Assembly: GCA_021740915.1 (NCBI GenBank)
Contig: JAIOYW010000001.1
Location: 248,001 to 312,000, forward strand
DNA length: 64,000 nucleotides
Reading direction: 5' to 3'
From: Ignavibacteriales bacterium
GTDB taxonomy: Bacteria; Bacteroidota; Ignavibacteria; Ignavibacteriales; Melioribacteraceae
Of the stretch, positions 1 through 64,000 are shown in pieces; within the stretch, counting starts at the first letter, position 1, and every line of letters starts with the position of its first letter. The translations under genes and the position numbers were made by a program. Below the pieces are notes generated by a model. The model ran no database searches. It was not told the origin of the DNA and was given only the letters and a program-made list of their open reading frames with translations.

Positions 1-91
1 TCTCCTCAAGTTCATCTCTCTCCGTAATTACTATAAGAAGTTCTACTATCAGAACCACGTATAGTATGAAGTAGACCATACTTTTCTTCAT
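1..91 (-). CDS. Partial single-TM protein, GldM-like position (5' end only)
   Basis: Only the first 30 codons are in the window. They start with ATG at position 91, and the frame runs open to the edge. The visible residues (MKKSMVYFILYVVLIVELLIV, then a charged ITERDELEE stretch) form one N-terminal membrane helix followed by what should be an extracytoplasmic segment. The gene lies 24 bases downstream of the two-helix protein at 116-661 and in the same direction, so they probably share an operon. One N-terminal helix followed by a periplasmic part is the topology of GldM/PorM, the partner of GldL. That assignment is an inference from topology and position only. It could equally be an unrelated membrane-anchored protein. 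Confidence 0.5.
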   Translation of the reverse strand, partial: MKKSMVYFILYVVLIVELLIVITERDELEE

Positions 92-115
92 TGCACGTTC
101 CTCTTAAATTTCTGT

Positions 116-661
116 TCAGTGTTTTAACGAATCTTTTAGACTATTTAATGCATCCAGATTTTTCTTCTGTATTTCTGTAATTTTTAATGATATTTTCTCA
201 TACCTGTCGAGATATCCCTCGATCATTTTTAATTCTTCATCGGTGATAGTCTTGAGAACGTTCACTGTGTCTTTAACTTCCTGTGGAGAAACACCAATGG
301 CTTTTTTCATCGGAACAGGTTCTGGCTCAGCATCTTTTGGTGCACCATGACCATGATCATCCTCAGGGGTAAAGAATGTTACTGTCGCCATTAGAAGCAA
401 TAATAAGAACTCAAGAATTAATGCACCTAAGACCCACTGAACAGCTAATTTTCCATTGTCCAGCAAATAGGGATCGATGACAGGAATGCCCTGAACAGCG
501 GCTCCAAGTCCCCTAAGACCGACTATTATAATGAGTAAAGCTGCTCCGACGTAAACCAAACCCATTACGTTGTTGGCAAAACGCGGAATAAATGTGTAAA
601 CCATAAAACGACCAAAAGCAGTTTTCGGCGTATTGGCGCCTGAAGACTTTTGACTTGACAC
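116..661 (-). CDS. Two-TM inner-membrane protein, possible distant GldL-like motor subunit
   Basis: The 181-residue protein has two membrane helices (about residues 34-56 and 74-97) and then a roughly 80-residue hydrophilic, helix-rich tail. Helix 1 ends with an Arg (GLRGLGA) and helix 2 carries a Glu in its middle (ALILEFLLLL). A buried Glu in the second of two helices plus a cytoplasmic helical tail is the layout of GldL, the proton-channel subunit of the gliding/type IX secretion motor. I see no clear sequence match to GldL, so this is an analogy. The start is GTG at 661, chosen because GGAGG lies six bases upstream. The next gene (1-91) has a GldM-like topology. It is otherwise a conserved hypothetical membrane protein. 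Confidence 0.65.
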   Translation of the reverse strand: MSSQKSSGANTPKTAFGRFMVYTFIPRFANNVMGLVYVGAALLIIIVGLRGLGAAVQGIPVIDPYLLDNGKLAVQWVLGALILEFLLLLLMATVTFFTPEDDHGHGAPKDAEPEPVPMKKAIGVSPQEVKDTVNVLKTITDEELKMIEGYLDRYEKISLKITEIQKKNLDALNSLKDSLKH

Positions 662-863
662 GGAATACCTCCAGTTTTATTAAATGATAATTAATTAAAA
701 TTCTTGATGCTTTTAATTATAGTTATTATTTTGGTAAAAATAAATATTTGTTTGATTTTTTATTAGCTATTTTTGAAAAAAAATAAATCATACAAACTGT
801 CTTATTTAATATAAGCGATTTTACAATATTTTTACCATTAAATTTGTATAATTCTGTCAATCT

Positions 864-2453
864 TCAATCTTTTTGCGCATCGTTTTCTTCGAACCAGTCA
901 AAAAATTCCATTAGGGCTTCTCTTCTTTCTGGTGAAACATAGTAAAAATTGATTCCCCTGGAATTAATTTCGTAGAATTCCTGGTCGAGAGTCTTTAAAA
1001 TTATTTCCTTTATTTTTCGAATGCGTCTCAAAGGTTCAATTTTCATATCTGTATATATAACTCTTGCCAGATTTCTTGCATTGTTCAATAGATAAAATCC
1101 TGCTAATTTCACCTGTGCAATTCTAACGCCGATAAGTGAAATTTCTTTCTTATGAGTCTCATCACTCTCGACATTTTCTATTGGCTCATCAAGGTTCAAA
1201 AATGCGTGTAACAGCGGAATTAGATTAACAACATTACGGCTAAATGCGATTTCATTTATCTGGCAGAGGTCATGAGCCGCAGTTTCAAGAATAAAGAAAA
1301 CATTATTTTTATTTGCTTCCTGCCCATAATACTTAAAATATTCGGAAATTTTTTCAACTTCGTATGGATTACTTTCTAAAAGTCCTTCTGCAACAATTCT
1401 GTAATGTTCCAGAGTGTTAAATGCAGAGCGAGGAGAACGATCCGAGATGGCAATCCTCAGATATGTGTTGAAATATTGGAAAATGACCTGGAGAACACCT
1501 GTATCGTTATATTTGATAGCTTCAAAAGCAATTAATTCTGTATTGAGTAATACCCCTCCGGCTGCATCCCGAAGTTGTACATGAGATTTTTGAAGCACTA
1601 ATTCATAAAGTCTGAATATTTTTCGTTCGAGCAGAATTTTTCGTTGTTCAATATTATTCATCACGTAAGTTGAATAACTTGAAAAATCCGGATCCATAAA
1701 TTCAGTGCCTGTCCTCTCAAACCATGCAGGGGGAAGATTTTTTTTAACCCCAAGATAAAGAACAGAAATTTCTCGAAGTGTATTCAAACATAACAGAATC
1801 ACAGCTCTATCACCCTGATATATTGAATTCAGCGCAATATCGCCAATAAAGTTTATATCCTCTTTTACATTTTCAATCAGATTAACAGAATAATTAATTT
1901 TATTACGGCTAAGCTTATTGAATACTTTAAAAATCTCAATCTCTATATTTTTAAGAAAAACTGTTGGCTGCATAAAATTGAAAACGTAAATAAAATGCGG
2001 AACAAAGATCAGTAAATTCAATAAAGTGAGAGAGAGAGCCACAGTGATACTGAAATATGGGATAAAATCTTCGCGGATAGTCTGAGTTACAAGAACCGTA
2101 TTGAGAGCAGTAAGAATGAACAGAGTAAAAACCACCACATTCACCCTGTTTCTAACAAATAAATCCATAATCTTGGGAGAATACTTGTTTGCTGCCATCT
2201 GCACTATAATAGCTACCGCCGTAATCTCGATTCCCAGCACGGCCGCAATGACTTCACCCAATCCACCAAGAATGTTAGTAAGATTACCGATATCCGAACT
2301 GAATAGTGATTTAAATATCTCAATATTATGAGCTTTAAGAAGATGATCAATTCCACGGTTGACACTATAAAATAGAATGCTGAAGAACATCAATACAATA
2401 AATGATGTCAGCCACTGAAAATCTTTTAATTTACTCTGCCTGTTATCGCTCAA
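864..2453 (-). CDS. DUF2254-like membrane protein
   Basis: The 529-residue protein has about four N-terminal membrane helices (roughly residues 13-35, 60-86, 103-125 and 132-156), followed by a long soluble helical region of about 370 residues. The stretch around AVAIIVQMAANKYSPKIM matches the family pattern of DUF2254, in which a helix is followed by a conserved 'ASxQFSPR'-type motif. The function of that family is unknown. The soluble part has no motif I recognise. It follows the MFS gene in the same direction with a short gap, so the two may be cotranscribed. The 202 AT-rich bases after its stop hold the promoter region of the next gene and no gene of their own. Confidence 0.6.
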   Translation of the reverse strand: MSDNRQSKLKDFQWLTSFIVLMFFSILFYSVNRGIDHLLKAHNIEIFKSLFSSDIGNLTNILGGLGEVIAAVLGIEITAVAIIVQMAANKYSPKIMDLFVRNRVNVVVFTLFILTALNTVLVTQTIREDFIPYFSITVALSLTLLNLLIFVPHFIYVFNFMQPTVFLKNIEIEIFKVFNKLSRNKINYSVNLIENVKEDINFIGDIALNSIYQGDRAVILLCLNTLREISVLYLGVKKNLPPAWFERTGTEFMDPDFSSYSTYVMNNIEQRKILLERKIFRLYELVLQKSHVQLRDAAGGVLLNTELIAFEAIKYNDTGVLQVIFQYFNTYLRIAISDRSPRSAFNTLEHYRIVAEGLLESNPYEVEKISEYFKYYGQEANKNNVFFILETAAHDLCQINEIAFSRNVVNLIPLLHAFLNLDEPIENVESDETHKKEISLIGVRIAQVKLAGFYLLNNARNLARVIYTDMKIEPLRRIRKIKEIILKTLDQEFYEINSRGINFYYVSPERREALMEFFDWFEENDAQKD

Positions 2454-2473
2454 ATTATTATCCTATCCACTTA

Positions 2474-4039
2474 TCAATTAGAATGCTTTGTCCTAAAGTT
2501 CTTCTTCATCCAGTTTTGTGCAAGAATCAAACCTATTGGGGTAATCATTGCAACAGCACCATATATAAGCCACATAAATTCAGTGTTCATGGCAGAAGGC
2601 TCAACACCAAGAGGACAGTACTGCATTAAAAACCAGCCAGAATACAACCCGGTCAATAATTTAGTCAAAAACCATGGAAATTGCCCCACTCCCATATATA
2701 ACCCAGTCTGGTTCGGTGGTGCAATCTCAGCAATCCATTGAAGGAATCTTGGCTGCCACATAGCTTCCCCGATTGTCATGACTAAAATATAGATCAGGAA
2801 AAGAATAACGTTCGGACCGAGAGTCAATAAAAATGTCGGAGCAGCCATGACAATAGTACCATAAATCATCATTTTATAGATGTTTGCTCTTGCAGTCAGC
2901 CCGGCAACAATGGGAGCGAGGAAGAATATGAGAATAGGATTGATATTAGAGAATACCTCAAAATAATCACTTACAAGGTTTCCTTCAAATGCTCTATTCA
3001 GATAATATGGGATTGTTAACCAATTGTGAGCAAACAATGTTTGAACAGGAATCAGGACAAATATAAAAAATGTGAATCGCAAATCACGGAACGGGTGTTC
3101 CGGACGATTAATAAGAAAGTCAGCTATTCCTGCACCCAGAGCAATTATAGCTGCTATAAGGGCATAATGTGCTTTGTCAGAATATTCAGCAAATATTGGT
3201 GAATATAGAGCCATTATATATCCGATGAGTGATATCATAAATAGTGAAGAAATAAGATAAAGTCTCCAATTATTTATTTTGGTCTTTTCAGGTATCTCAT
3301 CGCTTTGTGGAGCTTCATCTGATATTTTAATTGATGCTGGTTTGTTGACTCGCAGGAGAACTAAGGTAAACAGCAGTGCAGTAAGCGTTAATACGACATA
3401 AACCCAAAATACTGCAGTGACACCGTTTGGTGGAAATTCTGTTTCAAAAGATTGACGTGTAAAAGAAGAAATGAAGCCGGAGAAGAATGCCCCGAGATTC
3501 ATAAAGCCATAAAGAGCTGCATAGGCAATTGCTGATGTCTTCTCATCGGTGTATTTTTTAATACCTGCATAAGCCGCTGGCTGATAAAGTCCATAACCGA
3601 CAACCATGATGAGCAATCCGGCAGCCATAATAAAAAATGAAGGGGAAAACAATCCGCTTCCTGTCCCGAAAGTTCCAGAAATACCCAATAGAATACGCCC
3701 CATCATCATAGCAGCAAGGGCGATAATCAAAGAATTTTTAATGCCTATTTTATCGGAATATCCGCCGAGTAAAAGCATTGAAAAAGTAATACCACCTGTT
3801 ACTAAACTATAGACAATGCCTGCTTCTGTATCTTTCAGTCCCAGGTTCTCCGAGCAAAATTTCCCCAAAATTGTCAGAATTCCAAAATAAACTAATCCTT
3901 CTAAAACGTAAGGAACATTTATCCCCCACAATTCTCTCGGGGCTTTAAAAAAAGCTGAAAATGTCTCACGCAATTCCTGAAATGCATCTCTGATTACATC
4001 AAAAAAGGATTTCTTTTCTGAATCAGTACTATTTTCCAT
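2474..4039 (-). CDS. MFS transporter
   Basis: The 521-residue polytopic protein has the 12-helix-or-more pattern of the major facilitator superfamily. After an amphipathic N-terminus (residues 1-40) comes a helix pair joined by a short loop with the MFS motif-A-like GGYSDKIGIKNS (about residues 98-109). A hydrophilic central loop (about residues 245-255, SDEAPQSDEIPEK) separates the two halves. The late segment GEAMWQPRFLQW recalls the TM10 region of peptide (POT/PTR2) transporters, but the diagnostic ExxER motif of TM1 is not visible, so the substrate is not assigned. The gene is 20 bases upstream of the DUF2254-like gene and shares its direction. Confidence 0.8.
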   Translation of the reverse strand: MENSTDSEKKSFFDVIRDAFQELRETFSAFFKAPRELWGINVPYVLEGLVYFGILTILGKFCSENLGLKDTEAGIVYSLVTGGITFSMLLLGGYSDKIGIKNSLIIALAAMMMGRILLGISGTFGTGSGLFSPSFFIMAAGLLIMVVGYGLYQPAAYAGIKKYTDEKTSAIAYAALYGFMNLGAFFSGFISSFTRQSFETEFPPNGVTAVFWVYVVLTLTALLFTLVLLRVNKPASIKISDEAPQSDEIPEKTKINNWRLYLISSLFMISLIGYIMALYSPIFAEYSDKAHYALIAAIIALGAGIADFLINRPEHPFRDLRFTFFIFVLIPVQTLFAHNWLTIPYYLNRAFEGNLVSDYFEVFSNINPILIFFLAPIVAGLTARANIYKMMIYGTIVMAAPTFLLTLGPNVILFLIYILVMTIGEAMWQPRFLQWIAEIAPPNQTGLYMGVGQFPWFLTKLLTGLYSGWFLMQYCPLGVEPSAMNTEFMWLIYGAVAMITPIGLILAQNWMKKNFRTKHSN

Positions 4040-4100
4040 TTTATTTAGTCCGTAATTTCATGATTTTTAAAATACTGGAAAAATAATAAATCTATATGAT

Positions 4101-6494
4101 TTAATGGGTCCAATCAATTATTTTAATTTCATTTCCGTTTGAACAAAAAATCTGTGCACCCTGATAATCTGTCCTAAATATTTTTGCTCCGACATTATTG
4201 ATCCTGTCTAAGGTCTCATCTGCCGGATGATTATATAAATTATTACGTGAAGAACTTATGACAGCAAAACTCGGTGAGACAATTTTCAAAAACTCTAACG
4301 AGGAACCATATTTGCTGCCATGATGCGAAATTTTAATGATATCCGAATCAAGGAATTCGCCATATTCTTTACAATAATATTCCTCAGCCTCAAAACCAAT
4401 ATCACCTGTGAATAGGATTGAGTTTGTACCATAAACAATTTTAATTAGTCCACTATCATCATTGTTAGTATCAAATTTTTTCTTTTCTGAGTTTAGAATA
4501 AAAATAGCCGCTGATTTTTCCGGTCTTATAACTGCCTGGTTATAATAATTTATCGGAATATTCATTTTTTTTGCCTCTGATTCAAGAATTAAATCTACTG
4601 GGTTTTGATCAGATGATAGTGTTTTATATATGTTTTTGACCTGAACCCCTTTGAGTACAGAGATAATTCCGAGGGCATGGTCCGCATCTGAATGTGAAAC
4701 AAAGAGATAATCGATTTGACTTATACGTGATCGTTTAAGGAATGGCAGTATCATCTCTTTACCTGCATCAGTATAGGTGGTTTTGTTCCCTCCATCGATA
4801 AGAACGTTTGTACCACCGGGAAAATTAATTACAGCACAATCACCCTGCCCAACATCCAGGAAATTTATTCTGCACTCCTTTGAACGGCTTTCAAATTGTG
4901 ATATTAGCTCATTTGAATATATTAGAAATAGCATTCCTAGAATAAATGATGGTATCACAAGTAATTTATTTATTCTTCGATTTTTTGCTAAATAGTAAAC
5001 TGTTATAATTGCGAGGAAATATAGTATATATATGATCCAACTGATCGAATATACTTCAATTCTTTCAACGCCAATATGTCTTAAAGAATCAAGAAATTTC
5101 GACAATAAGTCGATGATACTTGAATTAAGGTGTGCAATTGACACACTTAAAGTGAAACTGAAAAAAGTTATCACTAATGAAATAATTGCAATAGTGACTA
5201 TTAAAAATATTAACGGAATCGCTGCAAGATTGGCAATAAACATCAATGGGGAGATACTATTGAAATGATAAACAACGAATGGAAGTGTTACTATCATAAT
5301 GGAAAAAGTAAGAATCTCGATATTCCAGAAATACTGGAGAATTCTATTTCTTGGAGTAACGCCAATCGTATCTTTTAAAAATGGGCATAAAATCAGGATT
5401 GCTGAAGCAGCAGAAAAGGAGAGTTGAAAGGACACATTATAAAGATCTGCCGGATTTAGTAAAAGTAAAATTAATGCCGAAAATAATAAGGCGTTTATTC
5501 CATCTGATTCACGGTTGCTCAATTTCATGAGAAAAATTGTTATGAACATCATTGATGCACGTATAGCTGGTGGATTCATTCCTGCTAAAGCACAAAAAAT
5601 AGATATTAATACAGCCAGGATAATATATCTCCAGATAATATGGAAACGACTTACAAACGGGACCAAAATCATAAGAATAATTCCGATATGCAGGCCTGAG
5701 ATTGCGAGAATATGACTCACTCCTGTTTCCTGATAAACATCAACTGCCTGATCGCTTATAGACGAACGGCTTCCTAACAATACCCCGGAAATCATCGGAG
5801 AATGTTCAGCAGAATATATTGCTGATATGATTTGTTGAATATCTCTTCTTAAAGAACTGACCATTGCTTCAGGGTATTCTTTAATGTCATCAACAATGTA
5901 GAAGAAATCATCTTTTTGCAGACTTACATAACCCAATAAGTTTTCACGCTCCATATATCCCCTGTAATCAGGCGCACCAGGATTAGAAAAACGTTTGGGT
6001 ATGAAAATATTACCTGAAAATATTACTCTATTACCGACATTTATGTTTTTCAGAATTTTTTCTGCCTTTATACTATCCTTAATGGATAACTGAATATTTA
6101 CGGAGCGAAAATGATAGAAATCCCCATGAATACGGAGTGTATCTATTGATACAACAAATCGGGAATTAAGTATTTTAGGCTCAATGGAATACTCAACAAT
6201 ATTACCTGCTGCTTTAATATTATCAATATTCGCGCCATAATTTGGTATTTTAGCGAGATTCGTTTTTTGGGATGAAGCAATCGTGAACCCGCAACCAAAA
6301 ATTAGCAGAGCAACAAGGAAATTTAATACGCGAAGGTTTCGCCTGCCCCTGCCAATCATATATATTGCTATAGTCAAAAACAGAATTATGCAAAATAGAA
6401 ATATCAAAAGTTCAAAATTGAAAGATATCTTATAGCCCAATATTATTCCTGCGCAAAAATGCATGAAGAAAATAATATTTGGTCTAATCATCAT
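4101..6494 (-). CDS. comEC: ComEC/Rec2 family DNA-uptake channel
   Basis: The 797-residue protein has the full three-part ComEC layout. A short N-terminal membrane segment and OB-like DUF4131 domain occupy about residues 1-200. The polytopic Competence domain follows (about 230-490, with the conserved GVSHILAISGLHIG). A C-terminal metallo-beta-lactamase fold runs from about 545 to 797. The latter shows FLDVGQGDCAV, the metal-binding SHSDADH, a GD pair in FTGDIG, and ISHHGS. ComEC forms the inner-membrane channel for single-stranded DNA in natural transformation. The C-terminal domain is proposed to act as a nuclease on the non-transported strand. The start overlaps the stop of the upstream phosphatase-fold gene by four bases. 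No other competence genes are in the window. Confidence 0.93.
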   Translation of the reverse strand: MMIRPNIIFFMHFCAGIILGYKISFNFELLIFLFCIILFLTIAIYMIGRGRRNLRVLNFLVALLIFGCGFTIASSQKTNLAKIPNYGANIDNIKAAGNIVEYSIEPKILNSRFVVSIDTLRIHGDFYHFRSVNIQLSIKDSIKAEKILKNINVGNRVIFSGNIFIPKRFSNPGAPDYRGYMERENLLGYVSLQKDDFFYIVDDIKEYPEAMVSSLRRDIQQIISAIYSAEHSPMISGVLLGSRSSISDQAVDVYQETGVSHILAISGLHIGIILMILVPFVSRFHIIWRYIILAVLISIFCALAGMNPPAIRASMMFITIFLMKLSNRESDGINALLFSALILLLLNPADLYNVSFQLSFSAASAILILCPFLKDTIGVTPRNRILQYFWNIEILTFSIMIVTLPFVVYHFNSISPLMFIANLAAIPLIFLIVTIAIISLVITFFSFTLSVSIAHLNSSIIDLLSKFLDSLRHIGVERIEVYSISWIIYILYFLAIITVYYLAKNRRINKLLVIPSFILGMLFLIYSNELISQFESRSKECRINFLDVGQGDCAVINFPGGTNVLIDGGNKTTYTDAGKEMILPFLKRSRISQIDYLFVSHSDADHALGIISVLKGVQVKNIYKTLSSDQNPVDLILESEAKKMNIPINYYNQAVIRPEKSAAIFILNSEKKKFDTNNDDSGLIKIVYGTNSILFTGDIGFEAEEYYCKEYGEFLDSDIIKISHHGSKYGSSLEFLKIVSPSFAVISSSRNNLYNHPADETLDRINNVGAKIFRTDYQGAQIFCSNGNEIKIIDWTH

Positions 6495-7390
6495 TCAAAT
6501 GTTTCCATTATTGTATGATAAATATCTGGCAGACTCCTGATATTATCAACAAAATGCTGAGAATATCTGCCTTTGGAGAGTAAAAATGCAGGATTTAAAG
6601 TGTGTGTTTTAATACTGAGGTCTTCATAATTGCCATGATCAGAACATATAAGAATGGATAGGTTTGGAGATATATTATGAAGAATTACATTCAAAAACTC
6701 ATCAAGCTCAGTAGTGAGACGATCTTCCGACTCCTTCAGTCTGCCATGACCAAGATAATCCAAATAAAAATACTCAAAAAGAGTGAAATCATTCACCTCA
6801 GCAATATCTAATAACCTAAAGGCGGCATCAGATGGTGAAATCTCTGGTACATCAATATTTAATTTTGATCTCCAACGGAAATTTGTTAACTCAGCAGAAA
6901 TTGCGTTCCCATTTTTTAAATCATTCTCATCATTTAATCTAACTCCGCTGAATTGAGCCATATGTGCTGTAAAGTTTATTATTCTTCTACCACTTGAAAT
7001 ATAATCGAAAAAGGCTTTCGGATAGGCATTTGCAAAATTAACTTTTAAATGTTTTTCCCTTAGTGAGGTAAATATATTCTTTTGTTCAATTTCTGGCAGA
7101 AGAAGTGAGTAAGGATAAGGGCCGAAATGCTTTCCAATGAATTCACTCGCATTAAAGCCGCAAAATATTGATGTCTGACCCGTGCCGCTTTGAGGTATCC
7201 CAGGCATATTCAGAAGAGCATCGCAAGAAGAAATCCATGCGCTATTGTTGTTTAGTAAGCTATTATTAACGGAGGGTTTTGAGGTAAAATGGCTGTTAAT
7301 AAATTCAAATTGCCTGTAAAAAAAAGGATTGCTCTCATCTTCTCTTCCAAGTCCGAGTCCATCAAGAAAAATCAGCAGGATTTTTGACAT
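6491..7390 (-). CDS. Alkaline-phosphatase-superfamily metalloenzyme
   Basis: The 299-residue protein opens with LLIFLDGLGLG, the first metal-binding Asp motif of the alkaline phosphatase / phosphopentomutase / iPGM superfamily. SGTGQTSIFCG (about residue 68) places a Thr or Ser nucleophile where phosphopentomutase and related enzymes have it. Further metal ligands are visible in YLDYLGHGR (about 211-219) and CSDHGNYED (about 250-258). The substrate cannot be read from the sequence. At this length it lacks the extra domains of phosphopentomutase and of iPGM. It sits between comEC and dtd, with a four-base overlap to comEC. Confidence 0.75.
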   Translation of the reverse strand: MSKILLIFLDGLGLGREDESNPFFYRQFEFINSHFTSKPSVNNSLLNNNSAWISSCDALLNMPGIPQSGTGQTSIFCGFNASEFIGKHFGPYPYSLLLPEIEQKNIFTSLREKHLKVNFANAYPKAFFDYISSGRRIINFTAHMAQFSGVRLNDENDLKNGNAISAELTNFRWRSKLNIDVPEISPSDAAFRLLDIAEVNDFTLFEYFYLDYLGHGRLKESEDRLTTELDEFLNVILHNISPNLSILICSDHGNYEDLSIKTHTLNPAFLLSKGRYSQHFVDNIRSLPDIYHTIMETFE

Positions 7391-7396
7391 ATTTTA

Positions 7397-7846
7397 CTAT
7401 TTAGAGTAAACTGAAATCGTGACCGGTCCATCATTAATAAGAGATACCTGCATCATGGCGCCAAAAACACCGGATTTTATTTTTGATTCGCCAAGTTTAT
7501 TACTCATTGAATCAAGAAAATGGTTATAAAGCAGTATTGCTTCTTCAGGTCGAGCAGCTTCAATAAAACTAGGTCTGTTGCCTTTTCTGGTATCACCATA
7601 GAGCGTAAATTGCGATATAACAAGAACTGAACCCCCAACATCAATTACAGAAAGGTTCATCTTGTCATTACTATCGCTAAATATCCTAAGGTTAGCACAC
7701 TTTTCAGCGACATATTCTGTATCTTCTTTTGTATCTGAATCCTTAATCCCTAAAAAGACTAATAATCCCGACTCAATCTCCTGATAATATTGAGTCTCTG
7801 GAACGCTAATGGAAGCCTTTAATACTCTTTGTATCAGTGCGTGCAT
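7397..7846 (-). CDS. dtd: D-aminoacyl-tRNA deacylase
   Basis: The 149-residue protein is full length for DTD. It hydrolyses D-amino acids (and glycine mischarged on tRNA-Ala) from tRNA and so proofreads chirality. Two family motifs are clear: SQFTLYGD (about residues 78-85) and the cross-subunit motif NDGPVT near residue 137. The gene overlaps the 3' end of prmC by 13 bases, so the two translation-related genes are probably translationally coupled. Confidence 0.95.
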   Translation of the reverse strand: MHALIQRVLKASISVPETQYYQEIESGLLVFLGIKDSDTKEDTEYVAEKCANLRIFSDSNDKMNLSVIDVGGSVLVISQFTLYGDTRKGNRPSFIEAARPEEAILLYNHFLDSMSNKLGESKIKSGVFGAMMQVSLINDGPVTISVYSK

Positions 7847-8697
7847 CTAACAGCCTGAATAACTCTTTCTATATTGCTATGATCCTTAAATACTTTAATA
7901 TCGCAAAAACCATGAGAATTAAATATTTCAGCAATAGTTTCCGACTGACTATAACCAATCTCAAAAAATATTGTACCATTAAGATTAAGAATCCTGTTTG
8001 AAATCTCAATTATTCTTCGATAGAATTTATATCCATCACTTTTGTCATTCAAAGCGATTTCCGGTTCAAATTGTTTTACTTCTATCTGTAAATCCGGATA
8101 ATCGGAGAGAGATATATAAGGAGGATTCGATACAATACAATCATATTTTGACAAAGATTCAACTATTTCCTCAGAGAAAATATCTCCGAGGAGGAACCTG
8201 ACTCTGCTCTCTGTATTATGATTTCGTGAGTTTTCAGCAGCAATTGATAGTGCCTGTGCACTAATATCAATTGCTTCTATTTGAACTTTGTCAATTTCTT
8301 TGGCAAGAGTGATGGCAATATTACCGGAACCGGTTCCAATATCAAGAACTTTTTCAATTTTTTGTTTTGAAAAGTATGATTTGATGTGGTCAATAATCAA
8401 TTCGGTTTCTGGACGTGGAATAAGCACATTTTGATTCACAATAAATTCCAAACCGTAAAACTCTTCGTGACCGAGTATATATTGTAATGGTTCAAACTTA
8501 CCTCTGCGCTGAAGACTCTGCCGATAAGATAATTTTTCATTCTCCTGAATTGGTCTGTCAAATGCAAGATACAATTCCAGCCGCTTCAGACCAAGAATTT
8601 CGGCAAGAAGTAATTCGGCATTTAGTCTTGGTGACTCAATGCCTTTATTTCTTAAATATTCAGTAGATAAATTTATCGCCTCGAGAACAGTGAGCAT
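7834..8697 (-). CDS. prmC: Release factor N5-glutamine methyltransferase
   Basis: The 287-residue protein fits PrmC/HemK, which methylates the Gln of the GGQ motif in release factors 1 and 2 using S-adenosylmethionine. The N-terminal helical domain (about 1-75) carries the usual SPRLNAELLLAEIL segment. The Rossmann methyltransferase domain follows, with VLDIGTGSGNIAI (SAM binding, about residue 117) and the catalytic SNPPYIS (about residue 189). It lies 31 bases downstream of the membrane cytochrome c gene, at the tail of the long respiratory run. Confidence 0.95.
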   Translation of the reverse strand: MLTVLEAINLSTEYLRNKGIESPRLNAELLLAEILGLKRLELYLAFDRPIQENEKLSYRQSLQRRGKFEPLQYILGHEEFYGLEFIVNQNVLIPRPETELIIDHIKSYFSKQKIEKVLDIGTGSGNIAITLAKEIDKVQIEAIDISAQALSIAAENSRNHNTESRVRFLLGDIFSEEIVESLSKYDCIVSNPPYISLSDYPDLQIEVKQFEPEIALNDKSDGYKFYRRIIEISNRILNLNGTIFFEIGYSQSETIAEIFNSHGFCDIKVFKDHSNIERVIQAVRCTH

Positions 8698-8728
8698 TTT
8701 GATTTAAATTTTCGGATCATTCCTTATA

Positions 8729-10036
8729 CTATTTCTCTGCAGCAATACTAATAATATACTCTGCAACTGCTTTAGCTTCATGCGGTTTTAACCCTTGATT
8801 AGGCATAGGGGGAAATTCAGGATTTACTTTAACGGGATTTAAAATAAAAGTTACCAACCCGTCAAAATTGTCTTTATACTTGGGCAAAACATCTTTATAA
8901 GGAGGACCAACTAATTTCACATCAAACTTGTGGCAGGCAATACACCTTCCATTATATATATCAACCCCACTTGATGCATCAGAAATAAGTCCAAGGTCTT
9001 TTTTCAGGTTCGTCTCATAAACAACATAATTTTTATTTAGCTGAGCAAATTGCGCTTTTGTACCGGTATTAAACGCACTCTGTTCTTTAACTATTAATAA
9101 TGTGAAAACCAGCAAAAAAATAAAAATTAACGAGGAGATCGAACTAACAGATCCACTTTTAACCATTGAGTAAAAACCATTCCCTATCAGTAAAATCGAT
9201 AATATAGCAGCCATTGCTGAAAGAAAAGAGTAGGTGGAGAGCGATTGCGTAGGGTTTACAAGCAATGACAAAACAATAAATATTGGTAAAAGAATTAAAA
9301 ACACCAAACCCGATTTGATCGCTTTTTGTATTAGTTCCTTTCCTTCATATTCATCGGATAAAATTTTATCTTTATACATAAAAATATAAAACGCATAAGT
9401 ACCGGCGAAAGCCAAAATAATAAATTGTAGGAAGGAAACTATTCCTGAGAGGTTCAATAAAACACCATAAAAGAATCCACTGTTCCAGATTGTTGAATCA
9501 GCAGAATATTGAATGGCTCCAAAAAAGATATAAGTCGAAAGCAGCAAAAATAATATCGCTAATTTACCTGCTCGGTTCGAAGTATTTAACGATTTTTTAT
9601 AATAATTTTCGGCATCTTCTGTATCGTTATTCGCAGCAAGAATATCAGAAAGGTGAACTGAATGTTTATAAGAATAAACTGAAATCACTCCCCCAATAAA
9701 TAATGCGAGGGATAACAATAGGTATGTCGCAGAATCTGCTCCGCTCAAATGCAATTGCTGTGTATAGGAAAAGATAAGACTTAAAAATGGCACGATACCC
9801 AATCCAAAAGCAAGACTTTTATTGAATGTTACAAGATCAATAAATTGTTTTGAAAACCTGAGATACTTTTTGTCACCCGATATTCCCAGTTTTCTATATA
9901 TAATAGATAAAAATAATGAACCTGTCAGAATACTCATATAAGGCAAGAAAAGCATATAAGTAATTATCATAAGATATTGCATCAGAATCAGGTGATGTTC
10001 TGACTGAGGTAAAACAAGCTTGTCTAAAAAGTTCAT
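8729..10036 (-). CDS. Polytopic membrane protein with C-terminal monohaem cytochrome c domain
   Basis: The 435-residue protein has about eight or nine hydrophobic helices (residues 20-330) and a C-terminal class I cytochrome c domain. The domain has one haem site, CIACH (about residue 364), followed by the usual GPPYKDV and a candidate Met ligand in PPMPNQG. It is the last gene of the act-cox run, 17 bases after ctaB. The membrane part has no family I can name with confidence; it is not CtaA or CtaG by any motif I can see. A role as a membrane-tethered electron carrier or an assembly factor for the oxidase is inferred from position. Confidence 0.7.
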   Translation of the reverse strand: MNFLDKLVLPQSEHHLILMQYLMIITYMLFLPYMSILTGSLFLSIIYRKLGISGDKKYLRFSKQFIDLVTFNKSLAFGLGIVPFLSLIFSYTQQLHLSGADSATYLLLSLALFIGGVISVYSYKHSVHLSDILAANNDTEDAENYYKKSLNTSNRAGKLAILFLLLSTYIFFGAIQYSADSTIWNSGFFYGVLLNLSGIVSFLQFIILAFAGTYAFYIFMYKDKILSDEYEGKELIQKAIKSGLVFLILLPIFIVLSLLVNPTQSLSTYSFLSAMAAILSILLIGNGFYSMVKSGSVSSISSLIFIFLLVFTLLIVKEQSAFNTGTKAQFAQLNKNYVVYETNLKKDLGLISDASSGVDIYNGRCIACHKFDVKLVGPPYKDVLPKYKDNFDGLVTFILNPVKVNPEFPPMPNQGLKPHEAKAVAEYIISIAAEK

Positions 10037-10053
10037 TTTTTTTCCTGTTTAGC

Positions 10054-10929
10054 CTAAAAAATAAGTTTATCAATTGCAATAATTGCAACTACTGATAACA
10101 CGTATAAATTAATAATTAAAAAAGTTTTTCTTAAAAGCAATCTTGATGATCCCTGAGAAACCAGCCGGAAAGAAAAAATAGATATCCATAATGCCAGAAT
10201 TGACAAAAAAACAAGCACAAAAATATTCTGGAAATTATTAAAAACCGGAATTAACAGACTACTGATCCCTAATGAAACTATCCAAATAAAAGTCATTCTG
10301 TTTATCTGAGTGTTATTGTATATCTGAGTTATGGTTGGAAAAGCAGCTCTCTGATAATCCTGATCATACAATAAAACTAATAACCAGAAATGGGGTATCT
10401 GCCAGATAAAAAAGAATAAAGCCAATGCCATAATACCTGGATGGCTCAAGTCTCCTCCTGAAGCAGTCCAGCCCATAACCGGTGGAATTGCTCCGATAAT
10501 TGAACCCGGCACAACTGCCATCGCATATCTGATTTTAAGAGGTGTATAAATCACATTGTACCAGACCAAGGCCGTGAACCCCAACATCAGAGTACTAAAA
10601 TCAGTAAAAATGAAAAGAATGCCGAATCCGGATATAAGCATGGCTATTGAAAATATTAAAGCGGATGCCGGACTAATTCTTCCTGAAGGTATCGGACGAT
10701 TCATAGTTCGCGCCATCAAAGCATCACGATCCTTCTCCTGATATTCATTCAGGGCAGAAGAACCACTCGCAAGCAGAAAGACTCCTGCTAAAGTCCAGAT
10801 CAATTTAATTTCTAATGATCCGCTGCTCAGTATAAAACCGACTGACGTGGAAAATGCTACAAATACAGTAATCTTAAATTTCCCAAGATCACTCAAAATT
10901 TCAAAGAACGATAATAATTTGTTTAACAA
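10054..10929 (-). CDS. ctaB: Protohaem IX farnesyltransferase (haem O synthase)
   Basis: This 291-residue UbiA-superfamily membrane protein adds the farnesyl tail to haem B to make haem O, which haem-copper oxidases need. The first Asp-rich motif is clear: NEYQEKDRDALMARTMNRP (about residues 62-80). The second polar loop is seen around LLYDQDYQRAAFPT (about 187). Around nine helices are expected and visible. It sits nine bases downstream of coxB, the usual place. No haem A synthase (CtaA) gene was found in this window, so conversion of haem O to haem A must be encoded elsewhere or not take place. Confidence 0.93.
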   Translation of the reverse strand: MLNKLLSFFEILSDLGKFKITVFVAFSTSVGFILSSGSLEIKLIWTLAGVFLLASGSSALNEYQEKDRDALMARTMNRPIPSGRISPASALIFSIAMLISGFGILFIFTDFSTLMLGFTALVWYNVIYTPLKIRYAMAVVPGSIIGAIPPVMGWTASGGDLSHPGIMALALFFFIWQIPHFWLLVLLYDQDYQRAAFPTITQIYNNTQINRMTFIWIVSLGISSLLIPVFNNFQNIFVLVFLSILALWISIFSFRLVSQGSSRLLLRKTFLIINLYVLSVVAIIAIDKLIF

Positions 10930-10938
10930 GTTAATACT

Positions 10939-11595
10939 TTATAAACCAGCCTTTGTTGCCTTAGCTGCAGAAACACTGCTGGTGTCTGAATACCAGAGAT
11001 TAAATTTCTCGGGGGTCAGAACCTTGACTTTAGTGTACATCATGGAGTGATTTAATCCGCAATACTCTGCGCAAGCAACATCGTAATCACCTGTTTTAGC
11101 AGGCTGCAAAATGAGATAATTCTCTCTGCCGGCGATAACATCTTCCTTCACACGGAAAGCAGGGACGTAAAAAGAATGATTGACATCCACAGAACTAAGA
11201 TGCAGCAATGTCGGAGGATCAAGAGGAATATAAAGAGTATCGGTTATTTTTCCATTATCATAGTTGAATTGCCAATTCCACATTCTTGCAGTTGCATTCA
11301 CTTCGAATACATTATCCGGAATATCCCTGATAACCCGAAATCCCATATAACCATAATAGAACATTGTCATTACAAGAATAGTTGGGATCCCGATCCATAA
11401 AATTTCAAGCCATACATTCCCATGTATATCAACAGGTTTGTGCCCCTTATTTCTGTGGTACTTAAACACAAAATAAACCATAGTAACAGTAACGCCTATC
11501 AATAGTAATACCGATATTGCAACAATATAGATCATTACATTATCCACGACCTCGGTCGTCCTACTGGCAGGATCACCTGTAAATAATAGAAACAT
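10939..11595 (-). CDS. coxB: Cytochrome c oxidase subunit II (CuA)
   Basis: The 218-residue protein has two N-terminal membrane helices and a periplasmic cupredoxin domain that accepts electrons from cytochrome c. The CuA ligands are visible as CAEYCGLNHSMM near the C-terminus, with the upstream His in DVNHSFYVP. It has no fused cytochrome c domain, unlike caa3 subunit II of some relatives; separate cytochromes c are encoded nearby. Three nested starts are possible (GTG 11607, ATG 11601, ATG 11595). I chose 11595 because GAGG lies six bases before it. The GTG would overlap the subunit IV stop by four bases. Confidence 0.93.
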   Translation of the reverse strand: MFLLFTGDPASRTTEVVDNVMIYIVAISVLLLIGVTVTMVYFVFKYHRNKGHKPVDIHGNVWLEILWIGIPTILVMTMFYYGYMGFRVIRDIPDNVFEVNATARMWNWQFNYDNGKITDTLYIPLDPPTLLHLSSVDVNHSFYVPAFRVKEDVIAGRENYLILQPAKTGDYDVACAEYCGLNHSMMYTKVKVLTPEKFNLWYSDTSSVSAAKATKAGL

Positions 11596-11603
11596 ATTCA
11601 TCC

Positions 11604-11900
11604 TCACCTGTTATAAACGTCAAAGAATGTAAGTAAGAAAATTACGACTAAAGTCATACCGCTCACTAATAAGAAAACTTTAAATATTGCTTCTTCAAAC
11701 TTAATATGCATAAATATATTAATAACGAGCGCAGATTTTATCGCTGCGATAAAAAGAGCGATTGCAAGTGCGATCATTCCAAAATCAATGCCGGCAACTG
11801 TAACAGTGATCGAAGTCAGCCCGATCAGTACAAGCCAGATAATAATGTAAATTCCGTAACCGGGAGTGTGGTGTTCGTGCTTGGAGTGTCCTTGATCCAT
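11604..11900 (-). CDS. coxD: Cytochrome c oxidase subunit IV (prokaryotic type)
   Basis: This small 98-residue membrane protein has three hydrophobic helices after a His-rich N-terminus (HSKEHHTPGYGIY-like). It matches the prokaryotic cytochrome c oxidase subunit IV family, including the conserved AIALFIAAIKSALVINIFMH-type helix with Lys and His. It stabilises the oxidase in other bacteria. It lies between coxC and coxB in the conserved gene order, eight bases after coxC. Confidence 0.88.
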   Translation of the reverse strand: MDQGHSKHEHHTPGYGIYIIIWLVLIGLTSITVTVAGIDFGMIALAIALFIAAIKSALVINIFMHIKFEEAIFKVFLLVSGMTLVVIFLLTFFDVYNR

Positions 11901-11907
11901 AAAATCC

Positions 11908-12534
11908 TCAATGAATTAGATAAAATAGCGGAAAAAGGAAAATCCAGATAAGGTCAACCAGATGCCAGTATAACCCTGAGTTTTCCAACTTAACGTGATT
12001 ATCGTATGTGACTTTATCCTTAATAATAAATACAAGCATAAAAAGAAGGATAGCAATTCCAATAATTATATGCAGACCATGTAAACCTGTCATCATATAA
12101 TAGAGACCAAAAAAGACGATTTCTCCATTTGATTTTGCAAGTAATTCTTCTGAACCAGGGTATAAACCATGAGAGAATTTCGCACCCCATTCAAAGTATT
12201 TGTTTATTAAAAACGCAAATGCAAAGAATATTGTCATGGAAAGCATTACAAGAGATAAGAATTTATTCTTCTTCTGAAGCGCAGTAATTGATAATGCCAT
12301 TGTAAGGCTGCTAGTCAGAAGAATAACCGTATTCAGCGTACCCAGCGAAGTGTTTAATTCCATTGCAGCAATTTTAAATTGTTCCGGGTACTGAAACCTG
12401 TAGACTGCATATGCAAGAAACATACCGCCGAACAGCAGAATTTCGGTAAAAAGGAAAAGCCACATTCCCATCCTTGCACCCACATCATCCCGGTGAACAG
12501 GATGAACAGCCGCGGCGTTTTCAGTGTGATTCAT
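11908..12534 (-). CDS. coxC: Cytochrome c oxidase subunit III
   Basis: The 208-residue protein has five predicted membrane helices. This is the short form of subunit III, in which the first two helices of the seven-helix form are absent. Typical family segments are MGMWLFLFTEILLFGGMFLAY (about residue 22), TGLHGLHIIIG (about 145) and the C-terminal YWHLVDLIWIFLFPLFY. Its start lies 14 bases inside the 3' end of coxA, which points to translational coupling. Confidence 0.95.
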   Translation of the reverse strand: MNHTENAAAVHPVHRDDVGARMGMWLFLFTEILLFGGMFLAYAVYRFQYPEQFKIAAMELNTSLGTLNTVILLTSSLTMALSITALQKKNKFLSLVMLSMTIFFAFAFLINKYFEWGAKFSHGLYPGSEELLAKSNGEIVFFGLYYMMTGLHGLHIIIGIAILLFMLVFIIKDKVTYDNHVKLENSGLYWHLVDLIWIFLFPLFYLIH

Positions 12535-14164
12535 TTTTCATTTTCTCCAATAAACTGAAATCATATGGTTCATGATCCACGTAGGGAATCTCATGAAAAT
12601 TCTCCAATGGGGGTGGAGATGAAATATGCCATTCAAGAGTAACTCCTCCCCAAGGATTCTGAGGCGCTTTTGCTCCCTTTAAAAGGCTATAAATAAGATT
12701 TGCAAATATCAATATCAAGGTTATACCCATAATCCATGAACCAATCGTCGAAATCAGATGGAGTTGGGTGAATTCTGGCAAATAATCATAATATCTTCTT
12801 GGCATACCCTGATATCCAAGAATAAACTTTGGGAAATAAAGAAGATTAAAAGCGACGAAGAACAATCCAACGCTGATGTTCGCTACTTTTATATTATACA
12901 TTTTTCCAAACATCTTTGGATACCAATAATATAAGCCTGCAAAAAAAATCGTTCCTGTTCCGCCAAACATTACGTAATGGAAATGGGCAACAACAAAATA
13001 AGTATCATGCAAATGAATATCGGTTGCCAGTGAACCAACGACCAATCCAGTCAAACCTCCGATGGAGAATAGCACGATGAAGGACATAACCCAGAGAAAC
13101 GGTGGTTTCGGATCAATGGAACCTTTATACATCGTTGCTACCCAGTTAAAAACCTTAACTCCGCTCGGAAGAGCAACAATAAAAGTAAGAAATGAAAATA
13201 TCCATCTTGCAGTGTCGCTGATACCGGAAGTAAACATATGGTGTGCCCAAACAAGATATCCAACAAAGGCTATTGCGAGACTTGAAAATGCAATTGCTTT
13301 ATAGCCAAAAATTGTTCTTCTGGCAAAAGTTGGAATAATCTCGGAGACAATTCCCATCGCAGGTAGAATCATGATGTAAACCGCCGGATGAGAATATATC
13401 CAGAAAAGGTGCTGATATAAAATTGGATCACCGCCGAGTGAAGGGTCAAAAATACCGATCCCAAACAACCTTTCCATCATAACAAGCAGAATAGTAATAC
13501 CGATAACCGGTGTTGCAATAATCTGAATCCACGCAGTAGAGTACATACTCCAGACAAATAACGGCATCCTGAAAAAATCCATTCCGGGTGCCCGCATCCT
13601 GTGAACAGTCGTAACAAAATTTAATCCAGTGAGGATTGATGAAAAACCTAGAACAAACGCTGCAAAAATTGCGAGTGAAACATTGGTCCCGGTTCTTACG
13701 CTATAAGGTATGTAAAAAGTCCACCCAGTATCGACCGGGCCACCTGGAAGTAGTAATGAAGTGACAACTAAAATGGCGCCTAAAATGTAAATGTACCATG
13801 AGAGCAGGTTAAGCCTTGGAAAAGCAACATCCCTCGCACCAATCTGAAGAGGTAAGAAAAAATTCCCGAATATCGCTGGTAAACCAGGAACAATAAACAG
13901 GAAAATCATTATAACTCCATGAAGCGTGAAGAAAGAGTTATATGTTTGAGGACCCATGAGCGTCTCACCAGGTGCGATAAGCTCCAGTCGCATTAGAATA
14001 CCGAAAGTCGCTCCCACAATAAAGAAAGCAGAAATTGCTATCAGGTAGAGGATTCCAATTCTCTTATGGTCTGTAGTTAACAGCCAAGAAAGAATTCCTG
14101 AATGCCTGTTCGTACTTTCTTCAAAAAATGATCTATTATTCTCAGCAATTACGCCGTTTGCCAT
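12521..14164 (-). CDS. coxA: Cytochrome c oxidase subunit I, A2-type haem-copper oxidase
   Basis: This 547-residue, 12-helix catalytic subunit reduces oxygen to water at the haem a3/CuB site. The active-site segment reads WIYSHPAVYIMILPAMG: the CuB His and the cross-linked Tyr are present, but the Glu of the canonical HPEVY is Ala and a Tyr-Ser pair precedes the His. This YSHPAVY pattern defines the A2 type known from Rhodothermus and Thermus caa3 enzymes, where Tyr-Ser replaces Glu at the end of the D proton channel. Other ligands are in the TTDHKRIG start region and HDTYFVVAHFHYV (about residue 386). It follows the SCO gene closely. Confidence 0.97.
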   Translation of the reverse strand: MANGVIAENNRSFFEESTNRHSGILSWLLTTDHKRIGILYLIAISAFFIVGATFGILMRLELIAPGETLMGPQTYNSFFTLHGVIMIFLFIVPGLPAIFGNFFLPLQIGARDVAFPRLNLLSWYIYILGAILVVTSLLLPGGPVDTGWTFYIPYSVRTGTNVSLAIFAAFVLGFSSILTGLNFVTTVHRMRAPGMDFFRMPLFVWSMYSTAWIQIIATPVIGITILLVMMERLFGIGIFDPSLGGDPILYQHLFWIYSHPAVYIMILPAMGIVSEIIPTFARRTIFGYKAIAFSSLAIAFVGYLVWAHHMFTSGISDTARWIFSFLTFIVALPSGVKVFNWVATMYKGSIDPKPPFLWVMSFIVLFSIGGLTGLVVGSLATDIHLHDTYFVVAHFHYVMFGGTGTIFFAGLYYWYPKMFGKMYNIKVANISVGLFFVAFNLLYFPKFILGYQGMPRRYYDYLPEFTQLHLISTIGSWIMGITLILIFANLIYSLLKGAKAPQNPWGGVTLEWHISSPPPLENFHEIPYVDHEPYDFSLLEKMKNESH

Positions 14165-14170
14165 CTAAAT

Positions 14171-14938
14171 TTACTCCTTGGAATTTTTCTTTTTTCTAAT
14201 TAATAGCACCATCAAAAATATTCCCACCGAAAGTAGCATTATAGTCCCGATAATCCTGGTAATATTTAGTGTATAAGACCTGCCCTCAGGATCATAACTG
14301 AAACAATATTTAAGAACTTTAGCTATTGTCGGGCTTGATTTTCCACTTTTTGCATCGATTAAAGCAAGTTTCACATCAAACTGATTATACGTATCTCCGA
14401 ATAGATATCTTGAGATCATACCGTTTTCAGAAACAGCAATAAGTGCACCAGGATGAACATAATTACTGTCCGGAGATTTAATAAAATGGTAACCAACTGC
14501 ATCTGCTAACCTTTGTATTGATTCAAGGTCACCTGTAAGAAATAGCCATGAATCTTCCGGTATTTTTTTTCGCATCGATTCCATGTAGCTTTTCTTCCAC
14601 CTTGCTGCTAATTCAGGTGTCTCCCTGTCAGCAATGCTGATAGATAATATTTTATAATCAACACCTGCAATCATATCCAGCCGGTCAACTGTCCATGCGA
14701 GTTCATTGATTAATGGGCTGCAAATCCCGGGACATTCGAAGTACACAAGATTCATAAGCACAGGAGTATCGAAAAACTCGGAGAGTGGTTTCTTTATACC
14801 ATCTGAATTATAAAATTCAATATCCAGAGGTATAATTTGACCAAGCTTTTCATCTATCCCAACTTCGATACTTTTATCGATTGAAACGGGATAGAGAAGG
14901 CTTGCGAGTATGAACGAGATAAAAATTACTTTTTTCAT
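14171..14938 (-). CDS. SCO1/SenC-type copper chaperone for CuA
   Basis: The 255-residue protein has an N-terminal signal anchor (residues 1-17), a thioredoxin-fold domain and a C-terminal membrane helix (about 229-248). The SCO copper-binding site is complete: CPGIC near residue 72 and the distal His in NYVHPGAL (about residue 163). SCO proteins load or reduce the CuA centre of subunit II, which fits its place between a cytochrome c gene and coxA. The extra C-terminal anchor is seen in several SCO homologues of this lineage. Confidence 0.92.
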   Translation of the reverse strand: MKKVIFISFILASLLYPVSIDKSIEVGIDEKLGQIIPLDIEFYNSDGIKKPLSEFFDTPVLMNLVYFECPGICSPLINELAWTVDRLDMIAGVDYKILSISIADRETPELAARWKKSYMESMRKKIPEDSWLFLTGDLESIQRLADAVGYHFIKSPDSNYVHPGALIAVSENGMISRYLFGDTYNQFDVKLALIDAKSGKSSPTIAKVLKYCFSYDPEGRSYTLNITRIIGTIMLLSVGIFLMVLLIRKKKNSKE

Positions 14939-14940
14939 TT

Positions 14941-15867
14941 TTAAATGTTTTTAATTTTCCTGAAAAGCGTTAACAACTCTTCTTGTTGTTTGCTCCCAAC
15001 AATAAGAATGCGATTGGATAGACCAAAATCAGAGGGATTAAATTTCAGCGATTCAAGAAATGTTGTAATATTAGTGGTATTAATGGCCGAACGCTGAATA
15101 TTAACAAAAGCTTTCTTTTTATCTGAAACGAATTCGTTTAATAAAAGATTCTCATCTTGGCTAAAGTTATTGCCGCTATAGAATAATTCTGCTTTATCCG
15201 TAACAATCTTATTTTCTGAAACAATTTTTGATACCGCTACATCCACCGGGATCTGATTTGGAATCTCAATACCTTTTGAAAGGGAATATTGCATATCAAG
15301 GTTCGTCACATTTTGTTCTGTAACAGCCGGAAATTCTGCAAGAGTCTGAATATGCAGTATTATTGCTACCCTGTCAAAAACAGGAAGGTATTCATAAGCA
15401 GCCATTCCATTCTGAGCAATTCCTTCACGAAGTGTTTTGAACATTCCGGAAAAATCTCTTGAATTTGTCCATCCATCTAAAGTCGCAAAATTTCTTGGCT
15501 TTGGATTAAGATTAGCACCTGCATCTCCATCACCTTTCCCTCCATCACCGTGGCAGGATACGCAATTGGCAGTAAATAATTCCTGCCCGCGAATTTTCAT
15601 TTCCGGACTTGGAGTCATAATCAGACTGATATTGAAAGCTGGAGCAATTCCGCCTTTTTTTAACTCAACGTTTCTTTTTACGTCAGCGGAATCAATATTA
15701 GTATATGCCACTTCATTAAGCGATATTTTATCCAGATTCTTAACATATTTAATGCCCAGAAACAGTAATAAAACAAGGACAATAGGATAAAACCAGCCGT
15801 AAAGTCTGATTGGATTCTTTAGCAGATTCCAGTATTTTATTTCATCTTCAATTTTTCTTTTCTGCAT
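14941..15867 (-). CDS. Membrane-anchored monohaem cytochrome c with extra C-terminal region
   Basis: The 308-residue protein has an N-terminal membrane anchor (about residues 24-44) and one class I cytochrome c domain with CVSCH at about residue 98, followed by GDGGKGDGDAG and a Met-containing NGMAAYEYLP loop. After the haem domain ends (about 180), roughly 125 residues remain that I cannot assign. It lies between actF and the SCO gene, exactly at the junction of complex III and oxidase genes. It therefore probably carries electrons from ACIII to the CuA site, possibly as a fixed linker in a supercomplex. That role is inferred. Confidence 0.8.
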   Translation of the reverse strand: MQKRKIEDEIKYWNLLKNPIRLYGWFYPIVLVLLLFLGIKYVKNLDKISLNEVAYTNIDSADVKRNVELKKGGIAPAFNISLIMTPSPEMKIRGQELFTANCVSCHGDGGKGDGDAGANLNPKPRNFATLDGWTNSRDFSGMFKTLREGIAQNGMAAYEYLPVFDRVAIILHIQTLAEFPAVTEQNVTNLDMQYSLSKGIEIPNQIPVDVAVSKIVSENKIVTDKAELFYSGNNFSQDENLLLNEFVSDKKKAFVNIQRSAINTTNITTFLESLKFNPSDFGLSNRILIVGSKQQEELLTLFRKIKNI

Positions 15868-15879
15868 TTTCTATACCTG

Positions 15880-17070
15880 TTACAGTCTGAAATTGATTCC
15901 TCTGATTAATTTTGGATCGCCAATTGCAACAACATTTTCTCTCGATGCTTTGTAATTAAATATCAAGAGAATAAGACCAACGGCGAGAGATAAAAACCCA
16001 GCCTCAATCCAGCCAAAAACAAAAGATTCTTTGCTGAATGTTGGCATAACAAGCCAATATATATCATAAAGATGGGCAAATAGAATCCAGAGTGACATAA
16101 ATTTCAATCTTTTTGGATCCATTTTGGATGGTTGTGAAAGTAATCCGAAATAAGGCACGATAAAGTGGACTACTAATAAACCAAGTGTAACAAATTTCCA
16201 GTTACCTCCCCACCTTGCGAGATACCAAAAAGTTTCTTCCGGAAGATTTGCATACCAAATAAGCATGTACTGGCTAAAAGCAATATATGCCCAGAAATTT
16301 GTAAAAGCAAACAATAGAGCACCAAGGCTATAGTAATTATCACTTTTAAGTCCCTTAACCAGCAACCCCTTCTCATTGAGGTACACTGCAAGAAATGTCA
16401 CAGCAGCAAGACCGGCTAGAACTGTTCCGGAGAAATAGTAAACTCCATAAATTGTCGAGAACCAATGCGGCTCTAAACTCATCATCCAATCGATTGCTGC
16501 AAAAGTGATAGTTAAAGCAAAAAAAGGCATGAAGATTGCTGAGATTTTTATATTTTTTGTCGTAAGATTCTGGTCTTTGGATTCATCTTGTTTTTTCGAA
16601 TTTCCTGTTATTATTTTGTAAAAAATTAACCAGATTGCCATAAATAAGGCAATCCTGATGAGCATAAAACTCTCATTAAGATATGGCGACTTAGAACTAA
16701 GGATTTTATCTGCAGCAACAACATCTGTATGCGTCCAATGATAGAGATCATGCAGATTTAAATAAACAGGAATTGCAGCAATAGGCACCAAAATCAGAAC
16801 AGCCGCCAGAAACTCAGCAATTCTTCGGAAAGGAGTACTCCAAACTGCTCCTCCAATATATTCTATTGCAACAAGGAACATAGCCCCGAGGCCAATGCTT
16901 GTTAACAGCATTAAAAAGACAAGATTATTGAATGCGCTACGAACCGGATCAGAATAATATGCAGCTATGACTAAAATCAGACCAACGACGGAAAGTATCA
17001 ATCCGATTTTCTTAAAGTTCACCGGCAGATCTTTCCTGACATAATCTAAAGAATGATGGGTTGAATTCAT
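15880..17070 (-). CDS. actF: ACIII subunit ActF (quinol:cytochrome c oxidoreductase membrane subunit)
   Basis: This 396-residue polytopic protein has about ten helices. It resembles ActF, one of the two large membrane subunits of alternative complex III, distantly related to NrfD/ActC. Typical features are the N-terminal RKDLPVNFKKIG lead, the WTHTDVV loop (about residue 112) and the SLEPHWFSTIYGVYYFSG segment (about residue 192). ACIII oxidises menaquinol and passes electrons to cytochrome c or directly to the oxidase. The gene overlaps the actDE stop by four bases and stands in the conserved ACIII order. Confidence 0.92.
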   Translation of the reverse strand: MNSTHHSLDYVRKDLPVNFKKIGLILSVVGLILVIAAYYSDPVRSAFNNLVFLMLLTSIGLGAMFLVAIEYIGGAVWSTPFRRIAEFLAAVLILVPIAAIPVYLNLHDLYHWTHTDVVAADKILSSKSPYLNESFMLIRIALFMAIWLIFYKIITGNSKKQDESKDQNLTTKNIKISAIFMPFFALTITFAAIDWMMSLEPHWFSTIYGVYYFSGTVLAGLAAVTFLAVYLNEKGLLVKGLKSDNYYSLGALLFAFTNFWAYIAFSQYMLIWYANLPEETFWYLARWGGNWKFVTLGLLVVHFIVPYFGLLSQPSKMDPKRLKFMSLWILFAHLYDIYWLVMPTFSKESFVFGWIEAGFLSLAVGLILLIFNYKASRENVVAIGDPKLIRGINFRL

Positions 17071-18203
17071 TGTAAATCTGACTCCTTAGCATTTAATGAT
17101 CTTTGTAATGCCCGGACGTATAAAATTGTCGCCCACTTCTCGTTTCTGGACAATTGAGATGAATAAGACGGCATAACATTTTGTCCCATTGCAATGACAT
17201 GGTAAATTCTTCCATCAGTCCAGTCTCTGACTTTCTCCGAATGAAGACTGGGAGGATTGGGAAATTGTCCTCGTAACCTACTGTCCCCTTCTCCCATAAA
17301 ACCGTGACACGGACTGCAGTAAATATCATATTTAACTTTACCAAGCTGCAGATTTGCTTCAGTAATTGGCAATGGATTAACCAGTTTTGAAGCGCCTTCA
17401 GGATCCACAGCATATTCATAAGGCAGGTCACCTCTGGCGATGGTTCCTTGCACAGGGTTTCGCATCGAAAATCCATCTGCGAAGAGCACTGAGCCTTTCT
17501 GCGGATTCAATTTTTCCTGTTCCATCATCCAGGAAAATGGCTGCATGTATAAGACCTTGTTTAAACCTATGTAAACTACCAGGGATGTTGCTATTGCAGT
17601 AACAGCAAGTATTCCGGCAAATTTTTTATCAAGTACAGACCACCATGTTGCATAGGAATCTTCAGTAAAGTATTGGTGAGTGATATTCGTGGCACCCAAT
17701 TCTTCTAAAAACTTGAGTGTTCCATTTTCATCAAATTTTTCATCTTCTGCCAGGATACAAATTCCGTATTTGTCCCGACTGACACTCTTCATATATTCAG
17801 TATCATGCAGAGGATGTGAATTATTCGGGAATTTAAACACTACGAATAACATTGTAAAAACAGTAGCAATAGCAGCTGATAAAACTGTTACCTCAAACAT
17901 AACGGGAACAAATGCAGGTAATGGAAAATATGGCTTACCCCCAATCACGTGGGCATAATCAATAACTGCCATCCAGTACATTAAAGCAAGAGCAGATACT
18001 GTGCCTGAGAGTCCGAATACTAATGCGGCATAACCAAGTTTTGATGGAGGCAGTTTCATTGCCTGATTCATACCATGCAAAGGATATGGGGTATTCACAT
18101 CATACTTTTTATATCCGCCGTCCGATGTTTTTTCAGCGGCATCAATTATTTGATCCGGTGTCTCAAATAATCCTGTTAATGCGTATAAAACTTTTTCTGA
18201 CAT
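17067..18203 (-). CDS. actDE: ACIII subunits ActD and ActE fused
   Basis: The 378-residue protein joins two ACIII subunits. Residues 1-175 are the DUF3341/ActD domain (LYALTGLFETPDQIIDA at the start, then two membrane helices). After another hydrophobic helix (about 199-219) comes a monohaem cytochrome c, the ActE part, with CSPCHGFMGEGD at about residue 295 and a Met in NVMPSYSS. In many genomes these are separate genes. I chose ATG at 18203, one base after the actC stop; an in-frame ATG at 18260 would add 19 unlikely residues inside actC. Confidence 0.88.
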   Translation of the reverse strand: MSEKVLYALTGLFETPDQIIDAAEKTSDGGYKKYDVNTPYPLHGMNQAMKLPPSKLGYAALVFGLSGTVSALALMYWMAVIDYAHVIGGKPYFPLPAFVPVMFEVTVLSAAIATVFTMLFVVFKFPNNSHPLHDTEYMKSVSRDKYGICILAEDEKFDENGTLKFLEELGATNITHQYFTEDSYATWWSVLDKKFAGILAVTAIATSLVVYIGLNKVLYMQPFSWMMEQEKLNPQKGSVLFADGFSMRNPVQGTIARGDLPYEYAVDPEGASKLVNPLPITEANLQLGKVKYDIYCSPCHGFMGEGDSRLRGQFPNPPSLHSEKVRDWTDGRIYHVIAMGQNVMPSYSSQLSRNEKWATILYVRALQRSLNAKESDLQ

Positions 18204-18204
18204 A

Positions 18205-19572
18205 TCAGTGATCCTTATGAGTTGGTTGCGCGCCGTCAACAACTGCTTTAACTTCAGCAATTGATATTACAGGCAGTGTTTTAGTAAAGATCAGCAGAAG
18301 CGTAAAAAATAGACCAAAACTTCCGATAAGAATTCCAAAATCTGTTATTGTTGGAGTGTAGTAAGCCCAGCTTGACGGGAGATAATCACGCGAAAGTGAA
18401 GTAACTGTGATGACAAATCTCTCAAACCACATTCCAACATTGACCAAAACTCCCAAAACGAACATTATCGGAATCGAAGTACGAATTTTCTTAAACCAGA
18501 ACAATTGTGGTGAGATAACATTGCAAGAAATCATTATCCAGTAAGCCCAGGCATACGGTCCAAAAGCTCTGTTAATAAAAGTGAATTGTTCTGCCTGAAC
18601 ACCGCTGTACCACGCAATAAAAAACTCCATTGCATAAGCATATCCAACAAGTGAACCAGTCAGCAGAATAATCTTATTCATATTTTCCAATACTTTGAGC
18701 GTGATTATATGCTCATAATTGAAAATTTTTCTGATAAAAATCAATACATTCTGAACCATAGCGAAACCGGAAAAAACGGCTCCGGCTACAAAATATGGCG
18801 GGAATATTGTTGCGTGCCATCCAGGCATTATAGAGACGGCGAAATCATAACTCACAATAGTATGAACCGAAAGAACAAGAGGAGTTGCAAAACCAGCCAG
18901 GATAAGATACATCATTTCATAATGCTGCCAGTGCCTGTTTGAGAATCGCCAACCTAAACTAAATATCGAATAAATTGTTTTCTTAACTTTAGTACCAGCT
19001 TTATCTCTCAGAACAGCCAGGTCCGGAATCAAACCAACATACCAGAAAATCAGTGAAACAATAAAATAAGTGGAAACTGCAAAAACATCCCATAAAAGAG
19101 GAGAAATAAAATTGGGCCAGATAGAGTGCTGATTTGGATAGGGTGCAAGATAAAGTGGTAACCACGGTCTGCCGGTATGAATCAATGGGAACATAGCTGC
19201 AGTAATTACAGCGAAAATTGTCATCCCTTCAGCAAATCGTGCTATACCTGTTCTCCATTTTTGCCGGAAAAGGAAAAGTATTGCAGAGATTAATGTCCCT
19301 GCATGACCAATCCCAACCCAGAAAACAAAATTCACTATTGGAAATCCCCAGCCAACCGGATTATTATTACCCCACAATCCCGTTCCATAAATAAATGAGG
19401 CGCCAAGTGCAGTGATTCCCGTTAAAAGCATTAATCCAGTAAAGGATATTGCTATAAAAAACTTTTTATCAGGTTTGCTTTCAAGAGGTTTTGATATTAA
19501 ATCATCAAGCTCCCTGAGCGAAGGTCTTCCCTCAACAACCGATAATTCTTGACTGTAGTCAACTGTTGACAC
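18205..19572 (-). CDS. actC: ACIII subunit ActC (NrfD-like quinol-binding membrane subunit)
   Basis: This 455-residue polytopic protein of the NrfD/PsrC superfamily has about ten helices. Landmarks are [22 protein letters not shown] (about residue 64), the [11 protein letters not shown] loop (about 132) and [17 protein letters not shown] (about 245). In ACIII structures ActC forms the quinol-oxidising site next to the Fe-S subunit ActB. The start codon overlaps the last base of actB, so the two are likely translated in a coupled way. Confidence 0.95.
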
Positions 19573-22500
19573 TACGCTTCCTCCGAATGAGTGTTTCTTA
19601 GTTTCGCTATATATGTAACATTTGGACGCACATTGAGATAGTCCAGGACATGATATGCCAGATCATGCTCAACATGTTTGGCAACATCAGATTGCTTGTC
19701 ATTGAGATCACCGAAATAAATAGCTTCTGACGGACAGGCAGTCTGACAAGCAGTCTTTACATCCGTTCCTTTAAGTGTCCGGTTATCCTTTATTGCCTCA
19801 CTTCTTGCATCCATAATTCTCTGAATACAGAAAGTGCATTTTTCCATAACACCACGTGATCTGACTGTAACCTCAGGATTATTCAGCAGACTAAACAGGT
19901 CATCATGATAATAAGCATCGGCAAAATGATCTCTGAAATTATAAAAATTAAATCTTCTGACTTTGAACGGACAGTTATTTGAGCAATATCTTGTGCCAAC
20001 ACAGCGGTTATACGCCATCTGATTAAGACCATCCGGACTATGATTTGTTGCATTGACCGGACAAACATTCTCGCATGGTGCATTGTCGCAATGCTGACAA
20101 AGCATAGGTTGGTTGCTTATCACAGGTTCATCGGGAGTCCCGGAATAATATCTATCTATTCTCATCCAGTGCATTTCACGTCCACGGAGCACCTGATCTT
20201 TACCAACAACGGGGATATTATTTTCAATATTGCAGGAAGTGATACATGCAGTACAGCCGGTGCATTTGTTTAAGTCAATTGTCATTCCCCACTTAAGACC
20301 TGAATATTCCTGTTCGGCGGTAATACTGAATATTTCATGTTTCTCATGATGCAGAAAGTGTTTGTCCTTTTTATATTCTTCGAGTGTACCTTCACGGATA
20401 ATATTCCTAATAAGATGAATATCTTTCACACTATCATCGTCCAGGGAATGATGCTCCTGAGTTGAAGCCAGAGCCAAAGTGTCACCAGTCTTCTGAATTT
20501 TAACCCCGGATCTTACATATTTTCGTTTATCTGAGTTTTTTCCAACAAGAATAAAAGCATTTTTCCCAACTTCCTTACCGACTTCACCACAAACCTGGCG
20601 CCCATAACCCAATTCAACGGTGATAGTATTATCATCATTCCCGGGCTGTTCAAGAACAGGAATTTTTATTGAAAATTCATCAGAAATGAGCTCAATAACA
20701 TCATTATTTTTCAAACCATTCTCAGATGCAAATTTCGGCGAAACGGCTGCGTAATTATCCCAGGCAACTTTGCTCACCGGATGAGGAATTTCCTGAAGCC
20801 AACCATTATTTGCAAATCTTCCGTCATAGACATTGAAGCCTGGTTTCAAAACAAGGCTGATCCCGCTTGCAGTCGAAATAACTTCCGATGGAAGCACAGC
20901 TATATTAAATCTTTTTAAGGTTATCTGATCATCCGGCAAGGAAACAACGCCATCGTGAAGTGAAGCATACCAATAATTTTTTCCAGAGAGGGTGCTCCCC
21001 GATTTTGTATAAATTGACTCCTCAAAATTTGTGATAAGATATTCATGATAAGCCTCGAATCTGAACTTGCCCTGTATCCATGAAAGTAAGATCCCCTCAC
21101 GCTGACGTGAATTAAAAATTGGCATAATCACGGGTTGCTGGAGTGAATAAACTCCGTTCCGTGCATAATAATCACCCCAGGATTCGAATTGATGATTAAT
21201 TGGTAATATATAGTTTGATAGAGCCGAACTTTCATTTTCACTTGTCGTAAGTGTGATGACATCGTCAACTTTTTTCAATAATTCATGATACTTGTAGGCA
21301 GGCGGTAATGTGTAAACCGGATTCACATCGTAGTGAATAACGGCGGTAATTTTTCCAGAGTTTATCCCTTCCTCTAATTTTTCTAATGATCGAACGTCAC
21401 TAAATGACTCTGAGGCATATGACTTGCTAAAATCGTATTGAGCTTGGTTTCCAAGCAATTCATTCAAAAGATTGATCAGAATATGATCATCTTTGGCTAA
21501 ATGGTCACCACCAATTACTAAGCCTTTTCCAGAATATTTGATTAAATCACTTAACAAATATTCGACTTTTATTTTATCAAGATTATATTTCCCGGCAATT
21601 GAAGCAATATCAGCACCCTTAAACGACACACCGAAAAATTCATCTGAGACGTCAGTTTTTCTTATAACCTCATTTACAAGCGCGGCAAGAAATTCTGTCA
21701 TTGCTTCTGGTCGCATTTTAAGTCTGTAATCAGCATTCATCCCGGTCATCGTCATCCCACTTTCAATAGCATAATGACGTGACAACGATCCGTTCGTTTT
21801 TACATCTCTGGCTGATGCATAAGCGGCGGAATTTTCGATAAACGCACCTTCGGAACCAAGGAAATCCGAATCAAAAGAGACAATTAACTGAGCATTTTCG
21901 ATTTTGAAACCTGGAAGAGGCATCTGATCATAACAAGCCTGCCAGGCATCTTTTTTGGTCAGATTATTTATAGCATCAACCTTATAGAACTCAACGGCTG
22001 AAAATGCTGTTTTTAACTCTCTGAATAACTTTGCCTGCGTGGGAGAAAAGACAGAATTTGTTAACAGAGCCACTTCTTTACCAGTTTCAACAGCTTTTTT
22101 GAGAATGCCTGATATTTCAGAATCAACCTTATCCCAGGAAATTTTACTTCTCCTGAAAAGCGGGTATGAAATTCGATCCGGATCATACAGATCGAGTATT
22201 GAGGCTTGCCCCTTCGAACAAATTTTCCCGCGATTTATCGGATGATCAGGGTTTCCCTCAATTTTTATTGGCCTACCCTCGCGTGTTTTAATAATGATAC
22301 CGCAATGGCTCGAACACCCGGTACAAGTTGAAGAATAATAGTTAGGAGTACCCGGAAGGAGTTCAGCGGGACGCTTATTATAAGGAATGATTTCACCTTT
22401 ATCTCTGTAATCTGTGCAGGCAGTTGCTGTAAAAGCAGCTGAAGCTGTTAAGAGCGCCAGAAATTTTCTGCGGGAAAGTCCGCTTAATTCTGATGGATCG

Positions 22501-22619
22501 AAATCATCTGTTACACCATCCGTAAACTCATTCGCCTTTAATTTAAGTACTTCAGGATCATCATGATAGTCCCGGAGACTTTTCCAAAAATTTTTATTTT
22601 TTTCTGAATTAGACATCAC
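19572..22619 (-). CDS. actB: ACIII iron-sulfur subunit ActB (molybdopterin-oxidoreductase-like)
   Basis: The 1015-residue protein carries a Tat-type signal in the middle of its N-terminus (SRRKF at residues 49-53). A lipobox-like TATAC with Cys68 suggests a lipid anchor. A molybdopterin-oxidoreductase-like domain (about 95-720) is followed by a ferredoxin-type domain with four Cys clusters ([35 protein letters not shown], then CTFC with CQTACP). ActB conducts electrons in ACIII and is not expected to bind Mo. The N-terminal domain still shows a CTGCSSHC pattern (Cys99, 102 and 106) typical of an Fe-S site in true Mo enzymes. Between it and actA sits a 57-residue gene. Confidence 0.95.
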
Positions 22620-22624
22620 TATAC

Positions 22625-22798
22625 CTACTTAATTCGTTTAACTGCTTCGGGGTGAGCGTTTATTTTAATATCTCTGGTATGCAAGCGTTTTGGAATTTTG
22701 TTTGCGAAAGGAAACCATGAGGATATTATGACAGCAAAAAATGAAAATCCTGAAAGCTGTAAAAATTTTCTTCGATTTCTCATAAGATTAAATTTCAT
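22625..22798 (-). CDS. 57-residue Tat-signal-like mini-protein in the act cluster
   Basis: This short open frame fills the gap between actA and actB. It begins with ATG at 22798 and ends with TAG at 22625, encoding MKFNLMRNRRKFLQLSGF, then a hydrophobic stretch (FFAVIISSWFPFA) and a basic hydrophilic end (KRLHTRDIKINAHPEAVKRIK). The RNRRKFLQL segment has the form of a twin-arginine motif, and the following hydrophobic core fits a Tat signal or a single membrane helix. The stop lies six bases before the actB start, so it reads as part of the operon. It has no haem or metal motif. It could be a small ACIII subunit, an assembly factor or a cleaved leader. Whether it is expressed is not known. 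Confidence 0.6.
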   Translation of the reverse strand: MKFNLMRNRRKFLQLSGFSFFAVIISSWFPFANKIPKRLHTRDIKINAHPEAVKRIK

Positions 22799-22813
22799 TA
22801 TAATTCTCCCATT

Positions 22814-23383
22814 TTACCTGTGACAGGCAAAACAATTTTCAGGACCTTGATTAACTTTTTCTAAATACGGAAGATTTTCATGTGGATTCCTATGACAGTC
22901 GAGACAAGCAGTCATAGTAAAACCTTTTACCTGCCCAACCTTTTCCATACGAGCAATGTCGCCATGGCAGGAAATACACTCAACTCCCCTGTTTATATGA
23001 ACAGAGTGATTAAAATAAGCATATTCAGGCACTTGATGTATTCTTTTCCATGGAATTGGTGTACCGTCTTCATAGTACTTTGTAAGTTTAATAATCTCAG
23101 GTTTATCTTTCCTGGCGATTGTATGGCAGTTCATACAAATATTTACGCTCGGGACAAGTGCTTGTCTTCCTTTAGCAACACCTGTGTGGCAGTATTGACA
23201 ATCAATTTCCATCTGTCCGGCATGCAACTGATGGGAAAACTGAATAGGCTGATCGGGCGTATAACCGATACCGTCACGTTCCGCTCTTGAAGCATAAAAT
23301 GTAACGATAAAAGTCACCAGGATCACAAATAGTATAATTGGAACTCTTATTTTGAGAGTGTGGTCTAACAGATATTTATTCAT
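22814..23383 (-). CDS. actA: ACIII pentahaem cytochrome c subunit ActA
   Basis: This 189-residue protein has one N-terminal membrane helix (about residues 14-31) and five CXXCH haem sites at residues 62-66, 83-87, 136-140, 160-164 and 184-188. Five haems after one anchor match ActA, which forms the periplasmic electron wire of alternative complex III. It is the first gene of the run that continues through the oxidase genes. AAGGG lies five bases before the ATG. The 174 bases upstream should hold the promoter of the whole respiratory block, but I see no convincing pair of hexamers there. Confidence 0.95.
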   Translation of the reverse strand: MNKYLLDHTLKIRVPIILFVILVTFIVTFYASRAERDGIGYTPDQPIQFSHQLHAGQMEIDCQYCHTGVAKGRQALVPSVNICMNCHTIARKDKPEIIKLTKYYEDGTPIPWKRIHQVPEYAYFNHSVHINRGVECISCHGDIARMEKVGQVKGFTMTACLDCHRNPHENLPYLEKVNQGPENCFACHR

Positions 23384-23557
23384 TGTAACCCTTGAAATGA
23401 GTTAAACAGGGACCGCTTAAAATATTACTGAATCGCAAAATAAAATTCTCTGTAATAAGGCTGATTAATAAACGACATCATATATTTTTTTCAATCGCCA
23501 ATATATAAATATCCAACAAATAATAAAAACTAAAACTCACTAACTCAGAAAAAGTTT

Positions 23558-24535
23558 TTATTTTTCTCGCTGGATAACGTAATTAGCCAATAGGAAGAGT
23601 TTTTCTCTGGCTTCCGAATCAGGAAGTACCGTCAAAGCACTTTCAGCTTTCGAAATAAATTCTTCTGCAATCTTTTGGGAGTATTCAATTCCGCCATAGT
23701 ATTTAATAAACTGAATAACCTCATTAACTGACTTGTCAGTTATCCCTTGTCGTATTTTTTTCCTCACAGCATCAGAATCTTTTTTGGGAGCAATTGATAA
23801 AGCGTGGATGAGTGGAAGTGTTAGTTTTTTTTCTTTTAAATCTCCCGCTTCTGGTTTGCCAATAATAGAGGATTTGCCTGTGTAGTCAAGAATATCATCC
23901 CGAATCTGGAAGGCCATCCCCACATTTTCACCATAATTCCTCAGAGCTTCCAGATATTCAGGATTCTGAGTAGAGCTTAAAGCTCCGATTTTACAGCATG
24001 TTTCAATCAATGAAGCAGTTTTATCTGAAATTATCCGATAATATGTGGCTTCATCATTATTAAGTTTTCTTGTTTTACTTATTTGAAGTAATTCACCTTC
24101 AGACATCCGCTTTACAGTATCAGTGATTACATTTAGAAAATCATAATCTCCGGATTCAACAGAAAGCATAAGGCCGCGCGCCAGAAGGTAATCCCCCATT
24201 AACACTGATATTTTATTTTTCCAGATAGCGTTTATGGAGGGGAAACCGCGTCGTTTTTCAGCATTATCAACAACATCATCATGGACGAGGGTAGCAGTAT
24301 GAAGCATTTCAACCAGAATGGCTCCACGATAAGTCCGGTCTTCAACCTGATTAACAGCTTTGGCGCTGAGTATAACCAGCAAGGGTCTTATTTTCTTCCC
24401 CTTTTGTCTCACAATATAACCAACGATAAGATCAAGAAGTCCAACTTTGGATTTAAGTGCAAGCTTAAATCTTCCGTTAAACTCTTTCATCTCAGTTTCA
24501 GTAAAATCTATTAATGCTTTAAGGTTTATTTTCAA
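23558..24535 (-). CDS. Polyprenyl diphosphate synthase (long chain)
   Basis: The 325-residue protein is a trans-isoprenyl diphosphate synthase with both aspartate-rich motifs: DDVVDNAEKRRG (first, about residue 86) and DDILDYTG (second, about residue 213). GKKIRPLLV (about residue 49) is the usual substrate-binding start. Such enzymes make the side chain of menaquinone or undecaprenyl-type lipids; the chain length cannot be read here. A product for the quinone used by ACIII is plausible. Its start overlaps the end of tatC by 17 bases. Confidence 0.92.
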   Translation of the reverse strand: MKINLKALIDFTETEMKEFNGRFKLALKSKVGLLDLIVGYIVRQKGKKIRPLLVILSAKAVNQVEDRTYRGAILVEMLHTATLVHDDVVDNAEKRRGFPSINAIWKNKISVLMGDYLLARGLMLSVESGDYDFLNVITDTVKRMSEGELLQISKTRKLNNDEATYYRIISDKTASLIETCCKIGALSSTQNPEYLEALRNYGENVGMAFQIRDDILDYTGKSSIIGKPEAGDLKEKKLTLPLIHALSIAPKKDSDAVRKKIRQGITDKSVNEVIQFIKYYGGIEYSQKIAEEFISKAESALTVLPDSEAREKLFLLANYVIQREK

Positions 24536-25283
24536 TTTTCTTCTGAGATATTTTGCTAACCAAAATACTTATTTCATATAATAAAACCAACGGAACAGCA
24601 AGAATCATTTGGGAAACAGGGTCAGTTCCTGGTGTAAGAATTGCAGCCGTGATCAGAATGATAACAATAGCATGCCTTCGGTAAGTTCTCATAAATTTGG
24701 GTGTCAATATCCCGATCTTTGAGAGGAAAAATGAGAGCATTGGCAGTTCAAAAACAACACCGGCGCCAATGAGCACACTAAGAACGATAGAGAGATATTC
24801 AGTGATTGCAAAATTATTTTCGATTTCAGAAGTTCCGAAAGCAGTTGCAAATTTTAATGAGAGTGGCAGCATTATATAATATGCAAAGATCACGCCTCCG
24901 GCAAAACAGAAGGATGAGAATACAACTATTGATTTAATGTATTTTCTTTCATTTTTATGTAATGCTGGTGAAATAAATGACCAAAATTGATAGAATACAT
25001 TGGGGATGCTTAGGATAAATCCGGCAATCATTGCAAACTGAAGGTAAAGAAATAACTGACCAAAAGGTTTAAGATTTTGTAGTTTAATATTTGCTGTTTT
25101 TGCAGGAAGCAGAAGTATCTGCTCGACAAGAAAATCGACAAATCCCCACGCGATAAAAAAACCGATTAACAGACCAAGTAAACCATATATCAACCTCCAT
25201 CTCAGTTCTTCGAGATGCTGAAGGAAACTCATCTCGATTTCGTGAGATGAAACTTGATCTTTTTCAGGAATCTTTGTGGTCAA
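24519..25283 (-). CDS. tatC: Sec-independent translocase TatC
   Basis: The 254-residue protein has six membrane helices and the TatC landmarks: MSFLQHLEELRWRL at the N-terminus (signal-binding Glu, about residues 19-31), KPFGQLFLYLQFA (about 68) and the AAILTPGTDPVSQMILAVPL segment near the C-terminus. TatC recognises twin-arginine signals and exports folded proteins. Several possible clients are encoded in the window (ActB, the 57-residue mini-protein, the Pao-type Fe-S subunit, PsrA). TatA/B are not in the window. Confidence 0.96.
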   Translation of the reverse strand: MTTKIPEKDQVSSHEIEMSFLQHLEELRWRLIYGLLGLLIGFFIAWGFVDFLVEQILLLPAKTANIKLQNLKPFGQLFLYLQFAMIAGFILSIPNVFYQFWSFISPALHKNERKYIKSIVVFSSFCFAGGVIFAYYIMLPLSLKFATAFGTSEIENNFAITEYLSIVLSVLIGAGVVFELPMLSFFLSKIGILTPKFMRTYRRHAIVIILITAAILTPGTDPVSQMILAVPLVLLYEISILVSKISQKKIENKP

Positions 25284-25293
25284 TGTAATTAAA

Positions 25294-26589
25294 TCAGATT
25301 ATTCCGGGATAAAGCGGAAATTTTTTGCATAAACTTTTTACATCCGCCCTGATCTCAGCAAGTAAAGATTCATTCTCACTGTTAATAATTGCTTTATTAA
25401 TCAACTCAGCAATATAGGTCATCTCCGACTCTTTCATCCCACGAGTTGTGGATGCGGGAGTACCAATCCGTATCCCACTTGTTACAAAAGGACTTTTCTG
25501 ATCAAAGGGAACCATATTTTTATTTACAGTAATACCAGCAAGTTCCAAAGCTTTTTCTGCTTTTTTCCCAGAAATATTTTTATTTGTCAGGTCAATCAAC
25601 ATCAAATGATTGTCGGTTCCTTCGGTTACAATATCGTAATCCATAGACAAAAGTTTTTTAGCCAATGTCTTGGAGTTCGAAATAACTTGTTTAGCATAAA
25701 CCCCGAATTCGTCCTGAAGAGCTTCGCCAAATGCCACAGCCTTCGCCATAATAATGTGCATTAAGGGACCACCCTGAATACCAGGCATTACCATACTATC
25801 GAGAAGCTCAGACATTAATTTCAGTCTGTCACCCTTAAGTGTTTTGATACCCAAAGAGTTTTCTCTATCCTTACCCATCATAATGACGCCGCCTCTTGGC
25901 CCCCTAAGAGTTTTATGGGTTGTAGATGTTACTACGTCACTATACTTCAGCGGATTATCCAGCAGTCCTTTGGCAATAAGTCCAGAAGGATGGGACATAT
26001 CTGTCAGGAAAAATGCGCCGACACTATCGGCAATTTCGCGAAATTTTGCATAATCCCATTCTCTTGAGTATGCGCTTGCTCCTGCAACAATCATTTTAGG
26101 TTTTTCTCTCTTTGCGATATCTGAAATTATATCGTAATCGAGAAGCCGCGTTTTGGGATTCAGGTGATAAGCAACTGAATTATAAATCTGTCCCGAAAAA
26201 TTAACTGGAGAACCATGCGTAAGATGCCCACCGTGATCCAGACTCAATCCAAGTATTTTGTCCCCGGGCTTGAGCAAAGCCATATAAACAGCCATATTAG
26301 CCTGCGAACCGGAATGTGGCTGCACATTTACATATTCGGCACCGAATAGAAGTTTTAGCCTCTCTCTTGCAACATCTTCGGCCTGATCAACAAACTCGCA
26401 ACCACCATAATATCTTTTACCGGGATATCCTTCGGCATATTTATTGGTCAGCACTGAGCCAGCAGCTTCCAGAACAGCGGTACTGACAAAATTCTCAGAA
26501 GCGATCAGTTCCAGATCAAACTGTTCTCTTCCAATCTCCCTTTGAAGGATATCATAAATTTCTTTGTCTCTGCGGATAGCATCAAACAT
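25294..26589 (-). CDS. glyA: Serine hydroxymethyltransferase
   Basis: This 431-residue PLP enzyme interconverts serine and glycine and feeds one-carbon units to tetrahydrofolate. It has the expected length and motifs: LIASENFVS (about residue 27), [11 protein letters not shown] (about 91-101) and the PLP-Lys motif [13 protein letters not shown] (about 222-234). It stands ten bases upstream of tatC in the same direction. Confidence 0.97.
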
Positions 26590-26603
26590 AATTCACCTGT
26601 TAT

Positions 26604-27863
26604 TTACGGAGCAGTAATGCTCTTACCAATCCAATCGTAACATTTTCCTTCAATCTTAATTACTTCCCCTGAACCGATTTTCCGGAAGAAATAATCTTCC
26701 TGGGAAGGGACAGAATTTGACAGCATCTGAACACGTTCCATTGCTGTTGATGAGTATGCTCCACCAATCCTTCCAGCTTTACGATAAGTTTCGACAGCAA
26801 GTTGATAAACGCACTTATCAATAAATTCAAATTTATCAGAAACGCAACTTCTCGCACTCTGTTCGTATAACTGCGCTTCGATATAATAGGGATAATCCCA
26901 GCCTGAATCGATATTTAATGCCTTTTGTAAATATGACCTTGAAACCGATAATTGATCAATTTTTTTATAAATAAGCGCAAGATTAACATAGTTATCTTTG
27001 TTATCCGGCTGCAGAGTTATCAGTTGTTTATATGCTTTTATAGCATCATCAGTTTTGCCAAGTTTATCATATGCCGTTGATAACTGTTTCCAGTAATTCA
27101 CTACATCAGGTGCTTTTTTCGTAAGGAAAACCAATGGTTCAAGAACCTTTTCATAATCCTGAATTCGTAAACAGTTCGTGGCATATTTCCATGCTTTCTC
27201 GAGATTCTCTTTATCCAAGTCCCAGGCTTTTTTTGTAATTTCAACCAGTTCTTCCGGATTCTCAGCAACTGCTTCCATCCTCTGATTCCACAGCGGATTT
27301 GAGGCATCAACTTCTGCCAGCTTTGAATAAAGATCCAAAGCTTTTAATTTCTCTTCTGTTGTTACGTATAGCTGACCAAGTCTATCCTTATAAAATGAAT
27401 CTAATTCGGAATCTAATTCAATTGCTTTTTCATAAAGAGGAATAACAACTGAAGGTTCAGCACCTAACCATACTTCAAGCACATAACCTTTTTTAGAATA
27501 ATAATATGCTGTGCGTGATTCATCATTTTCTATAGCCTTGTCGTAAACAAAAAGCAAGGTATCTGCAATGATTTTTTTTTCTTCGTCCGAAATTCCCTCT
27601 TTTTCATACTTTGCCCAAAGCATTTCTTCAAATTTTGGGTAGAATTTATATTTCGTGAAACCGGGTTGAACTTCCAGAATAGTCCAGGCATGCTTCATGG
27701 CACTTTCAAAGTCACTGTTTTTATGGTATTCGAACCATAAACTTATTTCTGCGTTCAAATTTATACTGTCTGCACTAACAGTATAAGAGCTAATAATTTC
27801 TGCTTTTGCGGTCGAACTAATTAAAAAAACTGATAGCAAGCTGAGTAATAAAAGCCGTTTCAA
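26604..27863 (-). CDS. Exported TPR-repeat protein
   Basis: The 419-residue protein has an N-terminal signal peptide (about residues 1-21, ending in STAKA) followed by tetratricopeptide-type helical pairs. The clearest repeats are at about residues 265-330 (TDDAIKAYKQLITLQPDNKDNYVNLALIY type). The start is TTG at 27863, chosen because AGGGG lies eight bases upstream and a signal peptide follows directly. An upstream in-frame start at 28010 would run 125 bases into the neighbouring gene. Its neighbours are a PorV-like barrel and a lipoprotein, so a role at the cell envelope is likely. The exact function is unknown. Confidence 0.75.
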   Translation of the reverse strand: MKRLLLLSLLSVFLISSTAKAEIISSYTVSADSINLNAEISLWFEYHKNSDFESAMKHAWTILEVQPGFTKYKFYPKFEEMLWAKYEKEGISDEEKKIIADTLLFVYDKAIENDESRTAYYYSKKGYVLEVWLGAEPSVVIPLYEKAIELDSELDSFYKDRLGQLYVTTEEKLKALDLYSKLAEVDASNPLWNQRMEAVAENPEELVEITKKAWDLDKENLEKAWKYATNCLRIQDYEKVLEPLVFLTKKAPDVVNYWKQLSTAYDKLGKTDDAIKAYKQLITLQPDNKDNYVNLALIYKKIDQLSVSRSYLQKALNIDSGWDYPYYIEAQLYEQSARSCVSDKFEFIDKCVYQLAVETYRKAGRIGGAYSSTAMERVQMLSNSVPSQEDYFFRKIGSGEVIKIEGKCYDWIGKSITAP

Positions 27864-27885
27864 TTTGGAATCCCCTATAATGTTT

Positions 27886-29127
27886 TTATCTCTCTTCCTG
27901 AACGAACCAAAAGTCGCCAAAAGACAAAGTGAAAAATAAATTATAAATATTTTCTTTGATAATTTTCCCTTCTGCTTTTCCTCTTGATGCAAACATAAAA
28001 CCAATATCAAGACGGTTTGTACTGCTTAATGGAATACCTGCGCCTGCTGAAATACCCATCGCAGATAAATCAGTTCCGTCAATTCTGTATTGTGTCTGCT
28101 CATAAGTTAGACCAGCCCTGAGAACTATCTGTTCCCAAAAAGAAAGGAACTGTCCGGGTTTGTAATTATACTCCATCCCCAATGATATTTTTGTCAGATT
28201 CTTTAATTCAACTGGCGTCAAACCATTTGAGCGATATTCTGACCACGGCTGGAAATATAAATCGGCAGTGTACATTAGTTTTTCTTTTTGGTAACTTAAA
28301 CCAAAACCAAGAGAATATGGAAGTTCTGTTTCGATAAGATTCCTGGATAGAGTTTTGGTATTGTATGCTGAAACTGCGACCAGAGCAGTATCTGTCGTCA
28401 GATTAACGGGACCAGAATAAACAAGTCCGGCTAATAATAAATCTTTCGAATTCAAGCCCAATAATTCTGACATATTCGGTGAAATGATTCCAATACGATA
28501 ACCACCGCCAAAATAACTGGATTCATTTGAATAAATAGCTGTATTTACACCTGCAGCAGAAAAATCGGTATTAGACTGAAAATCTATTTTGCCCATGTAA
28601 TATTCATAAACTGCTCCAACTGCCATATCGAAGGGCGTTTTATAAGATAATCCAAAATACGCCTTAGAAATACTGCCCTGGCCACTAAATGTTTCCTCTC
28701 TGTCAGCAGCTGATGACACAACCTCATAATCAACTTTTGTATATGGCAGCAATCCTAAAGAAAGAGTAATTCCTTTGGAATACTTAATTGGAAATGCAAC
28801 TGTAAAACCAGAGAAATGATAGCCGGAATAATATGTTGAAGTTGAAGCGTCCTTTAATCCAAGCCCGTTATAATTTATGCCGGCTTCTGTTCTTGTTATG
28901 GGAATTCCAGCCCATCCAGCCGGATTGTAGCCGCCAACGTTGTATTCACTGTACACGGCTGCACCCAGTTCACCGAAAGCGAGATTTCTGGCAGAGTATG
29001 ATATTAGAGGAGTTCCCACACCTATTCGCGAATAAAGAGACCCACCCTCCCCATAATAATTTCCTGAAATGAAAATTGTAATGGCACTAAAAATAAAAAC
29101 TGATCTTAAAATTTTGTTATGGAGCAT
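27886..29127 (-). CDS. PorV/FadL-like outer-membrane beta-barrel protein
   Basis: The 413-residue protein has a signal peptide (about 1-22) and then a long series of alternating aromatic/hydrophobic strands typical of an outer-membrane barrel. The N-terminal region (ARNLAFGELGAAVYSEYNVGGYNPAGWAGI, in two halves at about residues 46-75) is the pattern shared by PorV, PorQ and the UPF0164/FadL-like family of Bacteroidetes and relatives. PorV helps release type IX secretion cargo; many paralogues exist in this lineage, so the exact role is open. It overlaps the upstream lipoprotein gene by 11 bases. Confidence 0.72.
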   Translation of the reverse strand: MLHNKILRSVFIFSAITIFISGNYYGEGGSLYSRIGVGTPLISYSARNLAFGELGAAVYSEYNVGGYNPAGWAGIPITRTEAGINYNGLGLKDASTSTYYSGYHFSGFTVAFPIKYSKGITLSLGLLPYTKVDYEVVSSAADREETFSGQGSISKAYFGLSYKTPFDMAVGAVYEYYMGKIDFQSNTDFSAAGVNTAIYSNESSYFGGGYRIGIISPNMSELLGLNSKDLLLAGLVYSGPVNLTTDTALVAVSAYNTKTLSRNLIETELPYSLGFGLSYQKEKLMYTADLYFQPWSEYRSNGLTPVELKNLTKISLGMEYNYKPGQFLSFWEQIVLRAGLTYEQTQYRIDGTDLSAMGISAGAGIPLSSTNRLDIGFMFASRGKAEGKIIKENIYNLFFTLSFGDFWFVQEER

Positions 29128-30328
29128 ATCTTCTTGTCACCTTGATAACTATTTTTGGACGTTTAGAGGAATCGGAAAAACTACTGCCATAAAATGCCAG
29201 ATGTGATGCAGTACTCTCCTCGCCGTATAAACTTAAACGCATTCCCACATTTGAGACTCCATCAATCCATCTCTGAACAAATGGTGCAATTTCACCTTCA
29301 AACACTGAGCCATTGCGGGTAAAAGTGACAGACCCTGCGGTATTTAGTACTGAATCAACGGCAGCAGAACTGTCCGCGTATATAGATGCGTAAAGATAAT
29401 CCGGTCTCGGATCGCCCTGATTTGATGATAAACTATCCAGAGTTAAGGTCATTATTGCACTATTCACGATAGTCGATTTATCCATATCAGAAAAATCAAA
29501 AGCTAACTTACCTCTGTAAGCAACTCCTCCCTGAAGATTAATCATATCCGATGAAAAACCTTGATTACTCGGACTTATAATATGAACATCAGCATTAGGA
29601 TTGTAAATCAAAGTATCAGTATATACACCCGGTTTCGAGAGTTCGATATTAAGTTTGGGTCTTACAGAAACCAGAGTTTGAGAAAGAGCCTGAAAACCGA
29701 TGATCTGTTGATTTGTTGAAAGGCTTTTAAGGAGCATTCCGTTATTCTGAAGATAACCGCCCAGAACTGAACTTTTTAGCCACCCGGATACGATTTCCGG
29801 TTTGAGAAAATACGTTATGATCGAATCAGTAACGGTCGCAGCATCTAACTTAACATTACTGTTAAGATCGGTTTGTGCCTCAATAATGGAAAGACTATCA
29901 CGATTAAACCCAGACGGAGTCCATGCATTCCGAACATTAAAAACTGTAAAATCGAAAGATGAATTTTCATCTCCGATACGGTATGTTGGATACAAATCCA
30001 CCCAGGCTTTATTTATAACTAGTCCCGTTGAATCTGCAGTCAATAAACTCTTCATAGAATCAGGCAATGTGATAGGAAATTTTATCAGAATACTGGATTC
30101 AAGTCCGGATGAAAGTTTACCTAACAGTATTCTTGAAGATACTCCCAATTCAATTTCCTTTGAAAAAAAGGAGGATGTTTGGGAAATATTATCAGCACTT
30201 GTATCTAAAGTATCCAGATAAACTTTATCACCAGGAGGAATAAGATTCTTTCCGATTGATGAAGGATCATCGGAACACGAAATAAAACCAGCTACGATAA
30301 ACAATAAAACAATGATTTTTTTCAGCAT
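29117..30328 (-). CDS. DUF4270-like outer-membrane lipoprotein
   Basis: The 403-residue protein starts with a lipoprotein signal (hydrophobic residues 4-18, then FISC with Cys19 and SDDPSSIGKNLIPPGD). A cysteine followed by this SSIG-NLIPPGD start is the form seen in the DUF4270 lipoproteins of Bacteroidetes. The rest is predicted mostly beta, with two similar halves (roughly 35-200 and 225-400) that both end in a conserved 'RPKLNIE / RPKIVIKV' strand. The function is unknown. Its overlap with the PorV-like gene suggests a joint role at the outer membrane. Confidence 0.6.
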   Translation of the reverse strand: MLKKIIVLLFIVAGFISCSDDPSSIGKNLIPPGDKVYLDTLDTSADNISQTSSFFSKEIELGVSSRILLGKLSSGLESSILIKFPITLPDSMKSLLTADSTGLVINKAWVDLYPTYRIGDENSSFDFTVFNVRNAWTPSGFNRDSLSIIEAQTDLNSNVKLDAATVTDSIITYFLKPEIVSGWLKSSVLGGYLQNNGMLLKSLSTNQQIIGFQALSQTLVSVRPKLNIELSKPGVYTDTLIYNPNADVHIISPSNQGFSSDMINLQGGVAYRGKLAFDFSDMDKSTIVNSAIMTLTLDSLSSNQGDPRPDYLYASIYADSSAAVDSVLNTAGSVTFTRNGSVFEGEIAPFVQRWIDGVSNVGMRLSLYGEESTASHLAFYGSSFSDSSKRPKIVIKVTRRYAP

Positions 30329-30336
30329 AAAATAAA

Positions 30337-30909
30337 CTAGAATACTCCATTAAATTCTTTTAAAATATAATCTGTAGCAGATTCAAAATTTACCGCAACA
30401 AAATTGGGCAAAATATTAATTTTCTTCAAATGTAAAAATTCTTCTCCGGAAATATCGTTTACCAGAATAGTTTTTAACCCTGATCTGAATCCGCATTCAA
30501 TATCAGTGGCTTTGTCACCAATAAATACTGAATCTTTCAGACTGATACCCATTTCAGCTGCAGCAAGTTCCACCATGTAGGTATTTGGTTTTCGGCAGAT
30601 AGTTTTGGAAAGGTCATCATAATCAGGATGATATGGACAATAATAAAAAGCATCAACACTGGTGCCATTCATAAGAAGTAAGGTATTAATTCTGTTATTG
30701 ACAGCTAAAACATCTTCGTGCGTCATTAACCCTCGGCTTATTCCGGATTGATTAGAAATTACGACAGCCTTAAAATTCAATCTTTCTTTAATCTTTAAAA
30801 GACCTTCACCAACAAAAGGCAAAAGTTCTACTTCAGAGGGGTCTTTAATATATCCCGGATCTTTGTTTATAGTCCCGTCCCTATCCAGAAACAAAGCACG
30901 ATAAGACAT
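30337..30909 (-). CDS. HAD-IIIA phosphatase, GmhB-like
   Basis: The 190-residue protein shows the HAD motifs in order: ALFLDRDGTIN (nucleophile Asp, about residue 8), VVISNQSGISRG (about 52) and IGDKATDIECG (about 127). The YYCPYHPDYDD loop and CRKP resemble the zinc-loop region of D-glycero-manno-heptose-1,7-bisphosphate 7-phosphatase, though one of the usual loop cysteines is not obvious. GmhB acts in ADP-heptose synthesis for lipopolysaccharide; histidinol phosphatases are close relatives. ATG 30909 was chosen five bases after the glgA stop; a TTG at 30945 would lie inside glgA. Confidence 0.78.
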   Translation of the reverse strand: MSYRALFLDRDGTINKDPGYIKDPSEVELLPFVGEGLLKIKERLNFKAVVISNQSGISRGLMTHEDVLAVNNRINTLLLMNGTSVDAFYYCPYHPDYDDLSKTICRKPNTYMVELAAAEMGISLKDSVFIGDKATDIECGFRSGLKTILVNDISGEEFLHLKKINILPNFVAVNFESATDYILKEFNGVF

Positions 30910-30913
30910 TTTA

Positions 30914-32410
30914 TCAGGCGCCCAAAACCTTCCGGTAAAGATCAATATAATTCTTGGAGGAGTTTATCCAACTGAAATTCGAGCGCATACCGTTCTTGAT
31001 TATTTTATGCCAAAGCTTCGGTTCATTATGGTAAAAGTTAAGTGCCTTTAGAATAGATTTCATCATAGAGTCTTTATTGAAATCTTTGAAAAGAAATCCA
31101 TTCCCTTCGCCTGTTTTGCTGTCAAACTCAAAGACGGTATCTGCAAGACCACCAGTCTCCCTTACAATAGGAACAGACCCATAAACCAATGAATACATCT
31201 GGTTTAAGCCGCAAGGTTCAAACTGAGACGGCATTAGAAACATATCACTCCCGGCTTCAATAAGATGAGCTAACTGATCATCGAAACCAAGATAACATGA
31301 AAATTTAGATTGATGTTTACTCAGAGCTTCCATAAAGAAGCGATGATATTTTTTATCACCAGCTCCAAGTAAAACAATCCTAAGATTTTCTTTCATCAAT
31401 TCTTCAAATGCTTCAATAACTAAATCAAATCCTTTACTTGGATATAACCTTGAAATCATTCCAATAATTGGAATTTTTTCATCGTAATCAAAACTAAATT
31501 TTTCAGCTAATGCTTTTTTATTTGCAGGTTTATTTTCAAGGGACTTTATATTGTATCTTTTTGCAATATTTTTATCAAATTCAGGGTTCCACACCGAATC
31601 ATCGATGCCATTAATGATGCCGAATATTTTATCTTTTCTTTTTTTCAGAATATCATGCAAACCAAGGCTGAATTCTTTATCACTGCAAATTTCATTCGCG
31701 TATCTTTCAGAAACTGTATTGATAACGTCAGCATATTCAGCTCCGGCGCGCATAAAATTAAATTTTCCGTCACTGATGAATTTTGCTTGTTTTTTCAGTT
31801 CAGAGGGGAGTCCTGTTTTCTGAAATACATCTGCTGGAAATTCACCCTGGCTTGAAAGATTATGAATAGTGAATAAAGTTTTGATCTGATCAAAACCAGG
31901 TTCGTTCTGATAGTTCAACTTCAGATAGGCTGGCACAAGTCCGCATTGCCAGTCATTACAATGAATGATATCCGGTATCCAACCAAGTTTAATTATTAGC
32001 TCAAAAACCGACTTGGCGAGAAGTATGAATCTTTCATCATTATCAGGAAAATCTTCGCCAGAAAGAGGATCGCTGTACAGACTATGCCGGCCGCCGAAAT
32101 AATCCTGATTATCCAAAAAGTAAATCTGAACCCTGGCTTTTTTCCCGATAAGAAAAGAGGAGCGGAGAGAAAAAGTGACATCCTTCTCCCCGATTTTTGT
32201 AGTCAGGTCTTTAAGCCTTACAACTTCGTGAATCTTGTATTTTCTCTCATCAATAGCCCCATATTTTGGAACAACTATCCTGACCTGATGCCCCATTTCC
32301 TGTAGATTTTGTGGGAGAGCTGAAGAAACATCAGCTAAACCACCAGTCTTTATGAAAGGAACAACTTCGGAAGTGACGAAAAGAATTTTTAGTTTTTTTC
32401 CTGAAGGCAT
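30914..32410 (-). CDS. glgA: Glycogen synthase
   Basis: This 498-residue GT5 glycosyltransferase transfers glucose from ADP-glucose (UDP-glucose in some taxa) to a growing alpha-1,4-glucan. The ADP-glucose-binding KTGGLADV (about residue 21) and the C-terminal GSVPIVRETGGLADTV (about residue 414) are both present, as is MISRLYPSKGFDLV (about 317). It is the first gene of the minus-strand run here and is divergent from hutI. No other glycogen genes are in the window. Confidence 0.95.
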   Translation of the reverse strand: MPSGKKLKILFVTSEVVPFIKTGGLADVSSALPQNLQEMGHQVRIVVPKYGAIDERKYKIHEVVRLKDLTTKIGEKDVTFSLRSSFLIGKKARVQIYFLDNQDYFGGRHSLYSDPLSGEDFPDNDERFILLAKSVFELIIKLGWIPDIIHCNDWQCGLVPAYLKLNYQNEPGFDQIKTLFTIHNLSSQGEFPADVFQKTGLPSELKKQAKFISDGKFNFMRAGAEYADVINTVSERYANEICSDKEFSLGLHDILKKRKDKIFGIINGIDDSVWNPEFDKNIAKRYNIKSLENKPANKKALAEKFSFDYDEKIPIIGMISRLYPSKGFDLVIEAFEELMKENLRIVLLGAGDKKYHRFFMEALSKHQSKFSCYLGFDDQLAHLIEAGSDMFLMPSQFEPCGLNQMYSLVYGSVPIVRETGGLADTVFEFDSKTGEGNGFLFKDFNKDSMMKSILKALNFYHNEPKLWHKIIKNGMRSNFSWINSSKNYIDLYRKVLGA

Positions 32411-32452
32411 TAAGAAAATCCTGAAAATTTAAGTATTTAATTTACGAAAATA

Positions 32453-32480
32453 TTGACTTAGTGACAAAAATATTTAATAT
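32453..32480 (+). promoter_or_regulatory. Candidate promoter of hutI
   Basis: TTGACT (32453-32458) and TAATAT (32475-32480) are spaced by 16 bases in the AT-rich gap between the divergent glgA and hutI genes. The expected transcript would start about 24 bases before the hutI ATG. No ribosome binding site is obvious in that leader. This is a match to the general sigma-70 consensus only. Confidence 0.35.
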
Positions 32481-32510
32481 TGTAAAATTTGAATTTAATT
32501 AATAGATATA

Positions 32511-33749
32511 ATGCTTATCCTATCAAATGCTTCCGCATTGCTCACATTCGATACACAGGGCAAGAACCTAAAAGCCGGTAAATCCGAGATGAATGACATA
32601 GGATTACTGACAGACCATGATGTTATTTGCGAGAAGGGCAAAATCATCGATATCATCCCACATGGCAGTTTAAGCAATAATGAATATCGGGAAATTGATC
32701 TTTCGGGAAAAACTGTCATGCCCGGACTTGTGGAATGCCACACTCACAGCGCTTTTGCCGGTAAAAGAACTGATGAGATGATTCAAAGACTTCAGGGAGT
32801 AAACTATGAGGAGATAGCCAGAAGAGGAGGAGGGATTGCAAATACTCTTAAATCTGTCAGGAGTTCTTCCACAGACGAACTAAGAACCCTAACTGAAAGA
32901 AGGGTCAAATCATTTGTCTCGCAGGGAATAACATCGTTAGAAATCAAATCTGGATATGGTCTTTCTGAATCTGATGAACTGAAATTACTGAAGATCATAA
33001 AAGAGATTAAGCATACGTCTTCAATCGATATTTTCTCAACCTTTCTTGGAGCACATATTGTACCACCAGAATTTAAGAATAACAGGGATAAGTATATCGA
33101 AATTGTAACAGGAGAGTTGTTGAGCAGAATAATCGATGAAAATCTCGCCGACTACTTTGACTGTTTCTGCGAAAAAACTGCTTTCTCAGCCGAAGAAACC
33201 GACTTTTTATTTGAAAAAGCGGTTAAAGCCGGCTTAAAACTCAAATTACATACAGAACAATTTAACAGAATTGGTGGTTTGGAAACAGCATTAAAACACA
33301 AGGCACTATCTGTTGACCATCTCGAAGTTTTAAAAGAGGATGGGATTCAAAAATTGGCAGGTACCTCAACAATTCCCGTCGTGCTCCCGGGTGTATCTTA
33401 TTTTCTCCAATATGGATATGCTCCCGCACGTAGGATTATTGATTTTGATCTCCCGGTTGCTATTGCAACAGATTATAATCCCGGATCATCTCATATTTCC
33501 AACATTAGTTTCATAATGAGTCTTGCGCTTTTCGAAATGAGACTTACACCTGCGGAAATTCTTTCCGCCTATACAATCAATGCTGCTGCAGCATTAGATA
33601 TCAATTATAAAAAAGGAAGTATTGAAATTGGTAAGGATGCTGACTTTGCCGTCCTTGATACACCTGATTACCTGGATGTTTTTTACAATCCCGGTAATAA
33701 CCTCAACTTTATGACAATTAGTAAGGGCGAAATAGTTTTTAGCCGATGA
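32511..33749 (+). CDS. hutI: Imidazolonepropionase
   Basis: This 412-residue metal-dependent amidohydrolase performs the third step of histidine degradation, hydrolysing imidazolonepropionate to N-formimino-glutamate. Metal ligands are visible in VECHTHSAFAGKR (about residues 73-85), in the FLGAHIVPPEF region (about 178) and KLHTEQF (about 244). ATDYNPGSSHI near residue 322 carries the conserved Asp. It has the expected length. No hutH, hutU or hutG gene is nearby, so the rest of the pathway would be elsewhere. Confidence 0.94.
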   Translation: MLILSNASALLTFDTQGKNLKAGKSEMNDIGLLTDHDVICEKGKIIDIIPHGSLSNNEYREIDLSGKTVMPGLVECHTHSAFAGKRTDEMIQRLQGVNYEEIARRGGGIANTLKSVRSSSTDELRTLTERRVKSFVSQGITSLEIKSGYGLSESDELKLLKIIKEIKHTSSIDIFSTFLGAHIVPPEFKNNRDKYIEIVTGELLSRIIDENLADYFDCFCEKTAFSAEETDFLFEKAVKAGLKLKLHTEQFNRIGGLETALKHKALSVDHLEVLKEDGIQKLAGTSTIPVVLPGVSYFLQYGYAPARRIIDFDLPVAIATDYNPGSSHISNISFIMSLALFEMRLTPAEILSAYTINAAAALDINYKKGSIEIGKDADFAVLDTPDYLDVFYNPGNNLNFMTISKGEIVFSR

Positions 33750-33789
33750 TTATTAAGCTATTTTTCATTAATACAAAAGGACCTCCGAA

Positions 33790-35034
33790 ATGAAACAGAT
33801 TGGATTATTTTTTTTAATGCTTATGGGTTTCCTGACCACGATAAACGCACAAAAAAACAGTGTTATGACAGGGATCGAAGTTTTAAGGGAGCTGAATTTC
33901 AAACCCCTGGAAGGTAAAAATGTTGGACTAGTTACCAATCATACGGCCGTAGATCATGATTTGATTTCAACCACCGATATTCTTTTCTCAGCACCTGAAG
34001 TGAAGTTAAAGGCTCTTTTCGGTCCTGAACATGGAATCCGTGGTGATTTCCCGGCAGGGGAATATATCTCTTACTATATTGACAAGATTACAGGTTTGCC
34101 GGTATATTCACTTTATGGTAAGACCAGAAAACCCGATTCACAAATGCTTAAAGGTTTGGATGTTATTGTTTATGACATACAGGATATCGGATGCCGGTCG
34201 TACACTTACATCAGTACAATGGGACTTGTTATGGAAGCAGCGGCCGAAAACAATGTTGAAGTAATAATTCTTGACAGACCAAACCCGCTTAATGGAAAAA
34301 GAATTGAAGGAAATCTTGTCGAAAATGGGTATTACTCTTTTGTCAGCCAGTTCAAAATTCCTTATGTATATGGATTAACTCCAGGAGAACTAGCATCTCT
34401 TCTGAATAATGAGGGGTATCTTAAGGATGGAATTAAATGCAAGTTAAGTGTGATTAAACTTGAGGGCTGGTCGAGGAAAATGAACTTTAGTGATACCGGA
34501 TTACCATGGGTACTCACTTCCCCCCATATTCCACATCAATACTCCTCTTACTATTACCCTATGACCGGGATGATTGGTGAATTGACTTCAGTATCAATCG
34601 GGGTGGGTTACACACTGCCATTCCAGACTATTGCCGCCTCGTGGATTGAACCAGATAAATTTGCTCAAAAGATGAATTCGTTGGAAATTCCGGGAGTCCT
34701 GTTCAGACCGATATCTTATAAGCCATTTTATGCGATGGGAAAAGGAGAACAACTCAGCGGTGTAGAAATCTATATTACAGATTTTGACAAATGTCCCCTG
34801 ATGTCGATACAATTTTATGCTATTTACGCACTCAAAGAGTTATATCCAGAAAAGGATATATTCAAACTATCAGATCAGGGCAGATTCAACATGTTCGATA
34901 AAGTTTGCGGCACGGCTGCGATAAGGGAAAAGATCGAACAGAACAGACCTTTGAAAGAGATATTGGATTACCTGAATAAGGATATCGGACAATTTGCATT
35001 AACTGCTTCTAAATACTACTTATACAAAGATTAG
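33790..35034 (+). CDS. Exported DUF1343 protein, NamZ-type exo-beta-N-acetylmuramidase
   Basis: The 414-residue protein has a signal peptide (about residues 1-20, ending TINAQ) and a full DUF1343 region. Conserved segments are GLVTNHTAVD (about 46), ALFGPEHGIRG (about 77-87), YDIQDIGCRSYTY (about 128) and the ILDRPNPLNG strand (about 162). DUF1343 members such as NamZ/YbbC remove terminal MurNAc residues in peptidoglycan recycling. The export signal puts it in the periplasm or outside. It follows hutI by 40 bases with AAAGGA before the start, so cotranscription is possible. Confidence 0.88.
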   Translation: MKQIGLFFLMLMGFLTTINAQKNSVMTGIEVLRELNFKPLEGKNVGLVTNHTAVDHDLISTTDILFSAPEVKLKALFGPEHGIRGDFPAGEYISYYIDKITGLPVYSLYGKTRKPDSQMLKGLDVIVYDIQDIGCRSYTYISTMGLVMEAAAENNVEVIILDRPNPLNGKRIEGNLVENGYYSFVSQFKIPYVYGLTPGELASLLNNEGYLKDGIKCKLSVIKLEGWSRKMNFSDTGLPWVLTSPHIPHQYSSYYYPMTGMIGELTSVSIGVGYTLPFQTIAASWIEPDKFAQKMNSLEIPGVLFRPISYKPFYAMGKGEQLSGVEIYITDFDKCPLMSIQFYAIYALKELYPEKDIFKLSDQGRFNMFDKVCGTAAIREKIEQNRPLKEILDYLNKDIGQFALTASKYYLYKD

Positions 35035-35050
35035 ATAAGAAATAGCAAAG

Positions 35051-35091
35051 CATCCGGAGTGGAGGAAATTCCACCCCGGATGTCATTTTTT
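35051..35091 (+). terminator. Rho-independent terminator between DUF1343 gene and acs
   Basis: A 13-base-pair stem with one mismatch (35051-35063 with 35070-35082; CATCCGGAGTGGA against TCCACCCCGGATG) encloses a six-base loop, and six T residues follow at 35086-35091. It ends the plus-strand hutI-DUF1343 unit and touches the stop codon of the convergent acs gene. On the minus strand the stem is followed by a weaker T-rich stretch. Confidence 0.8.
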
Positions 35092-36982
35092 AATCTTCGA
35101 GAGTTGAGAGATTTCCTGGATCGATTCCCAATGCTTTAGCTTTTAATACACGACGCATAATCTTTCCACTTCTTGTTTTTGGTAATGAATCAACAAATTC
35201 GACATGTTCAGGCTTTGCAATTGGACCAACTTCATGACCGACATGCTTTTTTAATTCCTCTTTAAGTTCTTCAGTTTTTTCAACACCATATTTAAGAATG
35301 ACGAAAGTATGAATTGCATTTCCTTTAACTTCATGAGGCAATCCGATTGCGGCGGCTTCAACCACATAAGGATGGCTGACTAATGCGCTCTCAATTTCAG
35401 CAGTACCCAATCTATAACCCGAAACTTTAATGACATCGTCAACACGACCTATAATCCATATATAACCATCGTCATCTCTTCTTGCTGAATCCCCTGTCAG
35501 ATAAGACCCGGGAAACCTGCTCCAGTATTGCTGAACATAACGGTCTGGATCGCCATAGATTGTTCTTATCATTGCGGGCCAAGGATTTTTAATTACTAAA
35601 AATCCTTCTTCATTATTTTTTACTGATTTTCCTTCCTCATCCAGAACATCCATCAGGAGTCCTGGAAATGGCCTTGTGCCAGAGCCGGGTTTTAGCGGGA
35701 CACTCGGCATCGGAGTGATCATAAACATACCAGTTTCTGTTTGCCACCAGGTATCCATAATTGGACATTTACCCCTTCCAACAACGTCATAATACCATTT
35801 CCATGCTTCAGGATTTATTGGTTCACCAACTGAGCCCAGCAACCTGAGCGATGACAGATCATGCCTTGTAACCCAGGCATTACCCCATCTCATCAGCCCT
35901 CTAATTGCCGTTGGAGCCGTATAAAGAATATTAATTCCATACCTTTCAATCATCTGCCACCAGCGGTTCGGGTATGGATAATTAGGAGCACCTTCATACA
36001 TAAATGATGTTGTCCCATTTAACAATGGTCCATATACAATATAGCTGTGACCTGTTATCCAGCCAGGATCAGCCGCACACCAGTATCTGTCTTCTTCTTT
36101 AATGTCAAAAACATATTTCAAAGTGGTGTAAGTGCCTACCATATATCCACCATGTGTGTGGAGAATAGCTTTTGGTTTGCCTGTGGTTCCTGAAGTATAA
36201 AGTATAAAAAGCGGATCCTCAGCATCCATTTCTTCCGGCGGACATTTTTGAGTTGCGATTGGAAGTGTTGCGAGTTCATGATACCACATATCTCTTCCGC
36301 TTTCCATATTTATCTGATGTCCGGTCCTTTTAACCACTAAAACATGTTCAACAGTTGCAGCCCTCTGAAGTGCTTCATCGGCGATATCTTTAAGCGGCAC
36401 TATCTTACCCCTTTGATAAGCTCCATCCTGGACAATAAGAACTCTGGATTGACTATCCTCAATTCTTTCATGTAATGCTTCAACGGAGAAGCCCCCATAA
36501 ACAACTGAGTGTATTGCTCCGATTCTTGCACAGGCAAGCATTGCCATAACAATTTCAGGACTCCTACCCATATAAATAGTAACCCTGTCGCCCTTCTTGA
36601 CTCCGAGGCTTTTAAGAACATTTGCAAATTTTACAGTCTCACGATGCAGCGCAAAGTAAGAGTATGTTTTAGATTCACCATTCTCCCCTTCCCATATAAG
36701 AGCAAGTTTATTCCTGTTTGGAGTTTTTACATGCCGATCTAAACAATTGTGAACAATATTAGTTTTTGCGCCAACAAACCATTTATAAAATGGTTTATCT
36801 TCATCCTCAATTATTTTTTCCCAGGGCTGAAACCATTCCAGTTCTGAAGCCCTTTCTGACCAAAATTTTTCATAATTTTCTAAAGCATATTTATTTAGTG
36901 CATTCCAGTCTTTAACGTGTGAGTTTGCAACCGTTTCTTCAGCCGGGAAATAGACATCACCCGAGATTAGTTTTTCTGCCAT
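35090..36982 (-). CDS. acs: Acetyl-CoA synthetase (AMP-forming)
   Basis: The 630-residue protein activates acetate with ATP and CoA. The signature loop YTSGTTGKPKAI (about residue 267), TWWQTETG with the Trp that restricts the pocket to acetate (about 414-421), the hinge region GYIWIIGRVDDVIKVSGYRLG (about 507-527) and the C-terminal PKTRSGKIMRR with the catalytic, acetylatable Lys are all present. The length is slightly below the usual 650. It lies 81 bases downstream of pdxH and points the same way. Confidence 0.97.
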   Translation of the reverse strand: MAEKLISGDVYFPAEETVANSHVKDWNALNKYALENYEKFWSERASELEWFQPWEKIIEDEDKPFYKWFVGAKTNIVHNCLDRHVKTPNRNKLALIWEGENGESKTYSYFALHRETVKFANVLKSLGVKKGDRVTIYMGRSPEIVMAMLACARIGAIHSVVYGGFSVEALHERIEDSQSRVLIVQDGAYQRGKIVPLKDIADEALQRAATVEHVLVVKRTGHQINMESGRDMWYHELATLPIATQKCPPEEMDAEDPLFILYTSGTTGKPKAILHTHGGYMVGTYTTLKYVFDIKEEDRYWCAADPGWITGHSYIVYGPLLNGTTSFMYEGAPNYPYPNRWWQMIERYGINILYTAPTAIRGLMRWGNAWVTRHDLSSLRLLGSVGEPINPEAWKWYYDVVGRGKCPIMDTWWQTETGMFMITPMPSVPLKPGSGTRPFPGLLMDVLDEEGKSVKNNEEGFLVIKNPWPAMIRTIYGDPDRYVQQYWSRFPGSYLTGDSARRDDDGYIWIIGRVDDVIKVSGYRLGTAEIESALVSHPYVVEAAAIGLPHEVKGNAIHTFVILKYGVEKTEELKEELKKHVGHEVGPIAKPEHVEFVDSLPKTRSGKIMRRVLKAKALGIDPGNLSTLED

Positions 36983-37063
36983 AATTCCTCTTTTATTTGA
37001 GATAAAATATTACATGAAATCCGATTTTAATTTACTAATTTGAATGATTTTTACAAATAGCTT

Positions 37064-37699
37064 CTAAGGAGCAACACGACTAATCATCCATTTTTGGTCA
37101 GATTTTTTATAAACCACTCTGTCGTGCAATCTGTTTTCACGGCCCTGCCAAAACTCGATGTAATCCGGAACGATGAGATAACCACCCCAGTAATAAGGTC
37201 TCTTAACTTCCTGATCCGAAAGTTTGAACTTTGCGACCGAATCCTCAAGAAATTTCCTTCCTGGAACAGGATCACTTTGTGGAGAGACTATCGCGCTAAT
37301 CCTGCTTTCATATGGGCGATTGCTGAAGTACTCATCGGATATTCGCTCATTTGCTCTAAATATTTTCCCTTCTATACGTATTTGCCTCTCAAGTTCCCCC
37401 CAAAATAAAAGCGCAGAGACATATGGATTATGTTCAATATGTCTTCCCTTTTTGCTTTGATAATTAGTAAAAAAGAATAAACCTTCTTGTGTTATTTTTT
37501 TGAGCGATACTATTCTCGCTGAAGGTCTGCCTTCAGGGCTGACCGTGGAAAGGGACATTGCTGATGCTTCCCCGCTAACTACCTGAAGTGCTTCGTTCAT
37601 CCAGCTTGTCAATTGAAGGATCGGATCCGGATCCACAGAACTCTCATCGAGTGATCTTAGCTTATAATCTTTTCTTAGATTTTCCATATTCAATGACAT
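37064..37699 (-). CDS. pdxH: Pyridoxine/pyridoxamine 5'-phosphate oxidase
   Basis: This 211-residue FMN enzyme oxidises pyridoxine or pyridoxamine 5'-phosphate to pyridoxal 5'-phosphate. Typical features are LRKDYKLRSLDE at the start, SLSTVSPEGRPSARIVSLK (FMN and substrate, about residues 49-67), FFFTNYQSKKGRHIEHNP (about 75-92) and the C-terminal WQGRENRLHDRVVY. It is full length. Confidence 0.96.
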   Translation of the reverse strand: MSLNMENLRKDYKLRSLDESSVDPDPILQLTSWMNEALQVVSGEASAMSLSTVSPEGRPSARIVSLKKITQEGLFFFTNYQSKKGRHIEHNPYVSALLFWGELERQIRIEGKIFRANERISDEYFSNRPYESRISAIVSPQSDPVPGRKFLEDSVAKFKLSDQEVKRPYYWGGYLIVPDYIEFWQGRENRLHDRVVYKKSDQKWMISRVAP

Positions 37700-37867
37700 T
37701 TTTTAATGCTCCGGCCTTTTTTATTTTTTAATTATTTCGGCATAGGAATAACAAAATATTCACTAAATTAATTCATGAGCGATATTTTATAATTTTTTTT
37801 TAATCATTTTTTTATGCAGCAAATACTTGAAGCAATTCTCAGTCTTGCGGATAAAAGAAGGACAACA

Positions 37868-38860
37868 ATGATACGTTTAATATTATTTTTTTTATTTCTA
37901 TTGAATTTTGTCAATTCCGGGGCAGAAAAAGTTATACCGATCGGAAATCTCTCGCTGGTTTGCGGAGATACCTTATACGATTGCCGTATAGGCTTTTCAA
38001 TCATAGGTGAGGAAAACTGCTCCTCGGAGAACACGATACTATATCCAACGTGGTTTGGAGGTACAAGCACTGAAATTGTATCTCTGATAAGAAAATATTC
38101 CCTGTTCGACACTACCGGACTTTGTATTATCGCGGTCGATGCACTTGGCAATGGGATTTCATCTTCACCTACAAATACAACAGGTATTTTTCCTGAAATT
38201 TCGATCAGGGATATGGTTCTGGCAGAGCATAAACTGTTAAAGGAATATTTCGGGCTTGACTCAATATTTGCCGTAATCGGAGGCTCAATGGGTGGGATGC
38301 AGGTCTTCGAATGGGCTGCTACATTTCCAAATTTCATGAAAAAGTGTATCCCGTACGTCTCAACGCCTTCCCCATCATACTCTGATAGATTGCTTTTCGC
38401 AATGCAGATTGAACTGATTGATCTGGCACTTGAGCATCCTGAAAATGCTCAGAATATTTTTCGAATCTCCTCAGGAATTACAACATATACTGCAAGGACA
38501 ACAGATAAGTTAAATTCTCTTCAAAGAGATCAGGATTTTGAAAATATCTGGCAAAAAATGTACCCTGAGTTTGAAACAGAAGGAATATTCAAGAACCGCC
38601 GCATACAGTATAATGCGATGAGACATTATGATCTTGATAAAATATTTGGGGATAAAAAGCAAAGACTGCCAGAATTCCTGATAATTGTTTCAGAAGATGA
38701 TCGTATATTAAACCCTGGTCCAGCAAAGCAATTTGCAGAGATTAACAATTCTGAATTGTTATCGCTAACGACCGGCTGCGGACATCTTGCTGTTACATGC
38801 GACATAGAGGCAGTTCGAAATAAATTGAATCAATTCCTTAGAAAAGATTTTATTAAATAA
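37868..38860 (+). CDS. Exported alpha/beta hydrolase of the MetX (homoserine O-acetyltransferase) type
   Basis: The 330-residue protein starts with a signal peptide (MIRLILFFLFLLNFVNSGA). The rest has the MetX fold, with the nucleophile motif GGSMGGMQVFEWAATFP (about residue 140), an Asp in SEDDRILNP (about 279) and a His in CGHLAVTCD (about 304). True MetX works in the cytoplasm on homoserine. A signal peptide argues for another, periplasmic substrate, so I do not call it metX. I chose ATG 37868 because AAGGA lies five bases upstream and the signal peptide begins there. An ATG at 37814 would add 18 polar residues. Its end overlaps the convergent gene by eight bases. Confidence 0.75.
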   Translation: MIRLILFFLFLLNFVNSGAEKVIPIGNLSLVCGDTLYDCRIGFSIIGEENCSSENTILYPTWFGGTSTEIVSLIRKYSLFDTTGLCIIAVDALGNGISSSPTNTTGIFPEISIRDMVLAEHKLLKEYFGLDSIFAVIGGSMGGMQVFEWAATFPNFMKKCIPYVSTPSPSYSDRLLFAMQIELIDLALEHPENAQNIFRISSGITTYTARTTDKLNSLQRDQDFENIWQKMYPEFETEGIFKNRRIQYNAMRHYDLDKIFGDKKQRLPEFLIIVSEDDRILNPGPAKQFAEINNSELLSLTTGCGHLAVTCDIEAVRNKLNQFLRKDFIK

Positions 38861-39944
38861 TATCCGATTTTTCATCAAGATCAATTAAGATTTCTTTATG
38901 AGATGTCAGAAATTTTTGGGATGAAAAACCACCTGTGCCTAAATGATCTCTTAGAGTTCCACTGGTTGGAGCAGATACTAAATAATCGATTAATCTTCGG
39001 ATAAATAGTAACGGGTGCCCTTTTTTTTTGCCAAAATATGGCTGCACATAATCATTAACTGAATCATCATTATCGATCAATTGATGATAGAATTCGTTCT
39101 TGATATAAGGTTGATCTGCAAAATGATATATTATTGAAGTAGCATTCTCCAAAGCTTTCACACCCGTCACCAGAGATGAAAACATTCCGTTCCGAAAATC
39201 TCTGTTAAAAACGAGAGCGATTTCAGGCAACTTAAATATCGCGGTCTCAACGGGTTTTTTGTTAACAAAGCCTTCCAGAAAAGAACTCACGATCTCAGAA
39301 TTATGCCCGGTAACAATTACAATCTTATCACTGACGGGTATCAGTTTGTTTAGGATTATTTCAAGAAGAATTTCACCCTTCAGATTCATAAGCGGCTTAA
39401 ATTCCCCCATTCGTGAAGAGAATCCAGCAGCAAGAATAATCGCGCCGATGTTTCTTGTCATTGAGGAGTCGGGAACAGGAAACGAAAATTCCTTGAATCG
39501 GTAGGAAAAAGCTCTGTACTTAAAGATAAATTCTTTGACAAGATAATCTCTGATTACTACTATAAGATTTACATCTTTATCATCCGTGAATTTTCCCAGG
39601 AGTTTCTCGAAAACTAATGAAAGTCCGGCACCTGCGTGTTCAAGTTTGCCATACTCATCGAGTACAATCCATCGAAATCGACGCTTGGCTGCGTTATCAA
39701 GAATCGCTTCACAAATCCGGAAAGATTCAGATGAAAACTTAAATTTTCCAATGTTAATTAAATTGCGTTCATTTTCATCTGCCGAAAGTTTATGATTACT
39801 TCTCTGACGGAGATTAAAGATGAATCTCTCACCAAAAATATTTTCATATTGTATTATTCCGGCTGTATCACTTCGGTTTCTTGCCCAGTTGAGGAGTCTG
39901 GTACTTTTCCCGGTTTTGACAGGACCGCTAAGCAGATATATCAT
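38853..39944 (-). CDS. P-loop NTPase fused to MocA/MobA-like nucleotidyltransferase
   Basis: The 363-residue protein consists of two enzymes in one chain. Residues 1-165 are a THEP1-like NTPase with a Walker A motif (SGPVKTGKST, about 6-15) and a Walker B-like WIVLDEYGKLE (about 94-104). Residues 167-363 are a MobA-like nucleotidyltransferase beginning with GAIILAAGFSSRMGEFKPLM (about 167-186), closest in style to MocA, which makes molybdopterin cytosine dinucleotide. The enzyme upstream is a Pao-type hydroxylase, a family that uses that cofactor. The start overlaps the stop of the membrane-protein gene (ATGA). The fusion and the role of the NTPase part are unusual. Confidence 0.8.
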   Translation of the reverse strand: MIYLLSGPVKTGKSTRLLNWARNRSDTAGIIQYENIFGERFIFNLRQRSNHKLSADENERNLINIGKFKFSSESFRICEAILDNAAKRRFRWIVLDEYGKLEHAGAGLSLVFEKLLGKFTDDKDVNLIVVIRDYLVKEFIFKYRAFSYRFKEFSFPVPDSSMTRNIGAIILAAGFSSRMGEFKPLMNLKGEILLEIILNKLIPVSDKIVIVTGHNSEIVSSFLEGFVNKKPVETAIFKLPEIALVFNRDFRNGMFSSLVTGVKALENATSIIYHFADQPYIKNEFYHQLIDNDDSVNDYVQPYFGKKKGHPLLFIRRLIDYLVSAPTSGTLRDHLGTGGFSSQKFLTSHKEILIDLDEKSDII

Positions 39945-40966
39945 TCAAACTCGAAATAAATAAAACCAAGGAATGTATTAATAAGAACATACTTGACTCT
40001 ATTCAGCCGATTTAACTGACTCGATTTTTTCCATAAATAAAACAATATTTCTCTTATCAAAGGAATAAGATTCATTGCTTCATCTACCTCAGATGTTAAT
40101 CCTTTACCTTTTTCTTTGAGTTTTCGGTTCAGAATTTTTCTCAGGAATGGTCCAATAAAAGAATACCATACGAAAAGTATTGTTAAATACCTTACGATCA
40201 TTATTATTAAGTCAAGGCGGAAATCTTTTAATTCGTTATCATAGATATAACTTAATATGAGAAGGCTTAATAGCATCAGCCACACTGCAATAAACGTTAT
40301 TTTCTTAAACCTGTTTTTTTTCGTCGGATTTGAATCCAAATATCTTCTATGCGTATAAACGAAGTCTTTCAGCGCCTCTGGCACAAAGGCAATTTTACTT
40401 TCAATTTTAAGAGCAACATAAACGAAAAAAATACCGCCAATAAAGTGGAGCAATATATAAAGGCCAATTAAATAATAACTGATATTTAGGTTGGGATTTA
40501 ATGAAATGAAAAAAATATTCGAAATGTACCTGATAAACAAATCTACTGCTTCCCAGAATGTAGTACCAAAAAGCACAGTCAGCACAAATAGTTTCTGCAT
40601 TGCCGAATAGAGTTGAGTCAACAAAGCGAATGCAATTAATTTTACTATGTAATAATTCTTACTATAAAAAAATATGTACCCGAGCAAAATTTGAATCGCA
40701 AGAGCAAGATATGCTGTTAACGGAGTATAAGGACTAATTACTCCCTTGACAATAATAACTATCAACCCTGATTTAAGTATGCTTCGCGGGTCAACTGTCA
40801 GTCTTGAAATCAGATACACACAAACAATAGCAAAACCGCCTATAATTAGCCCGGTTAAAGGTATCTTAAAAAAGTGAAGAATTCCACCTAGGATTGCTTC
40901 GCTGAAAGCCCAGAAGGCAGTTATTCGAGCTATTTTTTTATCGGGAGAAATGGGCATTATAGGCAA
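39941..40966 (-). CDS. Polytopic membrane protein in Mo-hydroxylase operon, family not recognised
   Basis: The 341-residue protein has about five or six hydrophobic helices in residues 15-190, a polar loop (about 190-230, with basic residues), and about two more helices near 230-295. A basic, helix-forming C-terminal part follows (KILNRKLKEKGKG onward). The N-terminal part (FSEAILGGILHFFKIP, GLIIGGFAIV) faintly recalls the membrane subunits of ECF-type transporters, but I cannot assign it. It lies between a cysteine-rich mini-gene and the NTPase-MocA fusion. The ATGA overlap with the fusion argues that the two work together. A second ATG three codons in is also possible as start. Confidence 0.6.
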   Translation of the reverse strand: MPIMPISPDKKIARITAFWAFSEAILGGILHFFKIPLTGLIIGGFAIVCVYLISRLTVDPRSILKSGLIVIIVKGVISPYTPLTAYLALAIQILLGYIFFYSKNYYIVKLIAFALLTQLYSAMQKLFVLTVLFGTTFWEAVDLFIRYISNIFFISLNPNLNISYYLIGLYILLHFIGGIFFVYVALKIESKIAFVPEALKDFVYTHRRYLDSNPTKKNRFKKITFIAVWLMLLSLLILSYIYDNELKDFRLDLIIMIVRYLTILFVWYSFIGPFLRKILNRKLKEKGKGLTSEVDEAMNLIPLIREILFYLWKKSSQLNRLNRVKYVLINTFLGFIYFEFE

Positions 40967-40981
40967 AATATCCAGTACTTA

Positions 40982-41206
40982 CTATTTCTTTTCAATAAAT
41001 ACACTTGCTTTGTAACAATTCCTAGATAAGTTACAAGTAGCCGGAGACACAAGATTATTATCCGGACCGCTGCTATTCATAGTTCTCAGACACCAATATT
41101 GATGAGTGCAGGAACTTTCAGAACGCCAGTTATCTTCTTCATTAATATCAATATAACTCATCTTTGTACGGATATTTTCACAATCTGATCTTAAATTCTT
41201 CAACAT
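40982..41206 (-). CDS. Five-cysteine 74-residue protein in Mo-hydroxylase operon
   Basis: This small soluble protein has five Cys (residues 9, 33, 39, 58 and 64), four of them as two C-x5-C pairs: CTHQYWC and CNLSRNC. Coding is supported by GAGGAG seven bases before the ATG and by its snug place, ten bases after the FAD-subunit stop and 15 before the membrane-protein gene. It has no signal peptide. I do not recognise the family. The cysteine pattern would suit a metal or Fe-S site or two disulfides. Its position suggests a maturation or regulatory partner of the Mo hydroxylase. Confidence 0.65.
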   Translation of the reverse strand: MLKNLRSDCENIRTKMSYIDINEEDNWRSESSCTHQYWCLRTMNSSGPDNNLVSPATCNLSRNCYKASVFIEKK

Positions 41207-41215
41207 ATTATCTCC

Positions 41216-42205
41216 TCACCTCTCCGATTCCAGACCAGCAATACTGCAAAGTCCTCTATATAAAAGAGTTCGGAATAGTTTTACTTTGTAGGCATTGTCC
41301 CTGAGAGGATTCGCATCAGAAAACGATGATTCAACGACATTACCAATATATTTTGTTGTTGCCTGTAAACCCTCGAGTTTTTTCTCTTCCTTAATCATTC
41401 TCCATGGTATGGGGGCAGCGGAGCCCAAAACAATGCTGACATTTTCAAAATTTCCTAAACTATTGATTCCTCCAATTATGCAGATTTCAGCTATTGGCCA
41501 ATCAGAAGATTGTTTTTCCTTTATTTTGCAGTAATAATTCTTACGCAGGAGATTTTCTTTTTCTACAGTTACTGAAAGTAATATTTCTCCATCATTAAGC
41601 TTATGTTCACATGTCAGTTTTTCAGCAGGCAGATAATAAAAATCTCTTAAATTAATTGTTTTAATTTCTTTTTTTGTAAGGATTTGCAATCTTGCATTTA
41701 AAGCTGTAAGGACAGTAGCCATTCCCGAAGGATTCACAAAGGCACAACCATCCTGATTGCCATATATCGAATGATACTTGTTTTCTCCGTCTATTGCAAA
41801 ACAGACTTTTCCTCCTTTTCTTGAGCAATCAAAATCTTTACTCCTGAAATACCAGCAGCGAGGTTTTTGGCATAAATTACCACCAAGAGTCGCAATATTT
41901 CGGATATGTGGAGTGGCGATTTCGGAGGCACTTTCAGAAAGAGCCGGACAGTACTTTTGGATTGGCTGGCTATCTGCAATTTTTTGAATTGATACTCCCG
42001 CCCCAATCTTAAGATCAATTTCTGTATCAATGAAGTCAAGACTGTCAATACCGGATAAATTTATTATAGAATCATAACTTACGATATTTTCCTTAAGTAA
42101 ATCCAGCAGATCAATTCCTCCTGCTTTATATGCGGAGTTTTTACTAAAAAGAGTGAGTGCCTGTTCAGTGGCTTTTGGTAAGTAATATTCAAAATCCTTA
42201 ATCAT
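41216..42205 (-). CDS. Mo-hydroxylase FAD subunit, PaoB/YagS type with Fe-S insertion
   Basis: This 329-residue FAD-binding subunit of the xanthine dehydrogenase family passes electrons from the 2Fe-2S subunit to FAD. The FAD contacts are in ATPHIRNIATLGGNL (about residues 92-106). Directly after comes CQKPRCWYFRSKDFDCSRKGG with KVC, four Cys that match the extra 4Fe-4S insertion of E. coli PaoB (YagS). That insertion separates it from ordinary XdhB/CoxM. The C-terminal CO-dehydrogenase flavoprotein domain runs from about 215 to the end. The start overlaps the Mo-subunit stop (ATGA). Confidence 0.9.
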   Translation of the reverse strand: MIKDFEYYLPKATEQALTLFSKNSAYKAGGIDLLDLLKENIVSYDSIINLSGIDSLDFIDTEIDLKIGAGVSIQKIADSQPIQKYCPALSESASEIATPHIRNIATLGGNLCQKPRCWYFRSKDFDCSRKGGKVCFAIDGENKYHSIYGNQDGCAFVNPSGMATVLTALNARLQILTKKEIKTINLRDFYYLPAEKLTCEHKLNDGEILLSVTVEKENLLRKNYYCKIKEKQSSDWPIAEICIIGGINSLGNFENVSIVLGSAAPIPWRMIKEEKKLEGLQATTKYIGNVVESSFSDANPLRDNAYKVKLFRTLLYRGLCSIAGLESER

Positions 42206-44508
42206 TTACTTTGTTCCTCTAACGCAGCTAATATTTTATCTGGTGTAATTGGCAACGACCTGAGACGAACTCCAATAGCGTTGAAAACTGCATTAGCGAT
42301 TGCAGCGGAAGTAGGGATTGTTGCCGGCTCTCCAATTCCCATAGCTCCTGTACTATTCATTGCCTGATTAAAATCCATAATGATTGTTTCAATCTGAGGT
42401 ACATCCCGGGCTCCAGCTATCTTATACATTTCCAAATTTGGATTCACCATTATTCCGGTGTTTCTGTCGAGTATTCTGTTTTCGTAAAGTGCATAACTTA
42501 TTCCCTGAATTATTCCCCCATTTATCTGACTTTCAAGTGTAAGTCTGTCCATGGGGCGACCACAGTCGTGAACCGCAACAATTCTGTTAACTTTAACAAC
42601 CCCGGTACCGGTATCAACAGTCACATCTGCAAATTGAACCCCATCGATAGTTGTCTTTATTTCTTCTCTTCCGAGGTTATCTGATCGCCGCTCAGCAGTT
42701 ACTCGAATCTCATCGCCAGGGATTTTTGCTGCTACCTGTTGAAAACTTAAGCTTTTGGAAATGTCATCACCATCTGAAAATCGGCTGCCTTCCATAGTCA
42801 CTTTGTCGGTTGTTTTCCCAAGTATTGACGCTGCTAACTCAATCATTCTGATCTTCGCTTTATAGGCAGCATTCCTGACTGCCGGAGTGATGCCTGCAGT
42901 TGTCTGGCTCCCACCTGAAGCAGGTCCGAAACCATTATCGGTATCTCCAATTTTAACTGTGATTTGATCTGGTTCAAGACCAAGCTCTTCAGCTACTATC
43001 ATAGCAAGAACAGTTCCTATTCCGCCCCCAATATCCTGGACACCGTTAATTACCTGTACTTCCCCTCTTCGATTAATAGTAACTGTGGCAACGAAGCCCT
43101 TGTTATAAATGTAATACCAGACAGAATTTGCTACACCAAATCCCCTTTTTATTGGACCTTTTATTGACCCTGGGACCTGATTTCGCTTATCCCAGCCGAA
43201 TTTTTCAGCACCGAGAACATACTGTGTCTGTCGGATATAATTACCAGTTGTGTTTATTCTCCTGAATTCTAGCGGATCGATTCCAAGTTTATGCGCCATT
43301 TCGTCAATTGCCTGTTCAAGTGCAAATGCTCCCTGAGGATGGCCTGGAGCACGGAATGCGGCAGCCGGTCCTGCATTAATAAATACATCTGACTCTTCAA
43401 CATATATTTTTTCATAATCATATATATTTTTGATCGGTCCGCTTGTTCCTGCTCCTGTTCCGACTCCTCCTGTACCTAAGGAAATAAGTTTCAGTGCTTT
43501 AATCTTCCCTTCTTTGGTTGTACCAATCGAAAGTTTTTGCAATGAATCAGGTCTGTTACCCACAGATAAATGCTCTCCTTTCCTATCGAGCATTAACCGG
43601 ACGGGTTTACCTGTTGCTCTTGAGAGTTTAGCAGCCATTATTCCATATAAACCTGCTCCAAATTTTGCCCCGAAACCTCCGCCCATAAATTCTGTGATTA
43701 CACGTACATCATTGTATTTTAATTTAAAATAATCAGCGATATCATTACGAACTGAGAAAGTGCCCTGAGTGGATGCCCAGACCTTTACCTTATCATCTGA
43801 ACCCCATTCAACGACAACTCCATGTGTTTCCATCGCAGAGTGAGTTTGTACCTGGGTTCGGTATTCGGCTGTATGAATTACCTCACAATTTCTGAGATAA
43901 TCATCGAATTTTTCAGCATTTTCATCTTCAGGAAATATTTTTGGCCCGCGAATATTACCTTCCTGAACAACACTACTTTCTGAGCTATCTAAATCTCCTT
44001 CGGTCGTTTTCTCCTTCACTGTAGTCTGATAAACGAGCGGTGCATTTTCTCGAATAGCATCCTCAACTGAGAGCACAAAGTCCGAGGTCGTATGTTTGAA
44101 AGTTATTTGCTGCAGAGCGGTCTCAGCAATTTCTGCAGTCTCTGCGGCAACTGCGGCAATCTCCTGCCCGGCGTATCTGATAATCAGCGGCAAATCGTCC
44201 TGAGCAGGTAATACCGAATATACACCTTTTAATTTTTGAGCTTTACTTAAATCAATTTCAGAAATGGTGCCAGCGGGAAAATCTGATCTAAGAAATTTAG
44301 CATAGAGCATCCCGGGAATTTTGACATCGAATGTGTATTTCGCTTTCCCGGTTGTTTTATCAATTCCATCAATTCTTTTAACCCGTTTTCCAATATAATT
44401 TAGTTCCGACTTACCATCCCAAGGTTTTGGTTCATCTTCAGGAATTTCGATAATAATTTCTCTCAGGTTATCCGGTAAACCAACACTAACCTTCTCTTTT
44501 TTGTTCAT
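42202..44508 (-). CDS. Mo-hydroxylase molybdenum-binding subunit, PaoC/YagR type
   Basis: This 768-residue subunit binds the molybdenum cofactor and carries out the oxidation, probably of an aldehyde, by analogy with PaoABC. After about 35 extra N-terminal residues come the a/b hammerhead domain (about 36-150) and two Mo-binding domains. Seen motifs are GGGFGAKFGAG (about 273-283), AFRAPGHPQGAFALEQAIDEMA (about 385-406), GGSQTTAGITP (about 537) and the catalytic Glu in GAMGIGEPATIPT (about 722). It has no Tat signal of its own and would travel to the periplasm with the small subunit, as in PaoABC. The substrate cannot be read from the sequence. Confidence 0.92.
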   Translation of the reverse strand: MNKKEKVSVGLPDNLREIIIEIPEDEPKPWDGKSELNYIGKRVKRIDGIDKTTGKAKYTFDVKIPGMLYAKFLRSDFPAGTISEIDLSKAQKLKGVYSVLPAQDDLPLIIRYAGQEIAAVAAETAEIAETALQQITFKHTTSDFVLSVEDAIRENAPLVYQTTVKEKTTEGDLDSSESSVVQEGNIRGPKIFPEDENAEKFDDYLRNCEVIHTAEYRTQVQTHSAMETHGVVVEWGSDDKVKVWASTQGTFSVRNDIADYFKLKYNDVRVITEFMGGGFGAKFGAGLYGIMAAKLSRATGKPVRLMLDRKGEHLSVGNRPDSLQKLSIGTTKEGKIKALKLISLGTGGVGTGAGTSGPIKNIYDYEKIYVEESDVFINAGPAAAFRAPGHPQGAFALEQAIDEMAHKLGIDPLEFRRINTTGNYIRQTQYVLGAEKFGWDKRNQVPGSIKGPIKRGFGVANSVWYYIYNKGFVATVTINRRGEVQVINGVQDIGGGIGTVLAMIVAEELGLEPDQITVKIGDTDNGFGPASGGSQTTAGITPAVRNAAYKAKIRMIELAASILGKTTDKVTMEGSRFSDGDDISKSLSFQQVAAKIPGDEIRVTAERRSDNLGREEIKTTIDGVQFADVTVDTGTGVVKVNRIVAVHDCGRPMDRLTLESQINGGIIQGISYALYENRILDRNTGIMVNPNLEMYKIAGARDVPQIETIIMDFNQAMNSTGAMGIGEPATIPTSAAIANAVFNAIGVRLRSLPITPDKILAALEEQSK

Positions 44509-44511
44509 AAG

Positions 44512-45141
44512 CTAACCTTTCGCAGCTTTTATGACTGCCTGAAATACTTTTGGATATGTTCCGCATCTGCAAAGATTGCCAGATAAATTTTTCCGGATAT
44601 ATTCATCATCTGGCGCAGGATTTTTCTTTATAATTGCCAACGAACTCATAATCATGCCCGGAGTGCAAAAACCACATTGTAAGGCGTCATTTTCAATAAA
44701 TTCATTTTGTAGAATATGTAGATTCTCATCAGAAGCAACACCCTCAATTGTTGTTATTTGCTTACCAACTGCATCTACAGCCAGAAACATGCATGAATTC
44801 ACAGGGTTATCATCAATAAGTACTGTGCATGCTCCGCAGGATCCCCTTTCACATCCTGTTTTGGTACCGGTCAATTCCAATTTTTCTCTCAATACCTCTG
44901 CGAGGGTTTCTTTCGGTTTTATGTGAACGCTGTATTCTTTGCTATTCACATAAAGAATCATTTTTGCACCCTCTATCGGAATGGAATCGGAAACATTGAG
45001 CAGTCCGGCTGCTTTCAAGTTTTTTGTCGCCTGACCGGATTCGAAAACAGCAGCCCCAACTGTTGTAATTCCGAAGCCTTTTAAAAAATTTCTTCTGGAA
45101 ATTCCTTTAACACTATTCGGATCTGGTTTATCTTTCTTCAT
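44512..45141 (-). CDS. Mo-hydroxylase 2Fe-2S subunit with Tat signal, PaoA/YagT type
   Basis: The 209-residue protein has a Tat signal (SRRNFLKGFGI at about residues 15-25) and two 2Fe-2S sites: the plant-type one, with CERGSCGAC and a later Cys (about 98-118), and the all-helical one, with CGFCTPG and CRCG (about 156-193). It is the first gene of the operon and carries the export signal for the complex. The Tat signal, the order of the genes and the Fe-S insertion in the FAD subunit all fit a periplasmic PaoABC-like enzyme. Confidence 0.93.
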   Translation of the reverse strand: MKKDKPDPNSVKGISRRNFLKGFGITTVGAAVFESGQATKNLKAAGLLNVSDSIPIEGAKMILYVNSKEYSVHIKPKETLAEVLREKLELTGTKTGCERGSCGACTVLIDDNPVNSCMFLAVDAVGKQITTIEGVASDENLHILQNEFIENDALQCGFCTPGMIMSSLAIIKKNPAPDDEYIRKNLSGNLCRCGTYPKVFQAVIKAAKG

Positions 45142-45159
45142 TATACTTCGCGGAGTGTT

Positions 45160-45190
45160 TTTATGGTATAAAAATACTTTTATCTGTCAA
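45160..45190 (-). promoter_or_regulatory. Candidate promoter of the Pao-type operon
   Basis: On the minus strand a perfect TTGACA (45190-45185) lies upstream of the 2Fe-2S subunit gene. The best -10 candidates are CATAAA with a 19-base spacer (45165-45160) or TATACC with 14 bases (45170-45165). Neither spacing is ideal. This would fit a promoter that needs help or is repressed; a MarR gene lies directly upstream. Confidence 0.4.
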
Positions 45191-45195
45191 ATATT

Positions 45196-45215
45196 GCAAA
45201 TCAATTATTCTTTGC
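45196..45215. promoter_or_regulatory. Inverted repeat next to the -35 box, candidate MarR operator
   Basis: GCAAA and TTTGC face each other across ten bases (45196-45200 and 45211-45215), giving a 20-base element of MarR-operator size. It ends six bases from the TTGACA box of the Pao-type operon. The arms are short and could occur by chance in AT-rich DNA. Confidence 0.3.
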
Positions 45216-45279
45216 TCTAAATAATATATTATCCACACTGATGAGTGCTAAGAGTTTTGGTAGTAATTATAATCAAATC

Positions 45280-45318
45280 TGTTAAACTTGAATCGACTCG
45301 TGATATCACAGTTTAACA
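45280..45318. repeat. Nine-base inverted repeat with an inner palindrome in the MarR-pao gap
   Basis: TGTTAAACT (45280-45288) is mirrored by AGTTTAACA (45310-45318), a perfect nine-base inverted repeat. Inside it, GTGATATCAC (45300-45309) is a perfect ten-base palindrome. The element lies in the 269-base gene-free gap between the MarR gene and the Mo-hydroxylase operon, about 140 bases before the latter. No run of T follows the outer arms on either strand, so it looks more like a protein-binding site than a terminator. The rest of the gap holds no open frame that I would call. Confidence 0.45.
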
Positions 45319-45410
45319 ATTATTATTGAGAATTAGATGAAAAGATGAGTTAATTTTAATGAAAGCGACGAAGAACTAAATGTCTGATAGAAAAAAAATT
45401 ACTCTGAACT

Positions 45411-45860
45411 TTACCCTCTGATTCTGTCGAGGAGATGATTAAGTTCTTTTGCTTCTTCCGGATTTAAAATTTCAAGTTCGCTTTCAATTTTTTCAAGACG
45501 CGGACTAATAGCATCAAGTAAAGTTTTGCCCTTTTCAGTTATAAGTATATCCACTTTTCTGCGGTCGTCATCACAATGCTTCCTGGTAACCAGTTTATTC
45601 GCTTTCATTTTATCAATGAGACGCGAAACATCAGACATTTTATCAAGCATTCGATCTTTTATATAATGAATTGTTGAAGGTTCCGGGTATGCTCCCTGCA
45701 GGATTCTGAGAATATTGAATTGCTGATGACTGATCCCAAATTCCTTGAATATTTTTGATTGATTATTCATAAGCCAGCCATAAGTATAAAAAATATTTAC
45801 GGCCAGCTTATGATATTCACTTCTAAATGTTTTTTGTTTTATTTCTAATTCGAGTTTCAT
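45411..45860 (-). CDS. MarR-family transcriptional regulator
   Basis: The 149-residue protein has a winged helix-turn-helix core (about residues 40-110) with MSDVSRLIDKMKANKLVTRKHCDDDRRKVDILITEKGK, written here in two parts: the recognition helix and the wing with the conserved D-x-R-R-x-x. MarR proteins bind as dimers to palindromes and often respond to phenols, aldehydes or oxidants. ATG 45860 was chosen over TTG 45905, which would add a non-conserved hydrophobic lead. It reads towards the Pao-type operon, whose control is its likely job by position. Confidence 0.85.
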   Translation of the reverse strand: MKLELEIKQKTFRSEYHKLAVNIFYTYGWLMNNQSKIFKEFGISHQQFNILRILQGAYPEPSTIHYIKDRMLDKMSDVSRLIDKMKANKLVTRKHCDDDRRKVDILITEKGKTLLDAISPRLEKIESELEILNPEEAKELNHLLDRIRG

Positions 45861-46030
45861 TAATATGAGACTAATTTGAAAGCCCAAACCGTGAACGATG
45901 ATCAATGATGCTAAGTTTTTTATGTCTTTGTAAATGAATAGACCGGAATTTTTTCAAAATTTTCATCAAAATTTGTTTTCGATTGTACCAACTTCGAAAT
46001 ATTTAAGAAAATTATTGCAGTGATATGAAC

Positions 46031-46753
46031 TTAATTCCCTGAACCAAAGACATCTTTGAGCAAGTCAGTAACTCTCGCAGCAGGATCTTTCCTGATTTTC
46101 AACTCTTCTTTTGAGAGCATTGTAAAAATACCATCCAGCGACTTGGTAGAAACATATTCACCCAAATCTGTAAGCTCAAAACCTAAAAAAGGTACACTCT
46201 TGAGTTTATCAGCTACCTGATTATACATTTTTGTAACGCCACCCGCACCTAATATCTCATTTACTTTGGGTTTGAGTGCATTCTTTAGTTCTTCTTTTGT
46301 TTTTGACTTAAAATATTCGGTGGCCGCGTTATCAGCACCATTCACAATTTTAATTGCATCATCGACAGTCATGCCTTTGATTGCAGCCAGGAGTATTGGA
46401 GCAGCTTCAGCAGAGGCTGATTCAGCAGCCCGATTAAGACTTACCTGAATATCTTCAAACTGTTTACCAATTCCAAAACTTTTAGCTACTTTCTCAACAT
46501 CGCTCAATTGCTTTGGCAATGGTATGGCAATTTCCGGATTTTTTAAAAAACCATCTGTCTGTGAGACTAATTTAATTGCGTTTTCAGAGCCAATTGAAAG
46601 CGCTTCTTTAAGTCCATCTTCAACTTTGCTGCCCCCGGTATTTTGTCCGGGAATATTTTTTTGCACATCCTTCAGGATATCTTTGATTTGAGAGTAGCTG
46701 GATGAAACTGAAATTAAATACACAAGAACAAACAGGATCGTTACTTTTTTCAT
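46031..46753 (-). CDS. Exported DUF4197 protein
   Basis: The 240-residue protein has a signal peptide (about 1-21, ending SSSYSQ) and matches DUF4197: GLKEALSIGSENAIKLVS (about 46-63) near the start, the NPEIAIPLPKQL segment (about 71-82) and a C-terminal SKEELKIRKDPAARVTDLLKDVFG. The family is periplasmic and of unknown function. It is divergent from the TIGR03546/TIGR03545 pair. Confidence 0.88.
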   Translation of the reverse strand: MKKVTILFVLVYLISVSSSYSQIKDILKDVQKNIPGQNTGGSKVEDGLKEALSIGSENAIKLVSQTDGFLKNPEIAIPLPKQLSDVEKVAKSFGIGKQFEDIQVSLNRAAESASAEAAPILLAAIKGMTVDDAIKIVNGADNAATEYFKSKTKEELKNALKPKVNEILGAGGVTKMYNQVADKLKSVPFLGFELTDLGEYVSTKSLDGIFTMLSKEELKIRKDPAARVTDLLKDVFGSGN

Positions 46754-46867
46754 TTTGTTACCAAGTTTTTTTAGAATTACAATCTTAATTTATCGATTTT
46801 TAACTTTAGAATTACCTTTTCAGCCTGTAAAAAATTATATTTAGTAGGCATTTTCTATGGAGTAAAT

Positions 46868-47392
46868 ATGTTCGGATTCGAAATCCTGGCGAAATTATTT
46901 AAGATACTTCGTTCTGGTTCATCTCCCGCACAAATCGCCTGGGGATTTAATTTTGGTATGATTATAGGGCTAACACCATTGATGAGTCTGCATAATCTTT
47001 TGATTTTGATTCTGGTAATAATATTTAATGTAAATCTCTCTGTTGTTTTTTTTAGCCTTGCATTGTTTAGCGGATTTGCATATCTGCTAGATCCAATATT
47101 TCATAATTTTGGTTATTATTTGCTGACAGCCCCCGAATTTCTTCAAGGATTCTATACAGCTATTTACAATATACCCCTAATAGCCTTATCAAATTTCAAT
47201 AATACCGTTGTGATAGGTAGTCTTGTTAGTTCCCTCCTGCTTCTTACCCCATTCTTCTTCGGGGTAAAAAGTTTTGTTGTCGTTTACCGCGAAAAAATTG
47301 ATCCGAAACTTGAGAAATTGAAAATTGTCAAGATTGTAAAATCCTCGAAAATTTATGGCTTTTATGAAAAAATAAGGGATTGGAGGGATTAA
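46868..47392 (+). CDS. TIGR03546-family membrane protein
   Basis: The 174-residue protein has about four membrane helices. Its start, ILRSGSSPAQIAWGFNFGMIIGLTPL, resembles the DUF2062-type entry and is the signature of the TIGR03546 family. Members are nearly always followed by a TIGR03545 gene, and that is the case here: the stop and the next start overlap (TAATG). The function of the pair is unknown. Confidence 0.85.
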   Translation: MFGFEILAKLFKILRSGSSPAQIAWGFNFGMIIGLTPLMSLHNLLILILVIIFNVNLSVVFFSLALFSGFAYLLDPIFHNFGYYLLTAPEFLQGFYTAIYNIPLIALSNFNNTVVIGSLVSSLLLLTPFFFGVKSFVVVYREKIDPKLEKLKIVKIVKSSKIYGFYEKIRDWRD

Positions 47393-49236
47393 TGTTCAGG
47401 ACAAAAGGTTTAATTGGGCTCGTTATTTTCGCTGCACTTGTAATAGCAATCTTACTTATTTTTACCGATAAGTGGCTTGAATCAAAAATTGAAGAAATTG
47501 GGACAGATTCTAATGAAGCTCTTGTTGAAATAGACGGGTTGGATTTTTCAATCTTCGGCGCCCATCTTAAATGGAACAGACTTCAGGTCACAGATTCTGA
47601 TTCAACGATGCTGAATTCGTTTGAAACTGGTAAATGCGCTTTCGATATGGAGTTTTTTCCTTTGCTCTCAGGAAAAGTTATAATTGAAAATTTTCAGATC
47701 AGCAGTGTTAAAACAGGAACGAAACGTGCCTATGATGGAGCGGTAAAGAAAACTCGACAGCAAAATACAAAGGGCGAATCTTCATTTATTTCCGGAACTA
47801 TGGATAGGTTAAATTCAGAAATTGCTAATCTTCCTCAATACAGATTCGTTGCTGCCGTCACAAAATTTAATGTTGACAGCCTTATCGCGATACTTGACCT
47901 CCGCTCACCAAAGAAGATTGACTCAGTACGGATTGCCGCTCAGGAAAAATACTCTTATTGGGACAAACAGATTTCTGACAATTCATTTGAAAATGATATC
48001 AGGGAGATTGAATCAAAAGTCCAGACAATCGATCTCAATACAGTGAAATCTTTAGATAAAATTCCCGGGATATTAAAAAATATCCAGCAGATAAAAACTC
48101 AGAGTGATTCCCTTACGAGGAAATTTGAGAGCACCAGGAATATGTTCAACAATGATCTTGCATTCATTCAGAGCAGCTATTCTAACATAGATGAATGGAT
48201 AGAAGAAGATTATCAGCGCGCAATGTCGATGGCGAAATTGCCAGAATTTAATGCTCAGAGCCTCGCAAAAATAATCTTTGGACCTTCAATAATAAATAAG
48301 GTCAATACATACCTTGGATATGTAGAAACTGCAAGGGGTTATTCTGAAGAGTTCTCTTCAACTCAGCCAAAAGAAGAAAAACCTCCAAGGTTTAAGGGGC
48401 AGGACATTTATTTTTATAATCAATACGCCCGTCCAGACTTTTGGATTAAAAATATCGAACTTTCAGGTGAGACCCAAAAACAGGTCAAGGTTTCGGGTAT
48501 TGTTAAGGATATTATTTCGGACCAGCGTTTTATCAATCGGCCGACTAACGTAAAAATAGAAGCTGACAGTAAAGATGGAATTGATATGCTGCTTACTGCA
48601 GTTTTTAATTATCTTGGAGAGAAGCCACAGGAAATTCTGACATTAAACTATTCAGGTTTCAGCCTAAATAATACAAAACTTTCAGATTCCAAATTTCTCC
48701 CAAACAATATCAGAGAAGGTGTTGGGATAATCGATGCTAACTTTGATATACAGGGATCAGAAATTATTGGAAATATCGGATTCAAAGCAGATAATTTAAA
48801 ATTTGATTTCGATGAAGGAATGAAAGCCGAGAATAAATTCGAGGAAATTATTCAGGAAATGATAACCGATATCAGGCTCATAACTGTCGAAGCTACCATA
48901 CGCGGGGTTGGAAACGATCTTAATTTTACTGTTAATTCCAACATCGATAAATTACTCTCTGATAAGCTGAACAGTATTATCGGAAGAGAAATAAATGATG
49001 CTAAACAAAAACTGATGTCAAAGATTAATGCTGAAGTAGCCAAATATAAGGAGGCTGCTGAAAAAGTGGTCAGAGAAAAAGAAACCGAATTAAAGACAAA
49101 AGTTGAAAAATACCAGACAATTGTTCAGGAGAAGGTCAAATTGGTCGAAGCTAAGAAAAAAGAAGTTGAAGATAAAAAAAAGAAAATTGAAGATGAAGCA
49201 AAAGGCAATATGCTTAATATCTTTAAAAAACCTTAA
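47392..49236 (+). CDS. TIGR03545-family AsmA-like envelope protein
   Basis: The 614-residue protein has an N-terminal membrane helix (about 6-25) and a long extracytoplasmic part. The region just after the helix (VEIDGLDFSIFGAHLKWNRLQVTDSDS, in parts) has the form of the start of AsmA-type proteins. Long helical stretches follow, and a strongly charged coiled coil closes the protein (about 540-610, Lys/Glu rich). It matches the partner family of TIGR03546. AsmA-like proteins are thought to move lipids across the envelope, but that is only an analogy. ATG 47392 was chosen because it overlaps the upstream stop codon. Confidence 0.82.
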   Translation: MFRTKGLIGLVIFAALVIAILLIFTDKWLESKIEEIGTDSNEALVEIDGLDFSIFGAHLKWNRLQVTDSDSTMLNSFETGKCAFDMEFFPLLSGKVIIENFQISSVKTGTKRAYDGAVKKTRQQNTKGESSFISGTMDRLNSEIANLPQYRFVAAVTKFNVDSLIAILDLRSPKKIDSVRIAAQEKYSYWDKQISDNSFENDIREIESKVQTIDLNTVKSLDKIPGILKNIQQIKTQSDSLTRKFESTRNMFNNDLAFIQSSYSNIDEWIEEDYQRAMSMAKLPEFNAQSLAKIIFGPSIINKVNTYLGYVETARGYSEEFSSTQPKEEKPPRFKGQDIYFYNQYARPDFWIKNIELSGETQKQVKVSGIVKDIISDQRFINRPTNVKIEADSKDGIDMLLTAVFNYLGEKPQEILTLNYSGFSLNNTKLSDSKFLPNNIREGVGIIDANFDIQGSEIIGNIGFKADNLKFDFDEGMKAENKFEEIIQEMITDIRLITVEATIRGVGNDLNFTVNSNIDKLLSDKLNSIIGREINDAKQKLMSKINAEVAKYKEAAEKVVREKETELKTKVEKYQTIVQEKVKLVEAKKKEVEDKKKKIEDEAKGNMLNIFKKP

Positions 49237-49243
49237 GGAGAAT

Positions 49244-49555
49244 ATGGAATTACCAAAAAAGTACATTAATTTTTCCGATGAGTACCCAGAAATTGCAGCA
49301 GCCTATGAAAATTTAGGGAAAAGTATCAGCGAGCAGGGAAAATTGGATACAAAGACACGGGCACTTGTCAAACTTGCTTTGTCTGCCGGCTCTGAATTAG
49401 AGGGTGGAGTCCATGCACACGTAAGGAAAGCACTGGAGGCAGGAGTAGAACCTGATGAGATACGTGAAATTGCGCTACTTGCCATCACGACCCTGGGATT
49501 TCCCAAAGCCATGAAAATACTTACCTGGATTGAGGATATCGCACCAGGTAAGTAA
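49244..49555 (+). CDS. Carboxymuconolactone-decarboxylase-like (AhpD fold) protein
   Basis: The 103-residue protein is a single CMD domain: LDTKTRALVKLALSAGSELEGGVHAHVRKALEAGVEPDEIREIALLAITTLGFPKAM, in parts, matches the family well. It lacks the CxxC of AhpD-type redox members: Cys is absent from the whole protein, and only Glu and His of the site (E-GGVHAH) remain. So it is not a peroxidase-system protein of the AhpD kind. The start at 49244 follows AAGGAG closely. It comes seven bases after the TIGR03545 stop and may share its transcript. Confidence 0.82.
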   Translation: MELPKKYINFSDEYPEIAAAYENLGKSISEQGKLDTKTRALVKLALSAGSELEGGVHAHVRKALEAGVEPDEIREIALLAITTLGFPKAMKILTWIEDIAPGK

Positions 49556-49564
49556 AACTAGTGA

Positions 49565-50191
49565 TTAGCAGCCTTCACGCTTTTTTCGGGCAGGTTTAGG
49601 TTTGCTAAGCGGAACATTGACAGGTGCCTGAATTTTGGGGAGGTCAGGAGATACAGTTTGTGAACCAACAGCATCGCTCTTAGGCTGTCCACCAAAATGA
49701 AAACTTATCTGTGATATTTTTGACCGCTCATTTTCTGACAATGCCTGTATCTCTGGATAGAGCACATTATTTTTCCAGCCGTCTAATCCCCCACTAAGGA
49801 TTCTGACATCTTTATATTTTGCGGCTTTTAATAAAATCCAGCTTTTACCAGATTCAAGATCATCTGAAGAGTATAGGATTATTCTCTGATTCTTCATAAG
49901 CTCTGAATTCAGCAAATTCATCGGTGAAATATTAATAGCGCCGGGTATAAAATATTGCAGATACTCCTCTTCCGCTCTTAAATCGACCAGAACGTACTCC
50001 TGATCTCCGGCAATCAATAATTCAGCCAATTCAGTTGGCGTTACTTTATCATGACCTTTAGTAGAGTTGAGTGAAAGTTCCATCGGATTTATTTTAAGCG
50101 TTGAGCTATATGGATCGCCCGCAAAAAGTGCAATCACTGCGAAAAAAAGGAGTAAAATGGCAAGGATCAATTCAATCTTTGGTTTTTTCAT
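49565..50191 (-). CDS. Membrane-anchored rhodanese-like protein without catalytic Cys, lone C-terminal Cys
   Basis: The 208-residue protein has an N-terminal membrane helix (about 7-25), a rhodanese domain (about 48-150, with VLVDLRAEEEYLQYFIPGAINI and LSGGLDGWKN) and a Pro/Lys-rich tail. The active-site loop reads LYSSDDLESG, so Ser stands where rhodaneses have the sulfur-carrying Cys. The only Cys in the protein is the very last residue (REGC). It is the last gene of the PsrABC-YeeE/YedE operon and overlaps its neighbour (ATGA). Sulfur binding or delivery by the tail Cys is a speculation. Confidence 0.8.
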   Translation of the reverse strand: MKKPKIELILAILLLFFAVIALFAGDPYSSTLKINPMELSLNSTKGHDKVTPTELAELLIAGDQEYVLVDLRAEEEYLQYFIPGAINISPMNLLNSELMKNQRIILYSSDDLESGKSWILLKAAKYKDVRILSGGLDGWKNNVLYPEIQALSENERSKISQISFHFGGQPKSDAVGSQTVSPDLPKIQAPVNVPLSKPKPARKKREGC

Positions 50192-50787
50192 TTTCCCTCC
50201 GCCTTCTTAGCCATTTTTTTCTCACCCCATTCAGCAGCAATAAACGCACCCAAGGCCATAATGGCAACTGCAAAAACCACAAATCCATATGAGAGATTAA
50301 AATATCCCGGTAAACTTACATTACCCATCGAACCTGAAACAAAGAAATTTTCGATAAGAGGGAATAGCTCACCGAACACAAAGACGCCGGCAGCAACGCC
50401 AATAAAATAAACGAGTCCGTCAATTCTGCCCGTGGCTAAAGACACGGCTGATGTGCCCGGGCAGTAACCCCCAATCACGAAACCAATTCCAAGAATCAGA
50501 CCACCGATAACTTGCGGTAGCATGAATGTATCTGTAGTATAAATCAGCGATATATCGAGAATTCCAAAAAGTCCAAAAAAATAAACTCCGAACATTGCTG
50601 TTACGATTGCACTGAACATTACTTTAAGCACCCGCATGTCAGTAAAATAAAATTGTGCCGCCAAAAGTCGTGCATTTCCAAAACCAGCTCTTTCAAGGGC
50701 AAATCCGAATCCTATCCCAATGACGAAGGCAAGAACAAGACTGACTTCATCTCCAAAAAACCCAAATTTGAATAGTGGGAAATTCAT
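50188..50787 (-). CDS. YeeE/YedE-family sulfur transporter, half-size protein 2
   Basis: The 199-residue polytopic protein of the YeeE/YedE (TsuA-like) family has typical glycine-rich helices. Its motif GFGFALERAGFGNARLL (about 21-37) is followed by GGYCPGTSAVSLATGR (about 102-117), holding the conserved Cys of the thiosulfate path. I start it at ATG 50787: this overlaps the upstream stop as ATGA and has AGGAGG eight bases before it. The frame is open up to 50856, but those codons lie in the neighbour. Together with the next half it should make one complete carrier for thiosulfate or a related sulfur compound. Confidence 0.85.
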   Translation of the reverse strand: MNFPLFKFGFFGDEVSLVLAFVIGIGFGFALERAGFGNARLLAAQFYFTDMRVLKVMFSAIVTAMFGVYFFGLFGILDISLIYTTDTFMLPQVIGGLILGIGFVIGGYCPGTSAVSLATGRIDGLVYFIGVAAGVFVFGELFPLIENFFVSGSMGNVSLPGYFNLSYGFVVFAVAIMALGAFIAAEWGEKKMAKKAEGK

Positions 50788-51356
50788 ATCCATAACCTCC
50801 TGACAAAATAGGCAGTCGCATAAGCACCGGCAAAAACCATCATCATAAATGCCCAACTGCCGAGATTAAGCAGCGCTCCTCCGGTTAAAGCCTGTCCACT
50901 GGTACAGCCCCTTGCGAGTTTTGCGCCAAATCCCATTAAGCCTCCGCCTATAAAAGCAAAAAACAACCTGTTTCTCACACTGATCCGAGGTCCTTTTTCA
51001 ACTGTCCTTTTTATCCTGTGGGCTAAAATTCCGGATAAGAAACCTCCAACCATTACCCCTAAAACCTCAAGTACAAGCCAGTCTTTAAATAGCCCGAAAG
51101 TTCCGCCTCCCAAATAGCTGCTGTAAAATGAATTAGCTTTGGCATGTTCAGGGGCTACTGAAGAAACTACAGTTGCAACTGCTGAAGATACCGCTCCTGA
51201 TGCACCGAGCCCTCTTCCGACGAGCACAAATGCTGCAAGAAGTACGAGTCCTAAAGCCACTCCGGTCACATATGGATTGGAATAAGCTTTCGGTGAATGA
51301 CTGACAGCCTCAGAATGATGTTTGTCTGATACCAGAATGTCACTTAATACTGACAT
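50784..51356 (-). CDS. YeeE/YedE-family sulfur transporter, half-size protein 1
   Basis: The 190-residue protein begins with a polar lead and one helix and ends with the YeeE/YedE motif GFGAKLARGCTSGQALTGGALL (about 147-168), which carries the second conserved Cys. Its partner is the coupled gene 50188-50787. In fused YeeE/YedE transporters both motifs are in one chain. The genes for a PsrABC-like enzyme directly upstream point to sulfur-compound uptake for, or release from, that enzyme. Confidence 0.85.
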   Translation of the reverse strand: MSVLSDILVSDKHHSEAVSHSPKAYSNPYVTGVALGLVLLAAFVLVGRGLGASGAVSSAVATVVSSVAPEHAKANSFYSSYLGGGTFGLFKDWLVLEVLGVMVGGFLSGILAHRIKRTVEKGPRISVRNRLFFAFIGGGLMGFGAKLARGCTSGQALTGGALLNLGSWAFMMMVFAGAYATAYFVRRLWI

Positions 51357-51375
51357 AATTATTCATCTCCTGTAA

Positions 51376-52323
51376 TTAAAAATGTGCGTTAAGCCAATGA
51401 GAATATTGGCCTGCTTCAACAATTAAAAATCTTAATATTAACCCGCCCATAATTACGAGAACCGGCGCAATGGCGGTATGCTGAACTTTGTGATTTACAG
51501 CCCTTGTCTGGATCAGCAATGGAATGATAATACCTAATCCAACGACAAACACCCAGAACGTAACTGCGTATGTACCCGTAAGCAGAAGATATGCGGCTTT
51601 TATCTGGACTTCAGTAGAGTTGAGCAAACCGGCTATAAAAAGGAAAATCACAACAAGTTCGATTGACAGGAAAATATTATCTGCACGGGCAAGAGTTTCT
51701 CTTTCTACTACATTTCTTGCAATCATATGGACAAAGGCGGCTGCGGCTGATAATCCTGAGATGAGGAAAAGAACAGCAAGCAGTGATGAGTTCCACAATG
51801 GCCGCGAGACCATTGAACTTAATAAAACCCCTGTATAAACACCTAAACCTAATCCTAAGACAATGTTACCATATGAGGTTGCATTCAAAATGAACCGATT
51901 TTCCCGAAACTTTTTACTCAGATTTCCAGGATTTTTTATATACTTATTCAAATACTCCGGCGGTGCCATCAAAATATTCGCTATAAGCACGGGATATACC
52001 AGAAGCAATATCCAGGCGCCCCAGGACATTGGCGACTTTATCTCAAATGTTGTATAAAGGCGCCAGAAATGAATTTTGTATTCAAGATCGAGAAAAAGAG
52101 CGAACATTCCTATCGATAATAGAATGAAACTGATACGGGGAAGAATCCGGCAGCTACAATCAGGCTCAGTTATTCTTCCTTTCATAATTGAATATCCCGA
52201 AATTATCATCATTCCGGCAACTATTCCGCCAATGAAGAGATAAACCGGGATTTCCCAGCCCCAAACATGAAATATAGGATCAATCAAATGATTGCTCCTT
52301 GATGTTGTAATCTCATTTAACAT
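51376..52323 (-). CDS. psrC: PsrC/NrfD-like membrane subunit
   Basis: The 315-residue polytopic protein has eight to nine helices of the NrfD/PsrC family. WGWEIPVYLFIGGIVAGMMIISGYS (about residues 21-45) is the standard first helix, and LYTTFEIKSPMSWGAWILL (about 90-108) carries the quinone-site region. It anchors the PsrAB pair and exchanges electrons with menaquinol. It lies between the Fe-S subunit and the YeeE/YedE genes. Confidence 0.92.
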   Translation of the reverse strand: MLNEITTSRSNHLIDPIFHVWGWEIPVYLFIGGIVAGMMIISGYSIMKGRITEPDCSCRILPRISFILLSIGMFALFLDLEYKIHFWRLYTTFEIKSPMSWGAWILLLVYPVLIANILMAPPEYLNKYIKNPGNLSKKFRENRFILNATSYGNIVLGLGLGVYTGVLLSSMVSRPLWNSSLLAVLFLISGLSAAAAFVHMIARNVVERETLARADNIFLSIELVVIFLFIAGLLNSTEVQIKAAYLLLTGTYAVTFWVFVVGLGIIIPLLIQTRAVNHKVQHTAIAPVLVIMGGLILRFLIVEAGQYSHWLNAHF

Positions 52324-52326
52324 AAT

Positions 52327-52866
52327 TTACTCCAGATAAAATATATTCGGTTTCGTACCGGCGGCAGGGTGCTGAACACTGCTCTTCCTTGATGCCACGA
52401 GTTTACTTACCTCACTGTTTGGGTCATCAAGATCACCAAAGTGCATACAGTAAGTCGGACATACTGAAACACATGCTGGGTCCTCTCCATTTTCTACTCT
52501 GTGGATACAAAATGTACATTTGTCCGCGTATCCATCCGGATGAATGTACCTCGCATCATAGGGACAAGATGCAACACAGGCTTTACACCCTATACAGAGA
52601 TCATGATCAACCAGTACTACTCCCCCAAAATCGTGTATATGACTTGCACCTGTCGGGCAGCAGCTCACACAGGGAGTATCTGAACAGTGATTACATCTCT
52701 CTGTTCGGATTTGCATAGTAAGGTTCGGGAAAGAACCACTTACTTCAGTTGTAATCCAATCTCTGTCGAATCCTTCGGGAAGATTATTTTCCGTCTTGCA
52801 GGCTACAACACAATCCATACAACCAACACATTTTCTCGTATCAATAGCCATACCTAATCTTGACAT
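52327..52866 (-). CDS. psrB: PsrB-like iron-sulfur subunit with four 4Fe-4S clusters
   Basis: The 179-residue ferredoxin-like subunit has four Cys clusters: CVGCMDCVVAC, CNHCSDTPCVSCC, CIGCKACVASC and the CTFC-CVSVCP pair. It has no export signal and would be carried across the membrane with PsrA by the Tat system. It links PsrA to the membrane subunit electronically. Four bases separate it from each neighbour. Confidence 0.94.
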   Translation of the reverse strand: MSRLGMAIDTRKCVGCMDCVVACKTENNLPEGFDRDWITTEVSGSFPNLTMQIRTERCNHCSDTPCVSCCPTGASHIHDFGGVVLVDHDLCIGCKACVASCPYDARYIHPDGYADKCTFCIHRVENGEDPACVSVCPTYCMHFGDLDDPNSEVSKLVASRKSSVQHPAAGTKPNIFYLE

Positions 52867-52870
52867 GTTT

Positions 52871-55072
52871 TCAGGCCTCCTCGAAAGTTACAAAGTTGTT
52901 GTTCAGTCCTGTTCCGCCCATAAGTGGATCGGTTGAGCAGTTTTTCAATAAAAGAGAATCACTTGCACCTTTTTTATAAGTGCTCTTGAGCATTTTGGAA
53001 GTTTGACCAAAACCATGCACAAGGAATACACAATCAGGTCGTATTCGCTCAGTCACTTTTACCTTAACAGGCTCACTTTTTACTCCATAAGTATTCGCCA
53101 ATCTGATTTTATCGCCTGATTTGTAACCATATTTCATAGCAACGCTGGTATTTACCCAAACTTCATTTTCTTCATAAAGATCCGACAATAGATGATTTGA
53201 CTGAGTCCGGCTGAATGTGTGAACTGGTGAGCGTCCATAGATCAGACGCAGATATCCCGGCGGATTTTCTTTTGGTTTTTCAAATTCAGGGACAGGCGAA
53301 AACCCGGCTGCCTGAAGCTGCGGAGAATAAAATTCGATTTTTCCGCTGGGAGTATAGAAAACCGGTTCGATTCCATCCTCAAAGAAAATCGGAGTCTCTT
53401 CCCCTTTAAGGATTCCTTTTTTCTTGAGCTCATCATAAGAGTATCCGGCAGCACCAAGTCTTTTCTTAAAATATTCTTCGATATTTGTCCAGGGATAATA
53501 GTGTCCTAAACCAAGTTTAATTGCTAATTCACGTGCAATCCACCAGTTGGGTTTTGTATCTCCCGGTGAACTGATGACAGGTTGCCTGAGCGAGATAAAT
53601 GGTTTTTTGAATGGTGTGATACTTAAGTCATCAAATCTTTCCAGATAAGTGTCTTCGGGCAGCACAACATCAGCCCAACCAGCAATTTCACTTGGTACAA
53701 CATCAACAACAACCATCAAATCAAGATTTTGAATTGCCTTAATTGTCTCTTCACGATCAGGTAAAGCCTGGATCAGATTTGTGGCATAAACCAACCAACC
53801 TTTAATCGGATATGGTTCACCGGTAATCGTAGCTTCTCTTATTCCGGTTGTAATTGTCTCTGAGGCAAACGGATACTTTTTCCCGGGATTATCAACCTTA
53901 CCTCTTTCACCATGCGGATATTCAGGATATGGGTAATTTGGAATATCAAGTGATGCCGGGAAAAAGAAACCACCTTTACGTCCCCAACTGCCGAGAAGTG
54001 CATTTAGCAAGGCAATTGCCCTGCTTCGTTGAGCATCGTTACCATACCAGGTAGTATGTCTTCCAGGATGAACAAGTGTACGCGGTTTATTTTTTGCCAT
54101 TTCAATTGCAGTTGCTCTTATGATTTCAGGGTCAATCCCGGTTTGAATATAAGCCCATTCCGGGGTATTCAGGGAGATCAACTGGCTGAATTGCTCGAAT
54201 CCGAATCCGTACTTTTCGACATATTCCTTATCATACAATCCCATACTCACAATTACATTCATCCAGGCAAGAATTAATGCAGTGTCCGTTCCTGGTTTTA
54301 TTGGCAGATAATATTTGGCTTTCCCTGCTGCAACGCTGAAACGAGGATCGACAACAATGAGGGTACCCTTATTCTCAATAAACCTTGAAAATTCCTGCAC
54401 CTGAGTATTATGCATATTTTCACCAAGATGAGAACCGATGAGTACAAGACAGTCTGCATTTTCAATATCTGTCCTCTCCGGCGAGCCAACGGGTTCACCA
54501 AAAGTCAGTTCAAACCCGACATCCCTGGGACCCCGGCACTGAGCAAAGGATGGTGCTGCTACATTGGGAGAACCATACGCTTTCAGTGTGTGTTTAAGAA
54601 AATTTCCACCAATTCCATGACTGAACAGAGCCACTGATTCCGGACCATACTTTGCTTTAATTTTATTCATTTTTTCAGCGATGTACGATAAGGCTTCATC
54701 CCAGGTGACTGCAACCCATTGATCTTCACCTCTTTCATTCTTCCTTATGAGGGGTGATTTTAACCGGTCCTTATCGAAATGGGCTCCGATTCCTCCAGTT
54801 CCTCTGGGGCATAAACGTCCGTTACTAAGCGGGTCTTCGGGATTTCCTTCAATCTTCCATAACTCACCGTCTTTAAGATATGCTATAGCTCCGCATTTCC
54901 AAAAACAGATATCGCATGTGGTAGGTATTTTTTCGATGCCCTTACCTTTTCCGGTTTTTGCGTTGATATATTCAGCGCTTTTTGCAAGAGGTTCCGAAGC
55001 ACTGACTGCAGCTGCTGCCCCAAGCCCGAAACCTGTAATCTTCAAGAATCTTCTTCTAGATACTGTTATCAT
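52871..55072 (-). CDS. psrA: PsrA/PhsA-like molybdopterin catalytic subunit
   Basis: This 733-residue Mo-bisPGD enzyme has a Tat signal (SRRRFLKIT at residues 5-13) and an N-terminal 4Fe-4S site (Cys53, 56, 60 and 88). A candidate Mo ligand, Cys179 in FAQCRGPRD, sits where polysulfide, thiosulfate and tetrathionate reductases have theirs. The length agrees with PsrA/PhsA. The reaction may be reduction of polysulfide or thiosulfate, or the reverse sulfur oxidation; sulfur-handling genes downstream support a sulfur substrate. Arsenate and other oxyanion reductases of the same family cannot be excluded from the sequence. It starts right after the MerR gene (one base between stop and start). Confidence 0.88.
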   Translation of the reverse strand: MITVSRRRFLKITGFGLGAAAAVSASEPLAKSAEYINAKTGKGKGIEKIPTTCDICFWKCGAIAYLKDGELWKIEGNPEDPLSNGRLCPRGTGGIGAHFDKDRLKSPLIRKNERGEDQWVAVTWDEALSYIAEKMNKIKAKYGPESVALFSHGIGGNFLKHTLKAYGSPNVAAPSFAQCRGPRDVGFELTFGEPVGSPERTDIENADCLVLIGSHLGENMHNTQVQEFSRFIENKGTLIVVDPRFSVAAGKAKYYLPIKPGTDTALILAWMNVIVSMGLYDKEYVEKYGFGFEQFSQLISLNTPEWAYIQTGIDPEIIRATAIEMAKNKPRTLVHPGRHTTWYGNDAQRSRAIALLNALLGSWGRKGGFFFPASLDIPNYPYPEYPHGERGKVDNPGKKYPFASETITTGIREATITGEPYPIKGWLVYATNLIQALPDREETIKAIQNLDLMVVVDVVPSEIAGWADVVLPEDTYLERFDDLSITPFKKPFISLRQPVISSPGDTKPNWWIARELAIKLGLGHYYPWTNIEEYFKKRLGAAGYSYDELKKKGILKGEETPIFFEDGIEPVFYTPSGKIEFYSPQLQAAGFSPVPEFEKPKENPPGYLRLIYGRSPVHTFSRTQSNHLLSDLYEENEVWVNTSVAMKYGYKSGDKIRLANTYGVKSEPVKVKVTERIRPDCVFLVHGFGQTSKMLKSTYKKGASDSLLLKNCSTDPLMGGTGLNNNFVTFEEA

Positions 55073-55073
55073 T

Positions 55074-55523
55074 TTATTTTTCTGCTTGTACTTTAATCGA
55101 TGATTTTATTTTAATGCAGGTTGAATAATCTTTATAAACAATACACTCCCGACAGTCAGTATTCAGGCATTTTTTATCTTTCTTATTCAACATCCAGCAA
55201 GGTTCCAAAACGCTCTCAGTTAAAAAATGCTGACAATTGTTCCTTTCCTCAGTTGTGCACGGAATTAATGTCCAGCAAGGAATAAGGGAATAAATTGCTT
55301 TAATACCCGGAATACTGATTTTTTTTTCATTGATAGTCTTTCTAATACAAATAATGCGTTCAAGATCAGATTTAGAATAGAGTCTCTGATTACCAGAACT
55401 TTTAGCGGAAAGAATCAGTCCTTCTTTTTCATACATTCTTAGTGTGGGAACAGAAACATTAAGAATCTCCGCTGCTCTCCCAATTGGTATTATCGGTTTG
55501 TCTAAAATATTTTCAATATTCAT
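55074..55523 (-). CDS. MerR-type regulator with cysteine-rich sensor tail
   Basis: The 149-residue protein has a MerR DNA-binding domain (about 10-78, IGRAAEILNVSVPTLRMYEKEGLI). Its roughly 65-residue tail contains nine Cys (CWTLIPC, NNC, EPC, KKC, TDC, REC and STC). Such a tail could hold an Fe-S cluster or sense metal or sulfur species. I start it at ATG 55523: a good promoter ends seven bases before that codon, and a longer frame up to 55571 would place the promoter inside the coding part. It is the first gene of the Psr operon, which it very probably controls. Confidence 0.82.
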   Translation of the reverse strand: MNIENILDKPIIPIGRAAEILNVSVPTLRMYEKEGLILSAKSSGNQRLYSKSDLERIICIRKTINEKKISIPGIKAIYSLIPCWTLIPCTTEERNNCQHFLTESVLEPCWMLNKKDKKCLNTDCRECIVYKDYSTCIKIKSSIKVQAEK

Positions 55524-55530
55524 TGCATTT

Positions 55531-55559
55531 ATTATGATAGCTATATTTATAACTATCAA
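55531..55559 (-). promoter_or_regulatory. Promoter of the merR-psr operon, possibly leaderless
   Basis: On the minus strand TTGATA (55559-55554) and CATAAT (55536-55531) match the sigma-70 hexamers at five of six bases each and are 17 bases apart. Only seven bases lie between the -10 box and the ATG at 55523, so the mRNA would begin at or next to the start codon. No ribosome binding site is present there, which agrees with a leaderless message. Confidence 0.65.
55536..55557. promoter_or_regulatory. Palindromic operator across the spacer of the merR-psr promoter
   Basis: The 22-base sequence GATAGCTATATTTATAACTATC is an imperfect palindrome: GATAG/CTATC ends and TATA blocks match, with one broken pair next to each end block and a mismatched centre. 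It spans the spacer and touches both promoter hexamers, the typical place for a MerR-family operator. MerR promoters usually have a 19-20 base spacer; this one has 17, so the mechanism may differ. Confidence 0.6.
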
Positions 55560-55691
55560 CTTTCCTGCCAATTGCTTTACACCCTAAAATTAATGATATT
55601 TTAGTTGTGATGATTAACTTTTTCTCATTTTTGAGAGACGGAGTATTATATCCGGTAAAAGAGTTATATCCGATAATGAATTTTTATCCAA

Positions 55692-58280
55692 TTATTGACA
55701 TTCGTTTTTCCTGCGAGAATAATACACATCAAAATTATTCAGTAAATTTATTCGGAAGGATTGCTCCTTATGGCAGCTTATGCAAGCACCCGCGGTTATC
55801 ATCTTTTCTATCATCACTGAATCGGGTGAAAAGAAAAAATCCCTTGTTGATTTTCCGACTGAAAATGATTCTGTAGCTATCCAGGCATCTTCGGGGAGTC
55901 CATCATTTTTATTAGACTCGTAATATGGATAATTTTTTATTCTATATTTCCCATTTTCAAAGTAGAATTCCAGTCTTCCCCTGCCAAAACCCATAGCGAA
56001 CGGGTCGTTGTGACAACTTTCACAATCTCTTCCGGAAGCAGTAATTGTATGCGGCAAAACTGGAGAATATAATCTTTGGAATATGGGTTTTTCACCCTCC
56101 ATCCCATCAATACTAAGCACCATTCCAGGCACAGCCGGGTATATACCTTCCCTGTTGCGAATATTCCTGAAAATCCCCAAAGCTGGAGGATATGGTCCGG
56201 AGAACCCCGTACTTTCGAGCCAGGCGCCTTTTATATATGATCGTTTGAGATGATCATAAGCCTCTTCCCCGCCTTCAAATGTTGTATGACACCCAACACA
56301 TACAGGTGCCCATGAAGTATGACAGGAACTGCAGCTTAAGCGCCCGTGGGGTTTATTCCCGATGCAAACGGGAGATAGGGCTTTGAGAGACATTTTTTTA
56401 CCCGAGATTTTTCCGAGAAAATTAATTTCACCGTTTTCGACTATCATGGATAAAATCGCTCTGCCTGATTTTTGTTCAACAAGAAAAGATGCTTTGTCCG
56501 AAACCTGGTTCCTGATTTTTATTAATTTGCCGGATTCGGGATCAATATCTTTAAATTTGATCGTTTGTTTATTAGAATGACAATCTTCACAGCTTATCGT
56601 GACCGCTTCCTCTTTATGCCTGTAAATTGTACCATCACCCATCAGTTCATAAGAACTATGGCAGTCAATGCAATTCATGCCTTTCTCAAAATGCACATCG
56701 GGGATATGTTTCAGAAAATATCTCCCATCGCTAAGTGTATCCGTCAATTCAGAAGGATTTTTATTTAGGGTTAATTCATCAATTTCAGCCCATCCCCTGA
56801 AATTCATTGAAATCCTGCCTGATCTTGCATGACAGCCAAAACACATACTATCATCAGTATCAATTGTCAAAGCCGGATGCATCGAATCCCCTGTTCTTAT
56901 TTCCAATCCCCCTTGATATTTGAGGTGACAAGCCAGACAACCGCCTCCCCTATCTGAATCTGCGGCTCTACCAGGAAGTATCTTTTCATTGCCAAGATGG
57001 CAGCCGACGCATAACTGCCGCAGGTGATTATCCGAAGGAGTGTTTCCGGTTTCTGCAGCATAAAAAACAGTGTCTGCGGGAAAACTATCTGCAAATACTT
57101 TTTTATTAACTCTGATTAATCCGTTCAATGAATTCATCATGGAATAATTCACACGCATTACCAGGTCCTGATGGCATGAGGAGGTTCCGCAGGAAAAATC
57201 CGAATTCACCAGATTACCTGGAATTTTTATTAAACCCGAGTGCGCTGCACTTTTATCTAAAGAAAATGGATTACCAAAATGGCATCTGAAACACCCAATA
57301 TCTGCGGGTGAATGAAATTTTGAAAACCCGGTCATCTTGTTGTGACAGTTTAAACACGCCTCTGGAAAGTTATTCAAACGCGGAAATACTGTGTCTTTAT
57401 TTGAAGTTTGAGAATTGATAATCGAGTTTATTAGTGCAGGATTATAAACAAGCGGATCAGTTTTTGGCAACTTATCAGTGGCATTTCCAAATAATGAAAA
57501 ATAGATAAGTATAATAATTGAGCAGACTGTAGGTAAAAAAACAAATAAATTACCCAATCTTTCTATAAGATAGTGCCGCTTCAAAATTAGCCACAGTGCA
57601 ATAAAAATTAAACTAATAATAACCCCTGAACCGAGGATAAGAATCTGAATAATCGGAAAATGATCACCTTCAATCACGCCCAGGTTATTGTCGATAATTG
57701 GTAAGTATCCTGGCGAGAATATCAGAGGTGGAATAAAAGCTATTAAAAGATTGCCATAAATATTCTTATATGAGTTGAAAATATAATTGAAGGGGAATAA
57801 AACATAAATCATTATGAACAGCAGAACAGGAAGGAGCAGATGACTAATAAAAATCAATTGCTGAAAAACGGAATTCTCCCCAAAATTAGTGGCAGAATAT
57901 CCTCCAATGTCTATCAATTTTCCAATTGAATTCTCGATCAGATTTAAATCGAGAAGAGAAGAATAATCTCCCCTGAGCAGATGGCCTGTCAGGAAAATTA
58001 AACCAATAATAAATAAAATAAAACTGGCTGAAAACAGATACTCTGGAATTTTATTCTTTTCGTAAGATGCGAAAAATAAGGCTGCTGATAATAATATTAA
58101 GAGAGAACTCCAGTAATGAAGGGATCGAATATATGAAAAAAACGGGCTGCTTATTAATTGAGAAGATATTGAGATAAATATTTCTTTGAATTCAATACTG
58201 ATTAGCAAATATAATCCGGAGAGGACGGAAACGACAACAGCAAGTAAAAAAAACGAAAGCATCTTTTTGTAATTACTCAT
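55692..58280 (-). CDS. Large multihaem cytochrome c with cytochrome-b-like membrane part
   Basis: The 862-residue protein has seven or so helices (residues 1-265) and then a multihaem region (about 305-850). I count eleven CXXCH sites plus one CGTSSCH (CX4CH) that may bind a twelfth haem. The membrane part resembles the N-terminal half of cytochrome b: SLHYWSS with His55 in one helix, GHLLRGD with His100, and FISHLLLP with His147. The second His pair of cytochrome b (about 14 residues on) is absent, so at most one haem b of that type would fit. A quinol-to-multihaem electron path is inferred. It lies between mobA and the merR-psr operon. Confidence 0.8.
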   Translation of the reverse strand: MSNYKKMLSFFLLAVVVSVLSGLYLLISIEFKEIFISISSQLISSPFFSYIRSLHYWSSLLILLSAALFFASYEKNKIPEYLFSASFILFIIGLIFLTGHLLRGDYSSLLDLNLIENSIGKLIDIGGYSATNFGENSVFQQLIFISHLLLPVLLFIMIYVLFPFNYIFNSYKNIYGNLLIAFIPPLIFSPGYLPIIDNNLGVIEGDHFPIIQILILGSGVIISLIFIALWLILKRHYLIERLGNLFVFLPTVCSIIILIYFSLFGNATDKLPKTDPLVYNPALINSIINSQTSNKDTVFPRLNNFPEACLNCHNKMTGFSKFHSPADIGCFRCHFGNPFSLDKSAAHSGLIKIPGNLVNSDFSCGTSSCHQDLVMRVNYSMMNSLNGLIRVNKKVFADSFPADTVFYAAETGNTPSDNHLRQLCVGCHLGNEKILPGRAADSDRGGGCLACHLKYQGGLEIRTGDSMHPALTIDTDDSMCFGCHARSGRISMNFRGWAEIDELTLNKNPSELTDTLSDGRYFLKHIPDVHFEKGMNCIDCHSSYELMGDGTIYRHKEEAVTISCEDCHSNKQTIKFKDIDPESGKLIKIRNQVSDKASFLVEQKSGRAILSMIVENGEINFLGKISGKKMSLKALSPVCIGNKPHGRLSCSSCHTSWAPVCVGCHTTFEGGEEAYDHLKRSYIKGAWLESTGFSGPYPPALGIFRNIRNREGIYPAVPGMVLSIDGMEGEKPIFQRLYSPVLPHTITASGRDCESCHNDPFAMGFGRGRLEFYFENGKYRIKNYPYYESNKNDGLPEDAWIATESFSVGKSTRDFFFSPDSVMIEKMITAGACISCHKEQSFRINLLNNFDVYYSRRKNECQ

Positions 58281-58342
58281 CAGTCAGGCTCGTTTTAGAA
58301 TAATAAAAATGAAATTTTAAAATACCTAAACGAATTCCCTGA

Positions 58343-59008
58343 TCAAACACTCTCCCTATGAGAATTCAATAGAAGCTGATAATCTTCAGGGTAGTTAATA
58401 TTCAGGAATTTCATAGATGGTTCTGTGCTGAAATCGACACTTTCAACTTTAGCAAATTCAAAGAGAGCTTTCATTGATCTCCTCTTGTGATCAGAATTCC
58501 TGAGAAGATTTTCAAAATAAATCAATAGCTTTTTACTATATATTGCACATAATGGTTGAATTTCTCCACTAACAACGGCTGTGGCAATCTCACTGCCCTC
58601 CTGAACTGAATATAATTTTTGAAATATCCCAATATCAATTAAAGGGAAATCACATCCCACCACAAAATTTTTTTCATTTGATGAATTTATTAGTCCCGCA
58701 TGTATCCCGGCAAGCGGTCCCGAATGCGGATAAATATCTTCAACCTGTAAAAAAGACGCATCCAGGTCTCTTTGAATATTTGTTGAAATGATTGTTTTAT
58801 TGAAATAGGGGCTTAGCGATTTAATGAGGTGTGATAAAAAAGTGTCTCCCCTAAACTCGAGTTGGCTTTTATCGCTCTTCATCCTGGAACTTTGCCCACC
58901 CGCAAGAATAATCAGGCTAATATCAGGATAAAATTCTCTCGCTTCTGGTTTTATACTTTGCAAAATTTTCCGTGAAGTTATAAAATATTCTGAATAATCA
59001 CCCTTCAA
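58343..59008 (-). CDS. mobA: Molybdenum cofactor guanylyltransferase
   Basis: The 221-residue protein has a MobA fold beginning with LIILAGGQSSRMKSDKSQLEF (in parts, about residues 32-52). It also shows EDIYPHSGPLAGIHAGL (about 91-107) and VVGCDFPLI (about 118-126). MobA attaches GMP to molybdopterin to give the dinucleotide cofactor that PsrA-type enzymes need. The start is TTG at 59008, overlapping the stop of the upstream amidohydrolase/HD gene (TTGA). A roughly 30-residue N-terminal extension precedes the nucleotide-binding motif. Confidence 0.88.
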   Translation of the reverse strand: MKGDYSEYFITSRKILQSIKPEAREFYPDISLIILAGGQSSRMKSDKSQLEFRGDTFLSHLIKSLSPYFNKTIISTNIQRDLDASFLQVEDIYPHSGPLAGIHAGLINSSNEKNFVVGCDFPLIDIGIFQKLYSVQEGSEIATAVVSGEIQPLCAIYSKKLLIYFENLLRNSDHKRRSMKALFEFAKVESVDFSTEPSMKFLNINYPEDYQLLLNSHRESV

Positions 59009-60267
59009 AAAAGATGCTCTTTTTTTGCAATGATTTTTGTTGCAACTTCAAGAGCGTTATTAATCATTTCCGGATAAATACCATATATCTGAAAATATTC
59101 CGCACTCTCTGTGTACTTTCGGAGCAATTTGCTGCATTTATGAGGATCGGTTATCTCAGTTAATTTTTCGATGTTGATTAGTCTGTCAGCAGCTTTAACG
59201 AGTTTGGCAATTTTATCTTCGCTAATTATTCGGTAGTATTCGTCCGGTGATAATTTTTTTGAACTTTCCAGGATTTTCTGTTTCACCGATAATTTCAGCA
59301 CAGTATTTGCCACAGTCTGACCAAAATATTTAGCTATTTCATATGGTTCTGTTAGAGTATCTTCAATGATATCATGAAAATATCCGGATAAAACAGCGGT
59401 TCTGATCTCTTCATCGTTTTCCAGATAAGCAGGAGCTAATGCCTTGATTCGTTCAATCACTGGGATGATATGCGCGATATAGTAATCAAGTCCGTTGTAA
59501 TACAATCCATGATATTTCTTAATGGAATATTCAGTGGCGGATGGGAATTCTTCGCTACCTTTGTAATAACGACTTAATTCATGTGCTGAACTAAACAGTG
59601 AATCACTTAGCATCTGAAAAAACTTACTGAGATAATCTGTCGATTGATCAAAAAGTTTCTGATTTATTTCCAGTTCAATTCCTGAATACATACTATCTGA
59701 AAATCTACTTCTGAGATAGCTTGTGAATCCATCAGAAACCCCTTTATAAGGGTAATTCATTCGTATTTTAAGATCCGGCATCACTTCAGATATTTTTTTT
59801 TGCCATTTTTGCGATATTTCCTTCTCATTAGCTCTTGAAGGATCATAAAGAAAAGTCACGTCTGCATTTCGAATTTTGCCGTTCAATACCGGAGTAAATG
59901 AATGAACAGAAATATGAATCGCACGTTCCTCTGAGTTAATAATTCCCTTGAGATTTTCTTCAACCATGGCCCGATAAGGAGAATAGTATTTGCTAACAAG
60001 AATGTTCTTTAACCTGGGATCAAGGTTTGATGAAAAATTCGAAAAAACCGATCGATTCTTCAAAGATCTGTTAGCATCAATTGCCAACCTTGTAAATTCA
60101 TAGTTAAAAGCTGGGGCTTTAAATTTTGCGGCAAATGAAGAAAATAATCCTGCGGCTCCCCTATCGTATCCACGATGTGACACTAAAATTTCCGGATCTA
60201 TATTAAACTCATTCCTTATTTCATCAGGAATACGATTTCCAAAATGCTCACAACTAAAAAGAAGCAT
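59005..60267 (-). CDS. N-formylglutamate amidohydrolase-like domain fused to SpoT-type HD domain
   Basis: The 420-residue protein has an N-terminal N-formylglutamate amidohydrolase domain (about 1-235): FSCEHFGNRIP, VSHRGYDRGAAGL, the Arg of DANRSLKNRS and ISVHSFTP are all family landmarks. A RelA/SpoT-like HD phosphohydrolase domain follows (about 255-400): YYIAHIIPV, YFHDIIEDT and KAADRLINIEKL give the metal ligands H, HD and D. No synthetase domain is present. Residues 235-255 form a linker. It stands between the GCS2 ligase and mobA with overlaps on both sides. Its substrate is unknown; removing a group from the cluster's amide product is plausible. Confidence 0.85.
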   Translation of the reverse strand: MLLFSCEHFGNRIPDEIRNEFNIDPEILVSHRGYDRGAAGLFSSFAAKFKAPAFNYEFTRLAIDANRSLKNRSVFSNFSSNLDPRLKNILVSKYYSPYRAMVEENLKGIINSEERAIHISVHSFTPVLNGKIRNADVTFLYDPSRANEKEISQKWQKKISEVMPDLKIRMNYPYKGVSDGFTSYLRSRFSDSMYSGIELEINQKLFDQSTDYLSKFFQMLSDSLFSSAHELSRYYKGSEEFPSATEYSIKKYHGLYYNGLDYYIAHIIPVIERIKALAPAYLENDEEIRTAVLSGYFHDIIEDTLTEPYEIAKYFGQTVANTVLKLSVKQKILESSKKLSPDEYYRIISEDKIAKLVKAADRLINIEKLTEITDPHKCSKLLRKYTESAEYFQIYGIYPEMINNALEVATKIIAKKEHLF

Positions 60268-61502
60268 CAGTCCACCTTATATAATTTACCGTTGGCGAGA
60301 TTTATTGATAATTCATTATAAATATCCGGAATACTATTTATACCACCCTTATTAATCTCATTTAAAATCCTGGTGGCGAGCGAACCATTGGCAATAATTT
60401 TTTCAATAACAGGTGCGTAAGAATCTTTCAAAAATCTCCTGGAACGTAACGATAAATAAATATGTTCAAGTATTTCAGCGGCTATTTTTTTGCTGCCGGT
60501 AATTCCAAAAAAATCCAGATATTCCTCATCATCAATTATTGCTTTCTCCGCATTTTTAATAGTGCTTAGCAAAATTTGAGATAACCGGATTTCATTAAAA
60601 GATTTTTGGAGATAATAATTACCCCATTTCCCCTCAGTAATTGATTTAATCAATCCGATAATAAAATCAAGAATAGCCAGGTCGGCCAGCGGTGTCTCCT
60701 GGATGTCCATAATCCTGATCTCGATCGAGCCTCTGTCAAATCTCGCAATGGCACCTCTGGAATTCAGCCACTCATATTTCATAATATCATCTTTATCAAA
60801 AGGTTCGATGTCATGATAGATTTTTTTAAAAATCTTATTGGAATAATCGTTTAATGAAAATGCCTGCTCAGGAATAACTGCTCCCGTTAAAGAAGGTATC
60901 CTCGCCTGGTTTTTCCGGTAGTATTCCAGGCGTGTGTCGCGAAATCCGGTAATAACGCCATCAAGTATCGGCGTACTGGCTGCAAGAGCAGGAATCAGGG
61001 GAAGCACCATCCGGATAGCCGCATGAAGTAAACCAAATTCCTCGTCATTCCCGAAGGGAAGATTCAGATGTGTACTTTGTAAATTTGACCATCCGTGCCC
61101 CCGACAGTCAAAAATCCGATTGTATGCATCATAAATCTCGTTTGAATCATGCGGCCATAATTTTGTTTCTTTGTGCGGATCCATTAAAGGATGGGCACCC
61201 GAAGGTAAAAGTTTGGCATTAAATTTTTTAAGGATATTATTCGCACGTTTAATGTTTTCAAGGAATTTGTTTTCAAACCCTTCGTATTTATATACAGGAT
61301 CGGTGGTTTTAAATTCGATGACATGAAGAACGAGTTCATTGGACCAGCATATTTCTCCGAATTTGATATCCGATGTAATCTCTCCGGCTATTTCTTTCAT
61401 CAGAATATCGCTCATTGGCACGACTGCCAGAGTCGAATCATTAACGATCATATACTCAAGTTCAATGCCAAAAACTTCAAACATGGTGTAAGGGTATTTC
61501 AT
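60267..61502 (-). CDS. GCS2-type carboxylate-amine ligase (glutamate-cysteine ligase superfamily)
   Basis: The 411-residue protein belongs to the GCS2/YbdK-like branch of the glutamine-synthetase-fold ligases. FGIELEYMIV (about 10-19) holds the first metal-binding Glu residues. NELVLHVIEFKT (about 55-66), GAHPLMDP (about 102-109), LQSTHLNLPFGND (about 141-153) and the RGSIEIRIMDIQETP strand (about 256-270) complete the active site. These enzymes form an amide bond between an amino acid and an amine using ATP. The start overlaps the ATP-grasp stop (ATGA). The substrate is not known. Confidence 0.88.
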   Translation of the reverse strand: MKYPYTMFEVFGIELEYMIVNDSTLAVVPMSDILMKEIAGEITSDIKFGEICWSNELVLHVIEFKTTDPVYKYEGFENKFLENIKRANNILKKFNAKLLPSGAHPLMDPHKETKLWPHDSNEIYDAYNRIFDCRGHGWSNLQSTHLNLPFGNDEEFGLLHAAIRMVLPLIPALAASTPILDGVITGFRDTRLEYYRKNQARIPSLTGAVIPEQAFSLNDYSNKIFKKIYHDIEPFDKDDIMKYEWLNSRGAIARFDRGSIEIRIMDIQETPLADLAILDFIIGLIKSITEGKWGNYYLQKSFNEIRLSQILLSTIKNAEKAIIDDEEYLDFFGITGSKKIAAEILEHIYLSLRSRRFLKDSYAPVIEKIIANGSLATRILNEINKGGINSIPDIYNELSINLANGKLYKVD

Positions 61503-62971
61503 AAACTAATTTCTCTCACACGGCGTAAATTCTCAATTCTCTCCTTAAATGATTTCATTATCCTGAGATATAAATGTTCTCTCATTATACTATCCTCTAT
61601 TCCTGCATCGATACTGGGATTATCATTAATTTCAATAATTAAAGCATTTTTATTTATTTCTTTAACATCAACTCCGTATAAACCATCTCCGATTAAATTG
61701 GCAGCCTTCAATGCAGTTTTAAGAATGTTCTTTGGTATTTCATAAACCGGCACTGCATCGAACATTCCATATTTATCATCGCCCTTACCTTTCCAATTAT
61801 AGATCTGCCAGTGATCCTTTGCCATATAATATTTACATGCGAAGATTGGTTCTCTATCCAGGATTCCGATTCTCCAGTCAAAATCTGAATAAAGAAATTC
61901 CTGGGCTATAATCAAATCTGAACTCTCCATCATTCGGTCAATTTCCTTCGTCAGAGATTCCCGGTTTTCAACCTTAACAACACCTTTTGAAAAAGAACTG
62001 TCTGGTTGTTTCAAAACACATGGGAATCCGATAGTTCCCTCCACTGTCTCTCTCGTGTCCTTGTGAACGATTATAGTTCTTGGTGTAGCAATTTTTGCTC
62101 TATTTAACAATTCCGCAAGAAATACCTTATTCGCACACTGAAGTATTGATTTTGGATCATCAATTACCACGAGTCCTTCTGTAAATGCCCTTCTGGAAAA
62201 CCTGTATGTGTGATGATTAACGTTAGTTGTTTCCCGGATAAACAAAGCGTCAAATTCTGGTATTCTGCTGAAATCATCCCGTGTGATAAGTTCGGTTCTT
62301 AATCCAATGGATTCAGCGGCGTCCATAAAATTTGTAATTGCTTTTTTGTTCGAAGGTGGCTCTTTCTCTTCGTTATTAAGTAATATTGCCAAATCATACA
62401 TTGCCATTGGCAGTTTTGCAGTGTAAATTCGTTTTTTTGTAAAATAAGATTTCGCAAACTGCTCAACAAATTCCCGGTGATTTTCTGGAATTTCATTAAC
62501 GGGTACGGGTGAAATGTTCATCAGGTTCCAGCGTTTTGTAAATGTAAACTGTGCTCTGATAAGCGGAGCCTGAAAAAGATTATATAACTGCGCTGCCAGA
62601 TGATCATACTGTTTAGCTGTATTTTGGCCAAAATAGATGCTAAGAGTAAAGTTCTGAGATTTGATATTTTTCAAACTTTTCTGAATTAGTTCATCAAGAT
62701 CATCTGAGATTATCCGAACGATTGTCTGTGATTTTAGGTCCTGCATTGTTGAAACATTCGGAAAAACCCTGTGCCCGCGTGCTTCAGCAAGCAAAGAGAC
62801 ATAGTAACCGGTAGCTTGGTAACGATATGAGCGGCAGAGATTGAACACCCGTGCATTTTTGATTTCAGCATACTTTGGATCGGTCAGATAGTTCTTCGCT
62901 GCCACTATCTCGACATCATCGATCCCGAAATTCCAGTCTTTTGGATAGTTAACTACAATAAGAGTTCTCAT
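61499..62971 (-). CDS. RLAN-domain RimK-type ATP-grasp ligase
   Basis: The 490-residue protein has an N-terminal RLAN domain (about 1-190; MRTLIVVNYPKDWNF, RSYRYQATGYYVSLLAEARGHRVFP in parts) and a RimK-like ATP-grasp domain (about 210-480). The latter shows KTPRT-like ATRTIIVHKDT, FPCVLKQPDSSFSKGVV and the metal-binding IIEINDNPSIDAG (about 450-462). RimK-type enzymes add amino acids to carboxyl groups of proteins or metabolites. It is the central gene of the cluster, with the peptidase nine bases upstream and the GCS2 ligase overlapping it downstream. Confidence 0.9.
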   Translation of the reverse strand: MRTLIVVNYPKDWNFGIDDVEIVAAKNYLTDPKYAEIKNARVFNLCRSYRYQATGYYVSLLAEARGHRVFPNVSTMQDLKSQTIVRIISDDLDELIQKSLKNIKSQNFTLSIYFGQNTAKQYDHLAAQLYNLFQAPLIRAQFTFTKRWNLMNISPVPVNEIPENHREFVEQFAKSYFTKKRIYTAKLPMAMYDLAILLNNEEKEPPSNKKAITNFMDAAESIGLRTELITRDDFSRIPEFDALFIRETTNVNHHTYRFSRRAFTEGLVVIDDPKSILQCANKVFLAELLNRAKIATPRTIIVHKDTRETVEGTIGFPCVLKQPDSSFSKGVVKVENRESLTKEIDRMMESSDLIIAQEFLYSDFDWRIGILDREPIFACKYYMAKDHWQIYNWKGKGDDKYGMFDAVPVYEIPKNILKTALKAANLIGDGLYGVDVKEINKNALIIEINDNPSIDAGIEDSIMREHLYLRIMKSFKERIENLRRVREISL

Positions 62972-62980
62972 AAAATTTTA

Positions 62981-63682
62981 TTATTTTGGAGTAATAATTA
63001 GTAAATTAGCATCATAAGTGACAATACCAAGCATAATTGAGTGGATAAGGCGGTTAGCTCTGACTGAATAATAATTGTTCCCTGAGACAGGATTTGCAGC
63101 AAATGGATCTGCTACGATGATGTGTTGTTTTTCATTGTCATAGCCACAAAGAACAACGAAATGTCCCATCGGTAATCCCCTGACATCATCAAAAATCGAC
63201 GTAACCCCATCGGGAGAATATTCTCTTTTTTCATTATAAAGATAAGTTGCACTCAATCCGGTTAACACAGGAACACCTGACTCAAAATATTTTCTTAGCA
63301 AATGTATAGTCAGATCTTTAAACAAAACTTTTCCCCCTAACTGCAGGAACTCAAGATAGGCATCGCTTGCCATTTGTAACTTTTTACTTCGTTTATGTTT
63401 TTTTTGTTCTGTCAGTTTTTCTGAAAGATCAACATTTCCTTTTCCAAACCATGATGGGTCGAATAATTTTACATTAAAAGTATATATTTTTGCCTTATAG
63501 CCTCTTTTGAGCGCGTGATTTCCAAGAATTACTGCGAGAGTTCCGCCTTCCTCTAATGCTTGAATTTCCGATATAACTGTTTGTAAAGCAATATTATCTC
63601 CGTAAAAATTATAAACCGAGTGTAAACTCGTAGGTCCACAAGACACATCATCGGGTTGAGGCAAGATTTTTAATGGAATCAT
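62981..63682 (-). CDS. C39-like (papain-fold) cysteine peptidase
   Basis: The 233-residue protein starts with MIPLKILPQPDDVSCGPTSLHSV, where Cys15 in the DVSCGPTSL motif is the nucleophile of C39-like peptidases. The catalytic His is in LPMGHFVVLCGYD (about 171-183) and the Asp in IIVADPF (about 189-195). It has no signal peptide or transporter domain, so it acts in the cytoplasm. It begins the cluster and would be expected to cut, or work in reverse on, the peptide or amide product of the two ligases. The 109 bases upstream separate it from a divergent gene and should contain both promoters. Confidence 0.85.
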   Translation of the reverse strand: MIPLKILPQPDDVSCGPTSLHSVYNFYGDNIALQTVISEIQALEEGGTLAVILGNHALKRGYKAKIYTFNVKLFDPSWFGKGNVDLSEKLTEQKKHKRSKKLQMASDAYLEFLQLGGKVLFKDLTIHLLRKYFESGVPVLTGLSATYLYNEKREYSPDGVTSIFDDVRGLPMGHFVVLCGYDNEKQHIIVADPFAANPVSGNNYYSVRANRLIHSIMLGIVTYDANLLIITPK

Positions 63683-63791
63683 TTAATTTTAGCAGAATAC
63701 ATTCTCTTTGTTGCAGAAAACATAAATAAATTTTATCAATAAAAAAACTTTTATCCACGGCTCTCGTCTTAAACGAAAAGGATAAAATAAC

Positions 63792-64000
63792 TTGCTCAAA
63801 CAGATACTGCTTATTATTATAATCCCGTTTATCGTTTTTTCTTTCGAAAGAAATCCTGATTCTGAAAAGACTTATAATCTTCAGGTAACTCAGGAAAAGG
63901 TAAAAGTTGACGGTATTATTGATTTTGTCTGGAGTCAGACAGACTCCGTCAGTGACTTCATAATGTTCCAGCCTTATAATGGCTCCAACCCAACACAGAA
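63792..64000 (+). CDS. DUF5916-like exported protein (5' part, cut by window end)
   Basis: The frame is open from TTG 63792 to the window edge, with AAAAGGA about nine bases before it. It gives a signal peptide (LKQILLIIIIPFIVFSF) and then KVKVDGIIDFVWSQ and DFIMFQPYNGSNPTQ. This is the start of the carbohydrate-binding CBM9-like domain found at the N-terminus of DUF5916 proteins, where 'DGxxDDxxW' and 'P.dG.p' are typical. The rest is outside the window, so function cannot be judged. Confidence 0.6.
   Translation, partial: MLKQILLIIIIPFIVFSFERNPDSEKTYNLQVTQEKVKVDGIIDFVWSQTDSVSDFIMFQPYNGSNPTQ

Follow-up and report, generated by a model that had tools for sequence, protein, structure and literature searches.

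Gene Arrangement of the Locus

What do five closely packed genes on the minus strand of an Ignavibacteriales genome make, and which of them belong together? The genes occupied positions 58343-63682 of the window, that is, of the whole 64,000-nucleotide stretch of DNA that was analyzed. A sequence-only reading had described them as a compact amide-ligase cluster coupled to MobA and as a candidate for an undescribed pathway. The coordinates agreed with five minus-strand genes separated by short gaps or overlaps, and Pfam returned the domains that had been named for C39, RLAN/RimK, GCS2, FGase, and NTP_transf_3 (MobA).

62981..63682, minus strand: C39-like cysteine peptidase of the papain fold, encoded by the leading gene of the cassette, 233 aa (Pfam Peptidase_C39_2, 1.6e-9)
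61499..62971, minus strand: RLAN plus RimK/LysX-type ATP-grasp ligase, 490 aa, RLAN at residues 25-171 (Pfam RLAN, 1.9e-52; RimK, 1.5e-11)
60267..61502, minus strand: GCS2/YbdK-type carboxylate-amine ligase, 411 aa (Pfam GCS2, 9.9e-24)
59005-60267, minus strand: FGase-HD fusion, 420 aa
59653..60267, minus strand: FGase domain of the fusion, residues 1-205, N-formylglutamate amidohydrolase-like and presumed to be a zinc amidohydrolase (Pfam FGase, 9.7e-22)
59005..59550, minus strand: HD domain of the SpoT/MESH1 (small alarmone hydrolase) type, the fusion partner of FGase (sequence matches and motifs)
58343..59008, minus strand: MobA-like molybdenum cofactor guanylyltransferase, adjoining the cassette (Pfam NTP_transf_3, 7.7e-30; NCBIfam MobA, 1.3e-31)

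The junctions were as read for the 9-base gap between C39 and RLAN, the four-base ATGA overlap between RLAN and GCS2, and the TGATG between GCS2 and FGase-HD. The TTGA between FGase-HD and MobA was weaker than claimed, as there are two in-frame TTG codons for MobA: one gives the overlap, whereas with the next, at 58963, the two genes would stand some 41 bases apart. Because of this alternative, translational coupling of MobA was not established. The core consisted of four genes, in the order C39-like peptidase, RLAN/RimK ATP-grasp, GCS2 ligase, and FGase.

Conservation Across Phyla

Scattering of the genes in relatives would have spoken against a common pathway. In a sample of 116 RLAN loci that spanned about 16 phyla, the order C39, RLAN, GCS2, FGase was kept without exception: GCS2 lay downstream of RLAN in 99 loci, C39 upstream in 88, and FGase downstream in 68. 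The recurrence of this order across phyla indicated that the clustering was not due to chance, and it upheld the proposal of a conserved unit of amide ligases and amide hydrolases, two of each. Since about two fifths of the RLAN loci had no FGase next to them and a quarter had no C39, the hydrolases were not obligatory. Catalytic positions of the cassette enzymes were invariant in the homologue alignments. Gene distances were correlated, with r from 0.52 to 0.78 against at most 0.15 in permutations, a result that shared inheritance alone would also give. Some lineages carried a GNAT acyltransferase in place of GCS2 as the partner of RLAN, and GNAT-RLAN-ATP-grasp fusions of about 650-730 aa occurred; no GNAT gene was found beside the GCS2-type cassettes, including that of the window. 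A four-gene unit conserved in order across many phyla suggests a metabolite or modification made by many bacteria, and its occurrence in strains already in culture (Pontibacter, Rufibacter, Marivirga, Bizionia, Nitrosomonas, Thiobacillus, and Blastopirellula) means that the product can be sought directly.

The genes flanking the cassette differed between lineages, and the 172 flanking proteins held no recurring transporter beyond scattered MFS members. A precursor peptide gene was rejected as a component, as short ORFs within 700 bases of cassettes were common only to close relatives and none was conserved across lineages. An arginine operon lay upstream of the cassette in Pontibacter only, argG with lysA and dapA at a single locus in Verrucomicrobia, carA in just two related carriers, and pyrB in a single set of closely related ones; a link to arginine or carbamoyl phosphate was rejected because independent cases were too few.

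The Two Ligases

The GCS2 protein scored 84.6 bits against Pfam PF04107 (cut-off 21), and E14 and E16 of an E-x-E motif, R254, R257, and E261 were invariant in 63 GCS2 sequences. Its structure model (pLDDT 96.3) matched YbdK (Z 39.1) and plant glutamate-cysteine ligase (Z 34.8) over the full length; PafA and Dop, the Pup ligase and depupylase of the same superfamily, gave Z 20-21. Judged from the model, the fold is clearly nearer to the small-molecule gamma-glutamyl ligases than to PafA/Dop. The protein shared its fold and Pfam family with YbdK and plant-type glutamate-cysteine ligase, but identity was about 14 % over the structural match, and the window gene differed in sharing an operon with an ATP-grasp ligase and two hydrolases.

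The RLAN protein scored 177.4 bits for Pfam RLAN (cut-off 25) and 44.7 for RimK (cut-off 21), with the ATP-grasp region following the RLAN domain. The matches listed in a fold search with the whole model (pLDDT 79.5) were taken up by the ATP-grasp half (residues 192-481), at Z 25-26 for ArgX/LysX and Z 24-25 for RimK over 260-270 residues. As modeled, this half is closest to the LysX/ArgX/RimK fold of the alpha-L-glutamate-type ligases, from which the window protein differed by its additional N-terminal RLAN domain; in a further departure from the RimK and LysX systems, neither RimB nor LysW was recognized among the cassette genes. Every NCBIfam match of the two ligases fell under the cut-off of its model: GCS2 scored 46.7 against 176.4 bits for YbdK (TIGR02050) and 40.8 against 249.05 for cyanobacterial-type glutamate-cysteine ligase (TIGR02048), and the ATP-grasp region scored 64.3 against 143.4 for the RimK family (TIGR00768).

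The Two Hydrolases

The papain-like catalytic set of the C39 protein (Q9, C15, H174, and D192) was invariant in 12 cassette homologues. Of 12 C39 members, ten weakly matched DUF3335 (best 1.6e-4), and four gave very weak matches to phytochelatin synthase (0.011 at best). The FGase domain scored 78.6 bits for Pfam PF05013 (cut-off 28.9), its presumed metal-site residues (C6-E7-H8, H118, H122, and E198) were invariant, and its closest solved relative was 2odf (Atu2144; 4.3e-32).

Proposed Function of the Cassette

The cassette probably serves to make and trim a small peptide-like compound. We propose that it forms an intracellular unit for the biosynthesis of a short metabolite with amide links, likely of the gamma-glutamyl type, a reading to which we would give slightly less than an even chance; this explanation builds on four genes in fixed order, intact catalytic positions, and folds of the YbdK/glutamate-cysteine-ligase and LysX/RimK types. 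In a first step, GCS2 would activate the carboxylate of a side chain, in all likelihood of glutamate, and link it to the amino group of an amino acid X. The carboxylate left free on this intermediate would next be activated by the ATP-grasp enzyme, which would attach a second amino acid Y (glutamate, if RimK and LysX are a guide) while the RLAN domain holds the acceptor. To trim, recycle, or limit the product, FGase may cleave an amide at an N-acyl group, and the thiol enzyme of the C39 type may cleave or transfer a peptide bond.

The alternation of GNAT and GCS2 as partners of RLAN fits two ways to cap an amine and was counted in favor of a metabolite, as were the correlated gene distances and the lack of a conserved precursor ORF and of a recurring transporter. 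The sub-cut-off NCBIfam scores of both ligases and the non-obligatory hydrolases counted against it. EgtC-like gamma-glutamyl hydrolase genes, which adjoined the cassette in two separate lineages, likewise favored the proposal, and the absence of EgtC from the window genome counted against it. The ergothioneine pathway also has a GCS2-type ligase (EgtA) and the hydrolase EgtC; however, the EgtC-like matches (about 190-204 bits) were under the equivalog cut-off of 218.65, and neither EgtB nor EgtD was recognized in the flanks examined. EgtC was rejected as a core partner, being absent from the window genome, with weak matches only in its family. A broader proposal, in which one cassette across about 16 phyla makes and recycles a never-isolated dipeptide-like metabolite, gamma-glutamyl-capped or, with GNAT, N-acyl-capped, and in which the FGase-HD fusion ties turnover in the window organism to alarmones, is more speculative and, taken whole, somewhat unlikely.

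The interpretation given in the sequence-only reading was supported in part, and its description of the pathway as undescribed calls for caution. No experimental work on the cassette was found in the open-access literature searched, nor was a named product in that portion of the literature, which is not all of it. PMC4431377 and PMC10318531 cite Iyer et al. 2009 (Mol Biosyst 5:1636) for the prediction of dual-ligase neighborhoods broadly similar to this one. The RLAN/DUF3335-GNAT neighborhoods of Iyer et al., as represented in these citing papers, resemble the window in placing an RLAN ATP-grasp near a papain-like peptidase, with linked ligases expected to act successively, and the window C39 itself weakly matches DUF3335; in the same comparison, the window cassette differs in having GCS2 and a free C39 and no GNAT.

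Alternative Explanations

The cassette could instead modify a protein, with the RLAN ATP-grasp and GCS2 enzymes adding amino acids to a host protein and C39 and FGase removing them. RimK modifies ribosomal protein S6, and PafA acts with Pup. For RimK, a partner protease, RimB, is also on record (PMC12239564). The RimK fold match of the ATP-grasp half is strong, the extra N-terminal RLAN domain could bind a protein, and the GCS2 fold is common to PafA and Dop (Z about 21). However, GCS2 is far closer to YbdK and the glutamate-cysteine ligases, a Pup-like ligase is less likely given its lower fold score (Z 20-21 against 39 for YbdK), and no conserved target or tag gene lay beside the cassette. 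We regard protein modification as unlikely.

A low-molecular-weight thiol pathway was considered more doubtful still. GCS2 would act as GshA and the ATP-grasp enzyme as GshB to give a gamma-glutamyl-cysteinyl compound, with C39 resembling phytochelatin synthase; this logic agreed with the proximity of the GCS2 fold to glutamate-cysteine ligases, the EgtC-like neighbors, and the very weak phytochelatin synthase matches. The ATP-grasp half, however, was closer to LysX/RimK than to glutathione synthetase. Because bacillithiol BshC was present in the window genome and in 92 of 97 relatives, whether or not they carried the cassette, there was no missing thiol to fill, and that form of the explanation was rejected.

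A dipeptide compatible solute, N-acylated or gamma-glutamylated, appeared improbable. The synthetase of one such osmolyte, N-acetylglutaminylglutamine amide (NAGGN), combines an acetyltransferase with an ATP-grasp domain, a general layout that the GNAT-RLAN-ATP-grasp fusions share, and several carriers belong to marine or salt-tolerant genera (Pontibacter, Marivirga, and Bizionia). However, many carriers came from freshwater, soil, or gut, and the identity with NAGGN synthetase was rejected, as its model was absent among the matches listed for the GNAT fusions.

HD Domain and MobA as Local Features

The HD stretch of the fusion protein scored 20.9 bits for HD_4, under the cut-off of 27.2, yet it can be taken as real because it matched RelA/SpoT, with SpoT/Rel and solved small alarmone hydrolases at 2e-5 to 0.003. 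The HD-x2-ED and D-R-x-x-N motifs were present and aligned with those of the solved enzymes. It differed from the MESH1/SpoT HD proteins in being joined to FGase within an amide-ligase operon, a combination unique in the survey, with no HD domain in the other 115 RLAN loci. Its proposed role in the pathway was thus not borne out; it would be a late addition in the window genome's copy only, and may tie turnover of the product to alarmone or nucleotide level.

MobA fared similarly as a pathway member, being absent beside all other cassettes examined for it. It scored 110 bits against the equivalog TIGR02665 (cut-off 151.85) and was still the best MobA match of the genome. A five-gene unit including MobA and HD, tied to molybdenum cofactor or to neighboring sulfur/cytochrome genes, would suit the gene spacing in the window and the molybdopterin oxidoreductase and multihaem cytochrome that come after MobA on the same strand, but with neither gene beside any other cassette examined and with flanks that change by lineage, it is highly improbable. 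We judge that MobA lies outside the cassette and more likely serves the adjoining molybdoenzyme genes.

Conservation of the Gene Cassette

All five minus-strand genes were reproduced at the positions, and with the gaps and overlaps, given by the sequence-only reading, and profile searches bore out its domain names:

62981-63682, minus strand, C39-like peptidase
61499-62971, minus strand, RLAN/RimK-type ATP-grasp ligase
60267-61502, minus strand, GCS2 ligase
59005-60267, minus strand, FGase-HD fusion
58343-59008, minus strand, MobA

The TTGA overlap described for MobA holds from the first in-frame TTG; a second in-frame TTG, also a possible start, gives no overlap.

The proposed survey of RLAN gene neighborhoods revealed no departure from one gene order in 116 loci, the content of which was scored by six-frame profile searches. 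These comprised 35 loci from surveys of relatives and of the phylum, 80 named loci from a GTDB genome scan, and the window, with three pairs each representing one contig encountered twice; the 80 named loci were chosen by similarity to cassette-type RLANs, so the sample is biased towards the cassette.

Gene content of the 116 RLAN loci, in gene order
C39, RLAN, GCS2, FGase: 56
C39, RLAN, GCS2: 27
RLAN, GCS2, FGase: 11
RLAN, GCS2: 5
C39, RLAN: 5 (three cut by contig ends)
RLAN, FGase: 1
RLAN alone: 11

Of the 35 loci that came from the family-based surveys, 28 had GCS2 adjoining RLAN, and the remaining 7 were GNAT-RLAN fusions. Across the phylum RLAN was present in 44 of 395 genomes, and 8 of the 97 relatives carried it, a patchy distribution. 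Genes flanking the cassette varied from lineage to lineage, and when the Pfam families of 172 flanking proteins were counted, none exceeded four members in either half. In Pontibacter, an arginine operon directly precedes the cassette. Frames split in two (RLAN and GCS2 of locus L056, GCS2 of L098, C39 of L097) are frameshifts or sequence errors.

In the 54 cassettes with all four genes, the pairwise distances of one protein correlated with those of another at 0.52 to 0.78 (permutation maxima, 0.15), which shows that the four travel together, a pattern that either joint function or joint descent could produce. The window copy grouped with Ignavibacteriota in the RLAN tree, in line with its nearest named relative.

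Neither MobA nor the HD domain, both counted into the cluster by the sequence-only reading, accompanied any other cassette examined. The place of MobA is sufficiently explained by its own molybdoenzyme-side context, as it was the top match of the MobA model in the window genome, and the genes after it on that strand encode a multihaem cytochrome and a molybdopterin oxidoreductase. What is probably a cluster for the respiration of sulfur compounds occupies window positions 49565-58280, downstream of MobA. Its genes encode a PhsA-type molybdopterin oxidoreductase, a 4Fe-4S subunit, a membrane subunit, an ExtM-like multihaem cytochrome, two YeeE-like transporters, a MerR regulator, and a rhodanese-like protein.

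Enzymes and Proposed Pathway

Catalytic positions were invariant in the four alignments. The predicted GCS2 model (pLDDT 96.3) was closest in structure comparison to YbdK (Z 39.1), followed by plant glutamate-cysteine ligase (34.8), other glutamate-cysteine ligases (23-26), and Dop/PafA (16-21), and Foldseek agreed. Within the RLAN protein, the ATP-grasp portion matched ArgX/LysX (Z 25-26) and RimK (24-25). The FGase domain has a relative in Atu2144 (2odf), and the C39 protein is a Peptidase_C39_2 member with a weak link to DUF3335. One published survey describes DUF3335 as often fused to GNAT domains (PMC10318531, citing Iyer et al. 2009).

From the enzyme families we infer substrates, step order, and hydrolase roles: GCS2 would couple a carboxylate, most likely the glutamate gamma-carboxyl, to an amino acid X, the ATP-grasp enzyme would attach Y at the carboxyl end, and FGase and C39 would trim or recycle the product. 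The open-access literature searched yielded no paper with an experimental account of this cassette. Operonic linkage of distinct ATP-grasp ligases, and of unrelated ligases (COOH-NH2 ligase and GNAT superfamilies), occurs in multiple instances and often serves successive ligations, according to a passage in PMC4431377 citing Iyer et al. (2009).

Protein modification is the main rival to a small product. No conserved precursor peptide lay beside the cassettes and no transporter recurred among the 172 flanking proteins, which weakly suggests an intracellular small product. The two-step capped-peptide scheme is preferred mainly because of an exchange between GNAT and GCS2. The seven fusions, all from the phylum survey, carry GNAT and RLAN in frames of 649-730 aa, and a Verrucomicrobia MAG locus (L082, 738-6273) has a separate, homologous GNAT gene just upstream of RLAN. 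None of these eight loci had GCS2 beside RLAN, and no GCS2-linked locus had a match to their GNAT. One fusion (L043) and L082 grouped (99*) within cassette-type sequences in a quick RLAN tree, which suggests that one capping enzyme took the place of the other; a divergent fusion (L044) sat on a long branch of unsure position. The Pfam RLAN entry names a GNAT/papain-like neighbor. At L082, lysA- and dapA-like genes follow RLAN, and argG lies upstream.

EgtC-like class II amidotransferase-fold genes, scoring just below the EgtC equivalog cut-off, adjoin four cassettes, with no other recognised egt genes nearby. They lie downstream and convergent in L107 (13436-14491) and L120 (13432-14541), and upstream and divergent in L091 (1265-2119) and L113 (8208-9095), the two pairs falling in separate regions of the RLAN tree. 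These neighbors are a hint of gamma-glutamyl chemistry and nothing more, since a search of the window genome found no such gene.

The HD domain of the FGase fusion carries HD-x2-ED and D-R-x-x-N motifs and aligned to SpoT/Rel proteins as well as to small alarmone hydrolases, and standalone relatives of about 190 aa were found in genomes of the same family. It may derive from a mobile-element-type source. Among relatives, the best match to the domain (window 59005-59550; 35 %, 9e-29) lay in a very large multi-domain protein (L150, open frame 2255 aa), and another (L152, open frame 1651 aa) adjoins genes resembling restriction-modification specificity subunits; both large proteins look like mobile-element proteins.
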